DNA of 56,390 nt, from assembly GCA_024641475.1 (NCBI GenBank), contig JAHECZ010000002.1:1-56390 (forward strand), written 5' to 3'. The notes under the pieces are model-generated. The model made no database searches and had not been told where the DNA came from. It saw only the letters and a program-made list of their open reading frames with translations. This stretch comes from Gammaproteobacteria bacterium. Lineage in GTDB: Bacteria; Pseudomonadota; Gammaproteobacteria; UBA6429; Thiohalophilaceae. Of this stretch, positions 1 through 56,390 are shown in pieces (position 1 is the stretch's first letter; each line of letters opens with the position of its first letter). Both the position numbers and the translations under genes were made by a program.

Positions 1-149
1 TAAGCGAACTTGGCAGCAGCATCGCACGCTTGTGTGCCGATGCGGATTTCGCCACACAACTGGGCAGTAACGGACTGGCCTTGATCAATGCCCAGCGGGA
101 TATAGCCCAACGCTACCTCACCGAGTTACGAAAACTGCTGTCACTTTGA
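1..149 (+). CDS. waaA: 3' end of a glycosyltransferase, probably Kdo transferase WaaA (partial)
   Basis: An open frame enters from the left edge and stops at TGA 147-149, giving about 48 C-terminal residues. The tail is a charged amphipathic helix (key stretch GLALINAQRDIAQRYL), which resembles the end of Kdo transferases, where an 'alanine-histidine/asparagine-arginine-glycine' helix closes the GT-B fold. The kdkA gene about 850 bp downstream, which acts on the WaaA product, supports the assignment. The stop overlaps the convergent methyltransferase gene by 9 nt. Only the end is visible, so another GT-B glycosyltransferase is possible. Confidence 0.45.
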   Translation, partial: SELGSSIARLCADADFATQLGSNGLALINAQRDIAQRYLTELRKLLSL

Positions 150-989
150 TTTGCGTGCAATCACCATAAAGGTGCTGGTGGCAATAACCCGTTCATATAG
201 ATTACGCCGCAAATACATCAGAATTCGATACGCACCCAGTTTGGGTTTACGCGCATTGCGCACATAGACACACTCAAACCCATTTAATTTCAGAATTTTA
301 CATAAAGATCGTTTGCTGTAATAAAACACATGATGCCCACTGTCATAATACTTACCGATATTGCTACGGCGTATACCAAGTTTCTCGAGATAAAATTTCA
401 GTCTGGCCGACCACGCCCTGATGTTCGGCACAGCAATGAACAGCAGTCCATCTTTATTCAACAATGGATGAAATAGTTTCAGCATAGCTACCGGATCCTT
501 AAGATGCTCGATGACCTGATTCGCATAGACCAAATCAAATGTTTCACCTTTCCAATCAATTTTTGCAAAGTCACCGCATTTCACTTCAAGCGCATGTGCT
601 TGCGCCACATGCTGCGTCGTATCACAGTCAACGTCATACCCGACCACTTGCCAGCCACGTTGCCGCGCCGATATCGTGTGCTGACCATTGCCACACCCAA
701 AATCCAGCAACTTGCCACGTTTTCCGGTAATTGCCTCGACAGTTTCCAGATTGTCATTCAACGTGAATTGCTGTTCACGGACGGTTAGTTCCGAATATTC
801 CGGCAAGGTATAACTGGCATAGTAATCACGCAAGTATTCGTCGGAATATACCGGATTCATGAATTCCACCTGACATGCGCGACAGCGATAAATTGTATTC
901 TCGCGATAGTCAGTGAGGACCTTGTGAATACCGCTTGAGCCACACACGGGACAGTGAGTATAGGAAGGACAATATTTAGTTTGTGTCAT
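141..989 (-). CDS. Zinc-ribbon class I SAM-dependent methyltransferase
   Basis: This 282-residue protein begins with a four-cysteine zinc ribbon (CPVCGSSG near residue 14 and CRACQ near 37), followed by a methyltransferase fold of the Methyltransf_23 type. The SAM-binding glycine motif LLDFGCGNGQ is near residues 94-103, motif II is near YDVD, and the post-motif segment is FDLVYANQVIEHLKDP. Such two-part enzymes are common in O-antigen and surface-glycan clusters, where they methylate sugars or lipid-linked intermediates. The exact substrate cannot be read from sequence. It lies next to kdkA on the same strand (9 nt apart) and is likely co-transcribed with it. A second enzyme of the same architecture is encoded at 6983-7774. 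Confidence 0.85.
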   Translation of the reverse strand: MTQTKYCPSYTHCPVCGSSGIHKVLTDYRENTIYRCRACQVEFMNPVYSDEYLRDYYASYTLPEYSELTVREQQFTLNDNLETVEAITGKRGKLLDFGCGNGQHTISARQRGWQVVGYDVDCDTTQHVAQAHALEVKCGDFAKIDWKGETFDLVYANQVIEHLKDPVAMLKLFHPLLNKDGLLFIAVPNIRAWSARLKFYLEKLGIRRSNIGKYYDSGHHVFYYSKRSLCKILKLNGFECVYVRNARKPKLGAYRILMYLRRNLYERVIATSTFMVIARKSK

Positions 990-998
990 ATCACTTCT

Positions 999-1715
999 TC
1001 ATGCTTGCTGGTAACTGCTGAGTAACAGTTGCCATGCGGTTGAGTCAAAATGAAAATCCAGGTTTTGTGTAGATAATTTTAACAAGGAATGTCGCAAGCG
1101 TTGCAGATTCTGTTCCCGCCAGGCACCATCGGGTGGCTGCAATCTGCCACGATCAAAATCAATCACAAACACGGCGCCCTGTGTGTTGAGCAGAATATTA
1201 TGTGCATTTAAATCCGCGTGATAAGCCCCGGCATCATGCAACTGACGAAGACAACGGCCAATCGCTTGCCATCCTGCCGCGGGCAAAGCGGCTTGTTGTA
1301 ACTGTAGCGACAAGGGTTGGCTGTCTGGAATACGCCCGGTCAGGATCGCCGCGCGGTAAAATATTCCCTGACGACATACCTGTACCGCAAGCGGGGCAGG
1401 TACAGGTAGATCCGCATTACGCATATGCGCCAATAAGTGCCATTCTCGCCAGGCACGCGTGTTATGCAGTCCGGACCACAGGTACCGGTCTCCCAGCAAC
1501 GGCGCCATCATGCCACCACGATGATAATGACGTAGCACCCAGTCACCTTGCGGCTGCCGTATAAACCAGGCCGTACCTCGGCCTTGCGCCTGACCAACAA
1601 TAGCCTGTTGCTGCTGCCAATATTCTGCTGAAAACCATTCACGAGTGACTTGGCCAACGATAGTGGCGTCGTATAGGATGTGGCATTGGCCTTCTTGATG
1701 GTGTATCGGATTCAC
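999..1715 (-). CDS. kdkA: 3-deoxy-D-manno-octulosonic acid kinase
   Basis: KdkA transfers phosphate from ATP to the 4-position of Kdo on lipid A at the inner face of the cytoplasmic membrane. The protein of 238 residues shows the family landmarks: GQAQGRGTAWF, VLRHYHRGG near the start, the kinase catalytic loop HADLNAHNILL and the metal-binding VIDFDRG. Its length fits the family (about 240). The open frame extends 64 codons further upstream, but that part is antisense to the GT9 gene at 1720. GTG at 1715 gives the expected N-terminus (NPIHHQEGQ...) and is preceded by AGAGG at a rather long distance. The organism therefore probably makes a mono-Kdo, phosphorylated inner core. Confidence 0.85.
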   Translation of the reverse strand: MNPIHHQEGQCHILYDATIVGQVTREWFSAEYWQQQQAIVGQAQGRGTAWFIRQPQGDWVLRHYHRGGMMAPLLGDRYLWSGLHNTRAWREWHLLAHMRNADLPVPAPLAVQVCRQGIFYRAAILTGRIPDSQPLSLQLQQAALPAAGWQAIGRCLRQLHDAGAYHADLNAHNILLNTQGAVFVIDFDRGRLQPPDGAWREQNLQRLRHSLLKLSTQNLDFHFDSTAWQLLLSSYQQA

Positions 1716-1719
1716 GTTG

Positions 1720-2784
1720 ATGTCTTTGCCTCTGACCAGTCCCCCGCCTGCGCTGTGCATTCTACGCCTTTCTGCCGTGGGTGACATCACGCATACGTTA
1801 CCGGTGGTGCGAACCCTGCAGCAGCATTGGCCACACACACGGCTTACCTGGATCATCGGTAAAACCGAATACAGCCTGGTGTATGACATCCCCGGCATTG
1901 AATTCATCGTGTTCGATAAAAACCAGGGATGGCGGGCGTATCAGCAACTTTGGCAACAATTACGCCAGCGTCGTTTTGACGTGCTGTTGCATATGCAAAT
2001 GTCGTTGCGCGCCAGTCTCATCGCTTTACTCATCAAGAGTCCGATCAAACTCGGCTTCGACAAAGCCCGCGCCAAAGATCTGCAATGGCTGTTCACGACC
2101 GATCGCATCCAGGCCAGGCCCGGCCAACATGTGATCGACAGTTTGTTGGGTTTCTCTGCGGCCCTGGGTGTCGATGAACACCACTATGTTTGGGATATAC
2201 CGATTCCAGCAGAGGCACAGGCGTATGCGCAACAACAACTGCCTGATGACGCGCCAATATTGATTATCAGTCCCTGTTCCAGCATGGCCTATCGTAACTG
2301 GACGATAGCGGGCTATGCTGCCATTGCTGACTATGCGCAACAGAAATATGGGATGCAGGTGGTACTGACCGGCGGACCCGGCAGCATTGAACGTGCTTAT
2401 GCGCAACAGATAAGCACGCTGTGTAAAACCAAACCGATCGATCTGATTGGTAAAACCAATTTGAAACAATTATTAGCAATTCTGGCGCGCGCACGTGTCG
2501 TCATCGCGCCGGATGCCGGCACTGCACACCTGGCCAATGCCGTAGGGGTTCCGGTGATTGGATTATATGCGGCGACCAATCCGGATCGCGCTCGGCCCTA
2601 TTCGTATCCACAGTATGTGGTAAATAAATATCCCGAGGCAGTACATGCCAAGTTAGGCAAATCCGTCGCTGAAGTGCCCTGGGGCACACGGGTGCGTGAT
2701 GCCGGCACGATGCAGCGTATTACGGTTGCCGATGTGACAGCCAAGTTGGATCAGCTGTATCAATCCGGCACAACCTCACCATGA
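1720..2784 (+). CDS. GT9 family glycosyltransferase (heptosyltransferase-like)
   Basis: This is a GT-B fold enzyme of glycosyltransferase family 9, which normally adds ADP-activated heptose to the LPS inner core in the cytoplasm. The N-terminal strand and loop CILRLSAVGDITHTLP are the classic GT9 acceptor-side motif. The C-terminal nucleotide-sugar site reads VIAPDAGTAHLANAVGVPVIGLY. At about 354 residues it has the usual size. ATG 1720 (or TTG 1717) is the only start that keeps the N-terminal motif, and it lies only 4 bp from the divergent kdkA start. It could be the WaaC counterpart, but the sequence is not specific enough to decide. The stop overlaps the GtrA-like gene (ATGA). Confidence 0.8.
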   Translation: MSLPLTSPPPALCILRLSAVGDITHTLPVVRTLQQHWPHTRLTWIIGKTEYSLVYDIPGIEFIVFDKNQGWRAYQQLWQQLRQRRFDVLLHMQMSLRASLIALLIKSPIKLGFDKARAKDLQWLFTTDRIQARPGQHVIDSLLGFSAALGVDEHHYVWDIPIPAEAQAYAQQQLPDDAPILIISPCSSMAYRNWTIAGYAAIADYAQQKYGMQVVLTGGPGSIERAYAQQISTLCKTKPIDLIGKTNLKQLLAILARARVVIAPDAGTAHLANAVGVPVIGLYAATNPDRARPYSYPQYVVNKYPEAVHAKLGKSVAEVPWGTRVRDAGTMQRITVADVTAKLDQLYQSGTTSP

Positions 2785-3173
2785 ACAAACATACCTTACG
2801 TCAATTTTTGAGCTTCGCTGCAATCGGTGTCATTGGCACGGCCGGACACTACACCACGCTGGTCATTTGTGTAGAATGGTTATTGATACGCCCGATCATC
2901 GCCTCGACACTGGGCTTCCTCGTCGGTGCGGTGATCAATTATTTCCTGAACTACCATTTGACGTTTCGTAGCAACAAGAAACACTCCGAAGCAATGATGA
3001 AATTCATGCTTGCCGCGACAGTGGGCATGTTTATCAACATGGGCATTATGTGGCTTGCCCTGAATGTATTGATGCTTTACTATTTATTCAGCCAGGTGCT
3101 GGCCACGTTGCTGGTGTTGATCTGGAATTTCGTTATCAACAAGCTCTGGACGTTTGCAGATAAAACGGCGTAG
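2781..3173 (+). CDS. GtrA-like four-helix membrane protein
   Basis: This 130-residue protein has four hydrophobic segments and the GtrA signature around GFLVGAVINYFLNYHLTF and NFVINKLWTF. GtrA-family proteins are thought to flip undecaprenyl-phosphate-linked sugars across the inner membrane or to assist membrane glycosyltransferases. The start overlaps the stop of the preceding GT9 gene as ATGA, so the two are translationally coupled. A GT39-like membrane enzyme follows 33 nt downstream, which fits a lipid-linked sugar transfer unit. Confidence 0.85.
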   Translation: MNKHTLRQFLSFAAIGVIGTAGHYTTLVICVEWLLIRPIIASTLGFLVGAVINYFLNYHLTFRSNKKHSEAMMKFMLAATVGMFINMGIMWLALNVLMLYYLFSQVLATLLVLIWNFVINKLWTFADKTA

Positions 3174-3206
3174 CCGTGACACACTGGGCCAACCCACAAT
3201 CAATCC

Positions 3207-4811
3207 ATGCCTGCCCTTATTAATTTCGATTCCCCGCATTTCGATGATCCGCGCTCTGGCGGGTACCGTTGCGCGTTCTGGCTGATTTTTTCGATTGGTC
3301 TGGCATTGCGTTTATATGCAGCGATAGCTGGTCAGGGCTATCATTATTTTGCGATCGGCGATGAAATCCTGGCGTATAAAGTCGCGCTGGGTTTTTTGCA
3401 AGGCGATCCTGCCTCCTATTATCTGGGCCAACCTACATTCGCCGGCGGGCATACCCCGGGACCGTTCTGGACGCTGTTATGGGTTGGCTTGTACAAACTC
3501 GCGGGTGACAGTGTGCCGCATGCCAGTATCGCCATGGCAATCTTCAATAGCCTTGCCATACTCCTCATCTACCGTCTCGCCAGGCATTTCCTGCAACCAC
3601 GTTTCGCCTTATTCGCGTGTTTATGGTTTGCCCTGGCGCCCTGGCCGATTTATCACGCCGCCGGCATGTGGAACCCGATGACACTAGCGGTATTGGGCTC
3701 AATATTATTCCTGGCGCTATATCACGTCACACAGACAGACAATTCCCGTTGGATCATTCTGGTGTGTGTGATGGCAGCATTACTGCCGCAATTCCATATG
3801 ATTGGGATATTTTATCTGCCGGCGATCCTGTTGTTGTTATGGCTTGCACCCGCGCGCCTCCATCGTGGTAATTTTGTGCTTGGCTGTCTGCTCGGCGTCG
3901 CCGTATATATTCCCTACCTCATTGGCGAAATGACACATCATTGGTCCAACTTGCAGCAAATCCTGTCGGGCAAGGACAGTTTCGATGCCGGCGTATTGAA
4001 GATCCTCACTGCACCATTGACAGTCCTGTCGAATCATCCCGGTCGCTGGGCAGGCGATGATCTGAATGAATCACTGACCTTCGCCAATCACTGGTTTGGT
4101 TCCTATATTGTCTTGATTGTGCTGAATATCATTGCCTTTGCGATCGCACTGATCGCGACGAGTTTTTTCATTACCCGCTTTGTGCGTGCGCTTAAACAAG
4201 CACGCGGCTCCCTGCGCCTTGCTTATCAACAGCATCCACAAATCAGTTTTCTCGGCATACTTTTGATCCTGCCGGTACTGTTATTTGTATTGACCGGACA
4301 TAACTTCAGCACCCGTTACACGGTCATTGTATTCCCATTGTTATTCCTGTTACCGGCGTACTATCTACAACATGCACCACACAATCGCTGGCGCAAATTT
4401 GTCCTCTACGCCATGCCGATTACACTGGCCGCCAACATGTATTTACCCGTGGCCTTTTTCACTCAGCAACATCAATTGATCACTTCGGGCGATTATCTGG
4501 TATGCAGCTTCACAAAGCTGGAAACTCTGCGTGACCATATCAAAGCACATGCGGGCGCGGATGCGTTTATCAAAATTGATGCCCAACCCTACAGTGAACA
4601 GCGCCAGTTTGAAAAACTCTTTATCGCAGGAACTGCCTTATCGGGCTATATGAATGTCTATGAAACCCACCTGGGTCATCGGGATCACGCCACAAACTCA
4701 ACAAAAACCTATATCCTGGCACACGACAATCAAGCGGGAATCAAACCCGAACAAATTGCCTGGCGTGGCAATGGCGCAATTATTTATTTGGCACAGACTG
4801 TGTCACACTAA
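3207..4811 (+). CDS. GT39/ArnT-like integral membrane glycosyltransferase
   Basis: This 534-residue polytopic protein has about ten transmembrane segments. Its first periplasmic loop carries an acidic pair (GDEILAYK near residue 50), as in the PMT/ArnT superfamily (GT-C fold), where an Asp/Glu in loop 1 is catalytic. These enzymes use polyprenyl-phosphate sugars in the periplasm to decorate lipid A, glycans or proteins. The gene follows a GtrA-like flippase, consistent with a periplasmic polyprenyl-sugar route. The substrate is unknown. Its TAA stop is complementary to, and overlaps, the TAG stop of the convergent gene at 4808. Confidence 0.75.
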   Translation: MPALINFDSPHFDDPRSGGYRCAFWLIFSIGLALRLYAAIAGQGYHYFAIGDEILAYKVALGFLQGDPASYYLGQPTFAGGHTPGPFWTLLWVGLYKLAGDSVPHASIAMAIFNSLAILLIYRLARHFLQPRFALFACLWFALAPWPIYHAAGMWNPMTLAVLGSILFLALYHVTQTDNSRWIILVCVMAALLPQFHMIGIFYLPAILLLLWLAPARLHRGNFVLGCLLGVAVYIPYLIGEMTHHWSNLQQILSGKDSFDAGVLKILTAPLTVLSNHPGRWAGDDLNESLTFANHWFGSYIVLIVLNIIAFAIALIATSFFITRFVRALKQARGSLRLAYQQHPQISFLGILLILPVLLFVLTGHNFSTRYTVIVFPLLFLLPAYYLQHAPHNRWRKFVLYAMPITLAANMYLPVAFFTQQHQLITSGDYLVCSFTKLETLRDHIKAHAGADAFIKIDAQPYSEQRQFEKLFIAGTALSGYMNVYETHLGHRDHATNSTKTYILAHDNQAGIKPEQIAWRGNGAIIYLAQTVSH

Positions 4812-5848
4812 GTCGTGGCTTGTCTTTTTTTACTTTCCAAGACACGCTGTAACAACTCGACCGTCGCAGTATGTACGGTACCTACTGCGGGAATTGTTCC
4901 ATCTGGATCGAATACCGCCTCATGCAAACCGTACCTTGGCCAATAGCGAAACGGAACGACCGTTTGAAAAAAGATACCCACGGTGGGAATATCAGCGGCG
5001 ATCGCCAAATTACGTACCCCGGTATCATTGGCAATAATCATTGTTGCGCCCTTAATCAGGGATGTGCTTTGTTCCAGGGAAGTGGGTTTAATACCAAGCA
5101 CATTTTGCTGGTGCGCAAGTTCCTGCATGATGGGATCGATCGTTTCCCACTTGGCCACGCCTTGCAATACCAAATGATCGTACTGTGGATATTCTTGCGC
5201 TAACTGTTGTAGCAACTGGACATAGCGATCCTGCGGCCAGCACTTTTCAACGATCGACGCGGTGGGGAAATATAATAAATAAGGCCTGGCATGTACGTGG
5301 GCATCGCCCGGCAAATCAAACACCAGTGGCACCCGTGGTTTAAAACCAAACAGACGTAACATATCCAGCATCGTTTCGGCTTCGTATTGAAATTCCGAGC
5401 GCCACACTACCGCATCATAGAACACATAACGTTGCCAGGCACGGTAAGGAAAACCGATGCGCAAAGTCGCCTGACTGAGCAGACATAACCAATGGGATCG
5501 CGTGGTATTGGCTTGATCAAAAATCAGATCCTGGGGACCGAGTTCCCGTGCCCGACGAATTTGCTCGCGGCTCGAGACATCACGGCGGTTATTGCCATAC
5601 ATGATGTGCACCCGGTCGACAAGATCCTCGGGGGCGCCGTAGGTATAATGACTCACCAGACTCAATGTAACTTGTGCATTGGGAAAGAAACGGCGCAATT
5701 CCAGGAGAAATGGCCGTAACAAGACCATGTCCCCCAGTGCGGCGTGACGGATCACGGCAATATTGCGGATCGCCTCGGGCTTGAGCGAAGCAACTACACG
5801 CTCGGCTTTATTAGACGCCCAAGCCCCGCTCCAAAACCAGAATTTCAT
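4808..5848 (-). CDS. GT9 family glycosyltransferase (heptosyltransferase-like)
   Basis: A 346-residue GT9 protein. The N-terminal motif NIAVIRHAALGDMVLLRPFLLELRRF begins after a roughly 30-residue leader with a tryptophan-rich start. The C-terminal nucleotide-sugar segment is MIIANDTGVRNLAIAADIPTVGIFF. The usual GT9 'D-T/S-G-x-x-H' here reads NDTGVRN, lacking the histidine, so activity or donor specificity may differ from WaaC/WaaF. It is divergent from the GT9 gene on the other side (starts at most 50 bp apart) and convergent with the GT39 gene (overlapping stops). It could be a core heptosyltransferase for an outer heptose or an inactive paralogue. Confidence 0.75.
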   Translation of the reverse strand: MKFWFWSGAWASNKAERVVASLKPEAIRNIAVIRHAALGDMVLLRPFLLELRRFFPNAQVTLSLVSHYTYGAPEDLVDRVHIMYGNNRRDVSSREQIRRARELGPQDLIFDQANTTRSHWLCLLSQATLRIGFPYRAWQRYVFYDAVVWRSEFQYEAETMLDMLRLFGFKPRVPLVFDLPGDAHVHARPYLLYFPTASIVEKCWPQDRYVQLLQQLAQEYPQYDHLVLQGVAKWETIDPIMQELAHQQNVLGIKPTSLEQSTSLIKGATMIIANDTGVRNLAIAADIPTVGIFFQTVVPFRYWPRYGLHEAVFDPDGTIPAVGTVHTATVELLQRVLESKKRQATT

Positions 5849-5898
5849 ATCGCCTCGTAACAGTGAACAAATCCTGCGTAATCATATATTATCAGCGT

Positions 5899-6942
5899 AT
5901 GACCTGCAGCCCTGAACGAATTAAAAAACTTCTGGTAGTTCGCAACGACAAACTTGGTGATTTCATGCTGAGCCTGCCTGCTTTTGCCTACCTAAAATCC
6001 GCCTTGCCTGTAACGACAATTCATGCGCTTCTGCCAGATTATACTCGTGAGATTGCCATGGCGAGCGGCTATATCGATGCCATTATCCGTGATCCAGGCG
6101 CGAATGCGGACAGTGCGGCACAAAACCACATGCGGGATTCGGTACGTACTGAGAATTACGATGCCGTGATCTGCTTATATTCCACTACCCGAACGGGCTG
6201 GTGCGTCTACCGTGCGGGTATTCCATATCGCCTGGCACCGGCCACAAAATTTGCGCAGTTTTTCTATAACCAGCGGCTCAGTCAGCGACGTTCCAAATCG
6301 CTGCAACCCGAATATGCCTATAATCTGGATTTGGCGAGACATTTATTAAAAGATTTTGGTATTAACCTGCCACCTGAACCTGTGCCACCTTACCTGCAAT
6401 TTGATCTGCAGGAAGTTGCCGCGCTTAAGCACAACTTTATTGAATGCCATCGGGTGTCTCCAACAAAACCGCTGGTTTTCATCCATCCCGGGAGTGGCGG
6501 CTCAGCTGTCAACTTATCATTAGGTCAATATGCCCGACTCGCACATGCCCTGAATCAGTTATGTCCTGTAACTTTTGTAATCAGTGCCGGACCCGGTGAG
6601 ATCGAACAGGCCAATGCACTCGCTGCAATGCTCCAGGCTATTCCACATACCGTCTATCACTCAGAGCAGGGTTTGGTTGCGTTTGCCAAACATATCGCTT
6701 TTGCAGATCTCTTTATTAGCGGTTCAACAGGCCCATTACACGTCGCAGGTGCATTGAACCGCTCTACGGTTGGTTTTTATCCGTTGCGTCGTTCCGCAAC
6801 GGCATTGCGCTGGCAGACCCTGAGTCAGGCTGATCGGCGTTTGGCGTTCTCACCATCTGCACCAACGGATAAGGAAGATATGTCCGGAATTGATGTGGAA
6901 TACTGCGCACAACAGATTGCGCATAGTAAATTACTAAAATAA
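5899..6942 (+). CDS. GT9 family glycosyltransferase (heptosyltransferase-like)
   Basis: Third GT9 member, about 347 residues. The N-terminus is KKLLVVRNDKLGDFMLSLPAFAYL, followed by a Rossmann-type C-terminal half with VFIHPGSGGSAVNLS and a donor site LFISGSTGPLHVAGALNRSTVGFY. The ATG at 5899 is preferred because it places the motif about ten residues in, as in relatives. A GTG at 5863 would add 12 residues and leave only 14 bp to the divergent gene. Neither start has a strong Shine-Dalgarno. It ends 40 bp before the convergent methyltransferase gene. The acceptor cannot be deduced. Confidence 0.75.
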   Translation: MTCSPERIKKLLVVRNDKLGDFMLSLPAFAYLKSALPVTTIHALLPDYTREIAMASGYIDAIIRDPGANADSAAQNHMRDSVRTENYDAVICLYSTTRTGWCVYRAGIPYRLAPATKFAQFFYNQRLSQRRSKSLQPEYAYNLDLARHLLKDFGINLPPEPVPPYLQFDLQEVAALKHNFIECHRVSPTKPLVFIHPGSGGSAVNLSLGQYARLAHALNQLCPVTFVISAGPGEIEQANALAAMLQAIPHTVYHSEQGLVAFAKHIAFADLFISGSTGPLHVAGALNRSTVGFYPLRRSATALRWQTLSQADRRLAFSPSAPTDKEDMSGIDVEYCAQQIAHSKLLK

Positions 6943-6982
6943 TAATTAGCGCCATGTCAAATGGCTGAACCAGCAGGCTCAC

Positions 6983-7774
6983 TTATTTATACATTATCGC
7001 AATAAAATTACCGTCAGCATCTTCATAGGGGTCATGAATACTGATATCCCGGAAACCGATTTTTGCAGCGAACGTGGGGAAGTTTTTACGGCCAAATAAA
7101 TGTAAATGCTCAAGTGGCTTTAAGGCACCCCAATCACAACCAAGTTGTATCGCTTGAGAGCAGTCCACATCCGGTGTTTGGATAACGAATTTACCACCCG
7201 GCTTCAACATTCGATAGATATTCCGAGTGTCCTGGATCGGATCTTCAAAGTGCTCGATTACATCGATAGCCGTAATCACATCAAAAAAGTCAGCGTCAAA
7301 GCCTTGCGCGGCAACACTGAATTTTTCGCTGGAAATATTTCCGGCAAATTGCGGGTAAGTATTTTTAAACGGCCGTATCAGCTCTTTAACCAGTTCAACA
7401 CCGTACACATCAAAACCCTGCTCAATCGCCGCTGTCAGTAAAAAACCCTTATTGCAGCCGATATCCAAAAACCGTTTATTCTGCCTGGTGGAAACCCCCT
7501 GTGACACTGACCTAAAAATGTCGCGGGCACGCTGCATGAAGTGGGCATATCCTGAAATATTACGCAGTTTACGCAAAGGCCCAAATAGTCGCCGCCGGAA
7601 TGACTTTAATCCACCCCCTGTATACGCCTGCATCATTTGTTCATTAGTTGCAAACCGATCCACATAAATCAGGTCACATTGAGTACAACGCACATACAAG
7701 CAACCTTGCATATGACAATACTCAACGATATCTGTCGGTGACTCACAAATAATACAGTTACGGTGTGTTGTCAT
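6983..7774 (-). CDS. Zinc-ribbon class I SAM-dependent methyltransferase
   Basis: A 263-residue protein with an N-terminal zinc ribbon (CIICES near residue 7 and CTQCDLIYVDRF near 34). A SAM-binding domain follows, with motif I FLDIGCNKGFLL and the later VITAIDVIEHFEDP and LKPGGKFVIQTPD. It has the same layout as the protein at 141-989 but is clearly a different paralogue. Start ATG overlaps the stop of the O-antigen-ligase-like gene as ATGA, so it is the last gene of the waaF-GT2-waaL unit. A role in methylating a surface sugar or the O-chain end is inferred from position. Confidence 0.85.
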   Translation of the reverse strand: MTTHRNCIICESPTDIVEYCHMQGCLYVRCTQCDLIYVDRFATNEQMMQAYTGGGLKSFRRRLFGPLRKLRNISGYAHFMQRARDIFRSVSQGVSTRQNKRFLDIGCNKGFLLTAAIEQGFDVYGVELVKELIRPFKNTYPQFAGNISSEKFSVAAQGFDADFFDVITAIDVIEHFEDPIQDTRNIYRMLKPGGKFVIQTPDVDCSQAIQLGCDWGALKPLEHLHLFGRKNFPTFAAKIGFRDISIHDPYEDADGNFIAIMYK

Positions 7775-9018
7775 TTTATTTCCATTTGACTTTGACCATT
7801 TGTCAATTTTAATTGCTGGATATGATGCGAGATAAAGACTGCCATCCCCATCAATAAAATCGATGTGTATTTATTCATTAAAATCGGGGCAGCTTCCACC
7901 ATGGAAAAGGCGGAAATACCGACGATGTGTAATATCGCCAGCACCGCCGATGATCGCGATTGCTTCAGTGTTCTTATCATATAAAGCATTGGGTAATATA
8001 ACAGCAGTAACAGAGAACACAATCCGATAATACCCTTGGAGTATAACGCTTCCAGAAAGGCATTATGGGGATGGCGATATAGTGCAATTGCCGCATCAAC
8101 CTTGCCCTCTGCGACATATTTTTTTGCTACAACCTGATAGTTTCCAGGACCAATCCCCAGGATCGGGTGCTCCGGGAAAAAATATTTTGCGGCACGCCAC
8201 ATTTCCAAGCGAGTGCCAACCGATGTATCAACGTTTTTTATAAAAATTGATTTATTGCTGGAGAAATACGCATTAAATTGTTCAACCGCCTTATTTACTC
8301 CGGTATTAACAATCGATGATTGCTGATATGCAACAAATGGAACTATAAGCATCAGCGCACCTAATATTATTACCAACCGAGTTCGAACAAAAATTATTAA
8401 ACTCGTAACAAACATGGCCACGATGCCGAAATATGCACCACGCGATCCCGACATCAATGCCGCAACAATAGCCAGACAGAATCCTATTATAACAAGTAAT
8501 TTAAATCCATTCGCAGACTTGGTGCGCCATAGTGATAATATCCAAAAAGCAATTAATGCTGAAAATGGCCCGAAAATAACCTTGCTGTAGACACCTTCGG
8601 CCAAATTCGCATTTTCTAGAAATACTTCATACATTGACTGAAGAAATACCATTCCAGTCGTAAGTAAGCTACCCCATAACAGCCACTTCCAGCTATCAGG
8701 ATATTCCCTTACCAATAAATATATAGGTATTATAAACAGGAAACGTATTTCTGTTTCCAGATAACGGGTCTGCATTCCTCCCCAGCCATTAAGAACACTG
8801 GAGATTAAAAATATCCCGACATACACAACACAAATAATCAAAAAATTACGTTCGAAGATTGTAAGAGGAATTTTACGTTTATTTAAATAATATAGTCCCA
8901 GCAAAAACAGCACGTTATATACCATGGTAAGCCAGTGTTTTATCAACATTCCGAATACCGGAAAGAGAAATAACAATGTGTACAGGACCTTCTCTAGGCT
9001 AATAAATCGTAACAACAT
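7771..9018 (-). CDS. waaL: O-antigen ligase / Wzy_C-family membrane protein
   Basis: This polytopic inner-membrane protein (about 415 residues, roughly 11 helices) belongs to the O-antigen ligase/polymerase superfamily. The key region is a large periplasmic loop with GTRLEMWRAAKYFFPEHPILGIGPGNY and the histidine-containing YRHPHNAFLEALYSKGIIGL, the family's catalytic signature. It would join polyprenyl-linked O-chains to lipid A-core in the periplasm. WaaL is the likeliest role given waaF and core genes next door, but Wzy polymerases look alike. ATG 9018 is chosen because GGGAG lies 4 nt upstream and the first helix starts there; an ATG at 9042 is in frame. Base composition here is visibly AT-richer than in hldDE. 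Confidence 0.75.
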   Translation of the reverse strand: MLLRFISLEKVLYTLLFLFPVFGMLIKHWLTMVYNVLFLLGLYYLNKRKIPLTIFERNFLIICVVYVGIFLISSVLNGWGGMQTRYLETEIRFLFIIPIYLLVREYPDSWKWLLWGSLLTTGMVFLQSMYEVFLENANLAEGVYSKVIFGPFSALIAFWILSLWRTKSANGFKLLVIIGFCLAIVAALMSGSRGAYFGIVAMFVTSLIIFVRTRLVIILGALMLIVPFVAYQQSSIVNTGVNKAVEQFNAYFSSNKSIFIKNVDTSVGTRLEMWRAAKYFFPEHPILGIGPGNYQVVAKKYVAEGKVDAAIALYRHPHNAFLEALYSKGIIGLCSLLLLLYYPMLYMIRTLKQSRSSAVLAILHIVGISAFSMVEAAPILMNKYTSILLMGMAVFISHHIQQLKLTNGQSQMEIK

Positions 9019-9052
9019 TAGTCTCCCGCGCAACATGCCCATCCAATAGCAT

Positions 9053-9817
9053 TTAAACCCCGGCGTTGCCGCGCCAGCGCTTGAAAAGCACCTTGTTATA
9101 TTTCACAAACACATGAAATCCCGATAATACCGCAACCACCAGGCCAGCATAACCATCCAGAAACCCTCGTTTAACGATATACAATTTCAGGAATGTCCAT
9201 ATCCCTCTCCCCCACGGACTGATGACTGTTACTGTCTTTCCACGTTTAATAAGCTCATTGGCGCCTATTTCTGTAAAACTATTTAGCGTGTTGATATGCT
9301 CGGCAATGCTGTCGAATGAATAGTGATAAATATCTCCCGACAATGTCAGGATATTTTTACCATCCACCTCAACCCTGTCATGCGGATTCACGCCGCCCCA
9401 TTTTGCCTTGTTACGATCAAACAGTCTGACCTTATGGTCCGGATACCAGCAATGATTCAGCCAACGATAGACGTAATATGTTTTCCTTGCCATGCGGTAG
9501 GCATCTGCGTTATGTAGGTTTTCCTTTACCGCAAGAATGGACTTGATTAATTCTGGCGATAGCCGTTCATCACAATCTAGTGACAATATCCAGTCAAATC
9601 CAGCCTTGCTCACTGCAAGATTTTTCTGCTCGATGTGACCCAGAAACGCCTGATCATAAATTTTATCGGTATATTTTGCAGCGATGTCTTTGGTTCTGTC
9701 CGTACTCAAAGAATCAACAATGATTATTTCATCCGCCACAAGCTGCAGGCTTTGCAGACAAGCTTCTACTTTATCTTCCTCATTAAAGGAAATGACACAT
9801 GCGCTAATCTTGGCCAT
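9053..9817 (-). CDS. GT2 glycosyltransferase, WaaE/KdtX-like
   Basis: A family 2 glycosyltransferase of 254 residues. The N-terminus is KISACVISFNEEDKVEACLQ, the nucleotide-binding segment is EIIIVDSLSTDRTKDIA, and the DxD-type motif sits in DWILSLDCDERLSPEL. These features match the WaaE/KdtX subgroup, which adds beta-1,4-glucose to core heptose I. ATG 9817 is favoured over an upstream ATG at 9838 because GGAAG stands 5 nt before it and the protein then begins with the conserved strand. It lies between waaF (50 bp upstream) and the O-antigen ligase gene on the same strand. Substrate assignment is by family and context. Confidence 0.8.
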   Translation of the reverse strand: MAKISACVISFNEEDKVEACLQSLQLVADEIIIVDSLSTDRTKDIAAKYTDKIYDQAFLGHIEQKNLAVSKAGFDWILSLDCDERLSPELIKSILAVKENLHNADAYRMARKTYYVYRWLNHCWYPDHKVRLFDRNKAKWGGVNPHDRVEVDGKNILTLSGDIYHYSFDSIAEHINTLNSFTEIGANELIKRGKTVTVISPWGRGIWTFLKLYIVKRGFLDGYAGLVVAVLSGFHVFVKYNKVLFKRWRGNAGV

Positions 9818-9867
9818 TAAAACTTCCATTGCAAACAATTATTGCGTAAGTGTGTGGCGGCATCAAT

Positions 9868-10884
9868 TTACCACATCTCATGAATCGCAGCCTCGACCTC
9901 ATCCACACCGATACCAGTTAGACATTGCGTGTGCCCAAAACGGCAGTTCCGTGCAAAACAGGGGCTGCATGCGAGGTGATGATAAATCACCTTGGCCTTA
10001 GGCGACAGCGGTGGCGTATAGGCGGGGGTAGAGGAACCATATAATGCAATGACGGGGACGGCCGTCGCCGCCGCAATATGCATCAGGCCCGAGTCATTGG
10101 TGACGGCGACTTTTGCCAAGGCCAGCAAATCCACCGCATCAATTAACGCCGTTTTACCACAGAGGTTCACAACATTCACCAGGCCCTGGGCAATCTCATC
10201 ACCCAGGGCATGTTCCCTGGACGATCCAAGAATCCATACCTGACGATTTTGTTCAACGCAGCGTCGTGCTAATTCACGAAAATCCGCTACTGGCCATTGC
10301 TTGGCCGGGCCATATTCCGCGCCGGGCATGAATGCAACAATCGGAGTATCCAGTGATAACTTCAGTGACGCCAAAACATGCTGTTGATTGGCCGAATCGA
10401 TAGTGAGCACTGGCATGGGGATGTCGGGTGGTTGAGTTACTGTCCTGTCGATTCCTAATGCGACAAACCGTTGTACCGTCTGGGACAATAATGATTTATC
10501 CAGCAGTCTGATGTCATTGATCACACCATAACGCATTTCACCACGATAACCGCGACGGCGCGGCACCCCGGCAAACCAGGGAACCAGTGCCGCTTTATAA
10601 GATCGCGGTAACACGATAGCCAGGTCATAAGGTTCATTGCGCAGACTTCTGCCCAATTTCCATCGTGCCGCCAGACCTAACTGTTTATGGCCTACCGGTA
10701 ATTCAATGCCACGACGCACCTGTGGCATGCGTGCCAGCAATGGCACCGACCAGGCTGGTGCGACCACATCGATCTGACAATCCGGATGATGCTGTTTCAG
10801 CGTGAGATACAAGCTCTGCGCCATGACCATGTCGCCCACCCAGGCGGGGCCGATGATCAGAATACGACTAGCGTTTATTGGCAT
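9868..10884 (-). CDS. waaF: ADP-heptose:LPS heptosyltransferase II
   Basis: WaaF adds the second L,D-heptose to the inner core. The 338-residue protein shows the WaaF-specific pattern: ILIIGPAWVGDMVMAQSL at the N-terminus, PRSYKAALVPWFAGVPRRRGYRGEMR in the acceptor half, and VTNDSGLMHIAAATAVPVIALYGSSTPAYTPPL at the donor site. It also has the cysteine-rich tail (CSPCFARNCRFGHTQCL) typical of this enzyme. It sits downstream of hldE and hldD, which make its substrate ADP-L-glycero-D-manno-heptose, separated from hldD by a 226-bp gap filled by a repeat. Start ATG 10884 places the conserved strand at residue 7. Confidence 0.92.
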   Translation of the reverse strand: MPINASRILIIGPAWVGDMVMAQSLYLTLKQHHPDCQIDVVAPAWSVPLLARMPQVRRGIELPVGHKQLGLAARWKLGRSLRNEPYDLAIVLPRSYKAALVPWFAGVPRRRGYRGEMRYGVINDIRLLDKSLLSQTVQRFVALGIDRTVTQPPDIPMPVLTIDSANQQHVLASLKLSLDTPIVAFMPGAEYGPAKQWPVADFRELARRCVEQNRQVWILGSSREHALGDEIAQGLVNVVNLCGKTALIDAVDLLALAKVAVTNDSGLMHIAAATAVPVIALYGSSTPAYTPPLSPKAKVIYHHLACSPCFARNCRFGHTQCLTGIGVDEVEAAIHEMW

Positions 10885-10937
10885 ATAAATTCAAATCAAA
10901 TCAACCAGTAAAATCACAAAACCTTACCTAACCATCG

Positions 10938-11058
10938 TGCGCGCGCACCAACCGGGATTCGGCAAGCGCAAGCGCGACAGGGATGTCGCGCGCGTATCGT
11001 CGAGACAGGAAGTCGAGTCGATACGAAGAGCGGGTGAATTCCAGTTGGTACGCGCGCG
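10938..11058. repeat. Composite inverted repeat (REP/MITE-like) between hldD and waaF
   Basis: The GC-rich spacer folds on itself at several levels. Outer arms at 10939-10960 and 11036-11057 match as inverted copies at 19 of 22 positions (core ACCAAC...ATTC against its complement). Inside is a perfect 8-bp hairpin, GCGCGACA (10972-10979), loop GGGA, TGTCGCGC (10984-10991). A further stem is made by CGTATCG...CGA around the loop GACAGGAAG. Repeated 'ACAGG(G)A(T/A)GT' loops with variable stems are typical of bacterial REP-type elements. Its composition differs from the flanking AT-rich genes. No open frame here looks real. Confidence 0.7.
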
Positions 11059-11110
11059 GGATTGCTAAAACCTGATAAGCAATCGATATTCCAATAACTA
11101 TTTAATGAAA

Positions 11111-12061
11111 TTAATCTGATTTCTTTGCCAACCACTGCATATACTCAGCGACACCCTGTTCCACCGTCTTGAATGGGGCAGCGTAACCGGCCTGACGTAA
11201 TGCACCGATATCAGCTTCGGTAAAACTTTGATAACGGCCTTTTAAGTGTTCAGGGAAGGTAATGTAATCAATTTGCCCACGGCCGTGAAATTTGATTACT
11301 GCATTGGCGACATCATTGAACGGCTGACTACGGCCTGTACCCAAATTGAAGATGCCGGATTTATTTGCATGTTCCATGAACCAGAGATTGACGTTGACAC
11401 AATCGCCAACGTAGACGAAATCGCGACTTTGCTCGCCGTTACCATAGCCGTCACAGCCTTCGAATAAACGTGCCTTACCTTCGGCCTTGATTTGATTATT
11501 CACATGAAATGCCACGCTGGCCATACTGCCTTTGTGTTGCTCGCGCGGGCCATAGACATTGAAATAACGGAAACCAACGATTTGACTTTGTGCGGTCGGC
11601 AACAAACGGCGCACATATTGATCAAACAAAAACTTTGAGTAGCCATACACATTCAGCGGTTCTTCATGTTCACGAATTTCCTTGAAGACGCTGCCCGCGC
11701 CGTACACGGATGCGGAAGAAGCATACAAATAGGCAATCTGATATTCCAGACAATAATGCAGCAAGGTCTTGGAATATTCGTAATTGTTCTGCATCATGTA
11801 ATGGCCATCCCACTCGGTAGTTGATGAGCAGGCCCCTTCATGAAATATTGCAGTCACTTTACCAAAGCGGTCGCCATTTTTTACCCGTTGCAAAAAATCT
11901 TCCTTATCGAGGAAATCGGCAATTTCGCAATCAGCAATGTTTTTGAATTTAACCCCATTCTTTAAATTATCCACGACGATAATATCGCGCTCGCCACGCT
12001 CATTCAGGGTTTTAACAATGTTGCTGCCGATAAAACCGGCGCCACCTGTGACAATAATCAT
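11111..12061 (-). CDS. hldD: ADP-L-glycero-D-manno-heptose 6-epimerase
   Basis: HldD converts ADP-D,D-heptose to ADP-L,D-heptose, the donor for WaaC/WaaF. The 316-residue protein is an extended short-chain dehydrogenase. It has the NADP-binding [15 protein letters not shown] at the N-terminus, DFLDKEDF, the [13 protein letters not shown] segment and the YxxxK catalytic pair in [30 protein letters not shown] is diagnostic for HldD. SD AGAGG lies 5 nt upstream of the ATG. It follows hldE by 18 nt on the same strand, so both late steps of heptose activation are co-expressed. Confidence 0.96.
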
Positions 12062-12079
12062 TGTGCCTCTGTAAATTAA

Positions 12080-13507
12080 TTAAACACGCTGCAAAATATT
12101 CTTGATGATGTCCGATGTGGAATGGCCTTCCACAAAATTCAAAATCTTTACTTGCCCACCTTTTTCAATCACGCACTTACCACCCGCAACCTGTTCAGGT
12201 TTATAGTCGCCACCTTTCACCAGGATCTTCGGCAACACCTTGCAGATCAGCCGTTCTGGCGTGTCCTCACCAAATGGGACAACCCAGTCAACGCACTCCA
12301 GTGCGGCAAGCACCGCCATGCGATGTGCCAGCGTATTAATGGGACGATCTTTACCCTTGAGTCGCTGCACTGAAGCATCATCATTAACCGCCACGATTAA
12401 GCGATCGCCGAGTTTACGCGCCTGTTGCAGATAGGTGACATGGCCGGGATGTAAAATATCGAAACAGCCATTGGTCATAACCACCGTCTGGCCTTGCAAT
12501 TTGGCCTGCTCCGCCAATTTTACTAACAACTCCTCAGCGATAACACCACGCTGTAATGGCGTTTCCTCGCGCATGGCGTAATGCAGCTCTTCTGGAGATA
12601 CCGTGGCTGTACCGAGTTTGCCCACCACCACCCCAGCGGCAAAGTTGGCCAGTGTCGTCGCTTCATCCAGTGGTACGCCAGCAGCCAGTGCGGCGGCTAA
12701 GGTCGCAATCACCGTATCACCGGCACCGGTGACATCAAACACTTCACGGGCATGCGTCGGCAAATGCAACGGTGCCGCACCCCGTCGCAACAGCGTCATG
12801 CCTTTTTCACTACGCGTCACCAACAGTGCTTCGAGATTAATTTTCTCAATTAACGCCATGCCTTTTTCAACAATCTGTGCATCGTTACTGCACCGACCGA
12901 CCACGGCCTCGAATTCATGCATATTGGGGGTAATCAAGGTGGCATTACGGTACGGCTCAAAATCCGTGCCTTTGGGATCAACCAACACCGGCAGTTTCTG
13001 CATGCGTGCGGCGGCAATTAATTGTGGTACCTGGCGCAAGGTGCCTTTACCGTAATCGGATAGCACCACGGCACGGGCCCCGGCCATCGCCTTACTCGCA
13101 CGTGCCAGCAACTTGTCGTGCGCCGCGTCGTAAAAACCATCTTCAAAATCCAGGCGGATCAGTTGCTGGTGTCGACTCAGTACACGTAACTTGGTGATTG
13201 TCTTGCCGGCATCAAGTTGTTCAAACAGACATTCAATGCCGGCGCTTTGCAAGATCGCCTGTAATGATTGGGCGGCATCATCTGCACCGGTGTATCCCAA
13301 TACCTGGGTTGCCGCACCCAGCGCGGCAATGTTCAGTGCAACGTTACCGGCACCGCCAGCGCGTTCTTCCGCACCGTTCACCAATACCACCGGCACCGGT
13401 GCCTCCGGTGAGATGCGTGAGGTATCACCATGCCAGTAGCGATCCAGCATCAAGTCGCCGATCACCAATACATTGGCCTTGGTAAAATCCGGAATGTCGC
13501 GGTGCAA
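12080..13507 (-). CDS. hldE: Bifunctional heptose 7-phosphate kinase / heptose 1-phosphate adenylyltransferase
   Basis: HldE catalyses two cytoplasmic steps of ADP-heptose synthesis. Residues 1-320 form a ribokinase-like (PfkB) domain with [25 protein letters not shown] and the catalytic [18 protein letters not shown]. Residues about 340-475 form a cytidylyltransferase-like domain with [20 protein letters not shown]. The total of 475 residues matches full-length HldE. The start is TTG at 13507, preceded by GGGAA at 7 nt; it aligns the N-terminus with the known family (length to GDxMLDRYW), and no later ATG would preserve the domain. The TTG start may keep expression low relative to neighbours. 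Confidence 0.96.
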
Positions 13508-13509
13508 GT

Positions 13510-13719
13510 TTATTTCCCGTGTTGTGAATTAAAACCCTGCAACTCGTACACCGCGCCACAATAAGGACAACGCGCCACGCCTTTGTCTTCGATCGGCAAA
13601 TAAACGCGCGGATGCGAATTCCACAATGCCATGTCGTCCATTGGACAGTGTAACGGTAAATCCTTGCGCGTCACTTGATAGCGTTTTTGTGTGTTTGCAG
13701 GTAATGGTTGCTTTTCCAT
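13510..13719 (-). CDS. Small zinc-finger protein (zf-CHCC type)
   Basis: A 69-residue protein with histidine/cysteine zinc ligands: LHCPMDD near the middle and [12 protein letters not shown] near the C-terminus, plus the conserved HPRVYLPI. This is the zf-CHCC family, a short domain related to the mitochondrial complex I subunit NDUFS6; its bacterial role is not established. The start at 13719 begins 2 nt after the ilvE stop and has GGTGA 7-8 nt upstream, so an in-frame start at 13743 is not needed. The next gene (hldE) starts 2 nt after its stop, so it is embedded in the ilvE-hldE transcript. Confidence 0.85.
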
Positions 13720-13721
13720 AA

Positions 13722-14645
13722 TTATTTCACCAGGGTGAGCCAATCGGTATGTTTAGCGCTGCGGCCATACACCACATCGAAATATTGCGCTTGCAGTTTT
13801 TCGGTAATCGGTCCGCGTGATCCACTGCCGATACTGCGCCCATCCAGTTCGCGGATCGGGGTCACTTCGGCGGCGGTACCCGTAAAGAACGCTTCATCGG
13901 CGATATACACTTCGTCACGGGTGATGCGTTTCTCTATGACCTTGATACCATTCTCGTTAGCCAGTTGCATCACCGTCGCACGGGTAATGCCATCAAGTGC
14001 GGAAGTCACATCCGGCGTGTAGATCACGCCATCGCGAATAATAAAAATATTCTCACCGGAACCTTCGGCGACATAACCTTCGGTATCGAGCAACAGGGCT
14101 TCATCACAACCGCAATTCAATGCTTCACGCAATGCCAGCATTGAATTCATATACTGGCCATTCGCCTTGGCACGGCACATGGTGACATTGACATGATGGC
14201 GATTGAAACTGGAAGTACGTACACGTATACCGCGTTTCTGACCGTCTTCACCCAGATAGGCACCCCATTGCCAGGCAGCAACGATCACATGTACCTTGAG
14301 ATTGTCGGCGCGCAAACCCATGCCTTCGCTGCCATAAAAACACATCGGGCGGATATAGGCCGAGTCGAGTTTGTTTTCGCGCACGGCAGCACGCGTTGCC
14401 TCATTGATGGTGGTTTTGTCATAGGGAATATCCATGCCCAGGATATGCGCCGAGCGGAATAACCGATCGGTATGCGCTTGTAAGCGATAGATCGCGGTGC
14501 CGCGATCGGTTTTATAGGCACGCACGCCTTCGAACACGCCCATCCCGTAATGCAGGGTGTGGGTCAACACATGGGTTTGGGCATCACGCCACGGCACCAG
14601 CTTACCGTCATACCAGATAACTCCATCACGATCCGACATCGACAT
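13722..14645 (-). CDS. ilvE: Branched-chain amino acid aminotransferase
   Basis: IlvE performs the last, PLP-dependent transamination in leucine, isoleucine and valine synthesis. The 307-residue fold-type IV enzyme shows the N-terminal LHYGMGVFEGVRAY, the Schiff-base lysine in RAKANGQYMNSML (Lys160) and the cofactor phosphate-binding DEALLLDTEGYVAEGSGENIF. Its length is typical. SD GAGG is 9 nt before the ATG. It lies 38 nt after glnE on the same strand and directly before the zinc-finger gene, an order also known from pseudomonads. Confidence 0.95.
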   Translation of the reverse strand: MSMSDRDGVIWYDGKLVPWRDAQTHVLTHTLHYGMGVFEGVRAYKTDRGTAIYRLQAHTDRLFRSAHILGMDIPYDKTTINEATRAAVRENKLDSAYIRPMCFYGSEGMGLRADNLKVHVIVAAWQWGAYLGEDGQKRGIRVRTSSFNRHHVNVTMCRAKANGQYMNSMLALREALNCGCDEALLLDTEGYVAEGSGENIFIIRDGVIYTPDVTSALDGITRATVMQLANENGIKVIEKRITRDEVYIADEAFFTGTAAEVTPIRELDGRSIGSGSRGPITEKLQAQYFDVVYGRSAKHTDWLTLVK

Positions 14646-14683
14646 ACAACATTTACCTCATCATTACTTGTGCATGAGAACCT

Positions 14684-17563
14684 TCAGGCCCCCGTCATTA
14701 ATTCATTCCAACGCTGGATAACACTGTCACTCCAGCCAGCCACCTCGTCCGGCGTGACCATCGCTGGCAACTCCTGCAGCTTGAGCCGATGCTGCCGGGT
14801 CCGATAGGCACGATAGGCCTCACTCAGAAAATCGGCAGCGGCCTGAGTCATCACGCCACAGGCAGCCAAGCCCTCCAGCTGCCGTATATTATCAGTAAAT
14901 CGCACTAATTCCGGGTACTGATGGGCCCAGGCCAGAATCGCGTATTGCACCATAAATTCAATATCGACGATACCACCAGGGGATTGTTTCAGATCAAACT
15001 CGCCAGGCTGGGTCTTATCAAGATTTTCGCGCATCTTTTGCCGCATCTCACGCACCTCTTGCAGCAGTACGGCACGATCTCGCTCCCGTGTCAGCACTTG
15101 CGTACGAATACGGCTAAATTCCTCGGCTAATAACCCATCTCCAGCAACGACCCTGGTTCGTACCAATGCCTGATGCTCCCAGGTCCAGGCCTTATTGGTC
15201 TGGTACTCGGCAAAAGCCTCGATAGTCGTCACCAATAAGCCACTGGCACCATCAGGACGCAACCGTACGTCGACGTCATACAACACGCCTGCTGGCGTCA
15301 GTGTCGTCAGAATATGCAGTAATCGCTGCGTCAGGCGGGCATAAAAAACGGGAATCGCCAGTGGTTTCTCCCCGTTGGTATACACATCCGCCGCCGCTGC
15401 CCTATATATAAAGACTAAATCCAAATCAGAGCCATAACCCAACTCCAGGCCAGCCAGTTTGCCATAGCCGACGATGGCAAATCCCATGCTTGCCCCGTCC
15501 AGTTGGGTAGCCGGCGGGCAGCCATGCTTTGCCACCATATGTTCCCATGCCAATCGCAAGACCTGCACCAGGACTACTTCAGCTATCCAGGTTAAGTGAT
15601 CACTGACTTTCATCACGGGCAAGGCATCGCCGATATCCGCTGCTGCGACGCGCAGCACCTGGGCATGCTTGAAATGGCGCAAGGAATCCAGAATACGTTC
15701 TTCATCTGCCGGATCCACATCGGCCAGCCGCTGCTCAAGTTGGCTTGCCAGCGATTCACGCAGTGCGGGCGTATACAGATTGCGCGGATCCAGCAGCTCA
15801 TCCAACAGGATCGGGTGAGTCGCGAGATAATTTGTTATCCAGGGACTGGCAGCACACAGTTTCACCAACTGTGACAGTGCCATGGGATGCTCTTCCAGCA
15901 AAGCCAGATAAGCTGTGCGGCGCAGAATCGCTTCAATCACTTCCAGACTGCGGGCCAACGCCACATCAGGGGTATCTTGTTGTAACGTGGCGCCGATCAA
16001 TAACGGCAGGATGCGATCGAGACGACTTTGCCCGCGTGCGGAGGCGGTCAAATAGGCACGACCTGAACGCATACTTTGTAACCGCTGCAAGACTGCGGCG
16101 CTGTCGGCAAAACCAAGTTTTTGCACGAGTGTCAGCGCCGTATCGCGATCCTCCAGCGTTGCGGTTGACCATAACAAGGTAACTTGTTCATCCACTGCGG
16201 TATTCGTAACTGCGGACTGCGGCGCGGCAAATACCTGCTCGAAGTGTTCATGCACCTGGGTTCGATACTGTGTCAGAACATGACTGAAGCTCGGCCAATC
16301 GTCGAATCCCATGGCAAACGCTAAACGTAGTTGGCCAAGATCATCCTGTGGCAGATTATGCGTTTGCTGATCAGCATAGCCTTGAATACGATGTTCCGTA
16401 TTGCGTAAAAAAATATAGGCTGCTTTTAATTGACCAACAACAAACTCCGGCAATAGATCACTGGCTTGCAAATAATCCAAAACCGGAAATAATTGTCGTT
16501 GTTGCAGACGACGATCCTGGCCACCACGAATTAATTGAAATACCTGTCCGATAAATTCAATTTCACGAATCCCGCCGGCACCCAGTTTGACGTTATGCTC
16601 CATACCTTTGCGACTGACTTCTTTTGCAATCATGATTTTGAGTTCACGCAGGGATTCATAGGAACCAAAATCCAGATAACGGCGATAAACAAACGGCCGC
16701 AGACGCTGCAGCAATTCTGCACCGGCAGCATAATCGCCGCCAACAACGCGCGCCTTGATTAGCGCATAGCGTTCCCATTCACGACCGTGGATCTGGTAAT
16801 AATTTTCCATGCCGTCAAAACTCAGCGCCAATGGACCGCTATCGCCAAATGGCCGCAGTCGCGTATCAACCCGAAACACAAAACCATCCTCGGTAGTTTG
16901 ATTTAATACCTGAATGAGACGTTGCCCCAGGCGCAGAAAGAATTCGAAATTATCCTGCGCACGTGTACCACCCTGAGTTTGTCCTTCTTCGGAATACGCA
17001 AAGATCAAATCCACATCGGAGGAGACATTAAGTTCGCCACCGCCGAGTTTGCCCATGCCCAATACTACAAGCTGCTGAGGTTCCTGTTTATTATTCATAG
17101 GTATACCCAGACTCTGGCATTGCCAGCGATAGAGTATTTGTAAGGATTGATCGATACAGGCCTCAGCCAAACCTGACAGATCGCGCAAGGTCTCGGCTAA
17201 CTCCGCCTGGTTAGAAAAATCGCGCCAAAGGATACGTACCATTTCGCGCCGTCGGAATTGGCGCAGCGCCTTCTTCAACCCGGGCTCATCAGTAATTGAA
17301 TGAAGAGATTGCGTCAGTTGTTGCGCGTATTCCTGTGAATCCCTGACACGATGCAGATCACCACTGTCCTGCAACTCCTGCAATAAAGCGGGGTAGCGCA
17401 GGCAGGCCTGCAAGACGAAATCGCTGCAGGCCCATACGCGTGGCAACTGAGCTAATGTTTGTGCCTGAAGGTTGATATCCGCTGATTGATCATTCCATTG
17501 CTGCCATGCGTTTAGAAAATTCTCACGCAGCTGTGGGGGCAGGAAATCAGAATTAATAGCCAT
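14684..17563 (-). CDS. glnE: Bifunctional glutamine synthetase adenylyltransferase/deadenylylase
   Basis: GlnE attaches and removes AMP on glutamine synthetase in response to PII proteins, tuning nitrogen assimilation. At 959 residues from ATG 17563 it matches the family (about 950). Two nucleotidyltransferase domains are visible: an N-terminal one with LGMGKLGGGELNVSSDVDLIF and a C-terminal one with VGYGKLAGLELGYGSDLDLVF. Each has the paired aspartates, separated by a helical linker and closed by helical regulatory domains. The reading frame stays open 20 codons further upstream, but those residues are not conserved-looking. AGGA precedes the chosen ATG. It heads the gene string running to waaF. 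Confidence 0.96.
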   Translation of the reverse strand: MAINSDFLPPQLRENFLNAWQQWNDQSADINLQAQTLAQLPRVWACSDFVLQACLRYPALLQELQDSGDLHRVRDSQEYAQQLTQSLHSITDEPGLKKALRQFRRREMVRILWRDFSNQAELAETLRDLSGLAEACIDQSLQILYRWQCQSLGIPMNNKQEPQQLVVLGMGKLGGGELNVSSDVDLIFAYSEEGQTQGGTRAQDNFEFFLRLGQRLIQVLNQTTEDGFVFRVDTRLRPFGDSGPLALSFDGMENYYQIHGREWERYALIKARVVGGDYAAGAELLQRLRPFVYRRYLDFGSYESLRELKIMIAKEVSRKGMEHNVKLGAGGIREIEFIGQVFQLIRGGQDRRLQQRQLFPVLDYLQASDLLPEFVVGQLKAAYIFLRNTEHRIQGYADQQTHNLPQDDLGQLRLAFAMGFDDWPSFSHVLTQYRTQVHEHFEQVFAAPQSAVTNTAVDEQVTLLWSTATLEDRDTALTLVQKLGFADSAAVLQRLQSMRSGRAYLTASARGQSRLDRILPLLIGATLQQDTPDVALARSLEVIEAILRRTAYLALLEEHPMALSQLVKLCAASPWITNYLATHPILLDELLDPRNLYTPALRESLASQLEQRLADVDPADEERILDSLRHFKHAQVLRVAAADIGDALPVMKVSDHLTWIAEVVLVQVLRLAWEHMVAKHGCPPATQLDGASMGFAIVGYGKLAGLELGYGSDLDLVFIYRAAAADVYTNGEKPLAIPVFYARLTQRLLHILTTLTPAGVLYDVDVRLRPDGASGLLVTTIEAFAEYQTNKAWTWEHQALVRTRVVAGDGLLAEEFSRIRTQVLTRERDRAVLLQEVREMRQKMRENLDKTQPGEFDLKQSPGGIVDIEFMVQYAILAWAHQYPELVRFTDNIRQLEGLAACGVMTQAAADFLSEAYRAYRTRQHRLKLQELPAMVTPDEVAGWSDSVIQRWNELMTGA

Positions 17564-17613
17564 ACAAAATCGGGTCCTGGACGATGAAACCCGATGATAG
17601 GCAATATTAAAGA

Positions 17614-17635
17614 ACGCCGCCATGAATGGCGGCGT
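17614..17635 (-). terminator. Rho-independent terminator behind the first universal stress protein gene
   Basis: A perfect 8-bp stem, ACGCCGCC and GGCGGCGT, encloses the 6-nt loop. On the minus strand it is followed by TTCTTTAAT. It stands between the stress-protein stop (17656) and glnE (17563), so it would end the transporter/stress-protein transcript. Confidence 0.7.
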
Positions 17636-17655
17636 AAAAGTAGCCTGTGGTGTAA

Positions 17656-18105
17656 TTATGGTGTGAAGAGTACCGGTTGTGTCGCACGTTTGACCAGGGT
17701 CTTGGCTAGCCCCTTGAGACTGGGCCGGCCACTCACCTGGAACACCCGTTTGCTGGTGACCAACAGTTCTGTTTCCGGTTCTGAGGCAAGCTTGCTCAAG
17801 ATATCTGTCGGATCGCCCGCCAGCACCGTGAACTGCGATTGCGGCACCGATTGACCTACCGCTTCTTCAAACTGCGTTTGAGCGGCTTGTGCCTGTGCTT
17901 CCTGTTCTGCCCGCATGTAGTCCAGAAAGCCCTGCCGCGCACCTTTGGATGATTGCCAGTCATTACCAATGTAATCCGGCCAGTTGCCGTCGATAACAAA
18001 AACGCCCGCCAGCGTCATGTGACGCTGACGGGCGACCGTTACAGCCTGCTCAATCGCCGCAGCAGAAACCTCTGAACCATCTACTGCTACAACGATATGC
18101 TTCAT
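17656..18105 (-). CDS. Universal stress protein (UspA superfamily), module 1
   Basis: A 149-residue single-domain Usp fold. The first strand is HIVVAVDGSEVSAAAIEQA, a central 'DPTDILSKLA' follows, and the C-terminal region ends in the strand TQPVLFTP. The ATP-binding Gly-rich loop (G-2x-G-9x-G-S/T) is not obvious: the equivalent segment reads LLVTSKRVFQVSGRPSLKGLAKTL, so nucleotide binding is uncertain. The ATG at 18105 is preferred since AGGTGA sits 5 nt upstream and overlaps the stop of the microprotein gene. It is the third gene of the YeiH-microprotein-Usp unit. Usp proteins next to transporters often act as regulatory subunits; that role is an inference here. Confidence 0.85.
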   Translation of the reverse strand: MKHIVVAVDGSEVSAAAIEQAVTVARQRHMTLAGVFVIDGNWPDYIGNDWQSSKGARQGFLDYMRAEQEAQAQAAQTQFEEAVGQSVPQSQFTVLAGDPTDILSKLASEPETELLVTSKRVFQVSGRPSLKGLAKTLVKRATQPVLFTP

Positions 18106-18114
18106 CATGATCAC

Positions 18115-18270
18115 CTATTTCATGTTTATGACGACAATGACTGCCACAATGAGAATGGAAACGATAATTGCGCCCCAATCTTCACTACGATCATCCTTGA
18201 ACAGTGTCATTTTGCTTTTTGCATCAGCACTGCCCATGGTTTCACTACCCACTTTTTCGTTTGTTGCCAT
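18115..18270 (-). CDS. 51-residue single-pass membrane microprotein, module 1
   Basis: A short gene with a strong Shine-Dalgarno (GAGGAG, 7 nt before ATG 18270) lies 16 nt after the transporter stop, ending at TAG 18115-18117. The product has a polar N-terminal half (starting MATNEKVGSETMG), a charged motif TLFKDDRSEDWGA at residues 22-34 and one hydrophobic helix (IIVSILIVAVIVVI, 35-48) ending in NMK. The same motif occurs in the 39-residue protein encoded at 20910-21029, also right after a YeiH-type transporter, which argues strongly that both are real. I do not recognise a described family; an accessory subunit of the transporter is the natural inference. Confidence 0.8.
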   Translation of the reverse strand: MATNEKVGSETMGSADAKSKMTLFKDDRSEDWGAIIVSILIVAVIVVINMK

Positions 18271-18286
18271 GTTCGTTCTCCTCAAA

Positions 18287-19483
18287 TTAGATTGCGACGA
18301 GATAGTCTTTAATCAGGAATACCACGACCAGTGCCAATACGTACTTGGTGACACCAACGAGTAAACCGATCTTCAGTGGAGTACCACCGGCGCGAGCCAG
18401 CTCTTTGATATCGATATAGGCACCCAAACCAACCAGGCCGAAACCGAATACCCACTGCATCACATCCCGCAACATTTTGATCGTGGCTGAGGCAGGAGGT
18501 CCGCCTTTAATACCGGCATCGCCAAATGCGCCGAAGCTGGTCAGCAGTACCATTGCCATGAAACCAAGGACGAACACCGGGAATTTTTCCACCAGTAAGG
18601 TACCCAGCGATTTTTTCTGCGCTGAAGTGCCGCTGGTTTGTCCTGCCCAGTACCAAACCGTTACGGCAAAGACGGCAAACGGGATGGATATAACACGCAT
18701 GATGTTCCAGATTTCACCGACAGAAACTGCGGTGCCTGGTGCAACATTCGGGTTAAATGCCAAACATGCCGCCAGAACCTGACCGGAGTTCAGAATACCG
18801 GTACCTACCCAGGCACCGTATTGCAGATCCGTCAAACCTAACGCATGACCAATGAACGGGCTGATAAACATGGTGAGAATACCAAAACCCAAAATGGTCG
18901 CAATGGCATACGCAACTTGTGCTCCTTTGGCTTCAACCGCAGGTGAGGTGGCAACCGCCGCACTCACACCGCAAATCGACAAGGCATTGGCAAGGACACC
19001 GGTCATGGAACGATCCAGACCCATTACTTTACCTAACCACAACACCATTACGATGGTCATTACGACGAATCCACCAATCAGGAAGATTGCCATCGAACCT
19101 AATTGCACAATGGCCTGCACAGTGTAGAGCGAGCCCAGCATGATGATACCGGTCTTGATCATCAAACGCGCCAGTTTAAATCCATCGGATAAAACCGCCG
19201 GTATGGTTCCGCTAAAAATCACATTCCGGTAAAGCATGCCAGCGAGAATTCCCAACAAGATATAATTCAAATGGGTAACCTGCACCAGCCAGCCTTTTGT
19301 TCCAAACAGCACAGCAGTTTTCATCCAGGCTTCAATCCCCTTGAAACCGAAAATATCCATACCTGGATAACCTTTGATAATTACTAACGTAATAACAATC
19401 AGCGCAAGTCCTGGAATCGCCCCTGGCAAACGCGCCAAAAAGCTATCTTTTCCCGACGCTGAGCCCATTGCTTGAACGGACAT
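18287..19483 (-). CDS. YeiH-family transporter (putative sulfate exporter family), module 1
   Basis: A 398-residue polytopic inner-membrane protein of Pfam family PF03601 (YeiH; often called 'putative sulfate exporter', though the substrate is not well proven). Family landmarks are SICGVSAAVATSPAVEAKG near the middle, GAWVGTGILNSGQVLAA, and the C-terminal FGFGLVGLGAYIDIKELARAGGTPL. About ten hydrophobic segments are visible. The SD GGAGG stands 6 nt before the ATG. It heads a three-gene unit with a microprotein and a Usp. A paralogue at 21049-22671 heads a similar unit. Confidence 0.85.
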   Translation of the reverse strand: MSVQAMGSASGKDSFLARLPGAIPGLALIVITLVIIKGYPGMDIFGFKGIEAWMKTAVLFGTKGWLVQVTHLNYILLGILAGMLYRNVIFSGTIPAVLSDGFKLARLMIKTGIIMLGSLYTVQAIVQLGSMAIFLIGGFVVMTIVMVLWLGKVMGLDRSMTGVLANALSICGVSAAVATSPAVEAKGAQVAYAIATILGFGILTMFISPFIGHALGLTDLQYGAWVGTGILNSGQVLAACLAFNPNVAPGTAVSVGEIWNIMRVISIPFAVFAVTVWYWAGQTSGTSAQKKSLGTLLVEKFPVFVLGFMAMVLLTSFGAFGDAGIKGGPPASATIKMLRDVMQWVFGFGLVGLGAYIDIKELARAGGTPLKIGLLVGVTKYVLALVVVFLIKDYLVAI

Positions 19484-19536
19484 AATGACCTCCTCAGGTG
19501 GTTAGTAAAATTCCGCCATCGCCTCATGACGGTCTA

Positions 19537-19618
19537 TTAGTTATTTCTAATATTTCTATTTGTATTAATCATTCTTATAGGCGAACCGAATCTACCACCC
19601 AGAAAAAAAAATGGGAAG
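19537..19618. promoter_or_regulatory. Conserved regulatory region upstream of transporter 1
   Basis: Two elements also found before transporter 2 occur here. One is the box TTAGTTATTTCTAATAT (19537-19553), 15 of 17 positions identical to the copy at 22748. The other is the dyad CCCA-N10-TGGG (19598-19615), followed by AAG and preceded by GGCGAA and TCTACCA. The TTAG...CTAA box fits the T-N11-A form of LysR-type sites, and YeiH genes are often controlled by a LysR regulator (YeiE); the link is inferred. The rest of the 254-bp gap is AT-rich, with an AACTTAA/TTAAGTT inverted pair at 19632 and 19659. Confidence 0.55.
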
Positions 19619-19737
19619 CATCATGAAAAAAAACTTAAAAGAGGATCTTAAGCGGAAATTAAGTTTCGAAATAAAATATTCGTTTCACTTTATGTATCTC
19701 TTGACAACAAATATTTATTTCTTGTGAAGAACAATAA

Positions 19738-20373
19738 TTAAGAATGCTCAATCTGGTAAATCATCAAGACAAACAGGAAAAATAAAAATTCAACAAACGT
19801 AATAACACACAACAACCAAACAATTCGCCGTGATGCCGGTTTCATTGGTATCCACACTCGACGAATATACCATCTCCATCCTGGCAACCAGGACCAGCGC
19901 TTCAACCGTAGACAATACAAACGCAACGTTTCACCCCAGGCGGCAAGACTTTTATCTACTTCTTCCAGATGCTGTTCACGTTCTGTTGGCGACAGAACTT
20001 CGTAATCATCGGTCAAGATCAATTTGCTACCGGAGATAGTCGGTTCGATTGTAAACACCGTACGTTTTTTAATTCCGTGATCGTATTGCACTGTTAACCC
20101 TGGCACGCTTTCCTGCGACACCACCAAATTAGTCTGCAAGTTTGTTTGGTTACTATGGTTCTCAAAATCAGCATACCAGTTGTTGGCGCCAGTCTGATTA
20201 AATTGTTTGAATACATAATATGGATTGAGACGATACAACGCCTCAACATCCTGACAGACCACTGCCAGTTCTGCCGGTGTCAGAGGTGTTGGAATACTAA
20301 CCCAGGCCGCATCACTGGAATCAATTGGTGGCCTCTGCTCTGATGCCGTCTGTTCGCTAACCGGATTAGTCAT
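19738..20373 (-). CDS. Unrecognised membrane-anchored protein, module 2
   Basis: A 211-residue protein. The first 25 residues are polar. A soluble part of about 140 residues follows, with alternating strands (VFTIEPTISGSKLILTDDYEVL) that looks like a SRPBCC/START-type lipid-binding fold, then a tryptophan-rich basic stretch (LKRWSWLPGWRWYIRR) and one or two C-terminal transmembrane helices (WLLCVITFVEFLFFLFVLMI). The fold call is a visual guess. ATG 20373 lies inside the preceding Usp gene (8-nt overlap), so translation is probably coupled; no good SD is present. It is the last gene of module 2 and has no counterpart in module 1. Confidence 0.7.
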   Translation of the reverse strand: MTNPVSEQTASEQRPPIDSSDAAWVSIPTPLTPAELAVVCQDVEALYRLNPYYVFKQFNQTGANNWYADFENHSNQTNLQTNLVVSQESVPGLTVQYDHGIKKRTVFTIEPTISGSKLILTDDYEVLSPTEREQHLEEVDKSLAAWGETLRLYCLRLKRWSWLPGWRWYIRRVWIPMKPASRRIVWLLCVITFVEFLFFLFVLMIYQIEHS

Positions 20374-20833
20374 GTGGATAGGGTGCAACCAACAGCGGCA
20401 CATGAATCTCTCTGAATATACTGTCATCCAGCATGCGTGAGTTTAATCCGGTTTTAGCTTTGGGACGATGCGAACCCATCACGATCAAATCCACGGGACC
20501 TTTTGCAGCACACGTTATCAGGCATTCGGTGGGCTTCCCTTGTACGATTTCATATTCATAGGTGATCTTACTCTGCCCGGTTTCTTGCAGCATGCGTTTT
20601 ATGTGGGCGCGAACTTCCTGCTCCAACTGAGATTCCAGATAATTACCGAATGTCTCTCGGGTGGACGCATTATTCAACCAGTCATCTCCCATGGTGCCTT
20701 TCCAGAAATCCGGCACAACAATCAGGTGATGCAAGATCGTATCGGTGTTACAAAATGTATAGGCCAGTTTCTCCGCCGCGTGCGCTCCATCGGTATCGTG
20801 GCTGGCCAATAGAATATGTTTTACTTTCAACAT
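20366..20833 (-). CDS. Universal stress protein (UspA superfamily), module 2
   Basis: A 155-residue Usp-fold protein: first strand VKHILLASHDTDGAHAAEKLA, long amphipathic helix ESQLEQEVRAHIKRML, and a C-terminal DLIVMGSHRPKAKTGLNSRMLDDSIFREIHVPLLVAP. The segment GSHRPKAKTGLNSRMLDDS matches the position of the G-2x-G-9x-G-S nucleotide loop but lacks its glycines, so ATP binding is doubtful. SD AAGGG stands about 9 nt before ATG 20833; a longer frame to 20884 runs through a terminator hairpin and is rejected. It follows the second microprotein gene and overlaps the next gene. Confidence 0.85.
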   Translation of the reverse strand: MLKVKHILLASHDTDGAHAAEKLAYTFCNTDTILHHLIVVPDFWKGTMGDDWLNNASTRETFGNYLESQLEQEVRAHIKRMLQETGQSKITYEYEIVQGKPTECLITCAAKGPVDLIVMGSHRPKAKTGLNSRMLDDSIFREIHVPLLVAPYPHD

Positions 20834-20862
20834 GATTTGGCCCTTCTGTATGGCAAAAAGAA

Positions 20863-20890
20863 GCCCCAGTGGCCGTAAGACCACCGGGGC
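20863..20890 (-). terminator. Terminator-like hairpin inside module 2
   Basis: On the minus strand GCCCCGGTGG pairs with CCACTGGGGC (one mismatch, 8-nt loop) and is followed by TTCTTTTTG. It sits between the microprotein gene and the Usp gene, 30 nt before the Usp start. It probably terminates part of the transcripts, making transporter plus microprotein more abundant than the Usp, or acts as an attenuator. Confidence 0.7.
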
Positions 20891-20909
20891 GTTCAGAGTC
20901 GTACTTTAG

Positions 20910-21029
20910 TTAAACAAACATATACACCAGAGCAGCCAGGATCAGTGATATCACCAGTGCTCCAAGATCTTCCAAGCGATCATTACGGAAGATCGTTAAT
21001 GCCGTACCTCGATCAAATTTATCTTTCAT
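20910..21029 (-). CDS. 39-residue single-pass membrane microprotein, module 2
   Basis: A 40-codon gene starts at ATG 21029 with GAGGT 8 nt upstream, 19 nt after the transporter stop, and ends at TAA 20910-20912. The product begins MKDKFDRG, then has the motif TIFRNDRLEDLGA (residues 12-24) and a hydrophobic helix (LVISLILAALVYMFV) reaching the C-terminus. Aligned with the 51-residue protein of module 1, it shares T-x-F-[KR]-[DN]-D-R-x-E-D-x-G-A and a serine four residues later. Orientation is probably N-in by the charge distribution. It is likely a small regulatory or assembly partner of the YeiH-type transporter; function is inferred from context only. Confidence 0.8.
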   Translation of the reverse strand: MKDKFDRGTALTIFRNDRLEDLGALVISLILAALVYMFV

Positions 21030-21048
21030 GACATTTACCTCGCATTAA

Positions 21049-22671
21049 TCAGACGATTTCTTTGACGAAAAGCAAGACCACGACCAGCGCGCCTATCGCC
21101 TTGACGGAACCCACCACCGAGCCAATGATCAACGGATGACCGCCAGCTTGTTTGATGGAGGCCATGGTGATCTGCATACCAAGTCCGATCAGACCGAAGG
21201 TAAAGAACCAGGCAATCAAGTTACGGAACTTCCCGATCTTCGGTGCGGTGTGATAGACCGCCTTATGCGACTCTTTCAGCACATGGGTCGCTTCTTTCGA
21301 AAGGACTTTCGCATTGGTAATACCGCGAATCTTGACATCATCTTCGATAGACATAACTTTTTTATTGTCGATCAGATTCTGTAAGGCTACTTTTCGGTCG
21401 GCTTCCTGCACCTTATCGAGTTCTGCTTTGAGTAACGCTACTTGATCATCTTTCAAGAGTTTACTTTTGACCTTGCCATCTTTGGTTTCAGTCATCACTT
21501 TATCGCTGTTATCGAAGTATTTGCCCTTATAGTGATGTTCCGGTGCAAACATGCCGGTTGAGCCCAACACAAACATCACGATGAATCCCAGCACGAACAA
21601 GGGGAACTTGGCGAAAATTACCTTGCTGAGTTCCACTTTCTCACCGGTGGATTCACGTTTCACATACCAAACCGCCAGCCACAACACGATGATGGGCAGG
21701 AACAAGATACGAGTGATATTGAATATCTCAGCTACCTTCAGTGTGTCGATACCGTTCGGTTCGAACGCCAATGCCGCTCCGGCAACTTGTGCAGAATTCA
21801 GGATACCGGTACCAGCCCAAGCACCAAACTGCGTGGGATTCATGCCCATTGCTTTCCCAACGATGGGGAAGATGAACATCATCAACACACCCCACAGCAG
21901 GATGGTTCCGATGGTGTAGGCAATTTCCGTGGATTTGGCGTTGACCACCGGCGCTGAAGCAACCGTGGCAGATACACCACAGACACCCATACCTGCAGAT
22001 AACACCCCACCCATGGAATTCGGAATATTCCGGCGCGCACCCATCCATAACACCATGCCGACAGAACCTAATACGAAGACGGCAATCAGAATAATCGACA
22101 GACCAGCCAGATTCGCCAATTCACCCCAGCTATACAGCACACCCAGAAGAATCACACCGGTTTTGAGGCCAAGACGTGACAAACGTACGCCATTGGCTGC
22201 CCAGTCGGGTACCTTGAACACATTCACGACGATGATACCAGCCAGAATACCCATCACCACATAGTTCAGGTTCATGACTTTGGCAAAATCAAATGCCCAG
22301 TCCAGTTTGGCATCCTTCATAGCGCCTTCTGCCGCTTTACCCCACGCGTGCATCAATGGGTCAAAACCCCATTTCACGAAAAAGGCGATGAGTAAAATGA
22401 ACATCACACCACCGACTGTGGACAAGTAGTAATCTAAATTACCTTCTTTTGGCTTTACCGCCATCTGCCAAAGACCGACAACGATAGCAATGATGCCGCA
22501 CACAAATGGCATCATTATCATCTCACCCGGTGCACCGGGTTTGCCAACATACTTTGAGGTATGCAGCATATGGATCAGGGGGTCCAGGACACCGGCCTGC
22601 ACCATATAGCCGAAAGCTAACATGATGATGCCTATTATCAGTGTCCAGGGAGTTTTTTGCGTGTATGTCAT
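21049..22671 (-). CDS. YeiH-family transporter with hydrophilic insertion, module 2
   Basis: A 540-residue PF03601-type transporter, about 140 residues longer than the module 1 copy. Shared motifs are VCGVSATVASAPVVNAKS (230-247), GAWAGTGILNSAQVAGAA (283-300) and TFGLIGLGMQITMASIKQAGGHPL (491-514). Extra sequence comes from two added N-terminal helices and a charged, lysine-rich segment around residues 375-480 (DKVMTETKDGKVKSKLLKDD and onward) between late helices, probably a soluble loop. SD GGAGG lies 5-6 nt before the ATG. The substrate is unknown; the family label 'sulfate exporter' should be read with caution. Confidence 0.85.
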   Translation of the reverse strand: MTYTQKTPWTLIIGIIMLAFGYMVQAGVLDPLIHMLHTSKYVGKPGAPGEMIMMPFVCGIIAIVVGLWQMAVKPKEGNLDYYLSTVGGVMFILLIAFFVKWGFDPLMHAWGKAAEGAMKDAKLDWAFDFAKVMNLNYVVMGILAGIIVVNVFKVPDWAANGVRLSRLGLKTGVILLGVLYSWGELANLAGLSIILIAVFVLGSVGMVLWMGARRNIPNSMGGVLSAGMGVCGVSATVASAPVVNAKSTEIAYTIGTILLWGVLMMFIFPIVGKAMGMNPTQFGAWAGTGILNSAQVAGAALAFEPNGIDTLKVAEIFNITRILFLPIIVLWLAVWYVKRESTGEKVELSKVIFAKFPLFVLGFIVMFVLGSTGMFAPEHHYKGKYFDNSDKVMTETKDGKVKSKLLKDDQVALLKAELDKVQEADRKVALQNLIDNKKVMSIEDDVKIRGITNAKVLSKEATHVLKESHKAVYHTAPKIGKFRNLIAWFFTFGLIGLGMQITMASIKQAGGHPLIIGSVVGSVKAIGALVVVLLFVKEIV

Positions 22672-22747
22672 CGTTCCTCCACGTGGTTGGTTTTTTACCT
22701 ATAGCGATGGCTTTCAAATTGCGTACTGCCCATCAACTACAGCTTTT

Positions 22748-22854
22748 TTAGTAATTACTAATATAATTATTAATATAATGAAGAATATCTTAATTAATAA
22801 TTAAAATATTATTAAGACCGGGCGAATTTATCACCCATAGAGACTAATGGGAAG
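22748..22854. promoter_or_regulatory. Conserved regulatory region upstream of transporter 2
   Basis: This region carries the perfect 14-bp palindrome TTAGTAATTACTAA (22748-22761) extended by TAT. Some 70 bp further out is GGCGAATTTATCA followed by CCCA-N10-TGGG (22834-22851) and AAG. Both elements, in the same order and with the same 10-nt spacer, precede transporter 1. The stretch in between is very AT-rich. The common layout suggests one regulator acting on both modules, plausibly a LysR-type protein (T-N11-A present); no regulator gene lies in the window. Confidence 0.55.
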
Positions 22855-22891
22855 TTTTTGATGTGGGCAGGAGAAAAATTAAATGGATTTA

Positions 22892-22909
22892 ATGTAACTA
22901 AAGTTACAT
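22892..22909. promoter_or_regulatory. Perfect 8-bp dyad between groEL terminator and transporter 2 promoter
   Basis: ATGTAACT and AGTTACAT are separated by AA. The site is 220 bp upstream of the transporter 2 start and immediately next to the groEL terminator. It may be an operator or part of a composite hairpin. No counterpart was found before transporter 1. Confidence 0.35.
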
Positions 22910-22910
22910 A

Positions 22911-22943
22911 AAAAAACCCCACGCTCATCACGTGGGGGTTTTT
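22911..22943 (-). terminator. Rho-independent terminator of groESL
   Basis: A run of A, then CCCCACG, a 7-nt loop and CGTGGGGG followed by T residues makes a strong stem with U-tracts in both directions. It lies 30 nt after the groEL stop on the minus strand. It closes the chaperonin operon and insulates the transporter module downstream. Confidence 0.85.
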
Positions 22944-22972
22944 ATTAAGCAGACTTAGCGTCGGAAGAACGA

Positions 22973-24631
<1,659 letters not shown>

Positions 24632-24673
24632 TTAGCTAGAACTTGTGTAGGACGGGATAAATTGGGACGGTGT

Positions 24674-24961
24674 TTATTCCAGCACGCCCATGATGTCTTC
24701 TTCGCGCAGGACCAACAGATCCTTGCCGTCGACTTTGACTTCGCTACCGGCAAATTTGCCGAACAGCACTTTGTCACCCTTTTTCACATCAAGGGGACGG
24801 GTCTGACCGTTATCCAACGCCTTACCTTTACCCACGGCAACCACTTCACCCTGCACAGGTTTTTCGGTGGCGGTATCCGGAATCACAATGCCTCCGGCGG
24901 TTTTACGTTCCTCTTCGAGGCGGCGCACGATGACACGGTCATGTAACGGACGAATATTCAT
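24674..24961 (-). CDS. groES: Co-chaperonin GroES (Hsp10)
   Basis: The 95-residue lid of the chaperonin. It has [31 protein letters not shown] at the start, including the mobile loop, and ends [15 protein letters not shown]. Length and sequence are typical. SD AGGAG lies upstream of ATG 24961. It is the first gene of groESL, 75 nt downstream of the CIRCE operator. Confidence 0.98.
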
Positions 24962-25035
24962 TCCTGGTTCTCCTTGGCAAATTCATTAAAAACAACAAGA
25001 TAAGTGTGTATTGGTGTGAGCAACAGGGATACTTA

Positions 25036-25089
25036 TTAGCACTCCCCTGTGGCGAGTGCTAATGATAACCACCTCACCCAGACTGTCAA
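25036..25089 (-). promoter_or_regulatory. groESL promoter with perfect CIRCE operator
   Basis: TTAGCACTC-N9-GAGTGCTAA at 25036-25062 is an exact CIRCE inverted repeat, the binding site of the heat-shock repressor HrcA. On the minus strand it is overlapped by a sigma-70 type promoter: TTGACA (25084-25089), 16-bp spacer, TATCAT (25062-25067). HrcA bound here would block the promoter; heat would inactivate HrcA and induce groESL. No sigma-32 consensus was recognised. Confidence 0.93.
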
Positions 25090-25188
25090 GCACCTCTATA
25101 GGATGCCTGAACAGACCGGTGAATAAGGATTCACAAGCCGTATTTCAACTGCACCATAAACAAAACCGAGTAATTCCTGACTTTTATA

Positions 25189-25194
25189 TATAAT
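25189..25194 (+). promoter_or_regulatory. Likely -10 element for cutA-dsbD
   Basis: TATAAT within TTTATATATAATG stands 15 bp before the cutA ATG at 25209. The -35 region is weak, and the resulting 5' leader would be very short. No Shine-Dalgarno is visible before cutA, consistent with a near-leaderless message. Confidence 0.4.
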
Positions 25195-25208
25195 GCCGTC
25201 CCAAAGCT

Positions 25209-25541
25209 ATGGACTCATGCACACGCTCATACCATTTAGTGATGACCAGCTGCCCGGACATGCCGCTGGCTGAGCGCATTGCAGCGGCGTTGATAGAAGA
25301 AAGACATGCTGCATGTGTCAGCATTCTTCCTGAGGTACGTTCGATTTTTCGCTGGGCTGGCAAGCTTGAACGCACCAATGAGGTCTTATTGATTGTCAAA
25401 ACCGAATTGGCCTGTCTGGCTGCAGTAGAACAGTGCATACGCACATTGCACAGTTATGACGTCCCGGAGATGATCGCACTGCCCATTAGCCACGGTTACA
25501 CCCCTTATTTAAATTGGATTACGGAGTCGATAAAGCCATGA
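25209..25541 (+). CDS. cutA: CutA1 divalent-cation tolerance protein
   Basis: A 110-residue trimeric ferredoxin-like protein linked in E. coli to copper and other divalent-metal tolerance; its exact activity is unsettled. Signature segments are the N-terminal YHLVMTSCPDMPLAERIAAALIEERHAACVSIL, FRWAGKLERTNEVLLIVKT and the C-terminal HSYDVPEMIALPISHGYTPYLNWI. The stop overlaps the start of the DsbD gene (ATGA). CutA and DsbD are also neighbours in E. coli. Confidence 0.93.
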   Translation: MDSCTRSYHLVMTSCPDMPLAERIAAALIEERHAACVSILPEVRSIFRWAGKLERTNEVLLIVKTELACLAAVEQCIRTLHSYDVPEMIALPISHGYTPYLNWITESIKP

Positions 25542-27808
25542 TGAAATTTGTCTCGCGCAGTGTTGCGCTGTTGCTGGTGTTGTTGAGTGTGTCAGCACAT
25601 GCCGAAGAACCGCTGATGCCCGAAGAAGCGTTCCGCTTTGACGCACAAGTGATCAATGACACAACGATTCGTGCCACCTGGACGATCGCCGAAGGCTATT
25701 ATCTGTATCTGGATAAATTTAAATTCGAGTCTGCCACGCCCGGAGTCACACTGGGCAAAGCAAAATTTCCAGCCGCGACCAAACATACCGGTTTAACACC
25801 CGATGGCAAGGAAGGTCAGGTGGATGTGTATTTCAACAAGGTCAGTATTGATCTGCCGATTACTCGCACTGATAGCAAACTAAATAATCTTGAACTCATC
25901 GGCAAGTCGCAAGGCTGTTCCGAGAAATTTGGCATTTGCTATCCACCGCAAAAACGTAACAAGACGCTTATATTAAAGACTGCAGCTGCCAGCAGTGGCA
26001 CCGCTATCAGCAGCCTGAAGAGTTTAAATCAACAACTCGGCTTAGCAACCAATGATGGCCCACTGCCTGCTGAACAGGCCTTTGCCGTTAATGCGATTGT
26101 GCAAGATGACAAGACCATCCGTGTCACCTGGACCATCGCCAATGATTACTACATGTATCGCGATAAATTCAATTTCGAATCAACGACACCAGGAGTCACG
26201 CTGGGTAAACCACAGATCCCTGCGGGCAAAATGCATCATGGCATCACCCCGGACGGTAAAGAAGGTGAAGTCGAAGTCTATATGGAACATGTCGCGATAG
26301 ATGTACCATTTAGTAATACCAGTGGCGCTGCGGTGACATTTAATTTCATCGCACACGGTCAGGGTTGTGCAGAGAAACTTGGCATTTGCTATCCACCACA
26401 GAAACGACCATTAACCGTTGAGTTATCAAAGGGAACAGGAGCAACTTCCGAATCCCTCCCGCCGCAAGCAGCAACCGCAAACACAACGCCACAGGATGAA
26501 ACAGCGCGTGTGCTGGCAAAAGGCAAATGGCTGGAAATATTCCTGTATTTCTTCCTGGGCGGACTGGCGCTGGCATTTACTGCCTGTATGTACCCCATGA
26601 TTCCGATTCTCTCCAGCATCATTGTCGGACAGGGCCACACGATCACGACCCGCGGCGCGTTTATGTTGTCATTGATCTATGTTGAGTCCATGGCACTCAC
26701 CTTCGGTGTCATCGGTGCGTTGGTAGCCGTGGTCGCCAAGACCGTGAATATTCAATCGTATTTTCAAAGCCCCTGGGTACTGATCCCCTTTGCAGTTCTG
26801 TTTGTGTTACTCGCGCTGTCGATGTTTGGTTTCTATGCCATTCAGATGCCCGCTGCGTTGCAAGGCAAACTCAGTGAAGTCAGTAACAAACAACAAGGCG
26901 GCAATTTACTTGGTGTTGCTGTCATGGGTGTCTTGTCAGCACTGATCATCGGACCATGTGCTGGTCCGGTTATCATCGGTGCCTTAACCATTGCCTCCAA
27001 AGAAGGCAATGCACTCCTGGGCTTCCTGTCGATGTTTGTGTTGGGCAATGGCTTAGGCTTACCGTTATTAGTCGTGGGCACCACCGGCGGTAAATTCCTG
27101 CCCAAAGCTGGCGGTTGGATGGATACCGTTAAATATGCCGCCGGCGTGATACTGCTGGCGATCGGCATCATGATGCTCGAACGCGTCAGCTTTATTTCTC
27201 CGATGGTGATCATGCTGACCTGGGCGACGTTGTTAATCGTTGCCGGTATTTACATGGGCGCGTTGCAACCGCTTAAAGACGGTGCCAGCGGCTGGTCCAA
27301 ATTATGGAAAGGCCTGGGGCTGGTCTTCATCATCTACGGTGGCTTTGTGATGTTAGGTGGTTTGACTGGTGCGCGTAACGTGAATGATCCATTACATGGT
27401 TCGTCACTGATTTCAGGTAGCACCACCCATCCACAAGCCAAGTTGGGCTTTAAACACGTCAAGACCGCGGCGGATTTACACCGCGAAATCGATTTGGCCA
27501 AATCAACCAATCGTTACATCATGATGGATTTCTATGCTGACTGGTGCACCTACTGCAAACAATTCGAGGATTACGTGTTCTCCGATCCGCAAGTACAGAG
27601 TTTGTTAGCTGATTTTGTATTGATACAAGCAGACGTCACCAAATCCGATGATGCCGATAAAGAACTTTTAGGCAAGGTCGGTGTACTCGCCCCACCGGCC
27701 ATTCTGTTTTTTGGTAAAGATGGCAACGAGATGCGTGATTTTCGCATCGTTGGTTCGATGGATTCAGCCAAGTTCATTGCGCGCATCAATCAAGTATTAA
27801 AAAATTAA
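25538..27808 (+). CDS. dsbD: Thiol:disulfide interchange protein DsbD with duplicated N-terminal domain
   Basis: DsbD carries electrons from cytoplasmic thioredoxin across the inner membrane to periplasmic partners. After a signal peptide (ending SAHA) there are two tandem alpha domains, each with TTP-GVTLGK and the cysteine pair in GCSEKFGICYPP and GCAEKLGICYPP, about 149 residues apart. The eight-helix beta domain follows, with cysteines in FTACMYPMIP and IGPCAGPVIIG. A C-terminal thioredoxin-like gamma domain has DWCTYCKQFEDYVF. The length of 756 residues, against about 560 in E. coli, is explained by the extra alpha domain. The ATG overlaps the cutA stop. A TlpA-like gene follows 10 nt later. 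Confidence 0.93.
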   Translation: MMKFVSRSVALLLVLLSVSAHAEEPLMPEEAFRFDAQVINDTTIRATWTIAEGYYLYLDKFKFESATPGVTLGKAKFPAATKHTGLTPDGKEGQVDVYFNKVSIDLPITRTDSKLNNLELIGKSQGCSEKFGICYPPQKRNKTLILKTAAASSGTAISSLKSLNQQLGLATNDGPLPAEQAFAVNAIVQDDKTIRVTWTIANDYYMYRDKFNFESTTPGVTLGKPQIPAGKMHHGITPDGKEGEVEVYMEHVAIDVPFSNTSGAAVTFNFIAHGQGCAEKLGICYPPQKRPLTVELSKGTGATSESLPPQAATANTTPQDETARVLAKGKWLEIFLYFFLGGLALAFTACMYPMIPILSSIIVGQGHTITTRGAFMLSLIYVESMALTFGVIGALVAVVAKTVNIQSYFQSPWVLIPFAVLFVLLALSMFGFYAIQMPAALQGKLSEVSNKQQGGNLLGVAVMGVLSALIIGPCAGPVIIGALTIASKEGNALLGFLSMFVLGNGLGLPLLVVGTTGGKFLPKAGGWMDTVKYAAGVILLAIGIMMLERVSFISPMVIMLTWATLLIVAGIYMGALQPLKDGASGWSKLWKGLGLVFIIYGGFVMLGGLTGARNVNDPLHGSSLISGSTTHPQAKLGFKHVKTAADLHREIDLAKSTNRYIMMDFYADWCTYCKQFEDYVFSDPQVQSLLADFVLIQADVTKSDDADKELLGKVGVLAPPAILFFGKDGNEMRDFRIVGSMDSAKFIARINQVLKN

Positions 27809-27818
27809 AATAATCGTT

Positions 27819-28391
27819 ATGGCCAACAAGACTCTGCTAGTCCTTTTCGCCGTCGGCGGTCTCGCCGCCGGCATTGCCGCCTCACGTTTTTTTCTCAACC
27901 CTGCAAGCGAAAAGGTAAATGCAGCAACTACCTCGGCAAGCGTACCTTTCCCCAATCAAGGCGAAGCGGTAATCGGTAAACCACACCCGGCATTCAATCT
28001 GATCGACTTGCAGGGGAAACCGCGTAATAGCAACGAGTGGAATGGCAAGGTGGTGATCGTGAATTTTTGGGCAACCTGGTGTCCTCCCTGTGTTAAGGAA
28101 ATGCCGGCGTTGATGCAATTACGCGCAGCCTATCAAGCCAAAGGATTTGAAATTGTTGGCGTCGCACTGGATACCAAGGATGCGGTTAGTGCCTTTATCG
28201 ATCCGTTAGGAATCGATTACCCGATTTTACTTGCAGAACAGGAAGGCATTGGCTTGAGCCAGGAGTACGGTAATCAGTTGGGCGCCCTGCCTTATAGCGT
28301 GATCATGGATCGTCAGGGAATCATTCGACACACCATCTCTGGTGAATTGAGCTATGCAAAGGGCGAAAACCTGATAAAGCCACTGTTATAA
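27819..28391 (+). CDS. TlpA/ResA-like membrane-anchored thioredoxin
   Basis: A 190-residue protein with an N-terminal hydrophobic anchor (LLVLFAVGGLAAGIAAS), then a TlpA-type thioredoxin domain. It has FNLIDLQGKPRNSNEWNGKVVIVNFWATWCPPCVKEMPAL with the WCPPC active site, and the cis-proline region GALPYSVIMDRQG. It would face the periplasm and be kept reduced by DsbD, whose gene ends 10 nt upstream. It probably reduces cytochrome c apoproteins or other periplasmic disulfides; the target is not determined. Confidence 0.88.
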   Translation: MANKTLLVLFAVGGLAAGIAASRFFLNPASEKVNAATTSASVPFPNQGEAVIGKPHPAFNLIDLQGKPRNSNEWNGKVVIVNFWATWCPPCVKEMPALMQLRAAYQAKGFEIVGVALDTKDAVSAFIDPLGIDYPILLAEQEGIGLSQEYGNQLGALPYSVIMDRQGIIRHTISGELSYAKGENLIKPLL

Positions 28392-28530
28392 AGTCAACCC
28401 CCCTCTATTTCATAGAAAAACGCTATTTTCGGCGATCCGGTAGCCAAATTCGGGTAATTCAGCCCTAGAACCGTCTATGGCTGGACTTTTATCCGGTATT
28501 AAGAGAAAATCGCCCCACAAATAACCGAAT

Positions 28531-28566
28531 GCAGCAAATTGATTATAAAATCCATTAACTTGCTGC
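28531..28566. promoter_or_regulatory. Inverted repeat before aroQ
   Basis: GCAGCAA (28531-28537) and TTGCTGC (28560-28566) flank an AT-rich 22-nt stretch including TTGATTATAAAAT, within the 205-bp gap between the TlpA-like gene and aroQ. It could be a leader hairpin or operator for aroQ-accB-accC. No T-tract follows. Confidence 0.3.
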
Positions 28567-28596
28567 GATCTACTTACAAGGTTAGTCACACACTGC

Positions 28597-29037
28597 ATGG
28601 CTGAATTATTGGTTCTGAATGGACCGAATCTCAATTTGCTGGGACAGCGAGAGCCTGAACACTATGGTTCGACAACGCTGGCAGCAATCAATACCGAACT
28701 GGAGTCACTTGCTGCAGCAGCCGGACATCGGCTCCAACACCTGCAAAGTAACGCCGAGCATGAATTGGTGAATGCCGTACAACAGGCACAAGATCGGGGC
28801 GTGGCCTTCATTATTATCAATCCGGCCGCCTTTACCCATACCAGCGTGGCCTTACGTGATGCGCTGGCTGCGGTAAAAATCCCTTTTATCGAAATACACC
28901 TGTCCAATGTCTACGCACGGGAGCAATTTCGACGTCATTCCTATTTTTCTGACCTGGCCGTTGGCGTCATCAGCGGCTTGGGACCACAGGGTTATGCGCT
29001 GGCACTGCAAGCCGCCATGGCCCGTCTGCCAAAATAA
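28597..29037 (+). CDS. aroQ: 3-dehydroquinate dehydratase, type II
   Basis: AroQ dehydrates 3-dehydroquinate in the shikimate pathway as a dodecamer. The 146-residue protein has the family start [26 protein letters not shown] (catalytic Tyr and the flexible loop Arg), [33 protein letters not shown] and [20 protein letters not shown] with the catalytic His. It sits immediately upstream of accB-accC, a gene order widespread in gammaproteobacteria. Confidence 0.97.
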
Positions 29038-29061
29038 CGTTACTAGAGCGAGCAAAACAAC

Positions 29062-29529
29062 ATGGACATACGCAAAGTCAAAAAACTGATCGAACTGCTG
29101 GAAGAATCCGGTATTGCCGAGATCGAAATTCGTGAAGGTGAGGAGACAGTCCGTATCAGTCGCCAGCACCCTAACGTCCCACAAATGATGGCTGCACCGA
29201 TGTACGCACAGCCGCCGCCAGTTGCCGCACCCGCAGCACCTGTAGCTAGCGCGGCATCCAAAGCGAACGGGGGCAGTGCCGAGCAGGAAATTACCGGTCA
29301 CGTAATGCGTTCGCCTATGGTTGGTACTTTTTATCGCTCAGCCTCGCCCGGTGCCAAAGCCTTTGTGGATGTCGGTTCCAGCGTCAAAGCCGGCGATACC
29401 TTATGCATCATCGAAGCGATGAAATTGCTGAATCAAATCGAAGCGGACAAATCCGGCACGATTAAAGCAATCATGGTCGAAAATGGCCAACCGGTGGAAT
29501 ATAACCAGCCGTTGTTCGTAATCGAATAA
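29062..29529 (+). CDS. accB: Biotin carboxyl carrier protein of acetyl-CoA carboxylase
   Basis: This 155-residue BCCP carries biotin between the AccC and AccAD active sites for malonyl-CoA synthesis. It has an N-terminal helical domain ([20 protein letters not shown]), a Pro/Ala-rich linker around residues 55-75, and a C-terminal biotinyl domain with [18 protein letters not shown] and the biotinylation site [14 protein letters not shown]. It starts 24 nt after aroQ; accC follows after 120 nt. Confidence 0.97.
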
Positions 29530-29649
29530 TAACTGCATGTCTGCATACAGGCTGACGATGTCATTAAACTCTTCGCCATACCTTGCAGCATCCCGTAATG
29601 GGATAAATGCAGTTCCATACATTTGCGCTAAAGGTTTATAACTGATTTT

Positions 29650-31011
29650 ATGATTGAAAAAATTCTCATAGCTAATCGCGGCGAGATTGCCCTGCGTATC
29701 CTGCGTGCCTGCCGCGAATTGGGCATTAAAACCGTCGCCGTTCATTCCGAAGCGGATCGCACCTTGAAACATGTACGTCTGGCAGATGAATCCGTCTGTA
29801 TCGGCCCGGCCCGTTCCACGGAAAGTTACCTGAATATACCCGCCGTGATCAGTGCCGCTGAAGTCACCGATGCACAGGCGATTCACCCTGGCTATGGCTT
29901 CCTGTCTGAAAACGCCGATTTTGCCGAACGCGTGATGGAAAGCGGCTTTATTTTTATCGGTCCACGTCCGGAAACCATCCGCATGATGGGCGACAAGATC
30001 TCGGCAATCGAAGCCATGAAAAAAGCCGGTGTGCCCACCGTACCTGGTTCAGACGGCCCGGTGGGTGAAGATGATGCAGAAACCTTACGTGTAGCCAGCA
30101 AGATTGGTTATCCGATCATTATCAAAGCAGCCGGCGGCGGTGGCGGCCGTGGCATGCGTGTCGTGCATACCGAAGCCGCACTGTTGAACTCCATTTCTTT
30201 GACGCGAACCGAAGCAGGTACTGCCTTCGGCAACAGCACCGTGTATATGGAAAAATATCTGGAGAACCCCCGTCACATTGAAATCCAAGTGCTGTCCGAC
30301 GAGCATGGCAATGCGATATATCTTGGTGAACGCGATTGCTCCATGCAACGACGCCATCAAAAAGTTATCGAAGAAGCGCCAGGACCCGGCATTACCCAGG
30401 AAATGCGTGATCGTATCGGCAGCCGTTGTGCACAAGCCTGCGTTGATATCGGTTATCGCGGCGCAGGCACATTTGAATTCCTCTATCAGGATGGCGAATT
30501 CTATTTCATTGAAATGAATACCCGTGTGCAAGTAGAGCACCCGGTCACTGAATTGATTACCGGTATGGACATTGTCCGCGAACAAATCATGATCGCCTCC
30601 GGCGAACCCTTGTCGGTCAAGCAAAGCGACATCGTGTTGCGCGGCCATGCGATCGAATGCCGTATCAATGCGGAAGATCCGGCGACATTCATGCCTTGCC
30701 CCGGCACGATCACCGCGTATCACACACCCGGCGGTCCTGGTATTCGCGTCGATTCACATATCTACACCGGTTATACCGTGCCACCGTATTACGATTCGAT
30801 GATTGGCAAACTCATCGCCTGGGGTAGTGATCGCCCAACGGCGCTGGCACGCATGCGCAATGCGTTGGCAGAGCTCGTCATCGACGGCATCAAGACCAAC
30901 ACACCCTTGCACATGGAGCTGTTGCAGGATGCGGCCTTTATTGCCGGCGGCACCAACATTCATTACCTCGAAAAGAAACTCGCGGCCAAAAAAGAGCTTG
31001 ATAAAAAGTAG
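29650..31011 (+). CDS. accC: Biotin carboxylase subunit of acetyl-CoA carboxylase
   Basis: AccC carboxylates BCCP-biotin using ATP and bicarbonate. The 453-residue ATP-grasp enzyme shows [40 protein letters not shown], the glycine loop [12 protein letters not shown], and [22 protein letters not shown]. Length is typical (449 in E. coli). It is co-directional with accB and prmA. Confidence 0.98.
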
Positions 31012-31025
31012 CCGCTTGCGCCTGT

Positions 31026-31904
31026 ATGTCCTGGTTGCAAGTCAAACTCACGACCCCTGCCACAGATGCCGAGTATGTTGCCGAGCTCTTGCAACAACTC
31101 GGCGCCTTATCCGTTACTTTCAGTGATGCAGCCGATCAACCGATCTATGAGCCGGGGGTGAATGAAACCCCCTTATGGCAAACCACGGACGTGCTCGCGT
31201 TGTTTCCTGCTGATGCCAATCTGGCGGAACTGAGCACTGCGTTGCAGCAACACAGCGATCGCCCCCTGCCGGTGTTGCGCGCTGATCCACTGGAAGATAA
31301 AGACTGGGTACGGGCCTGGATGGAACATTATCAACCTATGGATTTTGGCCATGGCCTGTGGATTTGTCCCAGTCATCTGGCGCCACCTGAACCGACGGCA
31401 ACCAATGTCATGCTCGATCCGGGTTTGGCATTTGGTACTGGCACACATCCCACCACCGCCATGTGCCTGCGTTTCCTGGCTGCCTATCCGCCGCGCGATC
31501 AGATCGTGATCGATTATGGCTGTGGCTCAGGTATCCTGGCACTTGCCGCTGCCAAGCTAGGGGCACATCACGTGTATGCAGTGGATAATGATCCTCAGGC
31601 CTTACTCGCCACGCAACGCAATGCGGAACAAAACGCGGTGTCTGAACTCATCACCGTTTGCGCTCCAGGGCAATTACATCTACCTACGGCAAACACGATT
31701 CTGGCAAATATTCTTGCCGGGCCACTGGTCAGTCTGGCACCGCTATTTGCCTCTTTGCTAACAAGCAGTGGTAACATAGTTTTGTCCGGCATCCTGCACA
31801 GTCAAAACGACATGATTCAACAGGCATACCGTGACAACTTTATTTTGACTGATCATACCCGGCAAGATGACTGGATTGCCCTGATGGGCCAACGACGACC
31901 ATGA
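31026..31904 (+). CDS. prmA: Ribosomal protein L11 methyltransferase
   Basis: PrmA trimethylates ribosomal protein L11. The 292-residue protein has the substrate-binding N-terminal domain starting MSWLQVKLTTPATDAEYVAELLQQLGA, a linker, and a SAM-binding domain with LDPGLAFGTGTHPTTAMCLRFL and VIDYGCGSGILALAAAKLGA, then LANILAGPL. The stop overlaps the next gene's ATG (ATGA). Confidence 0.97.
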   Translation: MSWLQVKLTTPATDAEYVAELLQQLGALSVTFSDAADQPIYEPGVNETPLWQTTDVLALFPADANLAELSTALQQHSDRPLPVLRADPLEDKDWVRAWMEHYQPMDFGHGLWICPSHLAPPEPTATNVMLDPGLAFGTGTHPTTAMCLRFLAAYPPRDQIVIDYGCGSGILALAAAKLGAHHVYAVDNDPQALLATQRNAEQNAVSELITVCAPGQLHLPTANTILANILAGPLVSLAPLFASLLTSSGNIVLSGILHSQNDMIQQAYRDNFILTDHTRQDDWIALMGQRRP

Positions 31905-33226
31905 CAGATACTTTTCTTACCCGCTGCCCGCAATGCCAGACTATTTTTCGCCTGACGGCGAGTCAGCTCAAAAAAGCCAAAGGCAAGGTCCGTTGTGGCA
32001 GTTGTGCGTTGGTATTTAACGCCCAGGGTCACTTAATCGATCCGCCACCCGCCACGGCGCAGACGCCAACCAGGCCAACGGCTCCTCCCGCCGCAATAAA
32101 ACCACCGCCAAAACCGCTGGTGAGCACGCCACCCAAAGAAGACGATTTTTTTGATCTGTACGCTAAACCGCCGCCTGCAGACCCCAACCGCAAGCCCCCG
32201 CAATTTATCGATTCCATCGTGGATGATCGCTCGCGGTATAACAACCTGGACAAGATCGGGAAAATTGAAATCCCCGGTGAGATCGATCCGGGAATGCACA
32301 CGATTAATCGAGACAAAACGATCTTTACTCCCCCACCCGTCGATGCCTTGCCTCCCGCCGCACCGAAACCGGCCAATCCCTATGAGGATACGGCCGATAA
32401 AGAAAACCCGACCGACATCGATGATCTGGAAGGGATTAATGCCCTCTATGAAGTTGCCGATGCCGAAATGACCCGCCCGACCGAACCAACAGCGGGGGAA
32501 GAAATCGTGTTGGATCGCGACAACTTGCCGATCGATGATTTTGATCTGACCGATTTACCAACCAGTGATGCGCAAGCCAAGGCGCCTTCCAGCAAACTCG
32601 ATTTGAGTTATATCGAGGAATCATTTGCAAATGACAAAGGCAAGTCCAGGCAAAAACCAGTTGCATCTAAAACAAAGGCATCGCGACAAGAACCGCAAAT
32701 GCCTTTTTCATTGCGCAGTACCTATGCGGAACTGGAAGATGAACCACGCTCTATCTGGTTAACCGCGTTAGCCTCTTTCGCCTTGCTTCTGCTTGTCTGC
32801 GGATTGCTATTTCAAACACTGCTGTTTCGTAGCACGCAATTGGTAGAACATTTCCCCAAGCTCACCGGTCCCATGAGTTGGTTTTGCGCGCATTTACCCT
32901 GTCGCTACAGTGGTGAGCGCGATTTGAGCCAGATTGAACTGGTCAGTCGTGATGTGCGCAGCCATCCCACTGCCAAGAATGCACTCCTGATCAATGTCAC
33001 CATCATCAATCAGGCCAGGTTCAAACAGCCCTACCCGACGATGCTGCTGTCACTGTCCAATCTGAACGGCCAAATCGTGGCAAGGCGTCAGTTCCAGCCC
33101 CAGGAGTATCTCGATAAGGTCTATACACCATTCTTGCGCATGGAACCGGAAACGCCGGTGCACATCAGCCTGGCGGTCATCGATCCGGGTGAAGATGCCA
33201 TGAATTTTGAATTCAGCTTTCAATAA
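31901..33226 (+). CDS. Zinc-ribbon and DUF3426 membrane protein
   Basis: A 441-residue protein with an N-terminal MJ0042-type zinc ribbon (TRCPQCQTIFRLTASQLKKAKGKVRCGSCALVF, four Cys), a long Pro/Asp-rich disordered stretch (about residues 45-280) and one transmembrane helix (IWLTALASFALLLLVCGLLFQTLLF). The C-terminal DUF3426 domain includes NVTIINQARFKQPYPTMLLSLSN. This family is conserved beside prmA and dusB in gammaproteobacteria; its role is unknown. It is translationally coupled to prmA. The linker is longer than in many relatives. Confidence 0.9.
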   Translation: MTDTFLTRCPQCQTIFRLTASQLKKAKGKVRCGSCALVFNAQGHLIDPPPATAQTPTRPTAPPAAIKPPPKPLVSTPPKEDDFFDLYAKPPPADPNRKPPQFIDSIVDDRSRYNNLDKIGKIEIPGEIDPGMHTINRDKTIFTPPPVDALPPAAPKPANPYEDTADKENPTDIDDLEGINALYEVADAEMTRPTEPTAGEEIVLDRDNLPIDDFDLTDLPTSDAQAKAPSSKLDLSYIEESFANDKGKSRQKPVASKTKASRQEPQMPFSLRSTYAELEDEPRSIWLTALASFALLLLVCGLLFQTLLFRSTQLVEHFPKLTGPMSWFCAHLPCRYSGERDLSQIELVSRDVRSHPTAKNALLINVTIINQARFKQPYPTMLLSLSNLNGQIVARRQFQPQEYLDKVYTPFLRMEPETPVHISLAVIDPGEDAMNFEFSFQ

Positions 33227-33298
33227 GCGAGTGAAAAGCTTTATCCTCCGCTCCTGAGCGGGTATCATCACCCACCCCGAATTAGCTCACCTTATCCT

Positions 33299-34285
33299 AT
33301 GCGCATCGGACCCTACGAATTACCGAATAATCTGATCCTCGCCCCGATGGCGGGTGTGACGGATCGGCCATTCCGTCAATTGTGCCGCCAATTGGGCGCA
33401 GGCATGGCGGTATCGGAAATGGTCTCGGCCAACTCCCTGTTATGGGGCAGTGAAAAAACCCAACGCCGCGCCAACCATAGTGGTGAGACCGAACCCAAGT
33501 CGGTACAGATTGCCGGTGCCAATCCACAGTTGATGGCCGATGCGGCACGCCACAATGCGGACCAGGGCGCACAAATCATCGATATCAATATGGGTTGTCC
33601 CGCCAAAAAAATCTGCAATGTCATGGCGGGCTCCGCGCTCTTAAAAGATGAACCCCTGGTGCAACAAATCGTTACCGCCGTGGTCAAGGCGGTGAACATT
33701 CCGGTGACCCTGAAGATTCGTACCGGCTGGGACAGTAGCAATAAAAATGCCATCACCGTAGCGCGTATCGCCGAACAAGCGGGTATCGCGGCGTTAACGA
33801 TTCATGGCCGCACCCGTGCCGATCAATACAATGGCGATGCCGAGTACGATACGATAGCGGAAGTCAAGCGGCAGATTCACATTCCATTGATTGCTAACGG
33901 TGATATTACCAGCCCCGAAAAAGCCAGGTTTGTGCTAGAGTACACCGGTGCCGACGCAGTAATGATTGGTCGTGCCGCACAAGGACGTCCGTGGATCTTT
34001 CGAGAAATAAATTATTTTTTGCAAACTGGTCAACATCTGCCTGAACCCGGGCCACGCGAAGTACGCGATATCCTGGTAGGCCATTTGCATAATTTATATG
34101 AATTTTATGGTGAATATGCTGGCGTACGTATCGCGCGCAAGCACATCAGCTGGTACAGTAAAGGCCATCCACATGGTGCGATCTTTCGCCAGGCCATCAA
34201 CCGTGTGGAAAGCAGTAACGAGCAATTAGTAATGACACATGAATTTTTCGATAACCTGATCAGCCGGGAGGAGTTAGCAGCATGA
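33299..34285 (+). CDS. dusB: tRNA-dihydrouridine synthase B
   Basis: An FMN enzyme that reduces specific uridines of the tRNA D-loop. The 328-residue protein has ILAPMAGVTDRPFRQLCRQLGA, DINMGCPAKKICNVMAGSALL with the catalytic Cys, LTIHGRTRADQYNGDAEY and IANGDITSPEKA. The C-terminal RNA-binding helical part ends near SREELAA. The stop overlaps the fis start (ATGA), the same operon arrangement as in E. coli. Confidence 0.97.
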   Translation: MRIGPYELPNNLILAPMAGVTDRPFRQLCRQLGAGMAVSEMVSANSLLWGSEKTQRRANHSGETEPKSVQIAGANPQLMADAARHNADQGAQIIDINMGCPAKKICNVMAGSALLKDEPLVQQIVTAVVKAVNIPVTLKIRTGWDSSNKNAITVARIAEQAGIAALTIHGRTRADQYNGDAEYDTIAEVKRQIHIPLIANGDITSPEKARFVLEYTGADAVMIGRAAQGRPWIFREINYFLQTGQHLPEPGPREVRDILVGHLHNLYEFYGEYAGVRIARKHISWYSKGHPHGAIFRQAINRVESSNEQLVMTHEFFDNLISREELAA

Positions 34286-34560
34286 CGGAATTGGCCGTAG
34301 CTCACGATCAAACTATTACTAAAAACAATGGGCAGACTCTGCGTGACAGCGTCAAGTCCACCGTGGAGGCTTACCTCAAGCAGCTGGACGGCCATCCCGC
34401 CGGTCAGCTCTACGACATGTTTTTGCAGGAAGTGGAAACACCGCTGTTGGAAGCGGTAATGACTTATGTACGCGGCAATCAGAGCAAAGCGGCAGAGTTA
34501 ATGGGTATCAATCGCGGTACCCTGCGCAAGAAACTCAAGATGTACGGGTTACACCAGTAA
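34282..34560 (+). CDS. fis: Nucleoid-associated regulator Fis
   Basis: A 92-residue Fis: N-terminal flexible arm, dimer helices (VKSTVEAYLKQLDGHPAGQLYDMFLQEVETPLLEAVM) and the C-terminal helix-turn-helix (GNQSKAAELMGINRGTLRKKLKMYGL). Fis bends DNA and controls rRNA and growth-phase genes. It is translationally coupled to dusB. Confidence 0.97.
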   Translation: MTELAVAHDQTITKNNGQTLRDSVKSTVEAYLKQLDGHPAGQLYDMFLQEVETPLLEAVMTYVRGNQSKAAELMGINRGTLRKKLKMYGLHQ

Positions 34561-34583
34561 TTTTGCATGCTCCGTTCATACCC

Positions 34584-34604
34584 CCCTCTCCCGCCGGGAG
34601 AGGG
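34584..34604. repeat. GC-rich hairpin repeat (CCCTCTCCCG / CGGGAGAGGG)
   Basis: A perfect 10-bp inverted repeat with one central base, flanked by CCC on the left and TTGGGGTGAGGG on the right, lies between fis and purH. This 'CCCTCTCCC...GGGAGAGGG...GGGTGAGGG' pattern is familiar as a dispersed intergenic repeat in many proteobacteria. There is no T-tract, so it is more a REP-like element than an intrinsic terminator. Confidence 0.65.
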
Positions 34605-34675
34605 TTGGGGTGAGGGATGAACTCTTCATTACCCTTGCCATATTCAAATCTCCAATCCAACGCATTTAAATCGCC

Positions 34676-36241
34676 ATGACAAAAATTACCCGTGCCCTGA
34701 TCAGTGTTTCCGATAAAACCGGTATTGTCGAATTCGCCCGGCAATTACACGCCAAATTCAATATTGCAATTCTTTCCACCGGCGGCACCGCGAAGTTACT
34801 GGCGCAAAATAACATTCCGGTGATCGAAGTTTCGGATTACACCGGTTTTCCGGAAATGATGGATGGCCGGGTTAAAACCCTGCACCCGAAAGTGCATGGC
34901 GGTCTGCTGGGTCGGCGCGGCACCGATGATGCGGTGATGCAGCAACACAATATTCCGCCGATTGATTTGGTGGTCGTTAATTTGTATCCATTTGAACAAA
35001 CTATTGCCAAAGCGGATTGCGATCTACCCACAGCGATCGAAAACATCGACATCGGTGGCCCAACCATGTTGCGTTCGGCCGCGAAGAATCACCGCGATGT
35101 CACCGTCGTCGTCGATGCCATCGATTACGAGCGCGTACTGGCCGAGATGCAATCCCATAATGGCGCAGTCAGCGATGCCACCCGTTTTGATTTGGCAGTC
35201 AAAGTATTCGAACACACCGCACGTTACGATGGTGCCATTGCCAACTATCTCGGCTGTATCCAGCCCGATGGCAGCAAAAGCCGCTTTCCCCGTACGTTCA
35301 ATCTGCAAGTGCGCAAGCAACAAGAAATGCGTTATGGCGAGAATCCGCATCAACTCGCGGCGTTTTTTACTGAACATCAGGTCAACGAAGCCAGCATTGC
35401 CACCGCCAAACAATTACAAGGCAAGGAATTATCCTATAACAACATCGGTGACACCGACGCGGCGCTGGAATGCATCAAACAATTCAACGATGCGCCAACC
35501 TGTGTGATCGTCAAGCATGCCAATCCCTGTGGTGTGGCGGTTGGCAAAACGATTCTCGATGCCTATGAACGTGCCTATCAAACCGATCCGGAATCGGCGT
35601 TTGGCGGCATCATCGCGTTTAACCGTGAACTCGACGCCACCACGATCAAAACCATATTGGATCGTCAATTTGTCGAAGTGATCATTGCACCCAAAGTCAG
35701 CGCCGATGCCGTGGCCATTGCCACCGCCAAAAAGAATGTGCGCTTGCTCGAATGTGGCAGCTGGCCGTTGCAACCCAGTACCAGACTGGATCTCAAACGC
35801 GTCAATGGCGGCTTGCTGGTACAGGAAAGTGACCTGGCTTTACACGGCGAACTGAAAGTGGTGACACAACGCGCGCCAACGCCGACCGAAATGGCGGATT
35901 TATTGTTTTCCTGGAAAGTCGCCAAGTTCGTCAAATCCAACGCCATAGTCTACGGCAAGGACAACATGACGATTGGTGTTGGTGCCGGCCAGATGAGCCG
36001 CGTCAATTCCGCCCGCATCGCCGCGATCAAGGCCGAACAGGCCAAACTGCAGGTCAAAGGTTCGGTCATGGCTTCCGATGCATTCTTTCCGTTCCGCGAT
36101 GGCATCGATCAGGCCGCCAGCGTCGGCATCAGTGCCGTGATTCAACCCGGTGGTTCGATGCGTGATGAAGAAGTGATTGCCGCGGCCAATGAACACGGCA
36201 TGGCGATGGTCTTCACCGGTATGCGGCATTTCCGGCACTGA
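34676..36241 (+). CDS. purH: Bifunctional AICAR transformylase / IMP cyclohydrolase
   Basis: PurH performs the last two steps to IMP. The 521-residue protein has an N-terminal MGS-like cyclohydrolase domain ([44 protein letters not shown]). The transformylase domain shows [24 protein letters not shown] and the C-terminal [35 protein letters not shown]. The usual partner purD is not adjacent but 7.3 kb downstream. Confidence 0.98.
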
Positions 36242-36282
36242 TCCAGACGCACGCTCGTTGCTTGCGTGACCATGTGCAAGAT

Positions 36283-38841
36283 TCAATTCGGTGTTTTGAA
36301 AAACTGTAATTGCAATTGCGTGGCGGGCATGGGCCTGGCAAACAAAAACCCCTGACCTTCATCACAACCTTCGGCGCGAACAAAATCCGCTTGCGCTGTG
36401 GTTTCAATACCTTCTGCCGTCACCTTTAACTGCATACTTTTTCCCAGAGCGATCACCGCCTTGGTAATCGTGCAGGCGCTTGGATCATCCGGTATCCGGG
36501 CAATGAAAGATTGATCAATCTTGATATTGTCTAACGGGAACTGCAGCAGATAACTCAAAGAGGAATAACCCGTACCAAAATCATCGACCGAAACCAGCAC
36601 ACCGATACGATGAAACTCTTGCAATACCTGAATAGTCGTTTGCAGATTATCCATCAGCAAACTTTCGGTAATTTCAATTTCGATTAATTCCGGCGGCACA
36701 CCGGTCTCATTGAGAATATTCCTGAGCATATTCACCAACTCCTGATCCTGAAATTGACGCGCTGAAATATTGACGGCCATTTTAATCTTTGGACCACCGT
36801 TATCCAGCCAGGAACGCAATTGCTGGCACGCGCTGCGCAATACCCACTCCCCCACGGGGACGATCAATGCGGTATCTTCCAGAATCGAAATGAAGCGACC
36901 CGGCAGTATCAGACCTTTGTGCGGATGTTGCCATCGCAGCAAGGCTTCCACGCCGGTAAGCGTATTGGATTGCATCGCAATGCGTGGCTGGAAATAGAGG
37001 AGAAACTCATTATTCTGCAATGCAGAACGTAACTCTTGCTCCATTTCCAAACGTTCCATCGCTGCAGTATTCATTTCTTCAGTGAAATACTGGTAATTAT
37101 TGCGTCCCAGCTCTTTAGCGCGATACATCGCGGTATCCGCGTTCTTGATCAAACGATCCGGATCCGTACCATCGGTCGGATACACGGTAATGCCCAGGCT
37201 GGTCGATACCAGTACATTTTTTTCACCTAACTGCACCGGCGTAGCAACAGCCTGCAGTATACGCGTTGCCGTTTCGGCAATTTGGTCCTGTTGATGGACA
37301 TCTTCGACGATGATCATAAATTCATCGCCGCCCATACGCGCTACTGTGTCTGATTCCCTTAGAATAGAACTCAGTCTTTCACCGATCAATTTTAACAATG
37401 CATCGCCATACTGATGCCCCAATGTATCGTTCACATTTTTGAAGCGATCCAGATCCATGAATATCAGGCCAACCAGGCGTTTATGGTGCCGCGCATAGTG
37501 AATCGAATGCATTAAACGATCACGTAATAGCGTCCGGTTGGGCAAGCCGGTTAACGGATCGTAGTTAGCCAGCTGAATCAGTTTATCTTCGGCATTTTTG
37601 CGTTCAGTGATATCGCGCAGAATCACAATTTGTGCCTGCATTTCATCATGCATCGCACTACAGGTTGTCTCTGCCGGAAAACGACTGCCATCTTTGCGGA
37701 TTGCCACGGCTTCCCCATCCTGTCCATCCAGGGGTTTGACCAGGTCCGCCAGTTTCATGCCAATCAGTTCATTCTGCGGCATCGCCAGTAATTTTCCGGC
37801 CGCAGGATTACAGGAAAGAATTGTTCCAGTTACATCAACCGATAAAACCCCATCAGGAACATTGTCAAGAATGGTACGCAAGCGAGTTTCACTTTGCTGA
37901 ACGACCGCGGTACTTTCTACCAACTGCTGATGATAGGCCTGCAAAGACTGTCGGGTTTTAACAATCTCCTTCACCTGGATGCCAGCCAGGCGCGCAGAAG
38001 CAGTGGCGCCGATTTTACCCTGACGCAGATCATCGATATACACCGACATACTACGTAATGGCCGCACATAGACATAAATAACCAGATACAGAATTAACGC
38101 TGCCAGCAATGCAGCGATACCCAAAAAATCACGCAAAGTGCGTGAGATCAAATTACTCAATCCGGCCGCTGCAGGAATGTCGGTCATCACCACATGCTGA
38201 TAGGTGTGCAGCGCATCGATGCTGATGATTTTTGCTTCCGGCAAGGAATAGCTGATCATATCGGGGGTCAGCGTTTGCAAGGCGCCGCTATGTTGCAATG
38301 CCGGGAATAGCAAGGCCTGTATGACAACATACCCCAATACGTCATCATGACCTTCACTCTTGATCGCTAAGCCGTATTGCAGCAGCATCGTGCCGCCGAG
38401 ATTAACAGCACGCAAGCCCAGCAGCGTCTCGTCGAATCTTGCTGGCAGACTGTCTTTTGGTGTTTTCTGCAGGCGTTCTTTCCCGATGCTATAGAGCTCA
38501 ATTCCACTGACTGTTTTTGATATCTGTGCGGATGATTTCAGTCTGTTATCTCGCCAATAATCATAGTAGTTTGGATTGGCCAGCTGTTGTTTTACCTCAT
38601 CCCAATTCAACAGAAAGTTTTTTGTGTGTTCCAATTCATCCGTCGCCAGTTTGAGTGCCGTATTCAATTCCTGCTCAGTGGCATTGCGTTGCATCCGGAT
38701 AATTTCGCCGTTGAGTTGCCGGCCTTTATCACTGACAACCAGACCAAGCGCAACAAACAATAACAAACCAATCCCTAATACGATCACAAAATAGGCCGTG
38801 ATCGATAAACGCAGACCAGGTTGACGAATAAATTCAAACAT
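36283..38841 (-). CDS. Membrane sensor with PAS, GGDEF and EAL domains
   Basis: An 852-residue cyclic-di-GMP enzyme. Transmembrane helices at about 14-36 and 239-259 enclose a roughly 200-residue periplasmic sensor region that I cannot name. A HAMP-like linker (260-310) and a PAS domain (316-410) follow. The GGDEF domain has an intact GGDEF (504-508) and DPLTGLPNR (428-436). The EAL domain has EALLRW (632), EITES, DDFGTGYSS, KIDQSF and AEGIET. Both catalytic sites look complete, so it could make and break cyclic-di-GMP; which dominates is not predictable. It follows the hydrolase gene by 7 nt on the minus strand. Confidence 0.92.
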   Translation of the reverse strand: MFEFIRQPGLRLSITAYFVIVLGIGLLLFVALGLVVSDKGRQLNGEIIRMQRNATEQELNTALKLATDELEHTKNFLLNWDEVKQQLANPNYYDYWRDNRLKSSAQISKTVSGIELYSIGKERLQKTPKDSLPARFDETLLGLRAVNLGGTMLLQYGLAIKSEGHDDVLGYVVIQALLFPALQHSGALQTLTPDMISYSLPEAKIISIDALHTYQHVVMTDIPAAAGLSNLISRTLRDFLGIAALLAALILYLVIYVYVRPLRSMSVYIDDLRQGKIGATASARLAGIQVKEIVKTRQSLQAYHQQLVESTAVVQQSETRLRTILDNVPDGVLSVDVTGTILSCNPAAGKLLAMPQNELIGMKLADLVKPLDGQDGEAVAIRKDGSRFPAETTCSAMHDEMQAQIVILRDITERKNAEDKLIQLANYDPLTGLPNRTLLRDRLMHSIHYARHHKRLVGLIFMDLDRFKNVNDTLGHQYGDALLKLIGERLSSILRESDTVARMGGDEFMIIVEDVHQQDQIAETATRILQAVATPVQLGEKNVLVSTSLGITVYPTDGTDPDRLIKNADTAMYRAKELGRNNYQYFTEEMNTAAMERLEMEQELRSALQNNEFLLYFQPRIAMQSNTLTGVEALLRWQHPHKGLILPGRFISILEDTALIVPVGEWVLRSACQQLRSWLDNGGPKIKMAVNISARQFQDQELVNMLRNILNETGVPPELIEIEITESLLMDNLQTTIQVLQEFHRIGVLVSVDDFGTGYSSLSYLLQFPLDNIKIDQSFIARIPDDPSACTITKAVIALGKSMQLKVTAEGIETTAQADFVRAEGCDEGQGFLFARPMPATQLQLQFFKTPN

Positions 38842-38848
38842 CGGGGGT

Positions 38849-39712
38849 TTATTCGGCTATAGCTTTGATAACACGATCATGTAAATCAAATTCGTGAATA
38901 TCACTGAAAAAATGATTGGCGCCTTTTACCGTGCTGATTTTTACCGGTAACGCTTTAAGCTTGTTGATCCAGCCATTCCGCATACGATCATCGGCTTCGC
39001 CTGCAATGATGACTATTGGTAGTTTCAGGGCGCGAATACCTGCCAGGATTCTGTTACCGTCCCAACTTGCGTAGGACAAATAGGCATCGGCTGGTGCGAT
39101 ATATTTATTACAGTACGACAGATTGTAATCGTTCAAACGCGTATCACCCTGTTTAACCTGTTTTTGCGCCTGGCGGAATTGCAGTATATTTTGTTTGCCG
39201 CCAAACTCCCGTGCAAATTCAATCAAACTAATGGCGATAAATTTTTTAATTTCCTGATGCGGATATTGATTCGCGTAGGCCAGTAATTGCACATTTCCGG
39301 TACTGTGCCCAATCAGAATAATCGACTTGACCCCACGTTGTAGCAACCAGTTTACCCAGAATTCCACCTCTGCCACATCCGCATCAAAGTGATGCGGATG
39401 CGGTGTTTCACACGACAGGCTTTGACGACGTTGACTGATGCCCAATGACAGCGTTGGCGCCAATACGCTTAAGCCTTCGGTCGCCAGGGCATTGCCCAGA
39501 TTGCTGACGGTGGCGTTGTTTTGCGTTTGTAAAAACCCGTGTAAAATCAGCGCGGCGGGTTTATCACGCTGCCCTTGCGAAAATTCCGCACTGACTTCCA
39601 ACCCATTCGCTAATCGTTCTTTTATTTCTGTGGCATTGGCAGTGGTACTGCCGATCATTAAATGACACGCCAGCAATATCGAGCTCGTCATAGACAGGAT
39701 TGTGTGATTCAT
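38849..39712 (-). CDS. Exported alpha/beta hydrolase
   Basis: About 287 residues with an N-terminal signal-like hydrophobic segment ending in TTANA and an alpha/beta hydrolase fold. It has the oxyanion region ALILHGFLQTQNN, nucleophile elbow LIGHSTGNV (Ser in GHSTG), acid region IIAGEADDRM and a late histidine in GANHFFSDI. Substrate unknown. Two starts are possible: ATG 39724 has a GGGGA directly touching it, while ATG 39712 has the same GGGGA 12 nt upstream; the choice is uncertain. It is probably co-transcribed with the GGDEF-EAL gene. Confidence 0.75.
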   Translation of the reverse strand: MNHTILSMTSSILLACHLMIGSTTANATEIKERLANGLEVSAEFSQGQRDKPAALILHGFLQTQNNATVSNLGNALATEGLSVLAPTLSLGISQRRQSLSCETPHPHHFDADVAEVEFWVNWLLQRGVKSIILIGHSTGNVQLLAYANQYPHQEIKKFIAISLIEFAREFGGKQNILQFRQAQKQVKQGDTRLNDYNLSYCNKYIAPADAYLSYASWDGNRILAGIRALKLPIVIIAGEADDRMRNGWINKLKALPVKISTVKGANHFFSDIHEFDLHDRVIKAIAE

Positions 39713-39862
39713 AGGACACTGCATTCCCCGTTGGTAGCTTAAATGGCCGAAATCTCAATTAGTTAGCCTATTATCGACATGCTACCGTCGCGACATTAAC
39801 CCTACCGTGCACAATGGCGAGAGTCCTGGCTAAGTTATTGACCCAACTCACACATTCGGGTT

Positions 39863-41242
39863 TTATTTTATTCGTGCCAGGCACTCATTGCGTACCATTG
39901 CCGGCTGCGCGGGGTCCTTGCGGATGCTGAATTGATCGGTTATCTCACCCTGCGGATTCATGAATTTCCCTTCAAGACGCATGCCATTAATGTCGAGTAA
40001 CAGCGCGCCCATTTCATGCCGCGATACCGCCATCACCGGGTGATTCAGCGGGCCGTTATCCACTTTAGCCGATGAGCCCACCACGGCATAGACTGTTCCC
40101 TGATGAGGTGCATGCAGTGGACCGGTTTTAATGTAATCACTGGCCGGTTTTTTTGCCACAATCATGTCGGGTTGCAGGCTATCGGACTTGCCATAGTGAC
40201 AGTCGATCAACATCGAGCGTTCATACATATGGCTGTGGCCGGATAACACCAGATCCACAGCGTATTGTTCCAGCAGTGGCAGCAGATGTTCGCGCGCTTC
40301 CGTCAATCGACCAATGCTGTCACGCCAGCGATCCGAATCATGTGACCCTTTGGTATAGGGCGGATGATGCAATACCGCGATCAACCACGGCTGGGTATTC
40401 GCCGCTAAATCACGTTGTAACCAATGGTGCATGCTACCAAAACGATTCATGCTGCTGTCCTGCGTGTCCAGCACCACCACGTGCAGCGCACCGGTATCAA
40501 AGGAATAATAATTTTCGCTCCCGGAAGCAACGCCACCGGATTCCCCATGCTCGGGCAAATCAAATATTTTGAAGTAGGCAAAACGGCGTGCATCGTGATT
40601 GCCGTAGGTGGGCCAGATCGGTACCTGTGCCAGCCATTTTGTATAAGGAATAAAAAAATTCTGTTGATACTGAGGATTGCTGCCCGAGGTATAAGCCTGA
40701 TCACCGGTCGCCAGCAGGAAATCAAATGCATTGCGGTTGGGACGCGGATGTTGATCCAGCCAATGCTGGATTTGATCGCGCAACTTAGCCTGTCCCTCAC
40801 TGGCGTAACCGGGATCACCCAGGACCACGGCGCGCAAGGCTGTGTCACTGCCCTGCAATGGCGGGGTTTCAAAAAAGTGATCGTTGTCACCACCGTATTC
40901 GATCTGTTGAGCGGTACCCACGGCATAATAATAACGTGTTGCCGGTGTCAGCCCGGTGGCGGTAATGCCATGTTGTTTGCTTGCACTGGTTTCGGGTACA
41001 CGTAATGTCCATTGGTCAGGCGCCGTACCCAAACGTAACTCGCCTTGCTCTGTTGCGGTGGTTTGCCAATGCAGGGTCATCGATGTGGGAGACGGCAACT
41101 GCAAGTACGGCGCACGCGGCCCGGAATAAAAACTCCCGTACACCATCACGCCCCAGCGGCCAATGAGAAAAACCAATACCAGCCCGGCCAGCAATATTCC
41201 TGCGCCACGCAGCAGAGTGCGAATACTAAATTTTGTCGACAT
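39863..41242 (-). CDS. Purple-acid-phosphatase-like metallophosphoesterase
   Basis: A 459-residue protein with an N-terminal membrane anchor (LLAGLVLVFLIGRWGVMV), a fibronectin-III-like domain (PSPTSMTLHWQTTATEQGELRLG...ATRYYYAVG) and a calcineurin-like domain. The metal-ligand motifs are complete: VLGDPGY, LLATGDQAY, YGNHDARR, AVLHHPPY and LSGHSHMYERS. This is the layout of purple acid phosphatases. It probably works outside the cytoplasm on phosphomonoesters. It is divergent from the LTA-synthase-like gene. Confidence 0.88.
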   Translation of the reverse strand: MSTKFSIRTLLRGAGILLAGLVLVFLIGRWGVMVYGSFYSGPRAPYLQLPSPTSMTLHWQTTATEQGELRLGTAPDQWTLRVPETSASKQHGITATGLTPATRYYYAVGTAQQIEYGGDNDHFFETPPLQGSDTALRAVVLGDPGYASEGQAKLRDQIQHWLDQHPRPNRNAFDFLLATGDQAYTSGSNPQYQQNFFIPYTKWLAQVPIWPTYGNHDARRFAYFKIFDLPEHGESGGVASGSENYYSFDTGALHVVVLDTQDSSMNRFGSMHHWLQRDLAANTQPWLIAVLHHPPYTKGSHDSDRWRDSIGRLTEAREHLLPLLEQYAVDLVLSGHSHMYERSMLIDCHYGKSDSLQPDMIVAKKPASDYIKTGPLHAPHQGTVYAVVGSSAKVDNGPLNHPVMAVSRHEMGALLLDINGMRLEGKFMNPQGEITDQFSIRKDPAQPAMVRNECLARIK

Positions 41243-41322
41243 CGTTGAATTTAATAAATAATTAATCTGCGTTAGCCGCCCATTCGAGCGTCATCACGCG
41301 GGTCCGCAGCTTGCGGGGCCTA

Positions 41323-41331
41323 TGGTATACT
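41323..41331 (+). promoter_or_regulatory. Extended -10 promoter for the LTA-synthase-like gene
   Basis: TGGTATACT matches the extended -10 form TGnTATAAT closely and lies 16 bp before ATG 41347, downstream of a short CCGCA-gct-TGCGG hairpin. No good -35 is seen, as expected for extended -10 promoters. It would also serve purD, which follows 3 nt after the gene. Confidence 0.45.
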
Positions 41332-41346
41332 GCACCATCTTAAATC

Positions 41347-43554
41347 ATGATGACATTTATGGCCCCCGTCTTCAATAACCTGCCGCGTCTGTTGCGTGCG
41401 CTGATTCCTATTACGCTGCTCAATATGGCGATTTTCCTGCTGTTGCGTGTGGCATTCTGGATAGTCTTCCAGCAACCCGATGATCCCGCCCCTGCCGGTG
41501 ATCTGCTGCGCGCGTTTTATCTGGGAGGCAAGTTTGATCTGCAACTCACGCTGCTGATGATTTTGCCGGTGTTTGTGTTCGGTGGTGTGCGCCGCTTATG
41601 TCCGTTTGCATCACGCGTGATGCGCACAGTGTGGGTGGTTTACCTGACACTGGTGATGGCCGGAATCCTGTTTGTCTACGCGATCGACTTCGGCCATTTC
41701 GCGTATCTGAATGTACGCGTCGATGCCACGGTCTTACGCTTCCTGGAAAATTTCGATATCTCGATGCAAATGGTCTGGCAAACCTACCATGTGATCGGCT
41801 GGAGTCTGTTGATTATTGCAGTGATCCTGGCCTACGGCTGGGTGTTGCTGCGCATTTTCAACAACGTTGCCACCCAGCTACCCGCCCCATTGACCTGGCG
41901 CGGCAAATGGTTAGCCGGTGTCACCGCAACACTGCTCGTGTTACTGGGTATTTTTGGATCGTATACCTATCCGTACGTACTGCTCGCCATCATCTTCTTG
42001 TTATTGTTATCCGGCCTGCATCCCATCCAGGCGTTGTTGTTTGATCGATATAGCGGTTGGTCACGCCCACTGCGCATCAGCGCGACCTTGCTGGTCATGG
42101 CCGGCATCACCGCACTCAGTGGTGTGGTCGTGAGCCGCACCTTCGCATTTGAATATTATCCGTTTCGCTGGAGCGCGGCGTTTTTCACGCCACATGTGTT
42201 CAGTACGGCGGTAGCCTGTAACCCGGTACTTTATTTCACCAACACACTGAAGAACCGCAGCATCACCTTCGATGAGAAGACCACGCGCAAGTACTATCCG
42301 GTGATGCAGGAGTTTCTGCGCGTGGATAAACCCGATGCACAATCGTTAAATTATATTCGGCATATCCAGCATGCGCCGCGCATCACTACGCAGCCCAATA
42401 TCGTGATGGTATTTCTGGAATCGTTCGCCGGACACAAGAGTTCGGTGTTCGGCAACCCGCTCAACACTACACCGCATTTCGACAAACTGGCGAAAAATGG
42501 TTTGTTGTTCACGCAATATTATGCACCGGTCACCGGCACGGCGCGTTCGGTGTTTGCAGCCGTCACCGGTCTGCCGGATATCGAAACCCATAAAACCTCG
42601 ACGCGCAATCCATTGATCGTGAATCAACACACCATCATCAACGCGTATCCGCATTACAATAAATTTTATTTCATCGGCGGTTCGGCGTCGTGGGGCAATA
42701 TCCGCGGACTGTTATCATTCAATATTCCCAATCTGCATCTCTACGAAGAAGGCATGTACAGCTCACCGCGCATGGACGTGTGGGGCATCGATGACCTGCA
42801 TCTGTTTGATGAAGCCAACCAGGTATTGCGCCAACAAACCAAACCGTTCTTTGCAATTATTCAAACCGCGGGTAATCACCGGCCCTACAATATTCCGGAA
42901 GACCATCGTGGCTTTGTGCTTGACGAGAAACCGCAGGCCGATCTGGAAAAATACGGCTTCAGCGGTAACGACGAATACAATTCCTTCCGCTTCATGGATC
43001 ACAGCATCGGTTATTTTATCGAGGCCGCCAAAAAAGAAAAATATTTCGACAATACCATTTTCGTGTTTTACGGTGATCACGGTATCGGCGGGTATGGTGG
43101 CGCACACACGCCGGAGTACATGACCAAACACCAGTTGGTGAATCTGCATGTGCCGCTGGTGTTCTACGCACCGAAGCTAATCAAACCACAGCAACAAGAC
43201 AAACCCGCCAGCGAACTGGATCTGTTACCGACCATTGCCGGCATGACCGAACCGAACTTTACCAATACCACGTTGGGGCGTGATTTACTCGACTCACGCT
43301 ATGACAACAGTCGCGTCGCGTTTACGATGGCGGAGCGCACGATTGGCCTGCTCAACGAAAACTATTATTATCGATACAATACCAGTAGCGGCCAGCGCTT
43401 CCTGTTTGACATTCACGCCAAAGATGCCGGCGTCGATGTCGCCGCGCAACATCCGCAAGTCATGCAACAAATGGAAACGCTCTGCAAAGGAATGTATGAA
43501 ACCACCAAATACATGATGTATCACAACAAGAATGAAAAGGTCAGCAGCGAGTAA
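41347..43554 (+). CDS. LTA synthase-like sulfatase-fold membrane protein
   Basis: A 735-residue protein with five or more N-terminal transmembrane helices and a large extracytoplasmic alkaline-phosphatase-superfamily domain. Metal/nucleophile features are NIVMVFLESFAGHKSS (acidic metal ligand), the nucleophile threonine in PVTGTARSVFAAVTG and the late metal site VFYGDHGIGG. It resembles lipoteichoic acid synthase-like and phosphoglycerol/phosphoethanolamine transferases, which in Gram-negatives modify glycans such as osmoregulated glucans or LPS. The donor and acceptor are unknown. It ends 3 nt before purD, an unusual operon partner. Confidence 0.85.
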   Translation: MMTFMAPVFNNLPRLLRALIPITLLNMAIFLLLRVAFWIVFQQPDDPAPAGDLLRAFYLGGKFDLQLTLLMILPVFVFGGVRRLCPFASRVMRTVWVVYLTLVMAGILFVYAIDFGHFAYLNVRVDATVLRFLENFDISMQMVWQTYHVIGWSLLIIAVILAYGWVLLRIFNNVATQLPAPLTWRGKWLAGVTATLLVLLGIFGSYTYPYVLLAIIFLLLLSGLHPIQALLFDRYSGWSRPLRISATLLVMAGITALSGVVVSRTFAFEYYPFRWSAAFFTPHVFSTAVACNPVLYFTNTLKNRSITFDEKTTRKYYPVMQEFLRVDKPDAQSLNYIRHIQHAPRITTQPNIVMVFLESFAGHKSSVFGNPLNTTPHFDKLAKNGLLFTQYYAPVTGTARSVFAAVTGLPDIETHKTSTRNPLIVNQHTIINAYPHYNKFYFIGGSASWGNIRGLLSFNIPNLHLYEEGMYSSPRMDVWGIDDLHLFDEANQVLRQQTKPFFAIIQTAGNHRPYNIPEDHRGFVLDEKPQADLEKYGFSGNDEYNSFRFMDHSIGYFIEAAKKEKYFDNTIFVFYGDHGIGGYGGAHTPEYMTKHQLVNLHVPLVFYAPKLIKPQQQDKPASELDLLPTIAGMTEPNFTNTTLGRDLLDSRYDNSRVAFTMAERTIGLLNENYYYRYNTSSGQRFLFDIHAKDAGVDVAAQHPQVMQQMETLCKGMYETTKYMMYHNKNEKVSSE

Positions 43555-43557
43555 ACC

Positions 43558-44847
43558 ATGAAAATTTTAATTATCGGCAATGGCGGCCGCGAACACGCCC
43601 TGGCATGGAAAGTCGCGCAAGCCCCCCGCGTCACCCAGGTCTATGTTGCACCCGGTAACGCCGGTACCGCCACCGAAGCCAAATGCGTCAACATCGCCAT
43701 CGCCGCCGATGACATCAATGCATTAGCGGACTTCGCGCAGCAACAACACATTGATTTAACCATCGTTGGTCCTGAAGCGCCCTTGGTCAAAGGTGTGGTG
43801 GATCTGTTTCGCTCCCGTGGCCTGCGTTGTTTCGGTCCCAGCAAACTCGCTGCGCAACTCGAAGGCTCCAAAGCCTTCACCAAAGATTTTCTGGCGCGCC
43901 ACCAGATCCCCACCGCTGCCTACGGCGTGTTCACGCAGGTGCACCCGGCCACTCTATATATAAAGCAGCACGGTGCTCCCATCGTCGTGAAGGCCGATGG
44001 CCTCGCCGCCGGTAAAGGTGTGGTCGTCGCACAGACCGAGGCCGAAGCCATCGCTGCGGTCGAATCGATGCTGGCGGGCAATCAATTCGGCAGCGCCGGT
44101 AGTCGCGTGGTGATCGAAGAATGTTTGCTCGGCGAAGAAGCCAGCTTCATCGTGATGGTCGATGGCCAACATATTTTAGCGATGGCCAGTTCACAAGATC
44201 ACAAGGCCGCCCTTGATGGCGACACCGGTCCGAATACCGGCGGCATGGGGGCGTATTCACCGGCACCGGTCGTCACGCCCGCGATGCACGAGCGCATCAT
44301 GCGCGAAGTGATCGAACCCACCGTGCGTGGCATGAGCAGCGATGGCATTCCCTACACAGGTTTCCTGTATGCCGGGGTGATGATCGACAAAGACGGCGTG
44401 CCGAAAGTTCTCGAATACAACTGCCGCTTCGGTGATCCGGAAACCCAACCGATCATGCTGCGGTTGCAATCCGATCTCACCCAACTCTGCGACGCCGCTA
44501 TTGACGGTAAACTCGATACCGTCTCCATCCAATGGGACCCGCGCGCCGCACTGGGTGTCGTGATGGCCGCCGGTGGTTATCCCGGCGATTATCGTAAAGG
44601 TGATGTGATCAACGGATTACCGATACACGATGACGCCGACAGCAAAGTATTTCACGCCGGCACAACATTGAAAGAAGGCAAAGTCACCACCAGCGGTGGC
44701 CGCGTCCTCTGCGTCACCGCGCTCGGCACCAGCGTCGCTGAAGCCCAACGCAAAGCCTATCACCTTGTCAAACACATCCACTGGACCGGCGCGCAATACC
44801 GTAACGACATCGGCTACCGCGCCGTCGCCCGCGAACGCAGCAAATAA
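43558..44847 (+). CDS. purD: Phosphoribosylamine-glycine ligase
   Basis: PurD joins glycine to phosphoribosylamine using ATP (purine synthesis step 2). The 429-residue ATP-grasp protein has KILIIGNGGREHALAWKVAQ, TIVGPEAPLVKGVVDLF, KADGLAAGKGVVVAQT, and DHKAALDGDTGPNTGGMGAYSPAPV. Length is typical. It starts 3 nt after the LTA-synthase-like gene rather than directly after purH. Confidence 0.98.
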   Translation: MKILIIGNGGREHALAWKVAQAPRVTQVYVAPGNAGTATEAKCVNIAIAADDINALADFAQQQHIDLTIVGPEAPLVKGVVDLFRSRGLRCFGPSKLAAQLEGSKAFTKDFLARHQIPTAAYGVFTQVHPATLYIKQHGAPIVVKADGLAAGKGVVVAQTEAEAIAAVESMLAGNQFGSAGSRVVIEECLLGEEASFIVMVDGQHILAMASSQDHKAALDGDTGPNTGGMGAYSPAPVVTPAMHERIMREVIEPTVRGMSSDGIPYTGFLYAGVMIDKDGVPKVLEYNCRFGDPETQPIMLRLQSDLTQLCDAAIDGKLDTVSIQWDPRAALGVVMAAGGYPGDYRKGDVINGLPIHDDADSKVFHAGTTLKEGKVTTSGGRVLCVTALGTSVAEAQRKAYHLVKHIHWTGAQYRNDIGYRAVARERSK

Positions 44848-44892
44848 TCGCAACCGGGCGGCACACCACCGCCCCGCAGCAAATCAATGTAG

Positions 44893-44918
44893 GTTGGGGT
44901 GAGCATGCGAACCCCAAC
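44893..44918. repeat. GTTGGGGT / ACCCCAAC inverted repeat
   Basis: A perfect 8-bp inverted repeat with a 10-nt loop (GAGCATGCGA), preceded by TGTAG and followed by GCAACA, lies 45 bp after purD. The 'GTAGGTTGGGGTGAGC...GAACCCCAAC' form is a familiar dispersed intergenic element in proteobacteria (REP-like). It may also serve as a 3' stabilising hairpin for the purD message. Confidence 0.6.
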
Positions 44919-44951
44919 GCAACAGCACTAGGAATAGTACAATGCGGGAAT

Positions 44952-45074
44952 ATGGCATATTCATTCGAATATATAAATTTTAAAGTTCTTATGGGAAATA
45001 ATGATCTATTAGTGATTTTGCTTATGTTTATCGAAGGAGGAATTATTGGTATTCCAATAATTTTACTCGTGTAA
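44952..45074 (+). CDS. Possible 40-residue membrane peptide
   Basis: In the AT-rich stretch after purD, an ATG with GGGAA close upstream opens a 40-codon frame. The product has a polar start (MAYSFEYINFKVLMGNND) and a hydrophobic helix (LLVILLMFIEGGIIGIPIILLV) interrupted by one glutamate. The spacing of the putative SD is too short for confidence. It is in the same frame as the decayed gene that follows and could be part of the same decayed region. Confidence 0.25.
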   Translation: MAYSFEYINFKVLMGNNDLLVILLMFIEGGIIGIPIILLV

Positions 45075-45107
45075 AATCCAGCGAAGCATATCAAGGTATC
45101 AAACACA

Positions 45108-45461
45108 GATGTTGACGTATTACTGAGAGCAAAGGCATTGCTGGCCAATTAAAACGTCTGGATTAAAAATCACATTCGCACCTGCGACGGCAAGCCACCC
45201 TATAACTTGTACTGTGCGCTGGAGGCCGCCTCGATACAGATTGACGGCAAATACATCCATCGCCGTCCCGCCCTGCAGGAAGTTCGTTTTGTGATTGATG
45301 ATAAATTTAAAAAAAGGTGGAAGGTCCATCGTCTGGCGGATTTTAACAACCATCCCGATACTACTTTTGCAGACATCAAAATGGTGTTGAATTTATCGAT
45401 CGACCATGTGCAAGACAAACTGTCGCATGACACTCCACCGCCAATTTTACATGTCGATTAA
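45108..45461 (+). pseudogene. Decayed DUF6197-like gene
   Basis: Translation in one frame reads DVDVLLRAKALLAN, then TAA (45150-45152), then NVWIKNHIRTCDGK...YCALEAASIQ, ending at TAA 45459-45461 after LADFNNHPDTTFADIKMVLNLSIDHV. The pattern of an N-terminal helix, a tryptophan strand, 'YCALxA' and a late 'FNxHPxTTxxDI' helix recalls DUF6197 proteins, small proteins of unknown function. The in-frame stop and the absence of any usable start upstream indicate a broken gene. The family match is from memory and tentative. Confidence 0.45.
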
Positions 45462-45609
45462 TGAAATAGCATACAAAGTGCCAAACACCCTGTACCTGTG
45501 TTCAGCGTCGCTTATTTTATTCGCCAGAATATCAATACCTCGCAGAGGTTCGGCGCGCTACCAACATCAATATACTTTTACTCATCATTTTAAAATGGAA
45601 GGAAGTTTC

Positions 45610-46092
45610 ATGAAAACAGTACTCTTGGTCGTATTTTGTTTGACGATGCAAGCCTGTACGACGGTCGGGTCAATGGATAGACCGCAAAGTTATTATCAGG
45701 ATAATGCCAATAACGATAAGGATGGGTTACTCGGCAATCCTACTTTAGTCCATCACATTTTGATGACTATCTGTCTAACTCATTTTTCTGTTCTCGGCAT
45801 TTCCAGTTTTACACCGGTTCACTCGACGGTGGAATCCGTACACCGACACTGTTGCCGGTCAGGTGACTATCCTCACCGACATGTCGCCCGAGGATCAGTT
45901 CATACCAGGGGAGTGCCTGCGGGGTTGGAAAGACCGCGACACCCAGGCGGATTGGCGTGTTGGCGGGATAATTCAGTAACTCGCGCAATTGCAATTCCAG
46001 TCGGGACAGTTCCGCGCCGAACAGTCGATAGGTATGCAGATAACTCGCCACTCGCTGCACCAGTGGTGCAGCAACGCCAGCATAATGGATGA
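45610..46092 (+). CDS. Possible small lipoprotein gene with unnatural 3' end
   Basis: ATG 45610 is preceded by GGAAGGAAG and begins a lipoprotein signal (KTVLLVVFCLTMQAC, lipid-anchored Cys at 15), then a polar stretch (TTVGSMDRPQSYYQDNANNDKDG). From about 45810 onward the frame runs antisense through the well-supported gene at 45809-47050, and its residues (rich in His, Arg, Pro, Cys) look like shadow sequence. The real gene is probably a truncated or frameshifted lipoprotein of which about 65 residues remain. Confidence 0.3.
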   Translation: MKTVLLVVFCLTMQACTTVGSMDRPQSYYQDNANNDKDGLLGNPTLVHHILMTICLTHFSVLGISSFTPVHSTVESVHRHCCRSGDYPHRHVARGSVHTRGVPAGLERPRHPGGLACWRDNSVTRAIAIPVGTVPRRTVDRYADNSPLAAPVVQQRQHNG

Positions 46093-47050
46093 CACTGCCG
46101 GGCTCGCTCAGCAATTCGGTCGCGCTACGACTATCTTCCTGCAACGTTTGCGGATCAGCGGCATCGTTGAGTGCAATTGCCAATTTGTCACGCAATGTCG
46201 CCGCCAACGCATCGGGCAACATGGCGACGTTGGGTCGTGGCGGCGCGCTGTCATCCATATCATTCTGGACACTCTGTAACTTGCGCACTAAAAAATCATT
46301 GTAGGGCGTCAGGTGTTCGCGTATGTCGCCGCGGACAATCGACCACAAGTGTGCCCGATCATATAAATGCCAGAAAATGCCGAGCTGAACTTGCAAGGCC
46401 AGACAACGCGCCATGTCCAAACGCACGCGATCGATTTCGATTTGTGTGTCGGCCGTCCCTTCTAACAACGCGGTACTGGCTTTACGGATCATTGGCAACG
46501 AGCCGGCGCAGGCTTCGGATGCGCCAACCAATGCGCCCGTCTCTTCAACCAAGTCCAGAAAACTATCAACGCTGACGGGCAGACTGGCACCCAGCGCCAG
46601 TCGTTCATGTAGACTGCGCAATACACCAAAATACCCGGCTGCGAGTTTATGACCGACAGCGATCTGTGCGGGCACCGGGCCTTGCGGCTTGCGCTGAGTT
46701 AACAGATAAATCGCCGGTCCCGCTAACAGATCGACGACCCCGGCCAGGATATCGGCCCAGCTGGCATTGGCGCCGGCGATCTCACGCCGAAATGCCGCCA
46801 TCTCAGCGAGCACCGGCGTGTAGTATTGGGAAATTTGTGCCAGCGCTGAGATATTCATTAACCGGTTATGTCGAATGCCGCCATAGGGACACTCACGCAT
46901 TTCCATCTCCACCCCGACGCGCGCTTCGGCGTCGGCACGTCGCTCGGAGACCGGTCGGCCTTCATTATCGAGCATATCGTCAAGATCAAATACCACCGCC
47001 GACACGGACCATGCGCCTTCATCCAACGCATCCAACAGGCTTTTTGACAT
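45809..47050 (-). CDS. Unrecognised 413-residue cytoplasmic protein
   Basis: A well-formed gene: ATG 47050 has AAGGAG 6 nt upstream, and its codon use resembles the neighbours. The protein is mostly helical, with an acidic start (SLLDALDEGAWSVSAVVFDLDDML), a weakly hydrophobic patch (WADILAGVVDLLAGPAIYLLTQ) and many leucine-rich helices; no catalytic motif is evident. It is divergent from the MOSC-reductase gene, and the two share a 95-bp intergenic region with a perfect inverted repeat. No family is recognised. An upstream frame extension to 47146 crosses the operator and is rejected. Confidence 0.8.
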   Translation of the reverse strand: MSKSLLDALDEGAWSVSAVVFDLDDMLDNEGRPVSERRADAEARVGVEMEMRECPYGGIRHNRLMNISALAQISQYYTPVLAEMAAFRREIAGANASWADILAGVVDLLAGPAIYLLTQRKPQGPVPAQIAVGHKLAAGYFGVLRSLHERLALGASLPVSVDSFLDLVEETGALVGASEACAGSLPMIRKASTALLEGTADTQIEIDRVRLDMARCLALQVQLGIFWHLYDRAHLWSIVRGDIREHLTPYNDFLVRKLQSVQNDMDDSAPPRPNVAMLPDALAATLRDKLAIALNDAADPQTLQEDSRSATELLSEPGSVIHYAGVAAPLVQRVASYLHTYRLFGAELSRLELQLRELLNYPANTPIRLGVAVFPTPQALPWYELILGRHVGEDSHLTGNSVGVRIPPSSEPV

Positions 47051-47088
47051 CGGTTCTCCTTCGGAATGGTACGTGAGCGGTAACTCTC

Positions 47089-47113
47089 CACTATACTTGA
47101 ATATAGTATAGTG
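47089..47113. promoter_or_regulatory. Perfect 9-bp inverted repeat in the divergent promoter
   Basis: CACTATACT-N7-AGTATAGTG lies between the starts of the unknown gene (47050) and the MOSC-reductase gene (47146). Its TATACT/TATAGT halves double as -10-like sequences for both directions. It is a likely operator for a dimeric regulator (TetR, MarR or similar); no regulator gene is adjacent. Confidence 0.6.
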
Positions 47114-47145
47114 TGTGTCCGAGTAAGTGGAGTCATGACGAAACA

Positions 47146-48495
47146 ATGCGTATCCTGTCTGTAAATGTTGGTGACAGCCGTCCCATTACCATCAAGCATC
47201 GCACCATTCAAACTGGCATCTATAAAATTCCCGTTACCAAGGCTGTTGTTGTTACACGTTCTGGATTGCAAGGCGACGTGCTCATCGAGCCGCGCAAGAT
47301 GGGCCTGGAACACAACGCCGTCTATGCCTATCCGCATGAGCACTATGCGTACTGGCAGCGCGAACTCAACCGTGAATCTTTTCCGTTGGGACAATTCGGT
47401 GAGAATTTAACGATAACGGGCCTGTTGGAAGAAGAGGTTCGCATCGGTGATATATTTCGTTTTGGTAACACCGTGTTGCAAGTGGCGCATCCGCGCATCC
47501 CCTGCGCCAAACTCAACGAACGCATGGGGCTGCGATTTTCGTCCATGTTTCTGGCCTCGCGCAAAGTCGGCTACTATTTTCGCGTACTCACCGAAGGCAG
47601 CGTGGCCGCTGGTGATCACATCGAATTACTCGAACGCGATGCGGCCTCACCGACGATGGAAGAATTCGTGCGCGTAACGCAATTTGAATACTGGGATGTG
47701 CTGGCACTGCAAAACCTGCTGCGAGCGCGTGACTTGATGCCGGCCTGGCGCGAGATGATCGAATCCAAACTGGCCCGCGCACAAGCGGCCGATGGCTGGC
47801 ACGGTTTGCGCGAATTGGAATTGGTGCGACGCGAACAAGAATGCACGGATACCGTTTCGCTGTATCTCAAGTGTGCGCGCGGGCGGGCGCTGCCGCCGTT
47901 TCATGGCGGCCAGCGACTCCTGGTGGTGTTGGGCGGACACAGTGCGCAGCAGCAACGCCGCTCCTACGCACTCTCCGGCAATCCGCAGGATCTGGCGACG
48001 TATCGAATCACGGTACGTCATATGACGGCCCCCGATAAAACCCTGCCCGATGGAATCGTGTCGTCACACCTGTGCGCACTGCAAGTGGGTGAACGCATCC
48101 AATGCGCAGCACCGCATGGACCGCATCGGCAACCGGACAATGGCCGCATGACGGTGATACTGAGTCAGGGTCTGGGCATCGCGCCGATGCTTGGCCTGCT
48201 GTACGAACTTGCCGCACAACCATCGCGTGGTGTTTTTGTCATGCATGAACCCAGCGCGCACGATCCGCAAGCACTGTTACGTGAAGTCAGCGCGTTGCTG
48301 AAAAACAACCCTGATTTCATCCAACTACCTGCAACAACAAAATGCAATGCTGATGGATTGATTCAACATGGCGTGTCATTGGCACAAACTGATTTTCATA
48401 TCGCCGGTTCACGCGCTTTTGTCGAAACGCGCGTCAACGAGTTGGCCGCAGCCGGGGTTTCTGCCGCGGCACTGATCACACAGAGTTTTGATTAA
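47146..48495 (+). CDS. MOSC domain fused to ferredoxin/flavin reductase domain
   Basis: A 449-residue fusion. Residues about 1-165 form a YiiM-like MOSC domain (GDVLIEPRKMGLEHNAVYAYPHEHY, GQFGENLTITGL, and the conserved cysteine in AHPRIPCAKLNERMGL), followed by the three-helix '3-alpha' segment (near 170-215). Residues 225-449 are an FNR-like flavoprotein domain with the flavin motif RRSYALSG and the NAD(P) motif SQGLGIAPMLGLLYEL. No C-terminal 2Fe-2S domain is present. MOSC enzymes such as YiiM reduce N-hydroxylated compounds with a molybdenum cofactor; here the electron-donor reductase would be built in. ATG 47146 gives the expected N-terminus. Confidence 0.85.
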   Translation: MRILSVNVGDSRPITIKHRTIQTGIYKIPVTKAVVVTRSGLQGDVLIEPRKMGLEHNAVYAYPHEHYAYWQRELNRESFPLGQFGENLTITGLLEEEVRIGDIFRFGNTVLQVAHPRIPCAKLNERMGLRFSSMFLASRKVGYYFRVLTEGSVAAGDHIELLERDAASPTMEEFVRVTQFEYWDVLALQNLLRARDLMPAWREMIESKLARAQAADGWHGLRELELVRREQECTDTVSLYLKCARGRALPPFHGGQRLLVVLGGHSAQQQRRSYALSGNPQDLATYRITVRHMTAPDKTLPDGIVSSHLCALQVGERIQCAAPHGPHRQPDNGRMTVILSQGLGIAPMLGLLYELAAQPSRGVFVMHEPSAHDPQALLREVSALLKNNPDFIQLPATTKCNADGLIQHGVSLAQTDFHIAGSRAFVETRVNELAAAGVSAAALITQSFD

Positions 48496-48526
48496 AAGCA
48501 GAAATTTTTTCATCAATGGTAAACGC

Positions 48527-48967
48527 ATGTCACCCTTAGAGCTTCAACACTATCTGCATGATCACATCCCGCTGTCAAAAGCCATGGCCGCATCCGTTGT
48601 TACGATGAATGAATGTACCGTTGTATTGCGCGCACCGCTGGCACCCAATATCAATCATCGTGAAACCGTATTTGGTGGCAGCGCGTCCACATTGGCCATT
48701 CTGGCAGCCTGGTCGTTGCTGTACACACGGTTGCGAAAGCAAGGCATCACCAGTCGCGTTGTCATTCAGCGCAACTCGATGGAATATATGCAACCCATTC
48801 TGGGCGAGTTCACAGCACACGCATCTTTGCAGAATCCGGATCAATGGCAACAGTTTACACGCATGCTAAGCCGCAAAAGCAAGGCGCGTATCTCGGTCGT
48901 CGCCGAACTGCAACATGAGGGTCATGTTGTTGGTCGATTTACCGGCGAGTTTGTGGCGCTGGCCTGA
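48527..48967 (+). CDS. YiiD-type thioesterase
   Basis: A 146-residue hot-dog fold protein. SPLELQHYLHDHIPLSKAMAASVV and NINHRETVFGGSASTLAILAAWSLLY match the C-terminal thioesterase domain of YiiD (PF09500); the N-terminal acetyltransferase domain of E. coli YiiD is absent. GGTAA stands 4-5 nt before ATG 48527; a TTG-started extension is unnecessary. It begins 31 nt after the MOSC-reductase gene, and the two may form an operon. Substrate unknown. Confidence 0.82.
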   Translation: MSPLELQHYLHDHIPLSKAMAASVVTMNECTVVLRAPLAPNINHRETVFGGSASTLAILAAWSLLYTRLRKQGITSRVVIQRNSMEYMQPILGEFTAHASLQNPDQWQQFTRMLSRKSKARISVVAELQHEGHVVGRFTGEFVALA

Positions 48968-48989
48968 CAGACACGATCTGCCAGTGACG

Positions 48990-50675
48990 CTAACGCGCCG
49001 CCATGCTGCGACTATGTTGCCACTGTGCCAATTTATCTTCGATTTTTTCTCCGACATACATCGTCGGGTTGGAATTACTATAACCCTCCTTGTTCTCCCA
49101 TTCCGTCACCAGCGCCCTGGCTTTTACAAAAGCGTCACTGAAACGAGGACTCGTGGTTAGCGCTTCTTTAAAGAAAGCCCGGCCAAAATACGTCAGCTTG
49201 GCCTCATCGGAACAGCCAAACGAGACATTGTCACGACTTGCCGCGGTGATGATCATGGTATAGGGATCTTTTAGCACATCGATGAATCCCCCGGAGTAGC
49301 AGGCCGACACCACCAGGACCTTCCATTTGATTTTGTTTTCTGCAAATGTCTTTTTGAGATCTTCCGCAGTCAAATCCGTTAATTGCACGCCACGCATCAT
49401 TGCAGATAGTTCATGTTTTTTTGAACCGTGACCGGACAAAAACAAAAATAGAATATCCTCTTCCTTGTCCATTATCCCGGCGATATGATCGAGTGCCGCC
49501 TGCAAATTATGCCGCGTCGCCATTGGCACACGATTCAGCGTCTTCGCATTATTAATTAACAGCAACGATCGCCCGGCAGTATGGTAATTCCGGTCAAACA
49601 GCGTTGCACTCAACTTTGCCTCATTCATGAAGACATCCTGACTGCCGTAGGGAGCGAATGCGACAAAATACATATCGGTATTACCGGGCTGTTGTAATTT
49701 CAATTTCTGCAAACTGGCATCGAGCAATTTCGGCTGGTTAAATAAAACATCTTCGATAATATAATTAGGCTTGGCTGATTTTGGTTTTTTAGAATTTTTT
49801 GTCCGGCCAATATAATCACCGTATTCCCAATAACCCTGGATCACTTTTTTATGACCGTTGGGTTTGGCGTAACGCATCTCACCTTTTCCAGAATACAAAC
49901 CGTCCTTGAATTCACCCAGATAGACATCACCACGATCATTCTTATAGCTGCCCTCACCTTCAAACCGGCCTTGCACAAACTCACCGGTGTACTCCGCACC
50001 CTTGGTGCCATGCCAAACACCGCTGCCGTGTTCCATCCAGTTTTTTACCTCTCCCTCATAGCGGCCGTACTTGCGTTCAATTATCCCTTTGCCTTCCAAT
50101 ACACCTTTGCGAAAGTGACCAGAGTAGGTCACATCCTTTGTAAGGTATGTCCCTTCACCATCATAATGCCAATTCTGCATACCCCCTGCATAGCTCGCAT
50201 TCTTATCATAGGTGACTTTAATCTGGCCGGCGGGTTTACCATGATGGAACTCGCCCTCATACACATAGCCTTCGTCTGAAACAAACCTGCCCTGTCCCTC
50301 ATAATCGCCATGCACGAATTCGCCTTTGTACTGGTAACCCCCTGTACGGATAAATTCACCATGCCCCTCAAATAATCCGTTGGCAAAATCTCCCTGATAG
50401 GTAAAATCGTGTGGCGATTGCAAATACCCATTGCCATGCATTCGGCCGTGGCGGAACTCACCGACATAATTCACGCCGTTATTCCAGACTAATGTACCTT
50501 TACCATTAAACAGACCATTCTGGAACTCACCGTTATAGAATGATCCGTCGGGTAAATACGCCACACCATTGCCATGCAGGTTTAATCCGGTAATATCCGT
50601 TACGGGCGGGACAACCTGCGGTCGACTGCACGCACACAAACTCAACAGACAGATATAAATATACAGATTTTTCAT
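48990..50675 (-). CDS. MORN-repeat lipoprotein with C13-type peptidase domain
   Basis: A 561-residue lipoprotein precursor (LLSLCACS, lipid Cys16). Residues 32-290 contain about eleven MORN repeats of the type Y-x-G-E-F-x-x-G-x-x-x-G-x-G, and residues 305-550 a caspase-fold domain. The catalytic pair is visible: His416 in LFLFLSGHGSK and Cys459 in VLVVSACYSGGF, as in peptidase family C13 (legumain-like). It should be anchored in the periplasm or outer membrane. MORN repeats usually bind membranes or proteins; a protease activated at a membrane surface is an inference. It is convergent with the thioesterase gene (22 bp apart). Confidence 0.88.
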   Translation of the reverse strand: MKNLYIYICLLSLCACSRPQVVPPVTDITGLNLHGNGVAYLPDGSFYNGEFQNGLFNGKGTLVWNNGVNYVGEFRHGRMHGNGYLQSPHDFTYQGDFANGLFEGHGEFIRTGGYQYKGEFVHGDYEGQGRFVSDEGYVYEGEFHHGKPAGQIKVTYDKNASYAGGMQNWHYDGEGTYLTKDVTYSGHFRKGVLEGKGIIERKYGRYEGEVKNWMEHGSGVWHGTKGAEYTGEFVQGRFEGEGSYKNDRGDVYLGEFKDGLYSGKGEMRYAKPNGHKKVIQGYWEYGDYIGRTKNSKKPKSAKPNYIIEDVLFNQPKLLDASLQKLKLQQPGNTDMYFVAFAPYGSQDVFMNEAKLSATLFDRNYHTAGRSLLLINNAKTLNRVPMATRHNLQAALDHIAGIMDKEEDILFLFLSGHGSKKHELSAMMRGVQLTDLTAEDLKKTFAENKIKWKVLVVSACYSGGFIDVLKDPYTMIITAASRDNVSFGCSDEAKLTYFGRAFFKEALTTSPRFSDAFVKARALVTEWENKEGYSNSNPTMYVGEKIEDKLAQWQHSRSMAAR

Positions 50676-50984
50676 ATTAACCCCTCATCCAATTCGCGCC
50701 GACCCGGTATGGAACTACATAATAATTTTACTCGCATAGCCCAGCCGCAGATTATCTTATCGATTCATTCCATTGCGTACCGGGTTTTAAAATAGCTTAT
50801 TTAGAACCAAAACAAAAGAGATTGAGGAACCGGACAAGTCCAGGCTATTATTGACTACAGTATATTAAGGGATAGTAAAACCGGGGGCTTGCATATCCTT
50901 CCCCAATATATACGATTTAATATCGCTTGAATTATCAGTGGAATCATCCAGAATACAGCTCCGATAACTTTTGTCGCTGCCAAT
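50676..50984. other. Divergent AT-rich intergenic region
   Basis: A 309-bp gap between the MORN-peptidase gene and the FAH gene. It contains TTGACT followed by TATATT-like sequences around 50850-50870 and an AT-rich block (AATATATACGATTTAATATC) near 50910, both plausible promoter parts for the plus-strand gene. No open frame with a good start, and no clear hairpin, was seen. Confidence 0.4.
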
Positions 50985-51596
50985 ATGCAATCAATTCTCT
51001 GTGATGGAAAATCCATAGCGCCTTCCAAAATCGTCTGTGTCGGCCGCAATTACGCAGGCCATGTCAAGGAACTGAATAATGCGCCAGCCGAAGAACCGGT
51101 TATCTTTATCAAGCCTAATTCGGCAATTGCTACCAATATTTGTTTTAATCCTGCTGCCGTAATCCACTATGAAGCGGAACTGACTTTTCTGATCCGCAAC
51201 GGTGAACTCAGTGCAGTTGGTTTGGGCCTGGATCTGACCAAACGTGAATTACAAACGCAACTACAATCAAAAGGTCTGCCCTGGGAACGCGCCAAGGCGT
51301 TCGATCGCTCTGCCGTGTTCAGTGAGTTTGTTTCCTATGACGGCGATCTGGCAGACTTGCAGTTCCAGTTGCATATCAATGACGCCTTGGTCCAACAGGG
51401 TAATTGTGCACAGATGTTGCACCACCCGATATCGCTTTTACAGAACATCAAAGCGTTTATGACATTAGAAGATGGAGATTTACTGATGACAGGGACGCCG
51501 CAAGGTGTTGGGCCACTCAAATCAGGCGATCGTTATCTTGGGAAAGTTCTGCAAAATAATATCACATTGATAGAACGCACCTGGATTGTGTATTAA
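50985..51596 (+). CDS. FAH-family hydrolase/decarboxylase
   Basis: A 203-residue protein of the fumarylacetoacetate hydrolase superfamily: KIVCVGRNYAGHVKELNN, PVIFIKPNSAI, the metal-binding glutamates in HYEAELTFLI, the aspartate in GLDLTKRELQ, and the late LMTGTPQGVGPLKSGD. Close in size to the single-domain FAHD1-like enzymes (oxaloacetate decarboxylase or acylpyruvate hydrolase); the substrate cannot be chosen from sequence. It stands alone on its strand. Confidence 0.9.
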   Translation: MQSILCDGKSIAPSKIVCVGRNYAGHVKELNNAPAEEPVIFIKPNSAIATNICFNPAAVIHYEAELTFLIRNGELSAVGLGLDLTKRELQTQLQSKGLPWERAKAFDRSAVFSEFVSYDGDLADLQFQLHINDALVQQGNCAQMLHHPISLLQNIKAFMTLEDGDLLMTGTPQGVGPLKSGDRYLGKVLQNNITLIERTWIVY

Positions 51597-52040
51597 ATCA
51601 TTCTGAGTGACATGTATGACACACGCCAAACATGTATTAAGTCAACGCTAAATTGCAACGTTACAAGCCCAATAGTTTATCAATTCTGGCATGGACAATT
51701 TATATTCAGCTTGTGAATATTCACCATGCCATTGCAGAAACATTGCACTAGACTACACTTATATTGGTAGCAAGCAGGTAACGTCTCGGTTCATGCGTTT
51801 TATTTGCTGATCAATTATCGTTGGTAATATATAACTGTTTTAATCAGTTTTTCTGGAGTTGCTTAACAGCCGTTTACATAAATATCCCTTTATTACTGCT
51901 CCAGCATTGTTACTATCCAACTGTACGGGTTGGTTATAAGTCAGGAGGTGATTATTGGAATAAAAGTCAGAATAGATATCGCATGGAATAAACGATTCAA
52001 TAACTCAATATTCGTTTAATTATTTTACAAGGAGTTCATC
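51597..52040 (+). promoter_or_regulatory. Long AT-rich leader region before the DUF2589 operon
   Basis: 444 bp without a convincing gene. It includes a short ACTG...CAGT hairpin near 51834 with T-rich flank, and an extended Shine-Dalgarno-like AGGAGGTGATT at 51943-51953 that is followed only by a two-codon frame (TTG GAA TAA, 51955-51963). The operon's own start has a separate SD (AAGGAG) just before 52041. The length suggests a regulated promoter or structured leader; no specific riboswitch was recognised. Confidence 0.4.
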
Positions 52041-52631
52041 ATGGCTATTGGTCAAGAATTATCCTCGATCGATTTTCAATCGATGATAGGCGGCCCGTTG
52101 AATGCGGTCATTAAGGCGCAGGCACAATCGGCGCAAACATCGGTTGATTTCATCAAAAGTGTAGGCTTTAACGCTCCGGATGCAGCGACAAACCCGGGCA
52201 TGCCTACGATGGTTACCTTCACTTACGACAAACCCATTGAAAGCAAAGATGCAGCCGGTGTTATTACTGTCACACCGACTCCGTTTACATTGACTGTACC
52301 GATTCTTACGATGTTACCGATTCCCTTTATCCGGGTCGAAGAAGTCACCATTGATTTTAATGCAAAAATTAACTCGATTGTTGAATCGACCACCACCTCT
52401 GCAACTGATCTTAGTGCTTCACTTGCAGTAAAAGGCGGCTGGGGCCCTGTTTCTGCCGAATTGAAATGTAGTTACAGCAACAAGAAGTCTACGTCAGCTA
52501 GCGACAAAACTGAGCGCACCTACAGTCTGATTATTCATGTGCGTGCAGTACAGGATGAACTGCCGGCTGGTATGGAAAAACTGCTGGGAGTCCTCGAAAA
52601 CAGCATTAAAGAAGTACCAAAGGCTGCGTAA
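52041..52631 (+). CDS. DUF2589 domain protein
   Basis: A 196-residue protein matching DUF2589 (PF11655): the N-terminal IGQELSSIDFQSMIGGPLNAVIKAQAQSAQTSVDFI, then PFTLTVPILTMLPIPFIRVEEVTIDFNAKI, and KGGWGPVSAELKCSYSNKKS. No signal peptide or membrane helix is present. The family is of unknown function. The SD AAGGAG lies 6 nt before the ATG, suggesting strong expression. It heads a three-gene unit with two further proteins of unknown function. Confidence 0.85.
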   Translation: MAIGQELSSIDFQSMIGGPLNAVIKAQAQSAQTSVDFIKSVGFNAPDAATNPGMPTMVTFTYDKPIESKDAAGVITVTPTPFTLTVPILTMLPIPFIRVEEVTIDFNAKINSIVESTTTSATDLSASLAVKGGWGPVSAELKCSYSNKKSTSASDKTERTYSLIIHVRAVQDELPAGMEKLLGVLENSIKEVPKAA

Positions 52632-52642
52632 TATTATAATAA

Positions 52643-52683
52643 GCATGCAGATGATTAGGTCAACCATACCTTCATCTGCATGC
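52643..52683 (+). other. Intercistronic 11-bp perfect hairpin
   Basis: GCATGCAGATG (52643-52653) and CATCTGCATGC (52673-52683) pair perfectly across a 19-nt loop, 11 nt after the DUF2589 stop and 25 nt before the next start. There is no T-tract. It probably protects the upstream message or sets different expression of the two genes. Confidence 0.65.
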
Positions 52684-52708
52684 CGTAACTCCATCTGAGG
52701 ATATTTGT

Positions 52709-53386
52709 ATGGCAGACATAGGTGATCTTTTAGGTTCACTGATGGCCGGATTGATTCGTGCGCGTCGTGTAGCTGATGAACAAACAGCCGCCCTGGCGGA
52801 ATATTACAAGGAAAACCCCTTGCTGGAAGGTCTTTCTGTGCCACGTATTCGTATTCCGGAGCTAACGATCGACATGCCATTTTTGATCGAAGATCATGTT
52901 GAGGGTGATACAGGTTCAATGGAAAATCCAAAAAAGATATCAGATACAACGACATCGCATTTACTCGAAACACTCGAAAAAAACAAAATTGAAGTTCCCG
53001 CTGGATTTCAGAAGAGTTTCACGAATGAATTTTCAAAATTGCTCAATATGGTAAAAGACTCTAAATCCCCGGTTATGAAAGAATCTATATCTCGCAGTGT
53101 ACAAGCTGCATTTAATCAGGCAGTCACAAAATCAAATATGTCACTTTCCGCCGCACAAAAAGACCTTGTTGCCAGAGAAATAAGTGCCAAGGCTGCTTCA
53201 GTTGGTTTGGCCAAGCCACCCGTATCCTCGATTATTACCGCCAATATCAAGTCAGCTGATGTCAAAGAGCGTGCTACGCCGACAAGTGTTGTGCGGTTGA
53301 AAATTACATTGAAAGAAGAAGGACTTGAATGGACAACCCAAAAGACCGAGGAAGGTGGTACAACGCATACATTAACCCCAGAATGA
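52709..53386 (+). CDS. Unrecognised partner of DUF2589 protein
   Basis: A 225-residue soluble protein. It has an amphipathic N-terminal helix (ADIGDLLGSLMAGLIRARRVADEQTAALAEYY), then LSVPRIRIPELTIDMPFLIEDHVEG, whose spacing of prolines and hydrophobics recalls the LTVPILTMLPIPFIRVEEVTIDF segment of the gene upstream. A helical middle and a beta-rich end (VVRLKITLKEEGLEWTTQ) follow. GAGGA stands 8 nt before the ATG. I recognise no described function; similarity in one segment suggests the two proteins may associate. Confidence 0.75.
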   Translation: MADIGDLLGSLMAGLIRARRVADEQTAALAEYYKENPLLEGLSVPRIRIPELTIDMPFLIEDHVEGDTGSMENPKKISDTTTSHLLETLEKNKIEVPAGFQKSFTNEFSKLLNMVKDSKSPVMKESISRSVQAAFNQAVTKSNMSLSAAQKDLVAREISAKAASVGLAKPPVSSIITANIKSADVKERATPTSVVRLKITLKEEGLEWTTQKTEEGGTTHTLTPE

Positions 53387-53402
53387 TTCTGGTACAGCCC
53401 CT

Positions 53403-53975
53403 ATGCAAAGTATACTTCGCGAAAAACTTCTCGCTCAGGCGTTGAAACTAGCTGAAGTCAGCAAAATATATCGTACTGACAACAGTCGATTTGTTGAAAC
53501 GTATTTCAATTGGCTGGAACAGGCTGAAAAAGATTTATCTGGTTTGCGATCACCCATCATAACTTTACTGCAATCAGAAAAAGCTACCTTGAATTCTGTA
53601 TTGGATGGCTTCTTACCACACAATATTCAACCCGGGCGAAGCATACGCAAAATCCAGAAGGCTGTCGCTGCCCAATCGCTGGAAAAAATCTCCAGAGAAA
53701 TTTATTCAAAAATCGAACAAATTGATCTTGAACTAAATCAATTAAATGAAAAGCTGTGTCACGCCCTTGCCGTTCTGGCAAGCAAGGATCCAGCGATCTA
53801 TGCTTCACTTGATTTAACCCAGCGAAGTGTTGATAAAATCTGGCATATGCTTGCCACAACACCTGAAACCTTCCCAATGTATAATTATTTTTGTGCAAAA
53901 CTTGCCGCAACCGATGTAAACTATCTGCTGATGGACATTTTTCAAAAAATAATTGGCAATATAAAATCCACCTGA
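53403..53975 (+). CDS. Unrecognised helical protein, third gene of the DUF2589 unit
   Basis: A 190-residue, almost entirely helical protein with heptad-like stretches (EKISREIYSKIEQIDLELNQLNEKL, near residues 93-117) suggesting a coiled coil; no signal or membrane segment. It begins 16 nt after the second gene. A short palindrome (CCAGAAT-g-ATTCTGG, 53379-53393) spans the previous stop codon, and no good SD is visible, so expression may depend on coupling. No family recognised. Confidence 0.7.
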   Translation: MQSILREKLLAQALKLAEVSKIYRTDNSRFVETYFNWLEQAEKDLSGLRSPIITLLQSEKATLNSVLDGFLPHNIQPGRSIRKIQKAVAAQSLEKISREIYSKIEQIDLELNQLNEKLCHALAVLASKDPAIYASLDLTQRSVDKIWHMLATTPETFPMYNYFCAKLAATDVNYLLMDIFQKIIGNIKST

Positions 53976-53997
53976 TATACCAACCTTTTCACATACC

Positions 53998-55641
53998 TCA
54001 CCCAGTCAAGGAGTCATTTACAATCAGCTGTGCCTCGGTGACAATTTCCTGCAAGTGTTTTTGATCCTGGAAACTTTCCGCATAGATCTTGTAAATGTTC
54101 TCGGTGCCGGATGGTCGCGCGGCAAACCAGCCATTGGTGGTCACCACTTTGAGTCCGCCAATCGCAGCATTGTTGCCCGGTGCGTTGGTGAGTTTGGCGG
54201 TGATCGCATCGCCCGCCAATGTTGCTGCCGTAACCGAGGTTGGTGATAATTTTTTGAGTTTGGCTTTTTGTTCCGGTGTAGCAGCGGCGTCGATACGCGT
54301 ATAGTGCGGTGCGCCGAATTGCCTGGTCAGATCGCGATAATGTTCGCCCGGATCTTTACCTGTGGTCGCGGTGATCTCGGCGGCGAGTAAATTCATGATG
54401 AGGCCATCTTTATCCGTGGTCCAGACACGACCGTCGCGTCGCAAGAAACTCGCACCGGCGCTTTCCTCGCCGCCAAAACAACAGGAGCCGTCAAACAATC
54501 CAGGTACAAACCACTTGAACCCCACCGGCACTTCGATCAACTTGCGACCCAGTTTCGCGACAACGCGATCGATCATACTGCTGCTCACCAGGGTTTTACC
54601 CACCGCTGCCTGCGCTGACCAGTGTGGACGATGGCTCAGTAAATACTGAATCGCCACCGCCAGGTAGTGATTGGGATTCATCAAACCGACCGACGGCGTC
54701 ACGATGCCATGTCGATCCGAATCCGGATCATTGGCAAAGGCGACGCGATACTGATCTTTGAGTTTCACCAAGCCTGCCATTGCATACGGACTGGAACAAT
54801 CCATACGAATCTTGCCATCGTGATCGACGCACATAAATGCAAAGGTGGGATCGAGCACGGGATTAACGACAGTGATATCCAGACCATACACCTCATTAAC
54901 AGGTTCCCAATACGGCGCCGCGGATCCACCGAGCGGATCGACACCCAGTTGCAGTCCGGCATCACGAATTGCTGCCATGTCGATAACATTAGCGAGGTCG
55001 CGCACATAGGGCAGAATCAAATCCTCTTGATGTGTCGTCGCAGCTTGCAGCGCAGCAGTGTAGGTAATACGTTTCACTTCGCGATTACCATTGCGCATTA
55101 ACGCATTGGCGCGATCCTGCACCCACTGGGTAATATCCGTATCCGCCGGACCGCCATTGGCTGGGTTATATTTAAACCCGCCGTCTTCCGGTGGGTTATG
55201 CGACGGCGTGATCACCACACCGTCGGCAAGATGTTCAGTCCGCTTGTTGTTGTAAGCCAGAATGGCGCGTGAAATGACGGGCGTCGGTGTCACGCCATCA
55301 TGTTGTTGAATAACCGTATGCACACCATTGGCGGCGAAGACTTCCAGGGCGGTGCGTTGCGCCGGACTGGATAATGCATGCGTATCCATGCCCATGTATA
55401 ACGGCCCGTCGATACGCTGCGACATGCGAAACTCACAAATCGCCTGGGTTGTCGCCAGAATATGTGCTTCATTGAACGAACCAAGCAACGACGAGCCACG
55501 ATGACCGCTGGTACCAAAACTGACCAATTGATTCGGATCGGCCATATCGGGCTGGCGCTGATAATAGTCTGTTTCGAGCCTGGCCAGATCGACCAGTAGT
55601 GTTTGCGGAGCGGGTTTACCCGCCAGTGGAGAGATCGCCAT
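53998..55641 (-). CDS. pgm: Phosphoglucomutase (alpha-D-glucose specific)
   Basis: Pgm interconverts glucose 1- and 6-phosphate, feeding UDP-glucose and glycogen synthesis. The 547-residue protein aligns with the E. coli Pgm type: [23 protein letters not shown], the phosphoserine loop [19 protein letters not shown], the metal loop NDPDSDRHG and the sugar-phosphate loop [20 protein letters not shown] lies 8 nt before ATG 55641. It stands alone, convergent with the DUF2589 unit. Confidence 0.97.
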
Positions 55642-55844
55642 GGTTACATTCCTGCGTATATTATTTTGAATAGATTACATACCCTATCGTAACAAAGTGC
55701 CTGGTAAAAATGTCAGAATCGTGATGATCGCGATGCGCTGCGTTACATATTTTCGCTTGCACAGATTCAGTGCAGCGATTAATACTTATCATTCACACTA
55801 ATTTGAAAGACAGATACTCTACAAATCTCATCAGGTAAAACCAC

Positions 55845-55922
55845 ATGAATATATCCTGCATGCTATTGCTACTTTGTTCAGTCGCTGGAATAGCCTGTTT
55901 ATTAATACAAAAGTCGCAATAA
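55845..55922 (+). CDS. Possible 25-residue hydrophobic peptide
   Basis: ATG 55845, with AGG about 9 nt upstream, opens a 25-codon frame encoding a single hydrophobic helix with four cysteines (MNISCMLLLLCSVAGIACLL) and a basic end. It stops 7 nt before the glycosylase gene. It could be a leader peptide, a membrane microprotein or chance. Confidence 0.3.
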   Translation: MNISCMLLLLCSVAGIACLLIQKSQ

Positions 55923-55929
55923 CATTCCA

Positions 55930-56390
55930 ATGAGTCGAATTAGCGGTTTCGCCCCGATCGCAGATACTAACGCGCAAATCTTGATCCTCGGCAGCATGCC
56001 CAGTGCAGCATCGCTATGCGCCAACCAATATTATGCTCATCCTCGCAATGCGTTTTGGAAAATCATGGCACAGATTCTTGGCTTCAATGCCGAGGATACC
56101 TATGACATACGACAGCAAGCACTCATGCATGCAGGTATCGCACTGTGGGATGTGTTGCAGTCCTGTGTGCGTCCGGGCAGCCTGGATACGTCAATTGATA
56201 CAGATTCAATTCAAACCAATGACTATGCCACTTTTTATCGCGACCACACATATATAAAGCTGGTCTGTTTCAATGGTGCGACAGCCGAGCGCTACTACAA
56301 CAAACTGGTTTCACCAACGCTGCCATTGTCTTCAAAATCCTATCGTCGTTTACCCTCCACCAGTCCGGCACATGCCGCACTATCCGTCGA
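55930..56390 (+). CDS. DNA-deoxyinosine glycosylase (uracil-DNA glycosylase superfamily), 3' truncated by window
   Basis: 153 codons are visible before the right edge. The N-terminal region reads ISGFAPIADTNAQILILGSMPSAASLCANQYYAHPRNAFWKIM, the signature of the TDG/Mug-related 'DNA-deoxyinosine glycosylase' (HDG, family 6) proteins, followed by GIALWDVLQSCVRPGSLDTSI and LVCFNGATAERYY. Such enzymes excise deaminated bases (hypoxanthine, possibly uracil) from DNA. The last residues visible (LPSTSPAHAALSV) are near the usual C-terminus. ATG 55930 gives the expected start. Confidence 0.88.
   Translation, partial: MSRISGFAPIADTNAQILILGSMPSAASLCANQYYAHPRNAFWKIMAQILGFNAEDTYDIRQQALMHAGIALWDVLQSCVRPGSLDTSIDTDSIQTNDYATFYRDHTYIKLVCFNGATAERYYNKLVSPTLPLSSKSYRRLPSTSPAHAALSV

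Follow-up and report, generated by a model that had tools for sequence, protein, structure and literature searches.

In sulfur oxidizers with Dsr and Apr, sulfite and sulfate arise inside the cell, and to our knowledge the route by which they leave it is poorly settled. For the transporter YeiH, a Salmonella study describes a sulfite phenotype (resistance) (PMC12880088), and a study of Hyphomicrobium gives a 526-fold increase of the YeiH transcript with thiosulfate and suggests sulfite export (PMC11582611). A precedent for a universal stress protein (Usp) acting on a transporter is TeaD, which modulates TeaABC (PMC9006882). In the open-licence PMC literature, no paper was found describing the operon analyzed here.

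The 56,390-nucleotide stretch of DNA analyzed (the window) contains two neighboring minus-strand units between positions 17656 and 22671: unit A, a four-gene operon T1-m1-U1-D, and unit B, T2-m2-U2, without a D gene (Table 1). The coordinates, strand and transporter lengths given by a first-pass annotation of this DNA were all reproduced, and the gene order that it saw in both units is real and conserved in relatives; its three-gene unit A is correct for T1, m1 and U1 but overlooked the fourth gene, D, which overlaps the end of U1 by 8 nt. The most likely starts are ATG 18270 for m2, ATG 20833 for U1 (155 amino acids) and ATG 18108 for U2 (150 amino acids), with GTG 18114 as an alternative for the last.

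Table 1. Features of units A and B in the window.
Feature	Positions	Strand	Basis
T1, 540-aa long-form PF03601 transporter	21049..22671	-	PF03601 match, alignment, tree, model
m1, 39-aa microprotein; a charged head containing DRxED precedes one hydrophobic helix	20910..21029	-	28-row alignment
Intrinsic-terminator-like hairpin in m1/U1 gap, 12 pairs, loop 4, then T-rich tail	20863..20890	-	window scan
U1, degenerate universal stress protein	20366..20833	-	PF00582 match, profile
D, SRPBCC/START-like domain (predicted) and C-terminal long hydrophobic helix	19738..20373	-	model and Foldseek
T2, 398-aa short-form PF03601 transporter	18287..19483	-	PF03601 match, tree
m2, 51-aa microprotein of the m1 family	18115..18270	-	microprotein profile match
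Terminator-like hairpin in first quarter of U2 coding sequence, 14 pairs, T-rich tail	18003..18034	-	window scan
U2, degenerate universal stress protein	17656..18108	-	PF00582 match

Both transporters belong to PF03601 (T2, E = 5.1e-49, 167.3 bits; T1, E = 1.5e-46, 159.2 bits; gathering score 24.5 bits), the only family returned by the Pfam scan at E up to 1 apart from a sub-cut-off Arm match for T1. TIGR00698, the NCBIfam YeiH model, was matched by all 31 members of a T1 alignment (best E = 4.8e-26), and the two window transporters scored 77.4 and 82.2 bits against its cut-off of 232.6; the earlier label 'YeiH-family (PF03601)' thus holds for PF03601 but not for YeiH proper. T1 and T2 are 43% identical in a 284-column alignment, T1 having extra N-terminal helices and, before its last helices, an insert of ~100 residues that lacks a T2 counterpart. 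Their sequences fell into a T1 group of 73 rows and a T2 group of 4 rows (SH-aLRT 100) in a tree made by a quick method without bootstrap, from which 16 short or truncated rows had been dropped and in which several outgroup rows had very long branches, so that relations outside the two groups, including T2 as sister of T1, are unsure. The best explanation is that T1 and T2 are two branches of one divergent subfamily of PF03601, the putative sulfate exporter family. A plasmid search with T1 gave nine records with 28–33% identity over 40–46% of T1, none T1-type in appearance.

The two units had been read as an old duplication kept side by side. In a sister species (G001), the order is groEL-T2-m2-U2-glnE, groEL and T2 being direct neighbors, and unit B is present here without unit A; in the same quick-method tree, the window T1 groups with Muproteobacteria, Sulfuricaulis and G510 (SH-aLRT 99), away from the other T1 of its own family. 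These two observations make tandem duplication in place unlikely, and the units probably did not originate in that way. We infer instead that the T1 operon arrived horizontally beside a resident T2 unit; another possible course would be that the sister species lost unit A, with a horizontal origin elsewhere.

The microprotein gene lay directly downstream of the transporter at all 66 T1-type and all 4 T2-type loci (the window's own included, distinctness being judged by the last 70 residues of T) and at 0 of 23 other PF03601 loci, which were mostly picked for low PF03601 scores or kinship and not at random. Among 398 genomes of the phylum, solid microprotein matches occurred in 10, each time adjoining a T1/T2 gene, compared to PF03601 in 188; one further match (G114, E = 0.005), at a locus without a transporter, was treated as chance. 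A Usp gene was present at 61 of 62 T1 loci with enough DNA and at all 3 T2 loci whose downstream DNA reaches 800 nt or more. For D, where 1500 nt or more of downstream DNA was required, the count was 44 of 45 T1 loci; D was in 0 of 3 T2 units. Some of the loci counted had themselves supplied sequences for the microprotein, Usp and D profiles. D was absent from the 3 other PF03601 loci that offered 1500 nt of downstream DNA; locus L139 carries a D homologue within its 1467 nt, forming a related T-U-D operon without a microprotein. The transporter-microprotein-Usp module, initially proposed for PF03601 with a survey of its loci as the check, is hence not a property of the family at large (22 of the 23 other loci lack both partners, the outcome that the first-pass annotation had named as refuting its proposal) and holds in one divergent subfamily. 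There, the conserved T-m-U unit points to a likely functional partnership; that the three form a complex is putative.

As read from its sequence, m1 has a single membrane helix. It shares an F-x-x-D-R-x-E-D core with m2, which matches the microprotein profile at E = 2.9e-16 (m2 itself being a row of that profile), and F14, D17, R18, E20 and D21 are invariant in the 28-row alignment. The microprotein is under purifying selection: its median dN/dS is 0.19, taken from 268 non-independent pairs of which 224 were usable. In neither Pfam nor NCBIfam did any family match more than 3 of the 28 members (best E = 0.0082, one member), and the microprotein is a family without a model in either collection, tied to one transporter subfamily. 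The DRxED core of the motif first suggested, F-[KR]-[DN]-D-R-x-E-D-x-G-A, is conserved; the full motif proved too narrow, and its looser form F[KR][DN]D[RKE]..D.G[AG] was found at only 2 of 50 other loci scanned (a few without any microprotein, one contig present twice) because relatives mostly read [SNT]DR.ED..A.

Both U1 and U2 belong to PF00582 (U2, E = 2.2e-14, 54.6 bits; U1, E = 9.1e-7, 30.0 bits; gathering score 24 bits) and share 22% identity over 152 columns, in agreement with the UspA-type assignment and the divergence noted earlier. Searched against the PDB, a profile of 30 Usp relatives matched MJ0577 at 1.9e-9 and TeaD at 2.3e-5. The motif G-2x-G-9x-G-(S/T), which we take to be the ATP motif of MJ0577/TeaD-type Usps, was found in 0 of 64 distinct complete Usps, also when 8 to 10 residues were allowed in the long spacer, and an ATP-driven Usp was rejected on this ground. 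In Foldseek, the structure model of D (pLDDT 91) matched COXG/START/polyketide-cyclase folds at a best E of 1.4e-5 with probability 1.0, and the matches listed reached a TM-score by target of 0.72; the predicted helix-grip fold places D in the SRPBCC/START superfamily. By sequence, the window D matched no Pfam family, Polyketide_cyc2 was matched by 5 of 29 D relatives (best E = 2.5e-4) and the PDB gave no credible relative (best E = 0.53).

The operon is built with a terminator-like hairpin that parts the transporter and microprotein from the putative regulators. Among the 54 T1 loci whose m-U gap spans 40 nt or more, 42 have such a hairpin, compared to 102 of 2700 dinucleotide shuffles (3.8%); 8 of the 62 T1 loci with a measured gap (<40 nt, no hairpin) and all 4 T2 loci were left out of this count. 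Its absence from 12 of the 54 loci with room, and from the 8 whose gap is short, counts against an attenuation design. The hairpin inside U2 recurs at 3 of 4 T2 loci (dG -24.6 to -32.7; none found in L094), and comparable hairpins lie at 10 of 86 U1 coding starts. The m-U hairpin, in separating T-m from U-D, would also suit genes linked for expression only, with no binding of the microprotein, Usp or D to the transporter, the microprotein being, for example, a free membrane stress peptide. Partners are indeed separable, as D is missing from the T2 units and the microprotein from the L139 operon. We consider this account unlikely, as the microprotein is solid only beside T1/T2 (10 of 10 genomes) and accompanies T in both branches, its residues conserved and its dN/dS low. 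A functional partnership would instead make the microprotein a one-helix subunit reserved for the transporter and expressed from one transcript with it, which probably stabilizes or gates the transporter through the charged DRxED head.

The genomes carrying these units (carriers) point to sulfur oxidation. Within a 369-genome class sample, in which carrier and dsrA counts were obtained with the same settings and taken as one sample, dsrA (E <= 1e-80) was present in 18 of 23 carriers, from 17 families, and in 99 of 346 non-carriers (Fisher p = 2.8e-6, with shared ancestry ignored and the window's own genus included). Across all 44 carriers, strong dsrA was found in 34, aprA in 36 and at least one of dsrA, aprA and soxB in 42, soxB having been sought in 12 (the 10 without strong dsrA and 2 of the window genus); 1 of 20 dsrA-negative non-carriers had soxB. 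While the first-pass annotation held that the 'sulfate exporter' name has little proof, a sulfur-oxyanion role is favored because relatives occur mainly in bacteria with sulfur-oxidation genes and because of the YeiH sulfite phenotype; transport itself is putative.

Several observations count against a sulfite/sulfate exporter. T1 and T2 score far under the YeiH cut-off. Carriers are a minority of the dsrA genomes in the class sample (18 of 117), and other exporters must therefore serve elsewhere. One single-contig genome with unit A (G157) has none of dsrA, aprA and soxB at the thresholds used. No sulfur gene recurred among the neighbors of T1/T2 in the locus clusterings. Conservation is confined to the operon, which speaks for it as a unit: in a stricter ORF clustering of 45 T1/T2 loci, genes beyond the operon each recurred at 6 loci at most, barring antisense ORFs over the operon (12), and a conserved wider neighborhood was rejected; loose clustering of 50 loci, some without T1, gave sensor-type ORFs (8), response regulators (6), eno (6) and a symporter-like sensor ORF (5), and three loci (L041, L042 and L051) have a response-regulator gene immediately upstream of T1. 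Finally, SRPBCC domains usually take hydrophobic ligands, which is not obviously a fit with an anion exporter.

The T1 structure model (pLDDT 79) bears on two other readings. VIA-align, in which helical models score high regardless, gave Z 14.5 to NapA and 14.3 to SbtA (best 50 matches, Z 14.5 to 10.8), with NHA2, NHE1, CitS and bile-acid transporters as further neighbors; Foldseek gave nothing at E 0.001 or better (best E = 0.01), and no PDB sequence relative of T was found at E up to 1. The alignments of T1 to SbtA in SbtA-SbtB (Z 14.3 over 254 residues, Z 14.2 over 253) and a RuBisCO-family match in 31 of 44 carriers (in G474 a weak one only, 2e-22) would suit a transporter of bicarbonate or another carbon substrate for autotrophy, with a soluble regulator as SbtB is for SbtA and the sulfur link as a by-product of lithoautotrophy. 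We regard this as quite improbable. NapA scores as high as SbtA, which is thus not distinguished by fold, and at E up to 1 the scan of T1/T2 did not report PF05982, presumably the SbtA family. Carriers have RuBisCO, if anything, less often than dsrA-positive non-carriers do (32 of 36 in the latter, p = 0.06), and 12 carriers, including 5 of 5 in one family (f66), have sulfur markers without RuBisCO. aprA was equally common in carriers and in the same non-carriers (29 of 36; these 36 are of the 99, in list order), which says nothing on sulfate versus sulfite; neither gene separated the two groups. The antiporter-like fold neighbors, the Usp partners and G157 would also agree with a stress-gated Na+/H+- or organic-acid-type antiporter under Usp control, of general use to lithotrophs and unrelated to sulfur oxyanions. 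This has an appreciable but minor probability, given sulfur-oxidation markers in 42 of 44 carriers and the sulfite phenotype described for a PF03601 relative (PMC12880088).

Most likely, then, the T1/T2 subfamily, found mainly in sulfur-oxidizing Proteobacteria, exports sulfite and/or sulfate from the cytoplasm, in which they are produced by Dsr and Apr. The terminator-like hairpin would pass only part of transcription to the Usp gene and, in the T1 type, to D, so that less of the Usp and of the membrane-tethered SRPBCC protein would be produced; both are probably regulators and not ATP-driven parts. That the units are sulfite/sulfate exporters with a microprotein subunit and attenuated regulators seems to us about evenly poised. 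Only tentatively do we go further, to a dedicated, regulated end-product exporter in which the transporter-microprotein pair is obligate, Usp and SRPBCC regulators are kept at low dose by the conserved terminator, and sulfite/sulfate exit supplies a missing last step of cytoplasmic Dsr/Apr sulfur oxidation. As a compact unit of transporter, microprotein and putative regulators, the operon is a candidate exit route and a genome marker.

Compared to known systems, the microprotein resembles, by description only, AcrZ (with AcrB), KdpF, CydX and CcmD, each a very small protein with a single helix that serves one particular membrane machine, although its Pfam and NCBIfam scans gave none of these families. 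As in TeaABC-TeaD of Halomonas elongata, a Usp is encoded beside a membrane transporter, and TeaD is itself a PDB match of the Usp profile; TeaABC, however, is a TRAP transporter for ectoine, and TeaD binds ATP, whereas the Usps here lack the canonical motif. SbtA-SbtB, a possible fold precedent for a transporter with a soluble regulator, aligns with the T1 model at Z about 14, no higher than NapA, and has a soluble partner, but SbtB is PII-like and not a Usp, and T1/T2 match PF03601 by sequence. YeiH and SuyZ, putative sulfate (sulfite) exporters (PF03601, TC 2.A.98) with sulfite resistance published for YeiH and sulfite/sulfate export proposed for SuyZ and Hyphomicrobium YeiH, share with T1 and T2 the PF03601 match and the link to sulfur. 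T1 and T2 differ in their 77–82 bits against TIGR00698, whose cut-off is 232.6, in the extra N-terminal helices and insert of T1, and in their microprotein and Usp partners (with SRPBCC in T1), the first two of which are both missing from 22 of 23 other PF03601 loci.

The proposal of the first-pass annotation that a transporter, a microprotein and a Usp protein form a module held: the module is real, conserved and specific. In the window, unit A (T1, m1, U1 and D) and unit B (T2, m2 and U2) lie on the minus strand, flanked by groEL and glnE (these names, and ilvE below, are readings of the ORFs). In the Pfam scan, the transporters matched PF03601 (T1, 1.5e-46; T2, 5.1e-49), and U1 and U2 matched Usp PF00582. 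The YeiH model was not reached by T1 or T2 (82 and 77 bits, far under its cut-off of 232.6). A genome search returned only T1 and T2 as PF03601 genes in the window's own draft genome (97% complete).

Features of units A and B in the window and of a distant operon in another genome
Feature	Positions	Strand	Description
T1	21049-22671	minus	unit A transporter, 540 aa
m1	20910-21029	minus	unit A microprotein, 39 aa
Terminator-like hairpin	20890-20863	minus	12 pairs, T-rich tail, between m1 and U1
U1	20366-20833	minus	unit A Usp protein, 155 aa
D	19738-20373	minus	unit A SRPBCC-fold protein, 211 aa, 8-nt overlap with U1
T2	18287-19483	minus	unit B transporter, 398 aa
m2	18115-18270	minus	unit B microprotein, 51 aa
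Terminator-like hairpin in U2	18003-18034	minus	14 pairs, T-rich tail, within start of U2 coding
U2	17656-18108	minus	unit B Usp protein, 150 aa
L139 (genome G621)	T 1468-2787, D 402-968	minus	distant PF03601 with Usp and D homologues

T1 relatives (58-77% identical) came from assemblies of Muproteobacteria, Sulfuricaulis, Acidiferrobacterales, Betaproteobacteria and others, and from further genomes. Distinct loci were defined by the last 70 residues of the transporter, the window's own locus included, and the profiles used for counting derive partly from those same loci. A microprotein gene lies directly 3' of the transporter in 66/66 T1-type and 4/4 T2-type loci, compared to 0/23 other PF03601 loci. 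Where enough downstream DNA was available, Usp followed in 61/62 T1-type, 3/3 T2-type and 1/23 other loci, and D in 44/45 T1 and 0/3 T2 loci. In L139, the sole other locus with Usp, the distant operon comprises T, U and D but no microprotein, which hints at T-U-D being an older core. Surroundings of T1-type operons vary, any one non-operon gene recurring in at most 6 of 45 loci, antisense ORFs excepted.

Several individual loci stood out. Response-regulator-like genes lie on the same strand 241-381 nt upstream of T1 in L041, L042 and L051 and possibly regulate the operon in some lineages. The one-contig genome G727 has two T1-type copies far apart (L120 and L140), the second with no Usp within 1005 nt behind it. 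In draft genome G005 (L020/L026/L046), T1 is split across two reading frames, through assembly error or decay. Two of the operon loci among Betaproteobacteria, L063 and L068, come from environmental MAGs titled Bordetella parapertussis, a name that looks misassigned. Three loci with a different PF03601 type (L028, L029 and L045) have just downstream of it a short ORF (about 66-83 aa) that contains Cys and shares a pattern around GLNxxSS; it is possibly another dedicated partner.

In the microprotein, a charged head is followed by a single hydrophobic stretch; F14, D17, R18, E20 and D21 (m1 numbering) are invariant in 28 sequences. Median dN/dS was 0.19 (224 usable of 268 non-independent pairs); three pairs had values above 1. 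A profile search of 398 phylum genomes gave solid matches in 10, every one beside T1/T2, and one further weak match without a transporter; PF03601 itself occurs in 188 of the 398. No family fitted in Pfam and NCBIfam scans. The microproteins form a family without a model in either database, tied to a variant of a known transporter family.

Among 62 T1 loci measured, the m-U gap is at least 40 nt in 54, and 42 of these contain a terminator-like hairpin (dG -15 or below), compared to 102/2700 dinucleotide shuffles; stem sequences vary from lineage to lineage. The gap is short in all four T2 loci, three of which carry a hairpin inside the U2 start. The case for unit B is weaker because 10/86 U1 coding starts carry a comparable hairpin. 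On this reading, T-m would be the main transcript, and Usp, with D, would be produced at lower dose.

The two units had been read as an old duplication. Sister species G001, however, has the order groEL-T2-m2-U2-glnE-ilvE without unit A. In a tree of 99 rows, the T1-type (SH-aLRT 97) and T2-type (100) sequences are each recovered as a single group, and the window's T1 joins Muproteobacteria, Sulfuricaulis and G510, a compared genome (SH-aLRT 99), while T1 of other members of its own family falls elsewhere within the T1 group. Duplication in place is therefore probably not the origin; loss of unit A in G001 is the alternative reading of that gene order. From the gene order and the tree position together, the most likely history is that the T1 operon arrived next to a T2 unit already in place.

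In a class sample of 369 genomes, 23 carried T1/T2-type genes and 117 had strong dsrA, which was present in 18/23 carriers and 99/346 non-carriers (Fisher p 2.8e-6, uncorrected for shared ancestry). These carriers span 17 families, 14 with a dsrA-positive carrier. Overall, 44 carriers (including three T2-only genomes and G621, of the L139 type) had strong dsrA in 34, aprA in 36 and at least one of dsrA, aprA and soxB in 42, the soxB search covering 12 of the 44. Of the two carriers with none of these markers, G157 is a one-contig genome (100% complete) and G621 is 64% complete; soxB occurred in 1/20 dsrA-negative non-carriers. Neither aprA (36/44 carriers versus 29/36 dsrA-positive non-carriers) nor RuBisCO (31/44 versus 32/36, p 0.06) separated the groups. 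Since RuBisCO is rather rarer in carriers, and 12 carriers have sulfur markers without it, sulfur oxidation is a better common denominator than carbon fixation.

The main hosts of the subfamily are sulfur oxidizers, in whose cytoplasm sulfite and sulfate are formed, so its most likely role would be the export of these anions. Structural alignment of the T1 model (pLDDT 79) gave Z 14.5 with NapA and Z 14.3 with SbtA. Because the best Foldseek match reached only E 0.01, this fold class is suggested; it is in line with the clan given for PF03601 in PMC8562792. The D model (pLDDT 91) combines an SRPBCC/START domain with a C-terminal long helix, its best Foldseek match being a COXG-family protein (E 1.4e-5); a possible role of D is to detect a hydrophobic ligand at the membrane. 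All 64 Usps share a [GA][DNT]DW element, and none has the canonical ATP motif.

A literature search of open-licence PMC papers found no description of this operon design, and the module stands as a new form within a known transporter family. By analogy, the microprotein would be the transporter's fixed partner, much as AcrZ pairs with AcrB (PMC7267776). Usp would likewise regulate the transporter, as TeaD regulates TeaABC (PMC9006882), but without a canonical ATP site.
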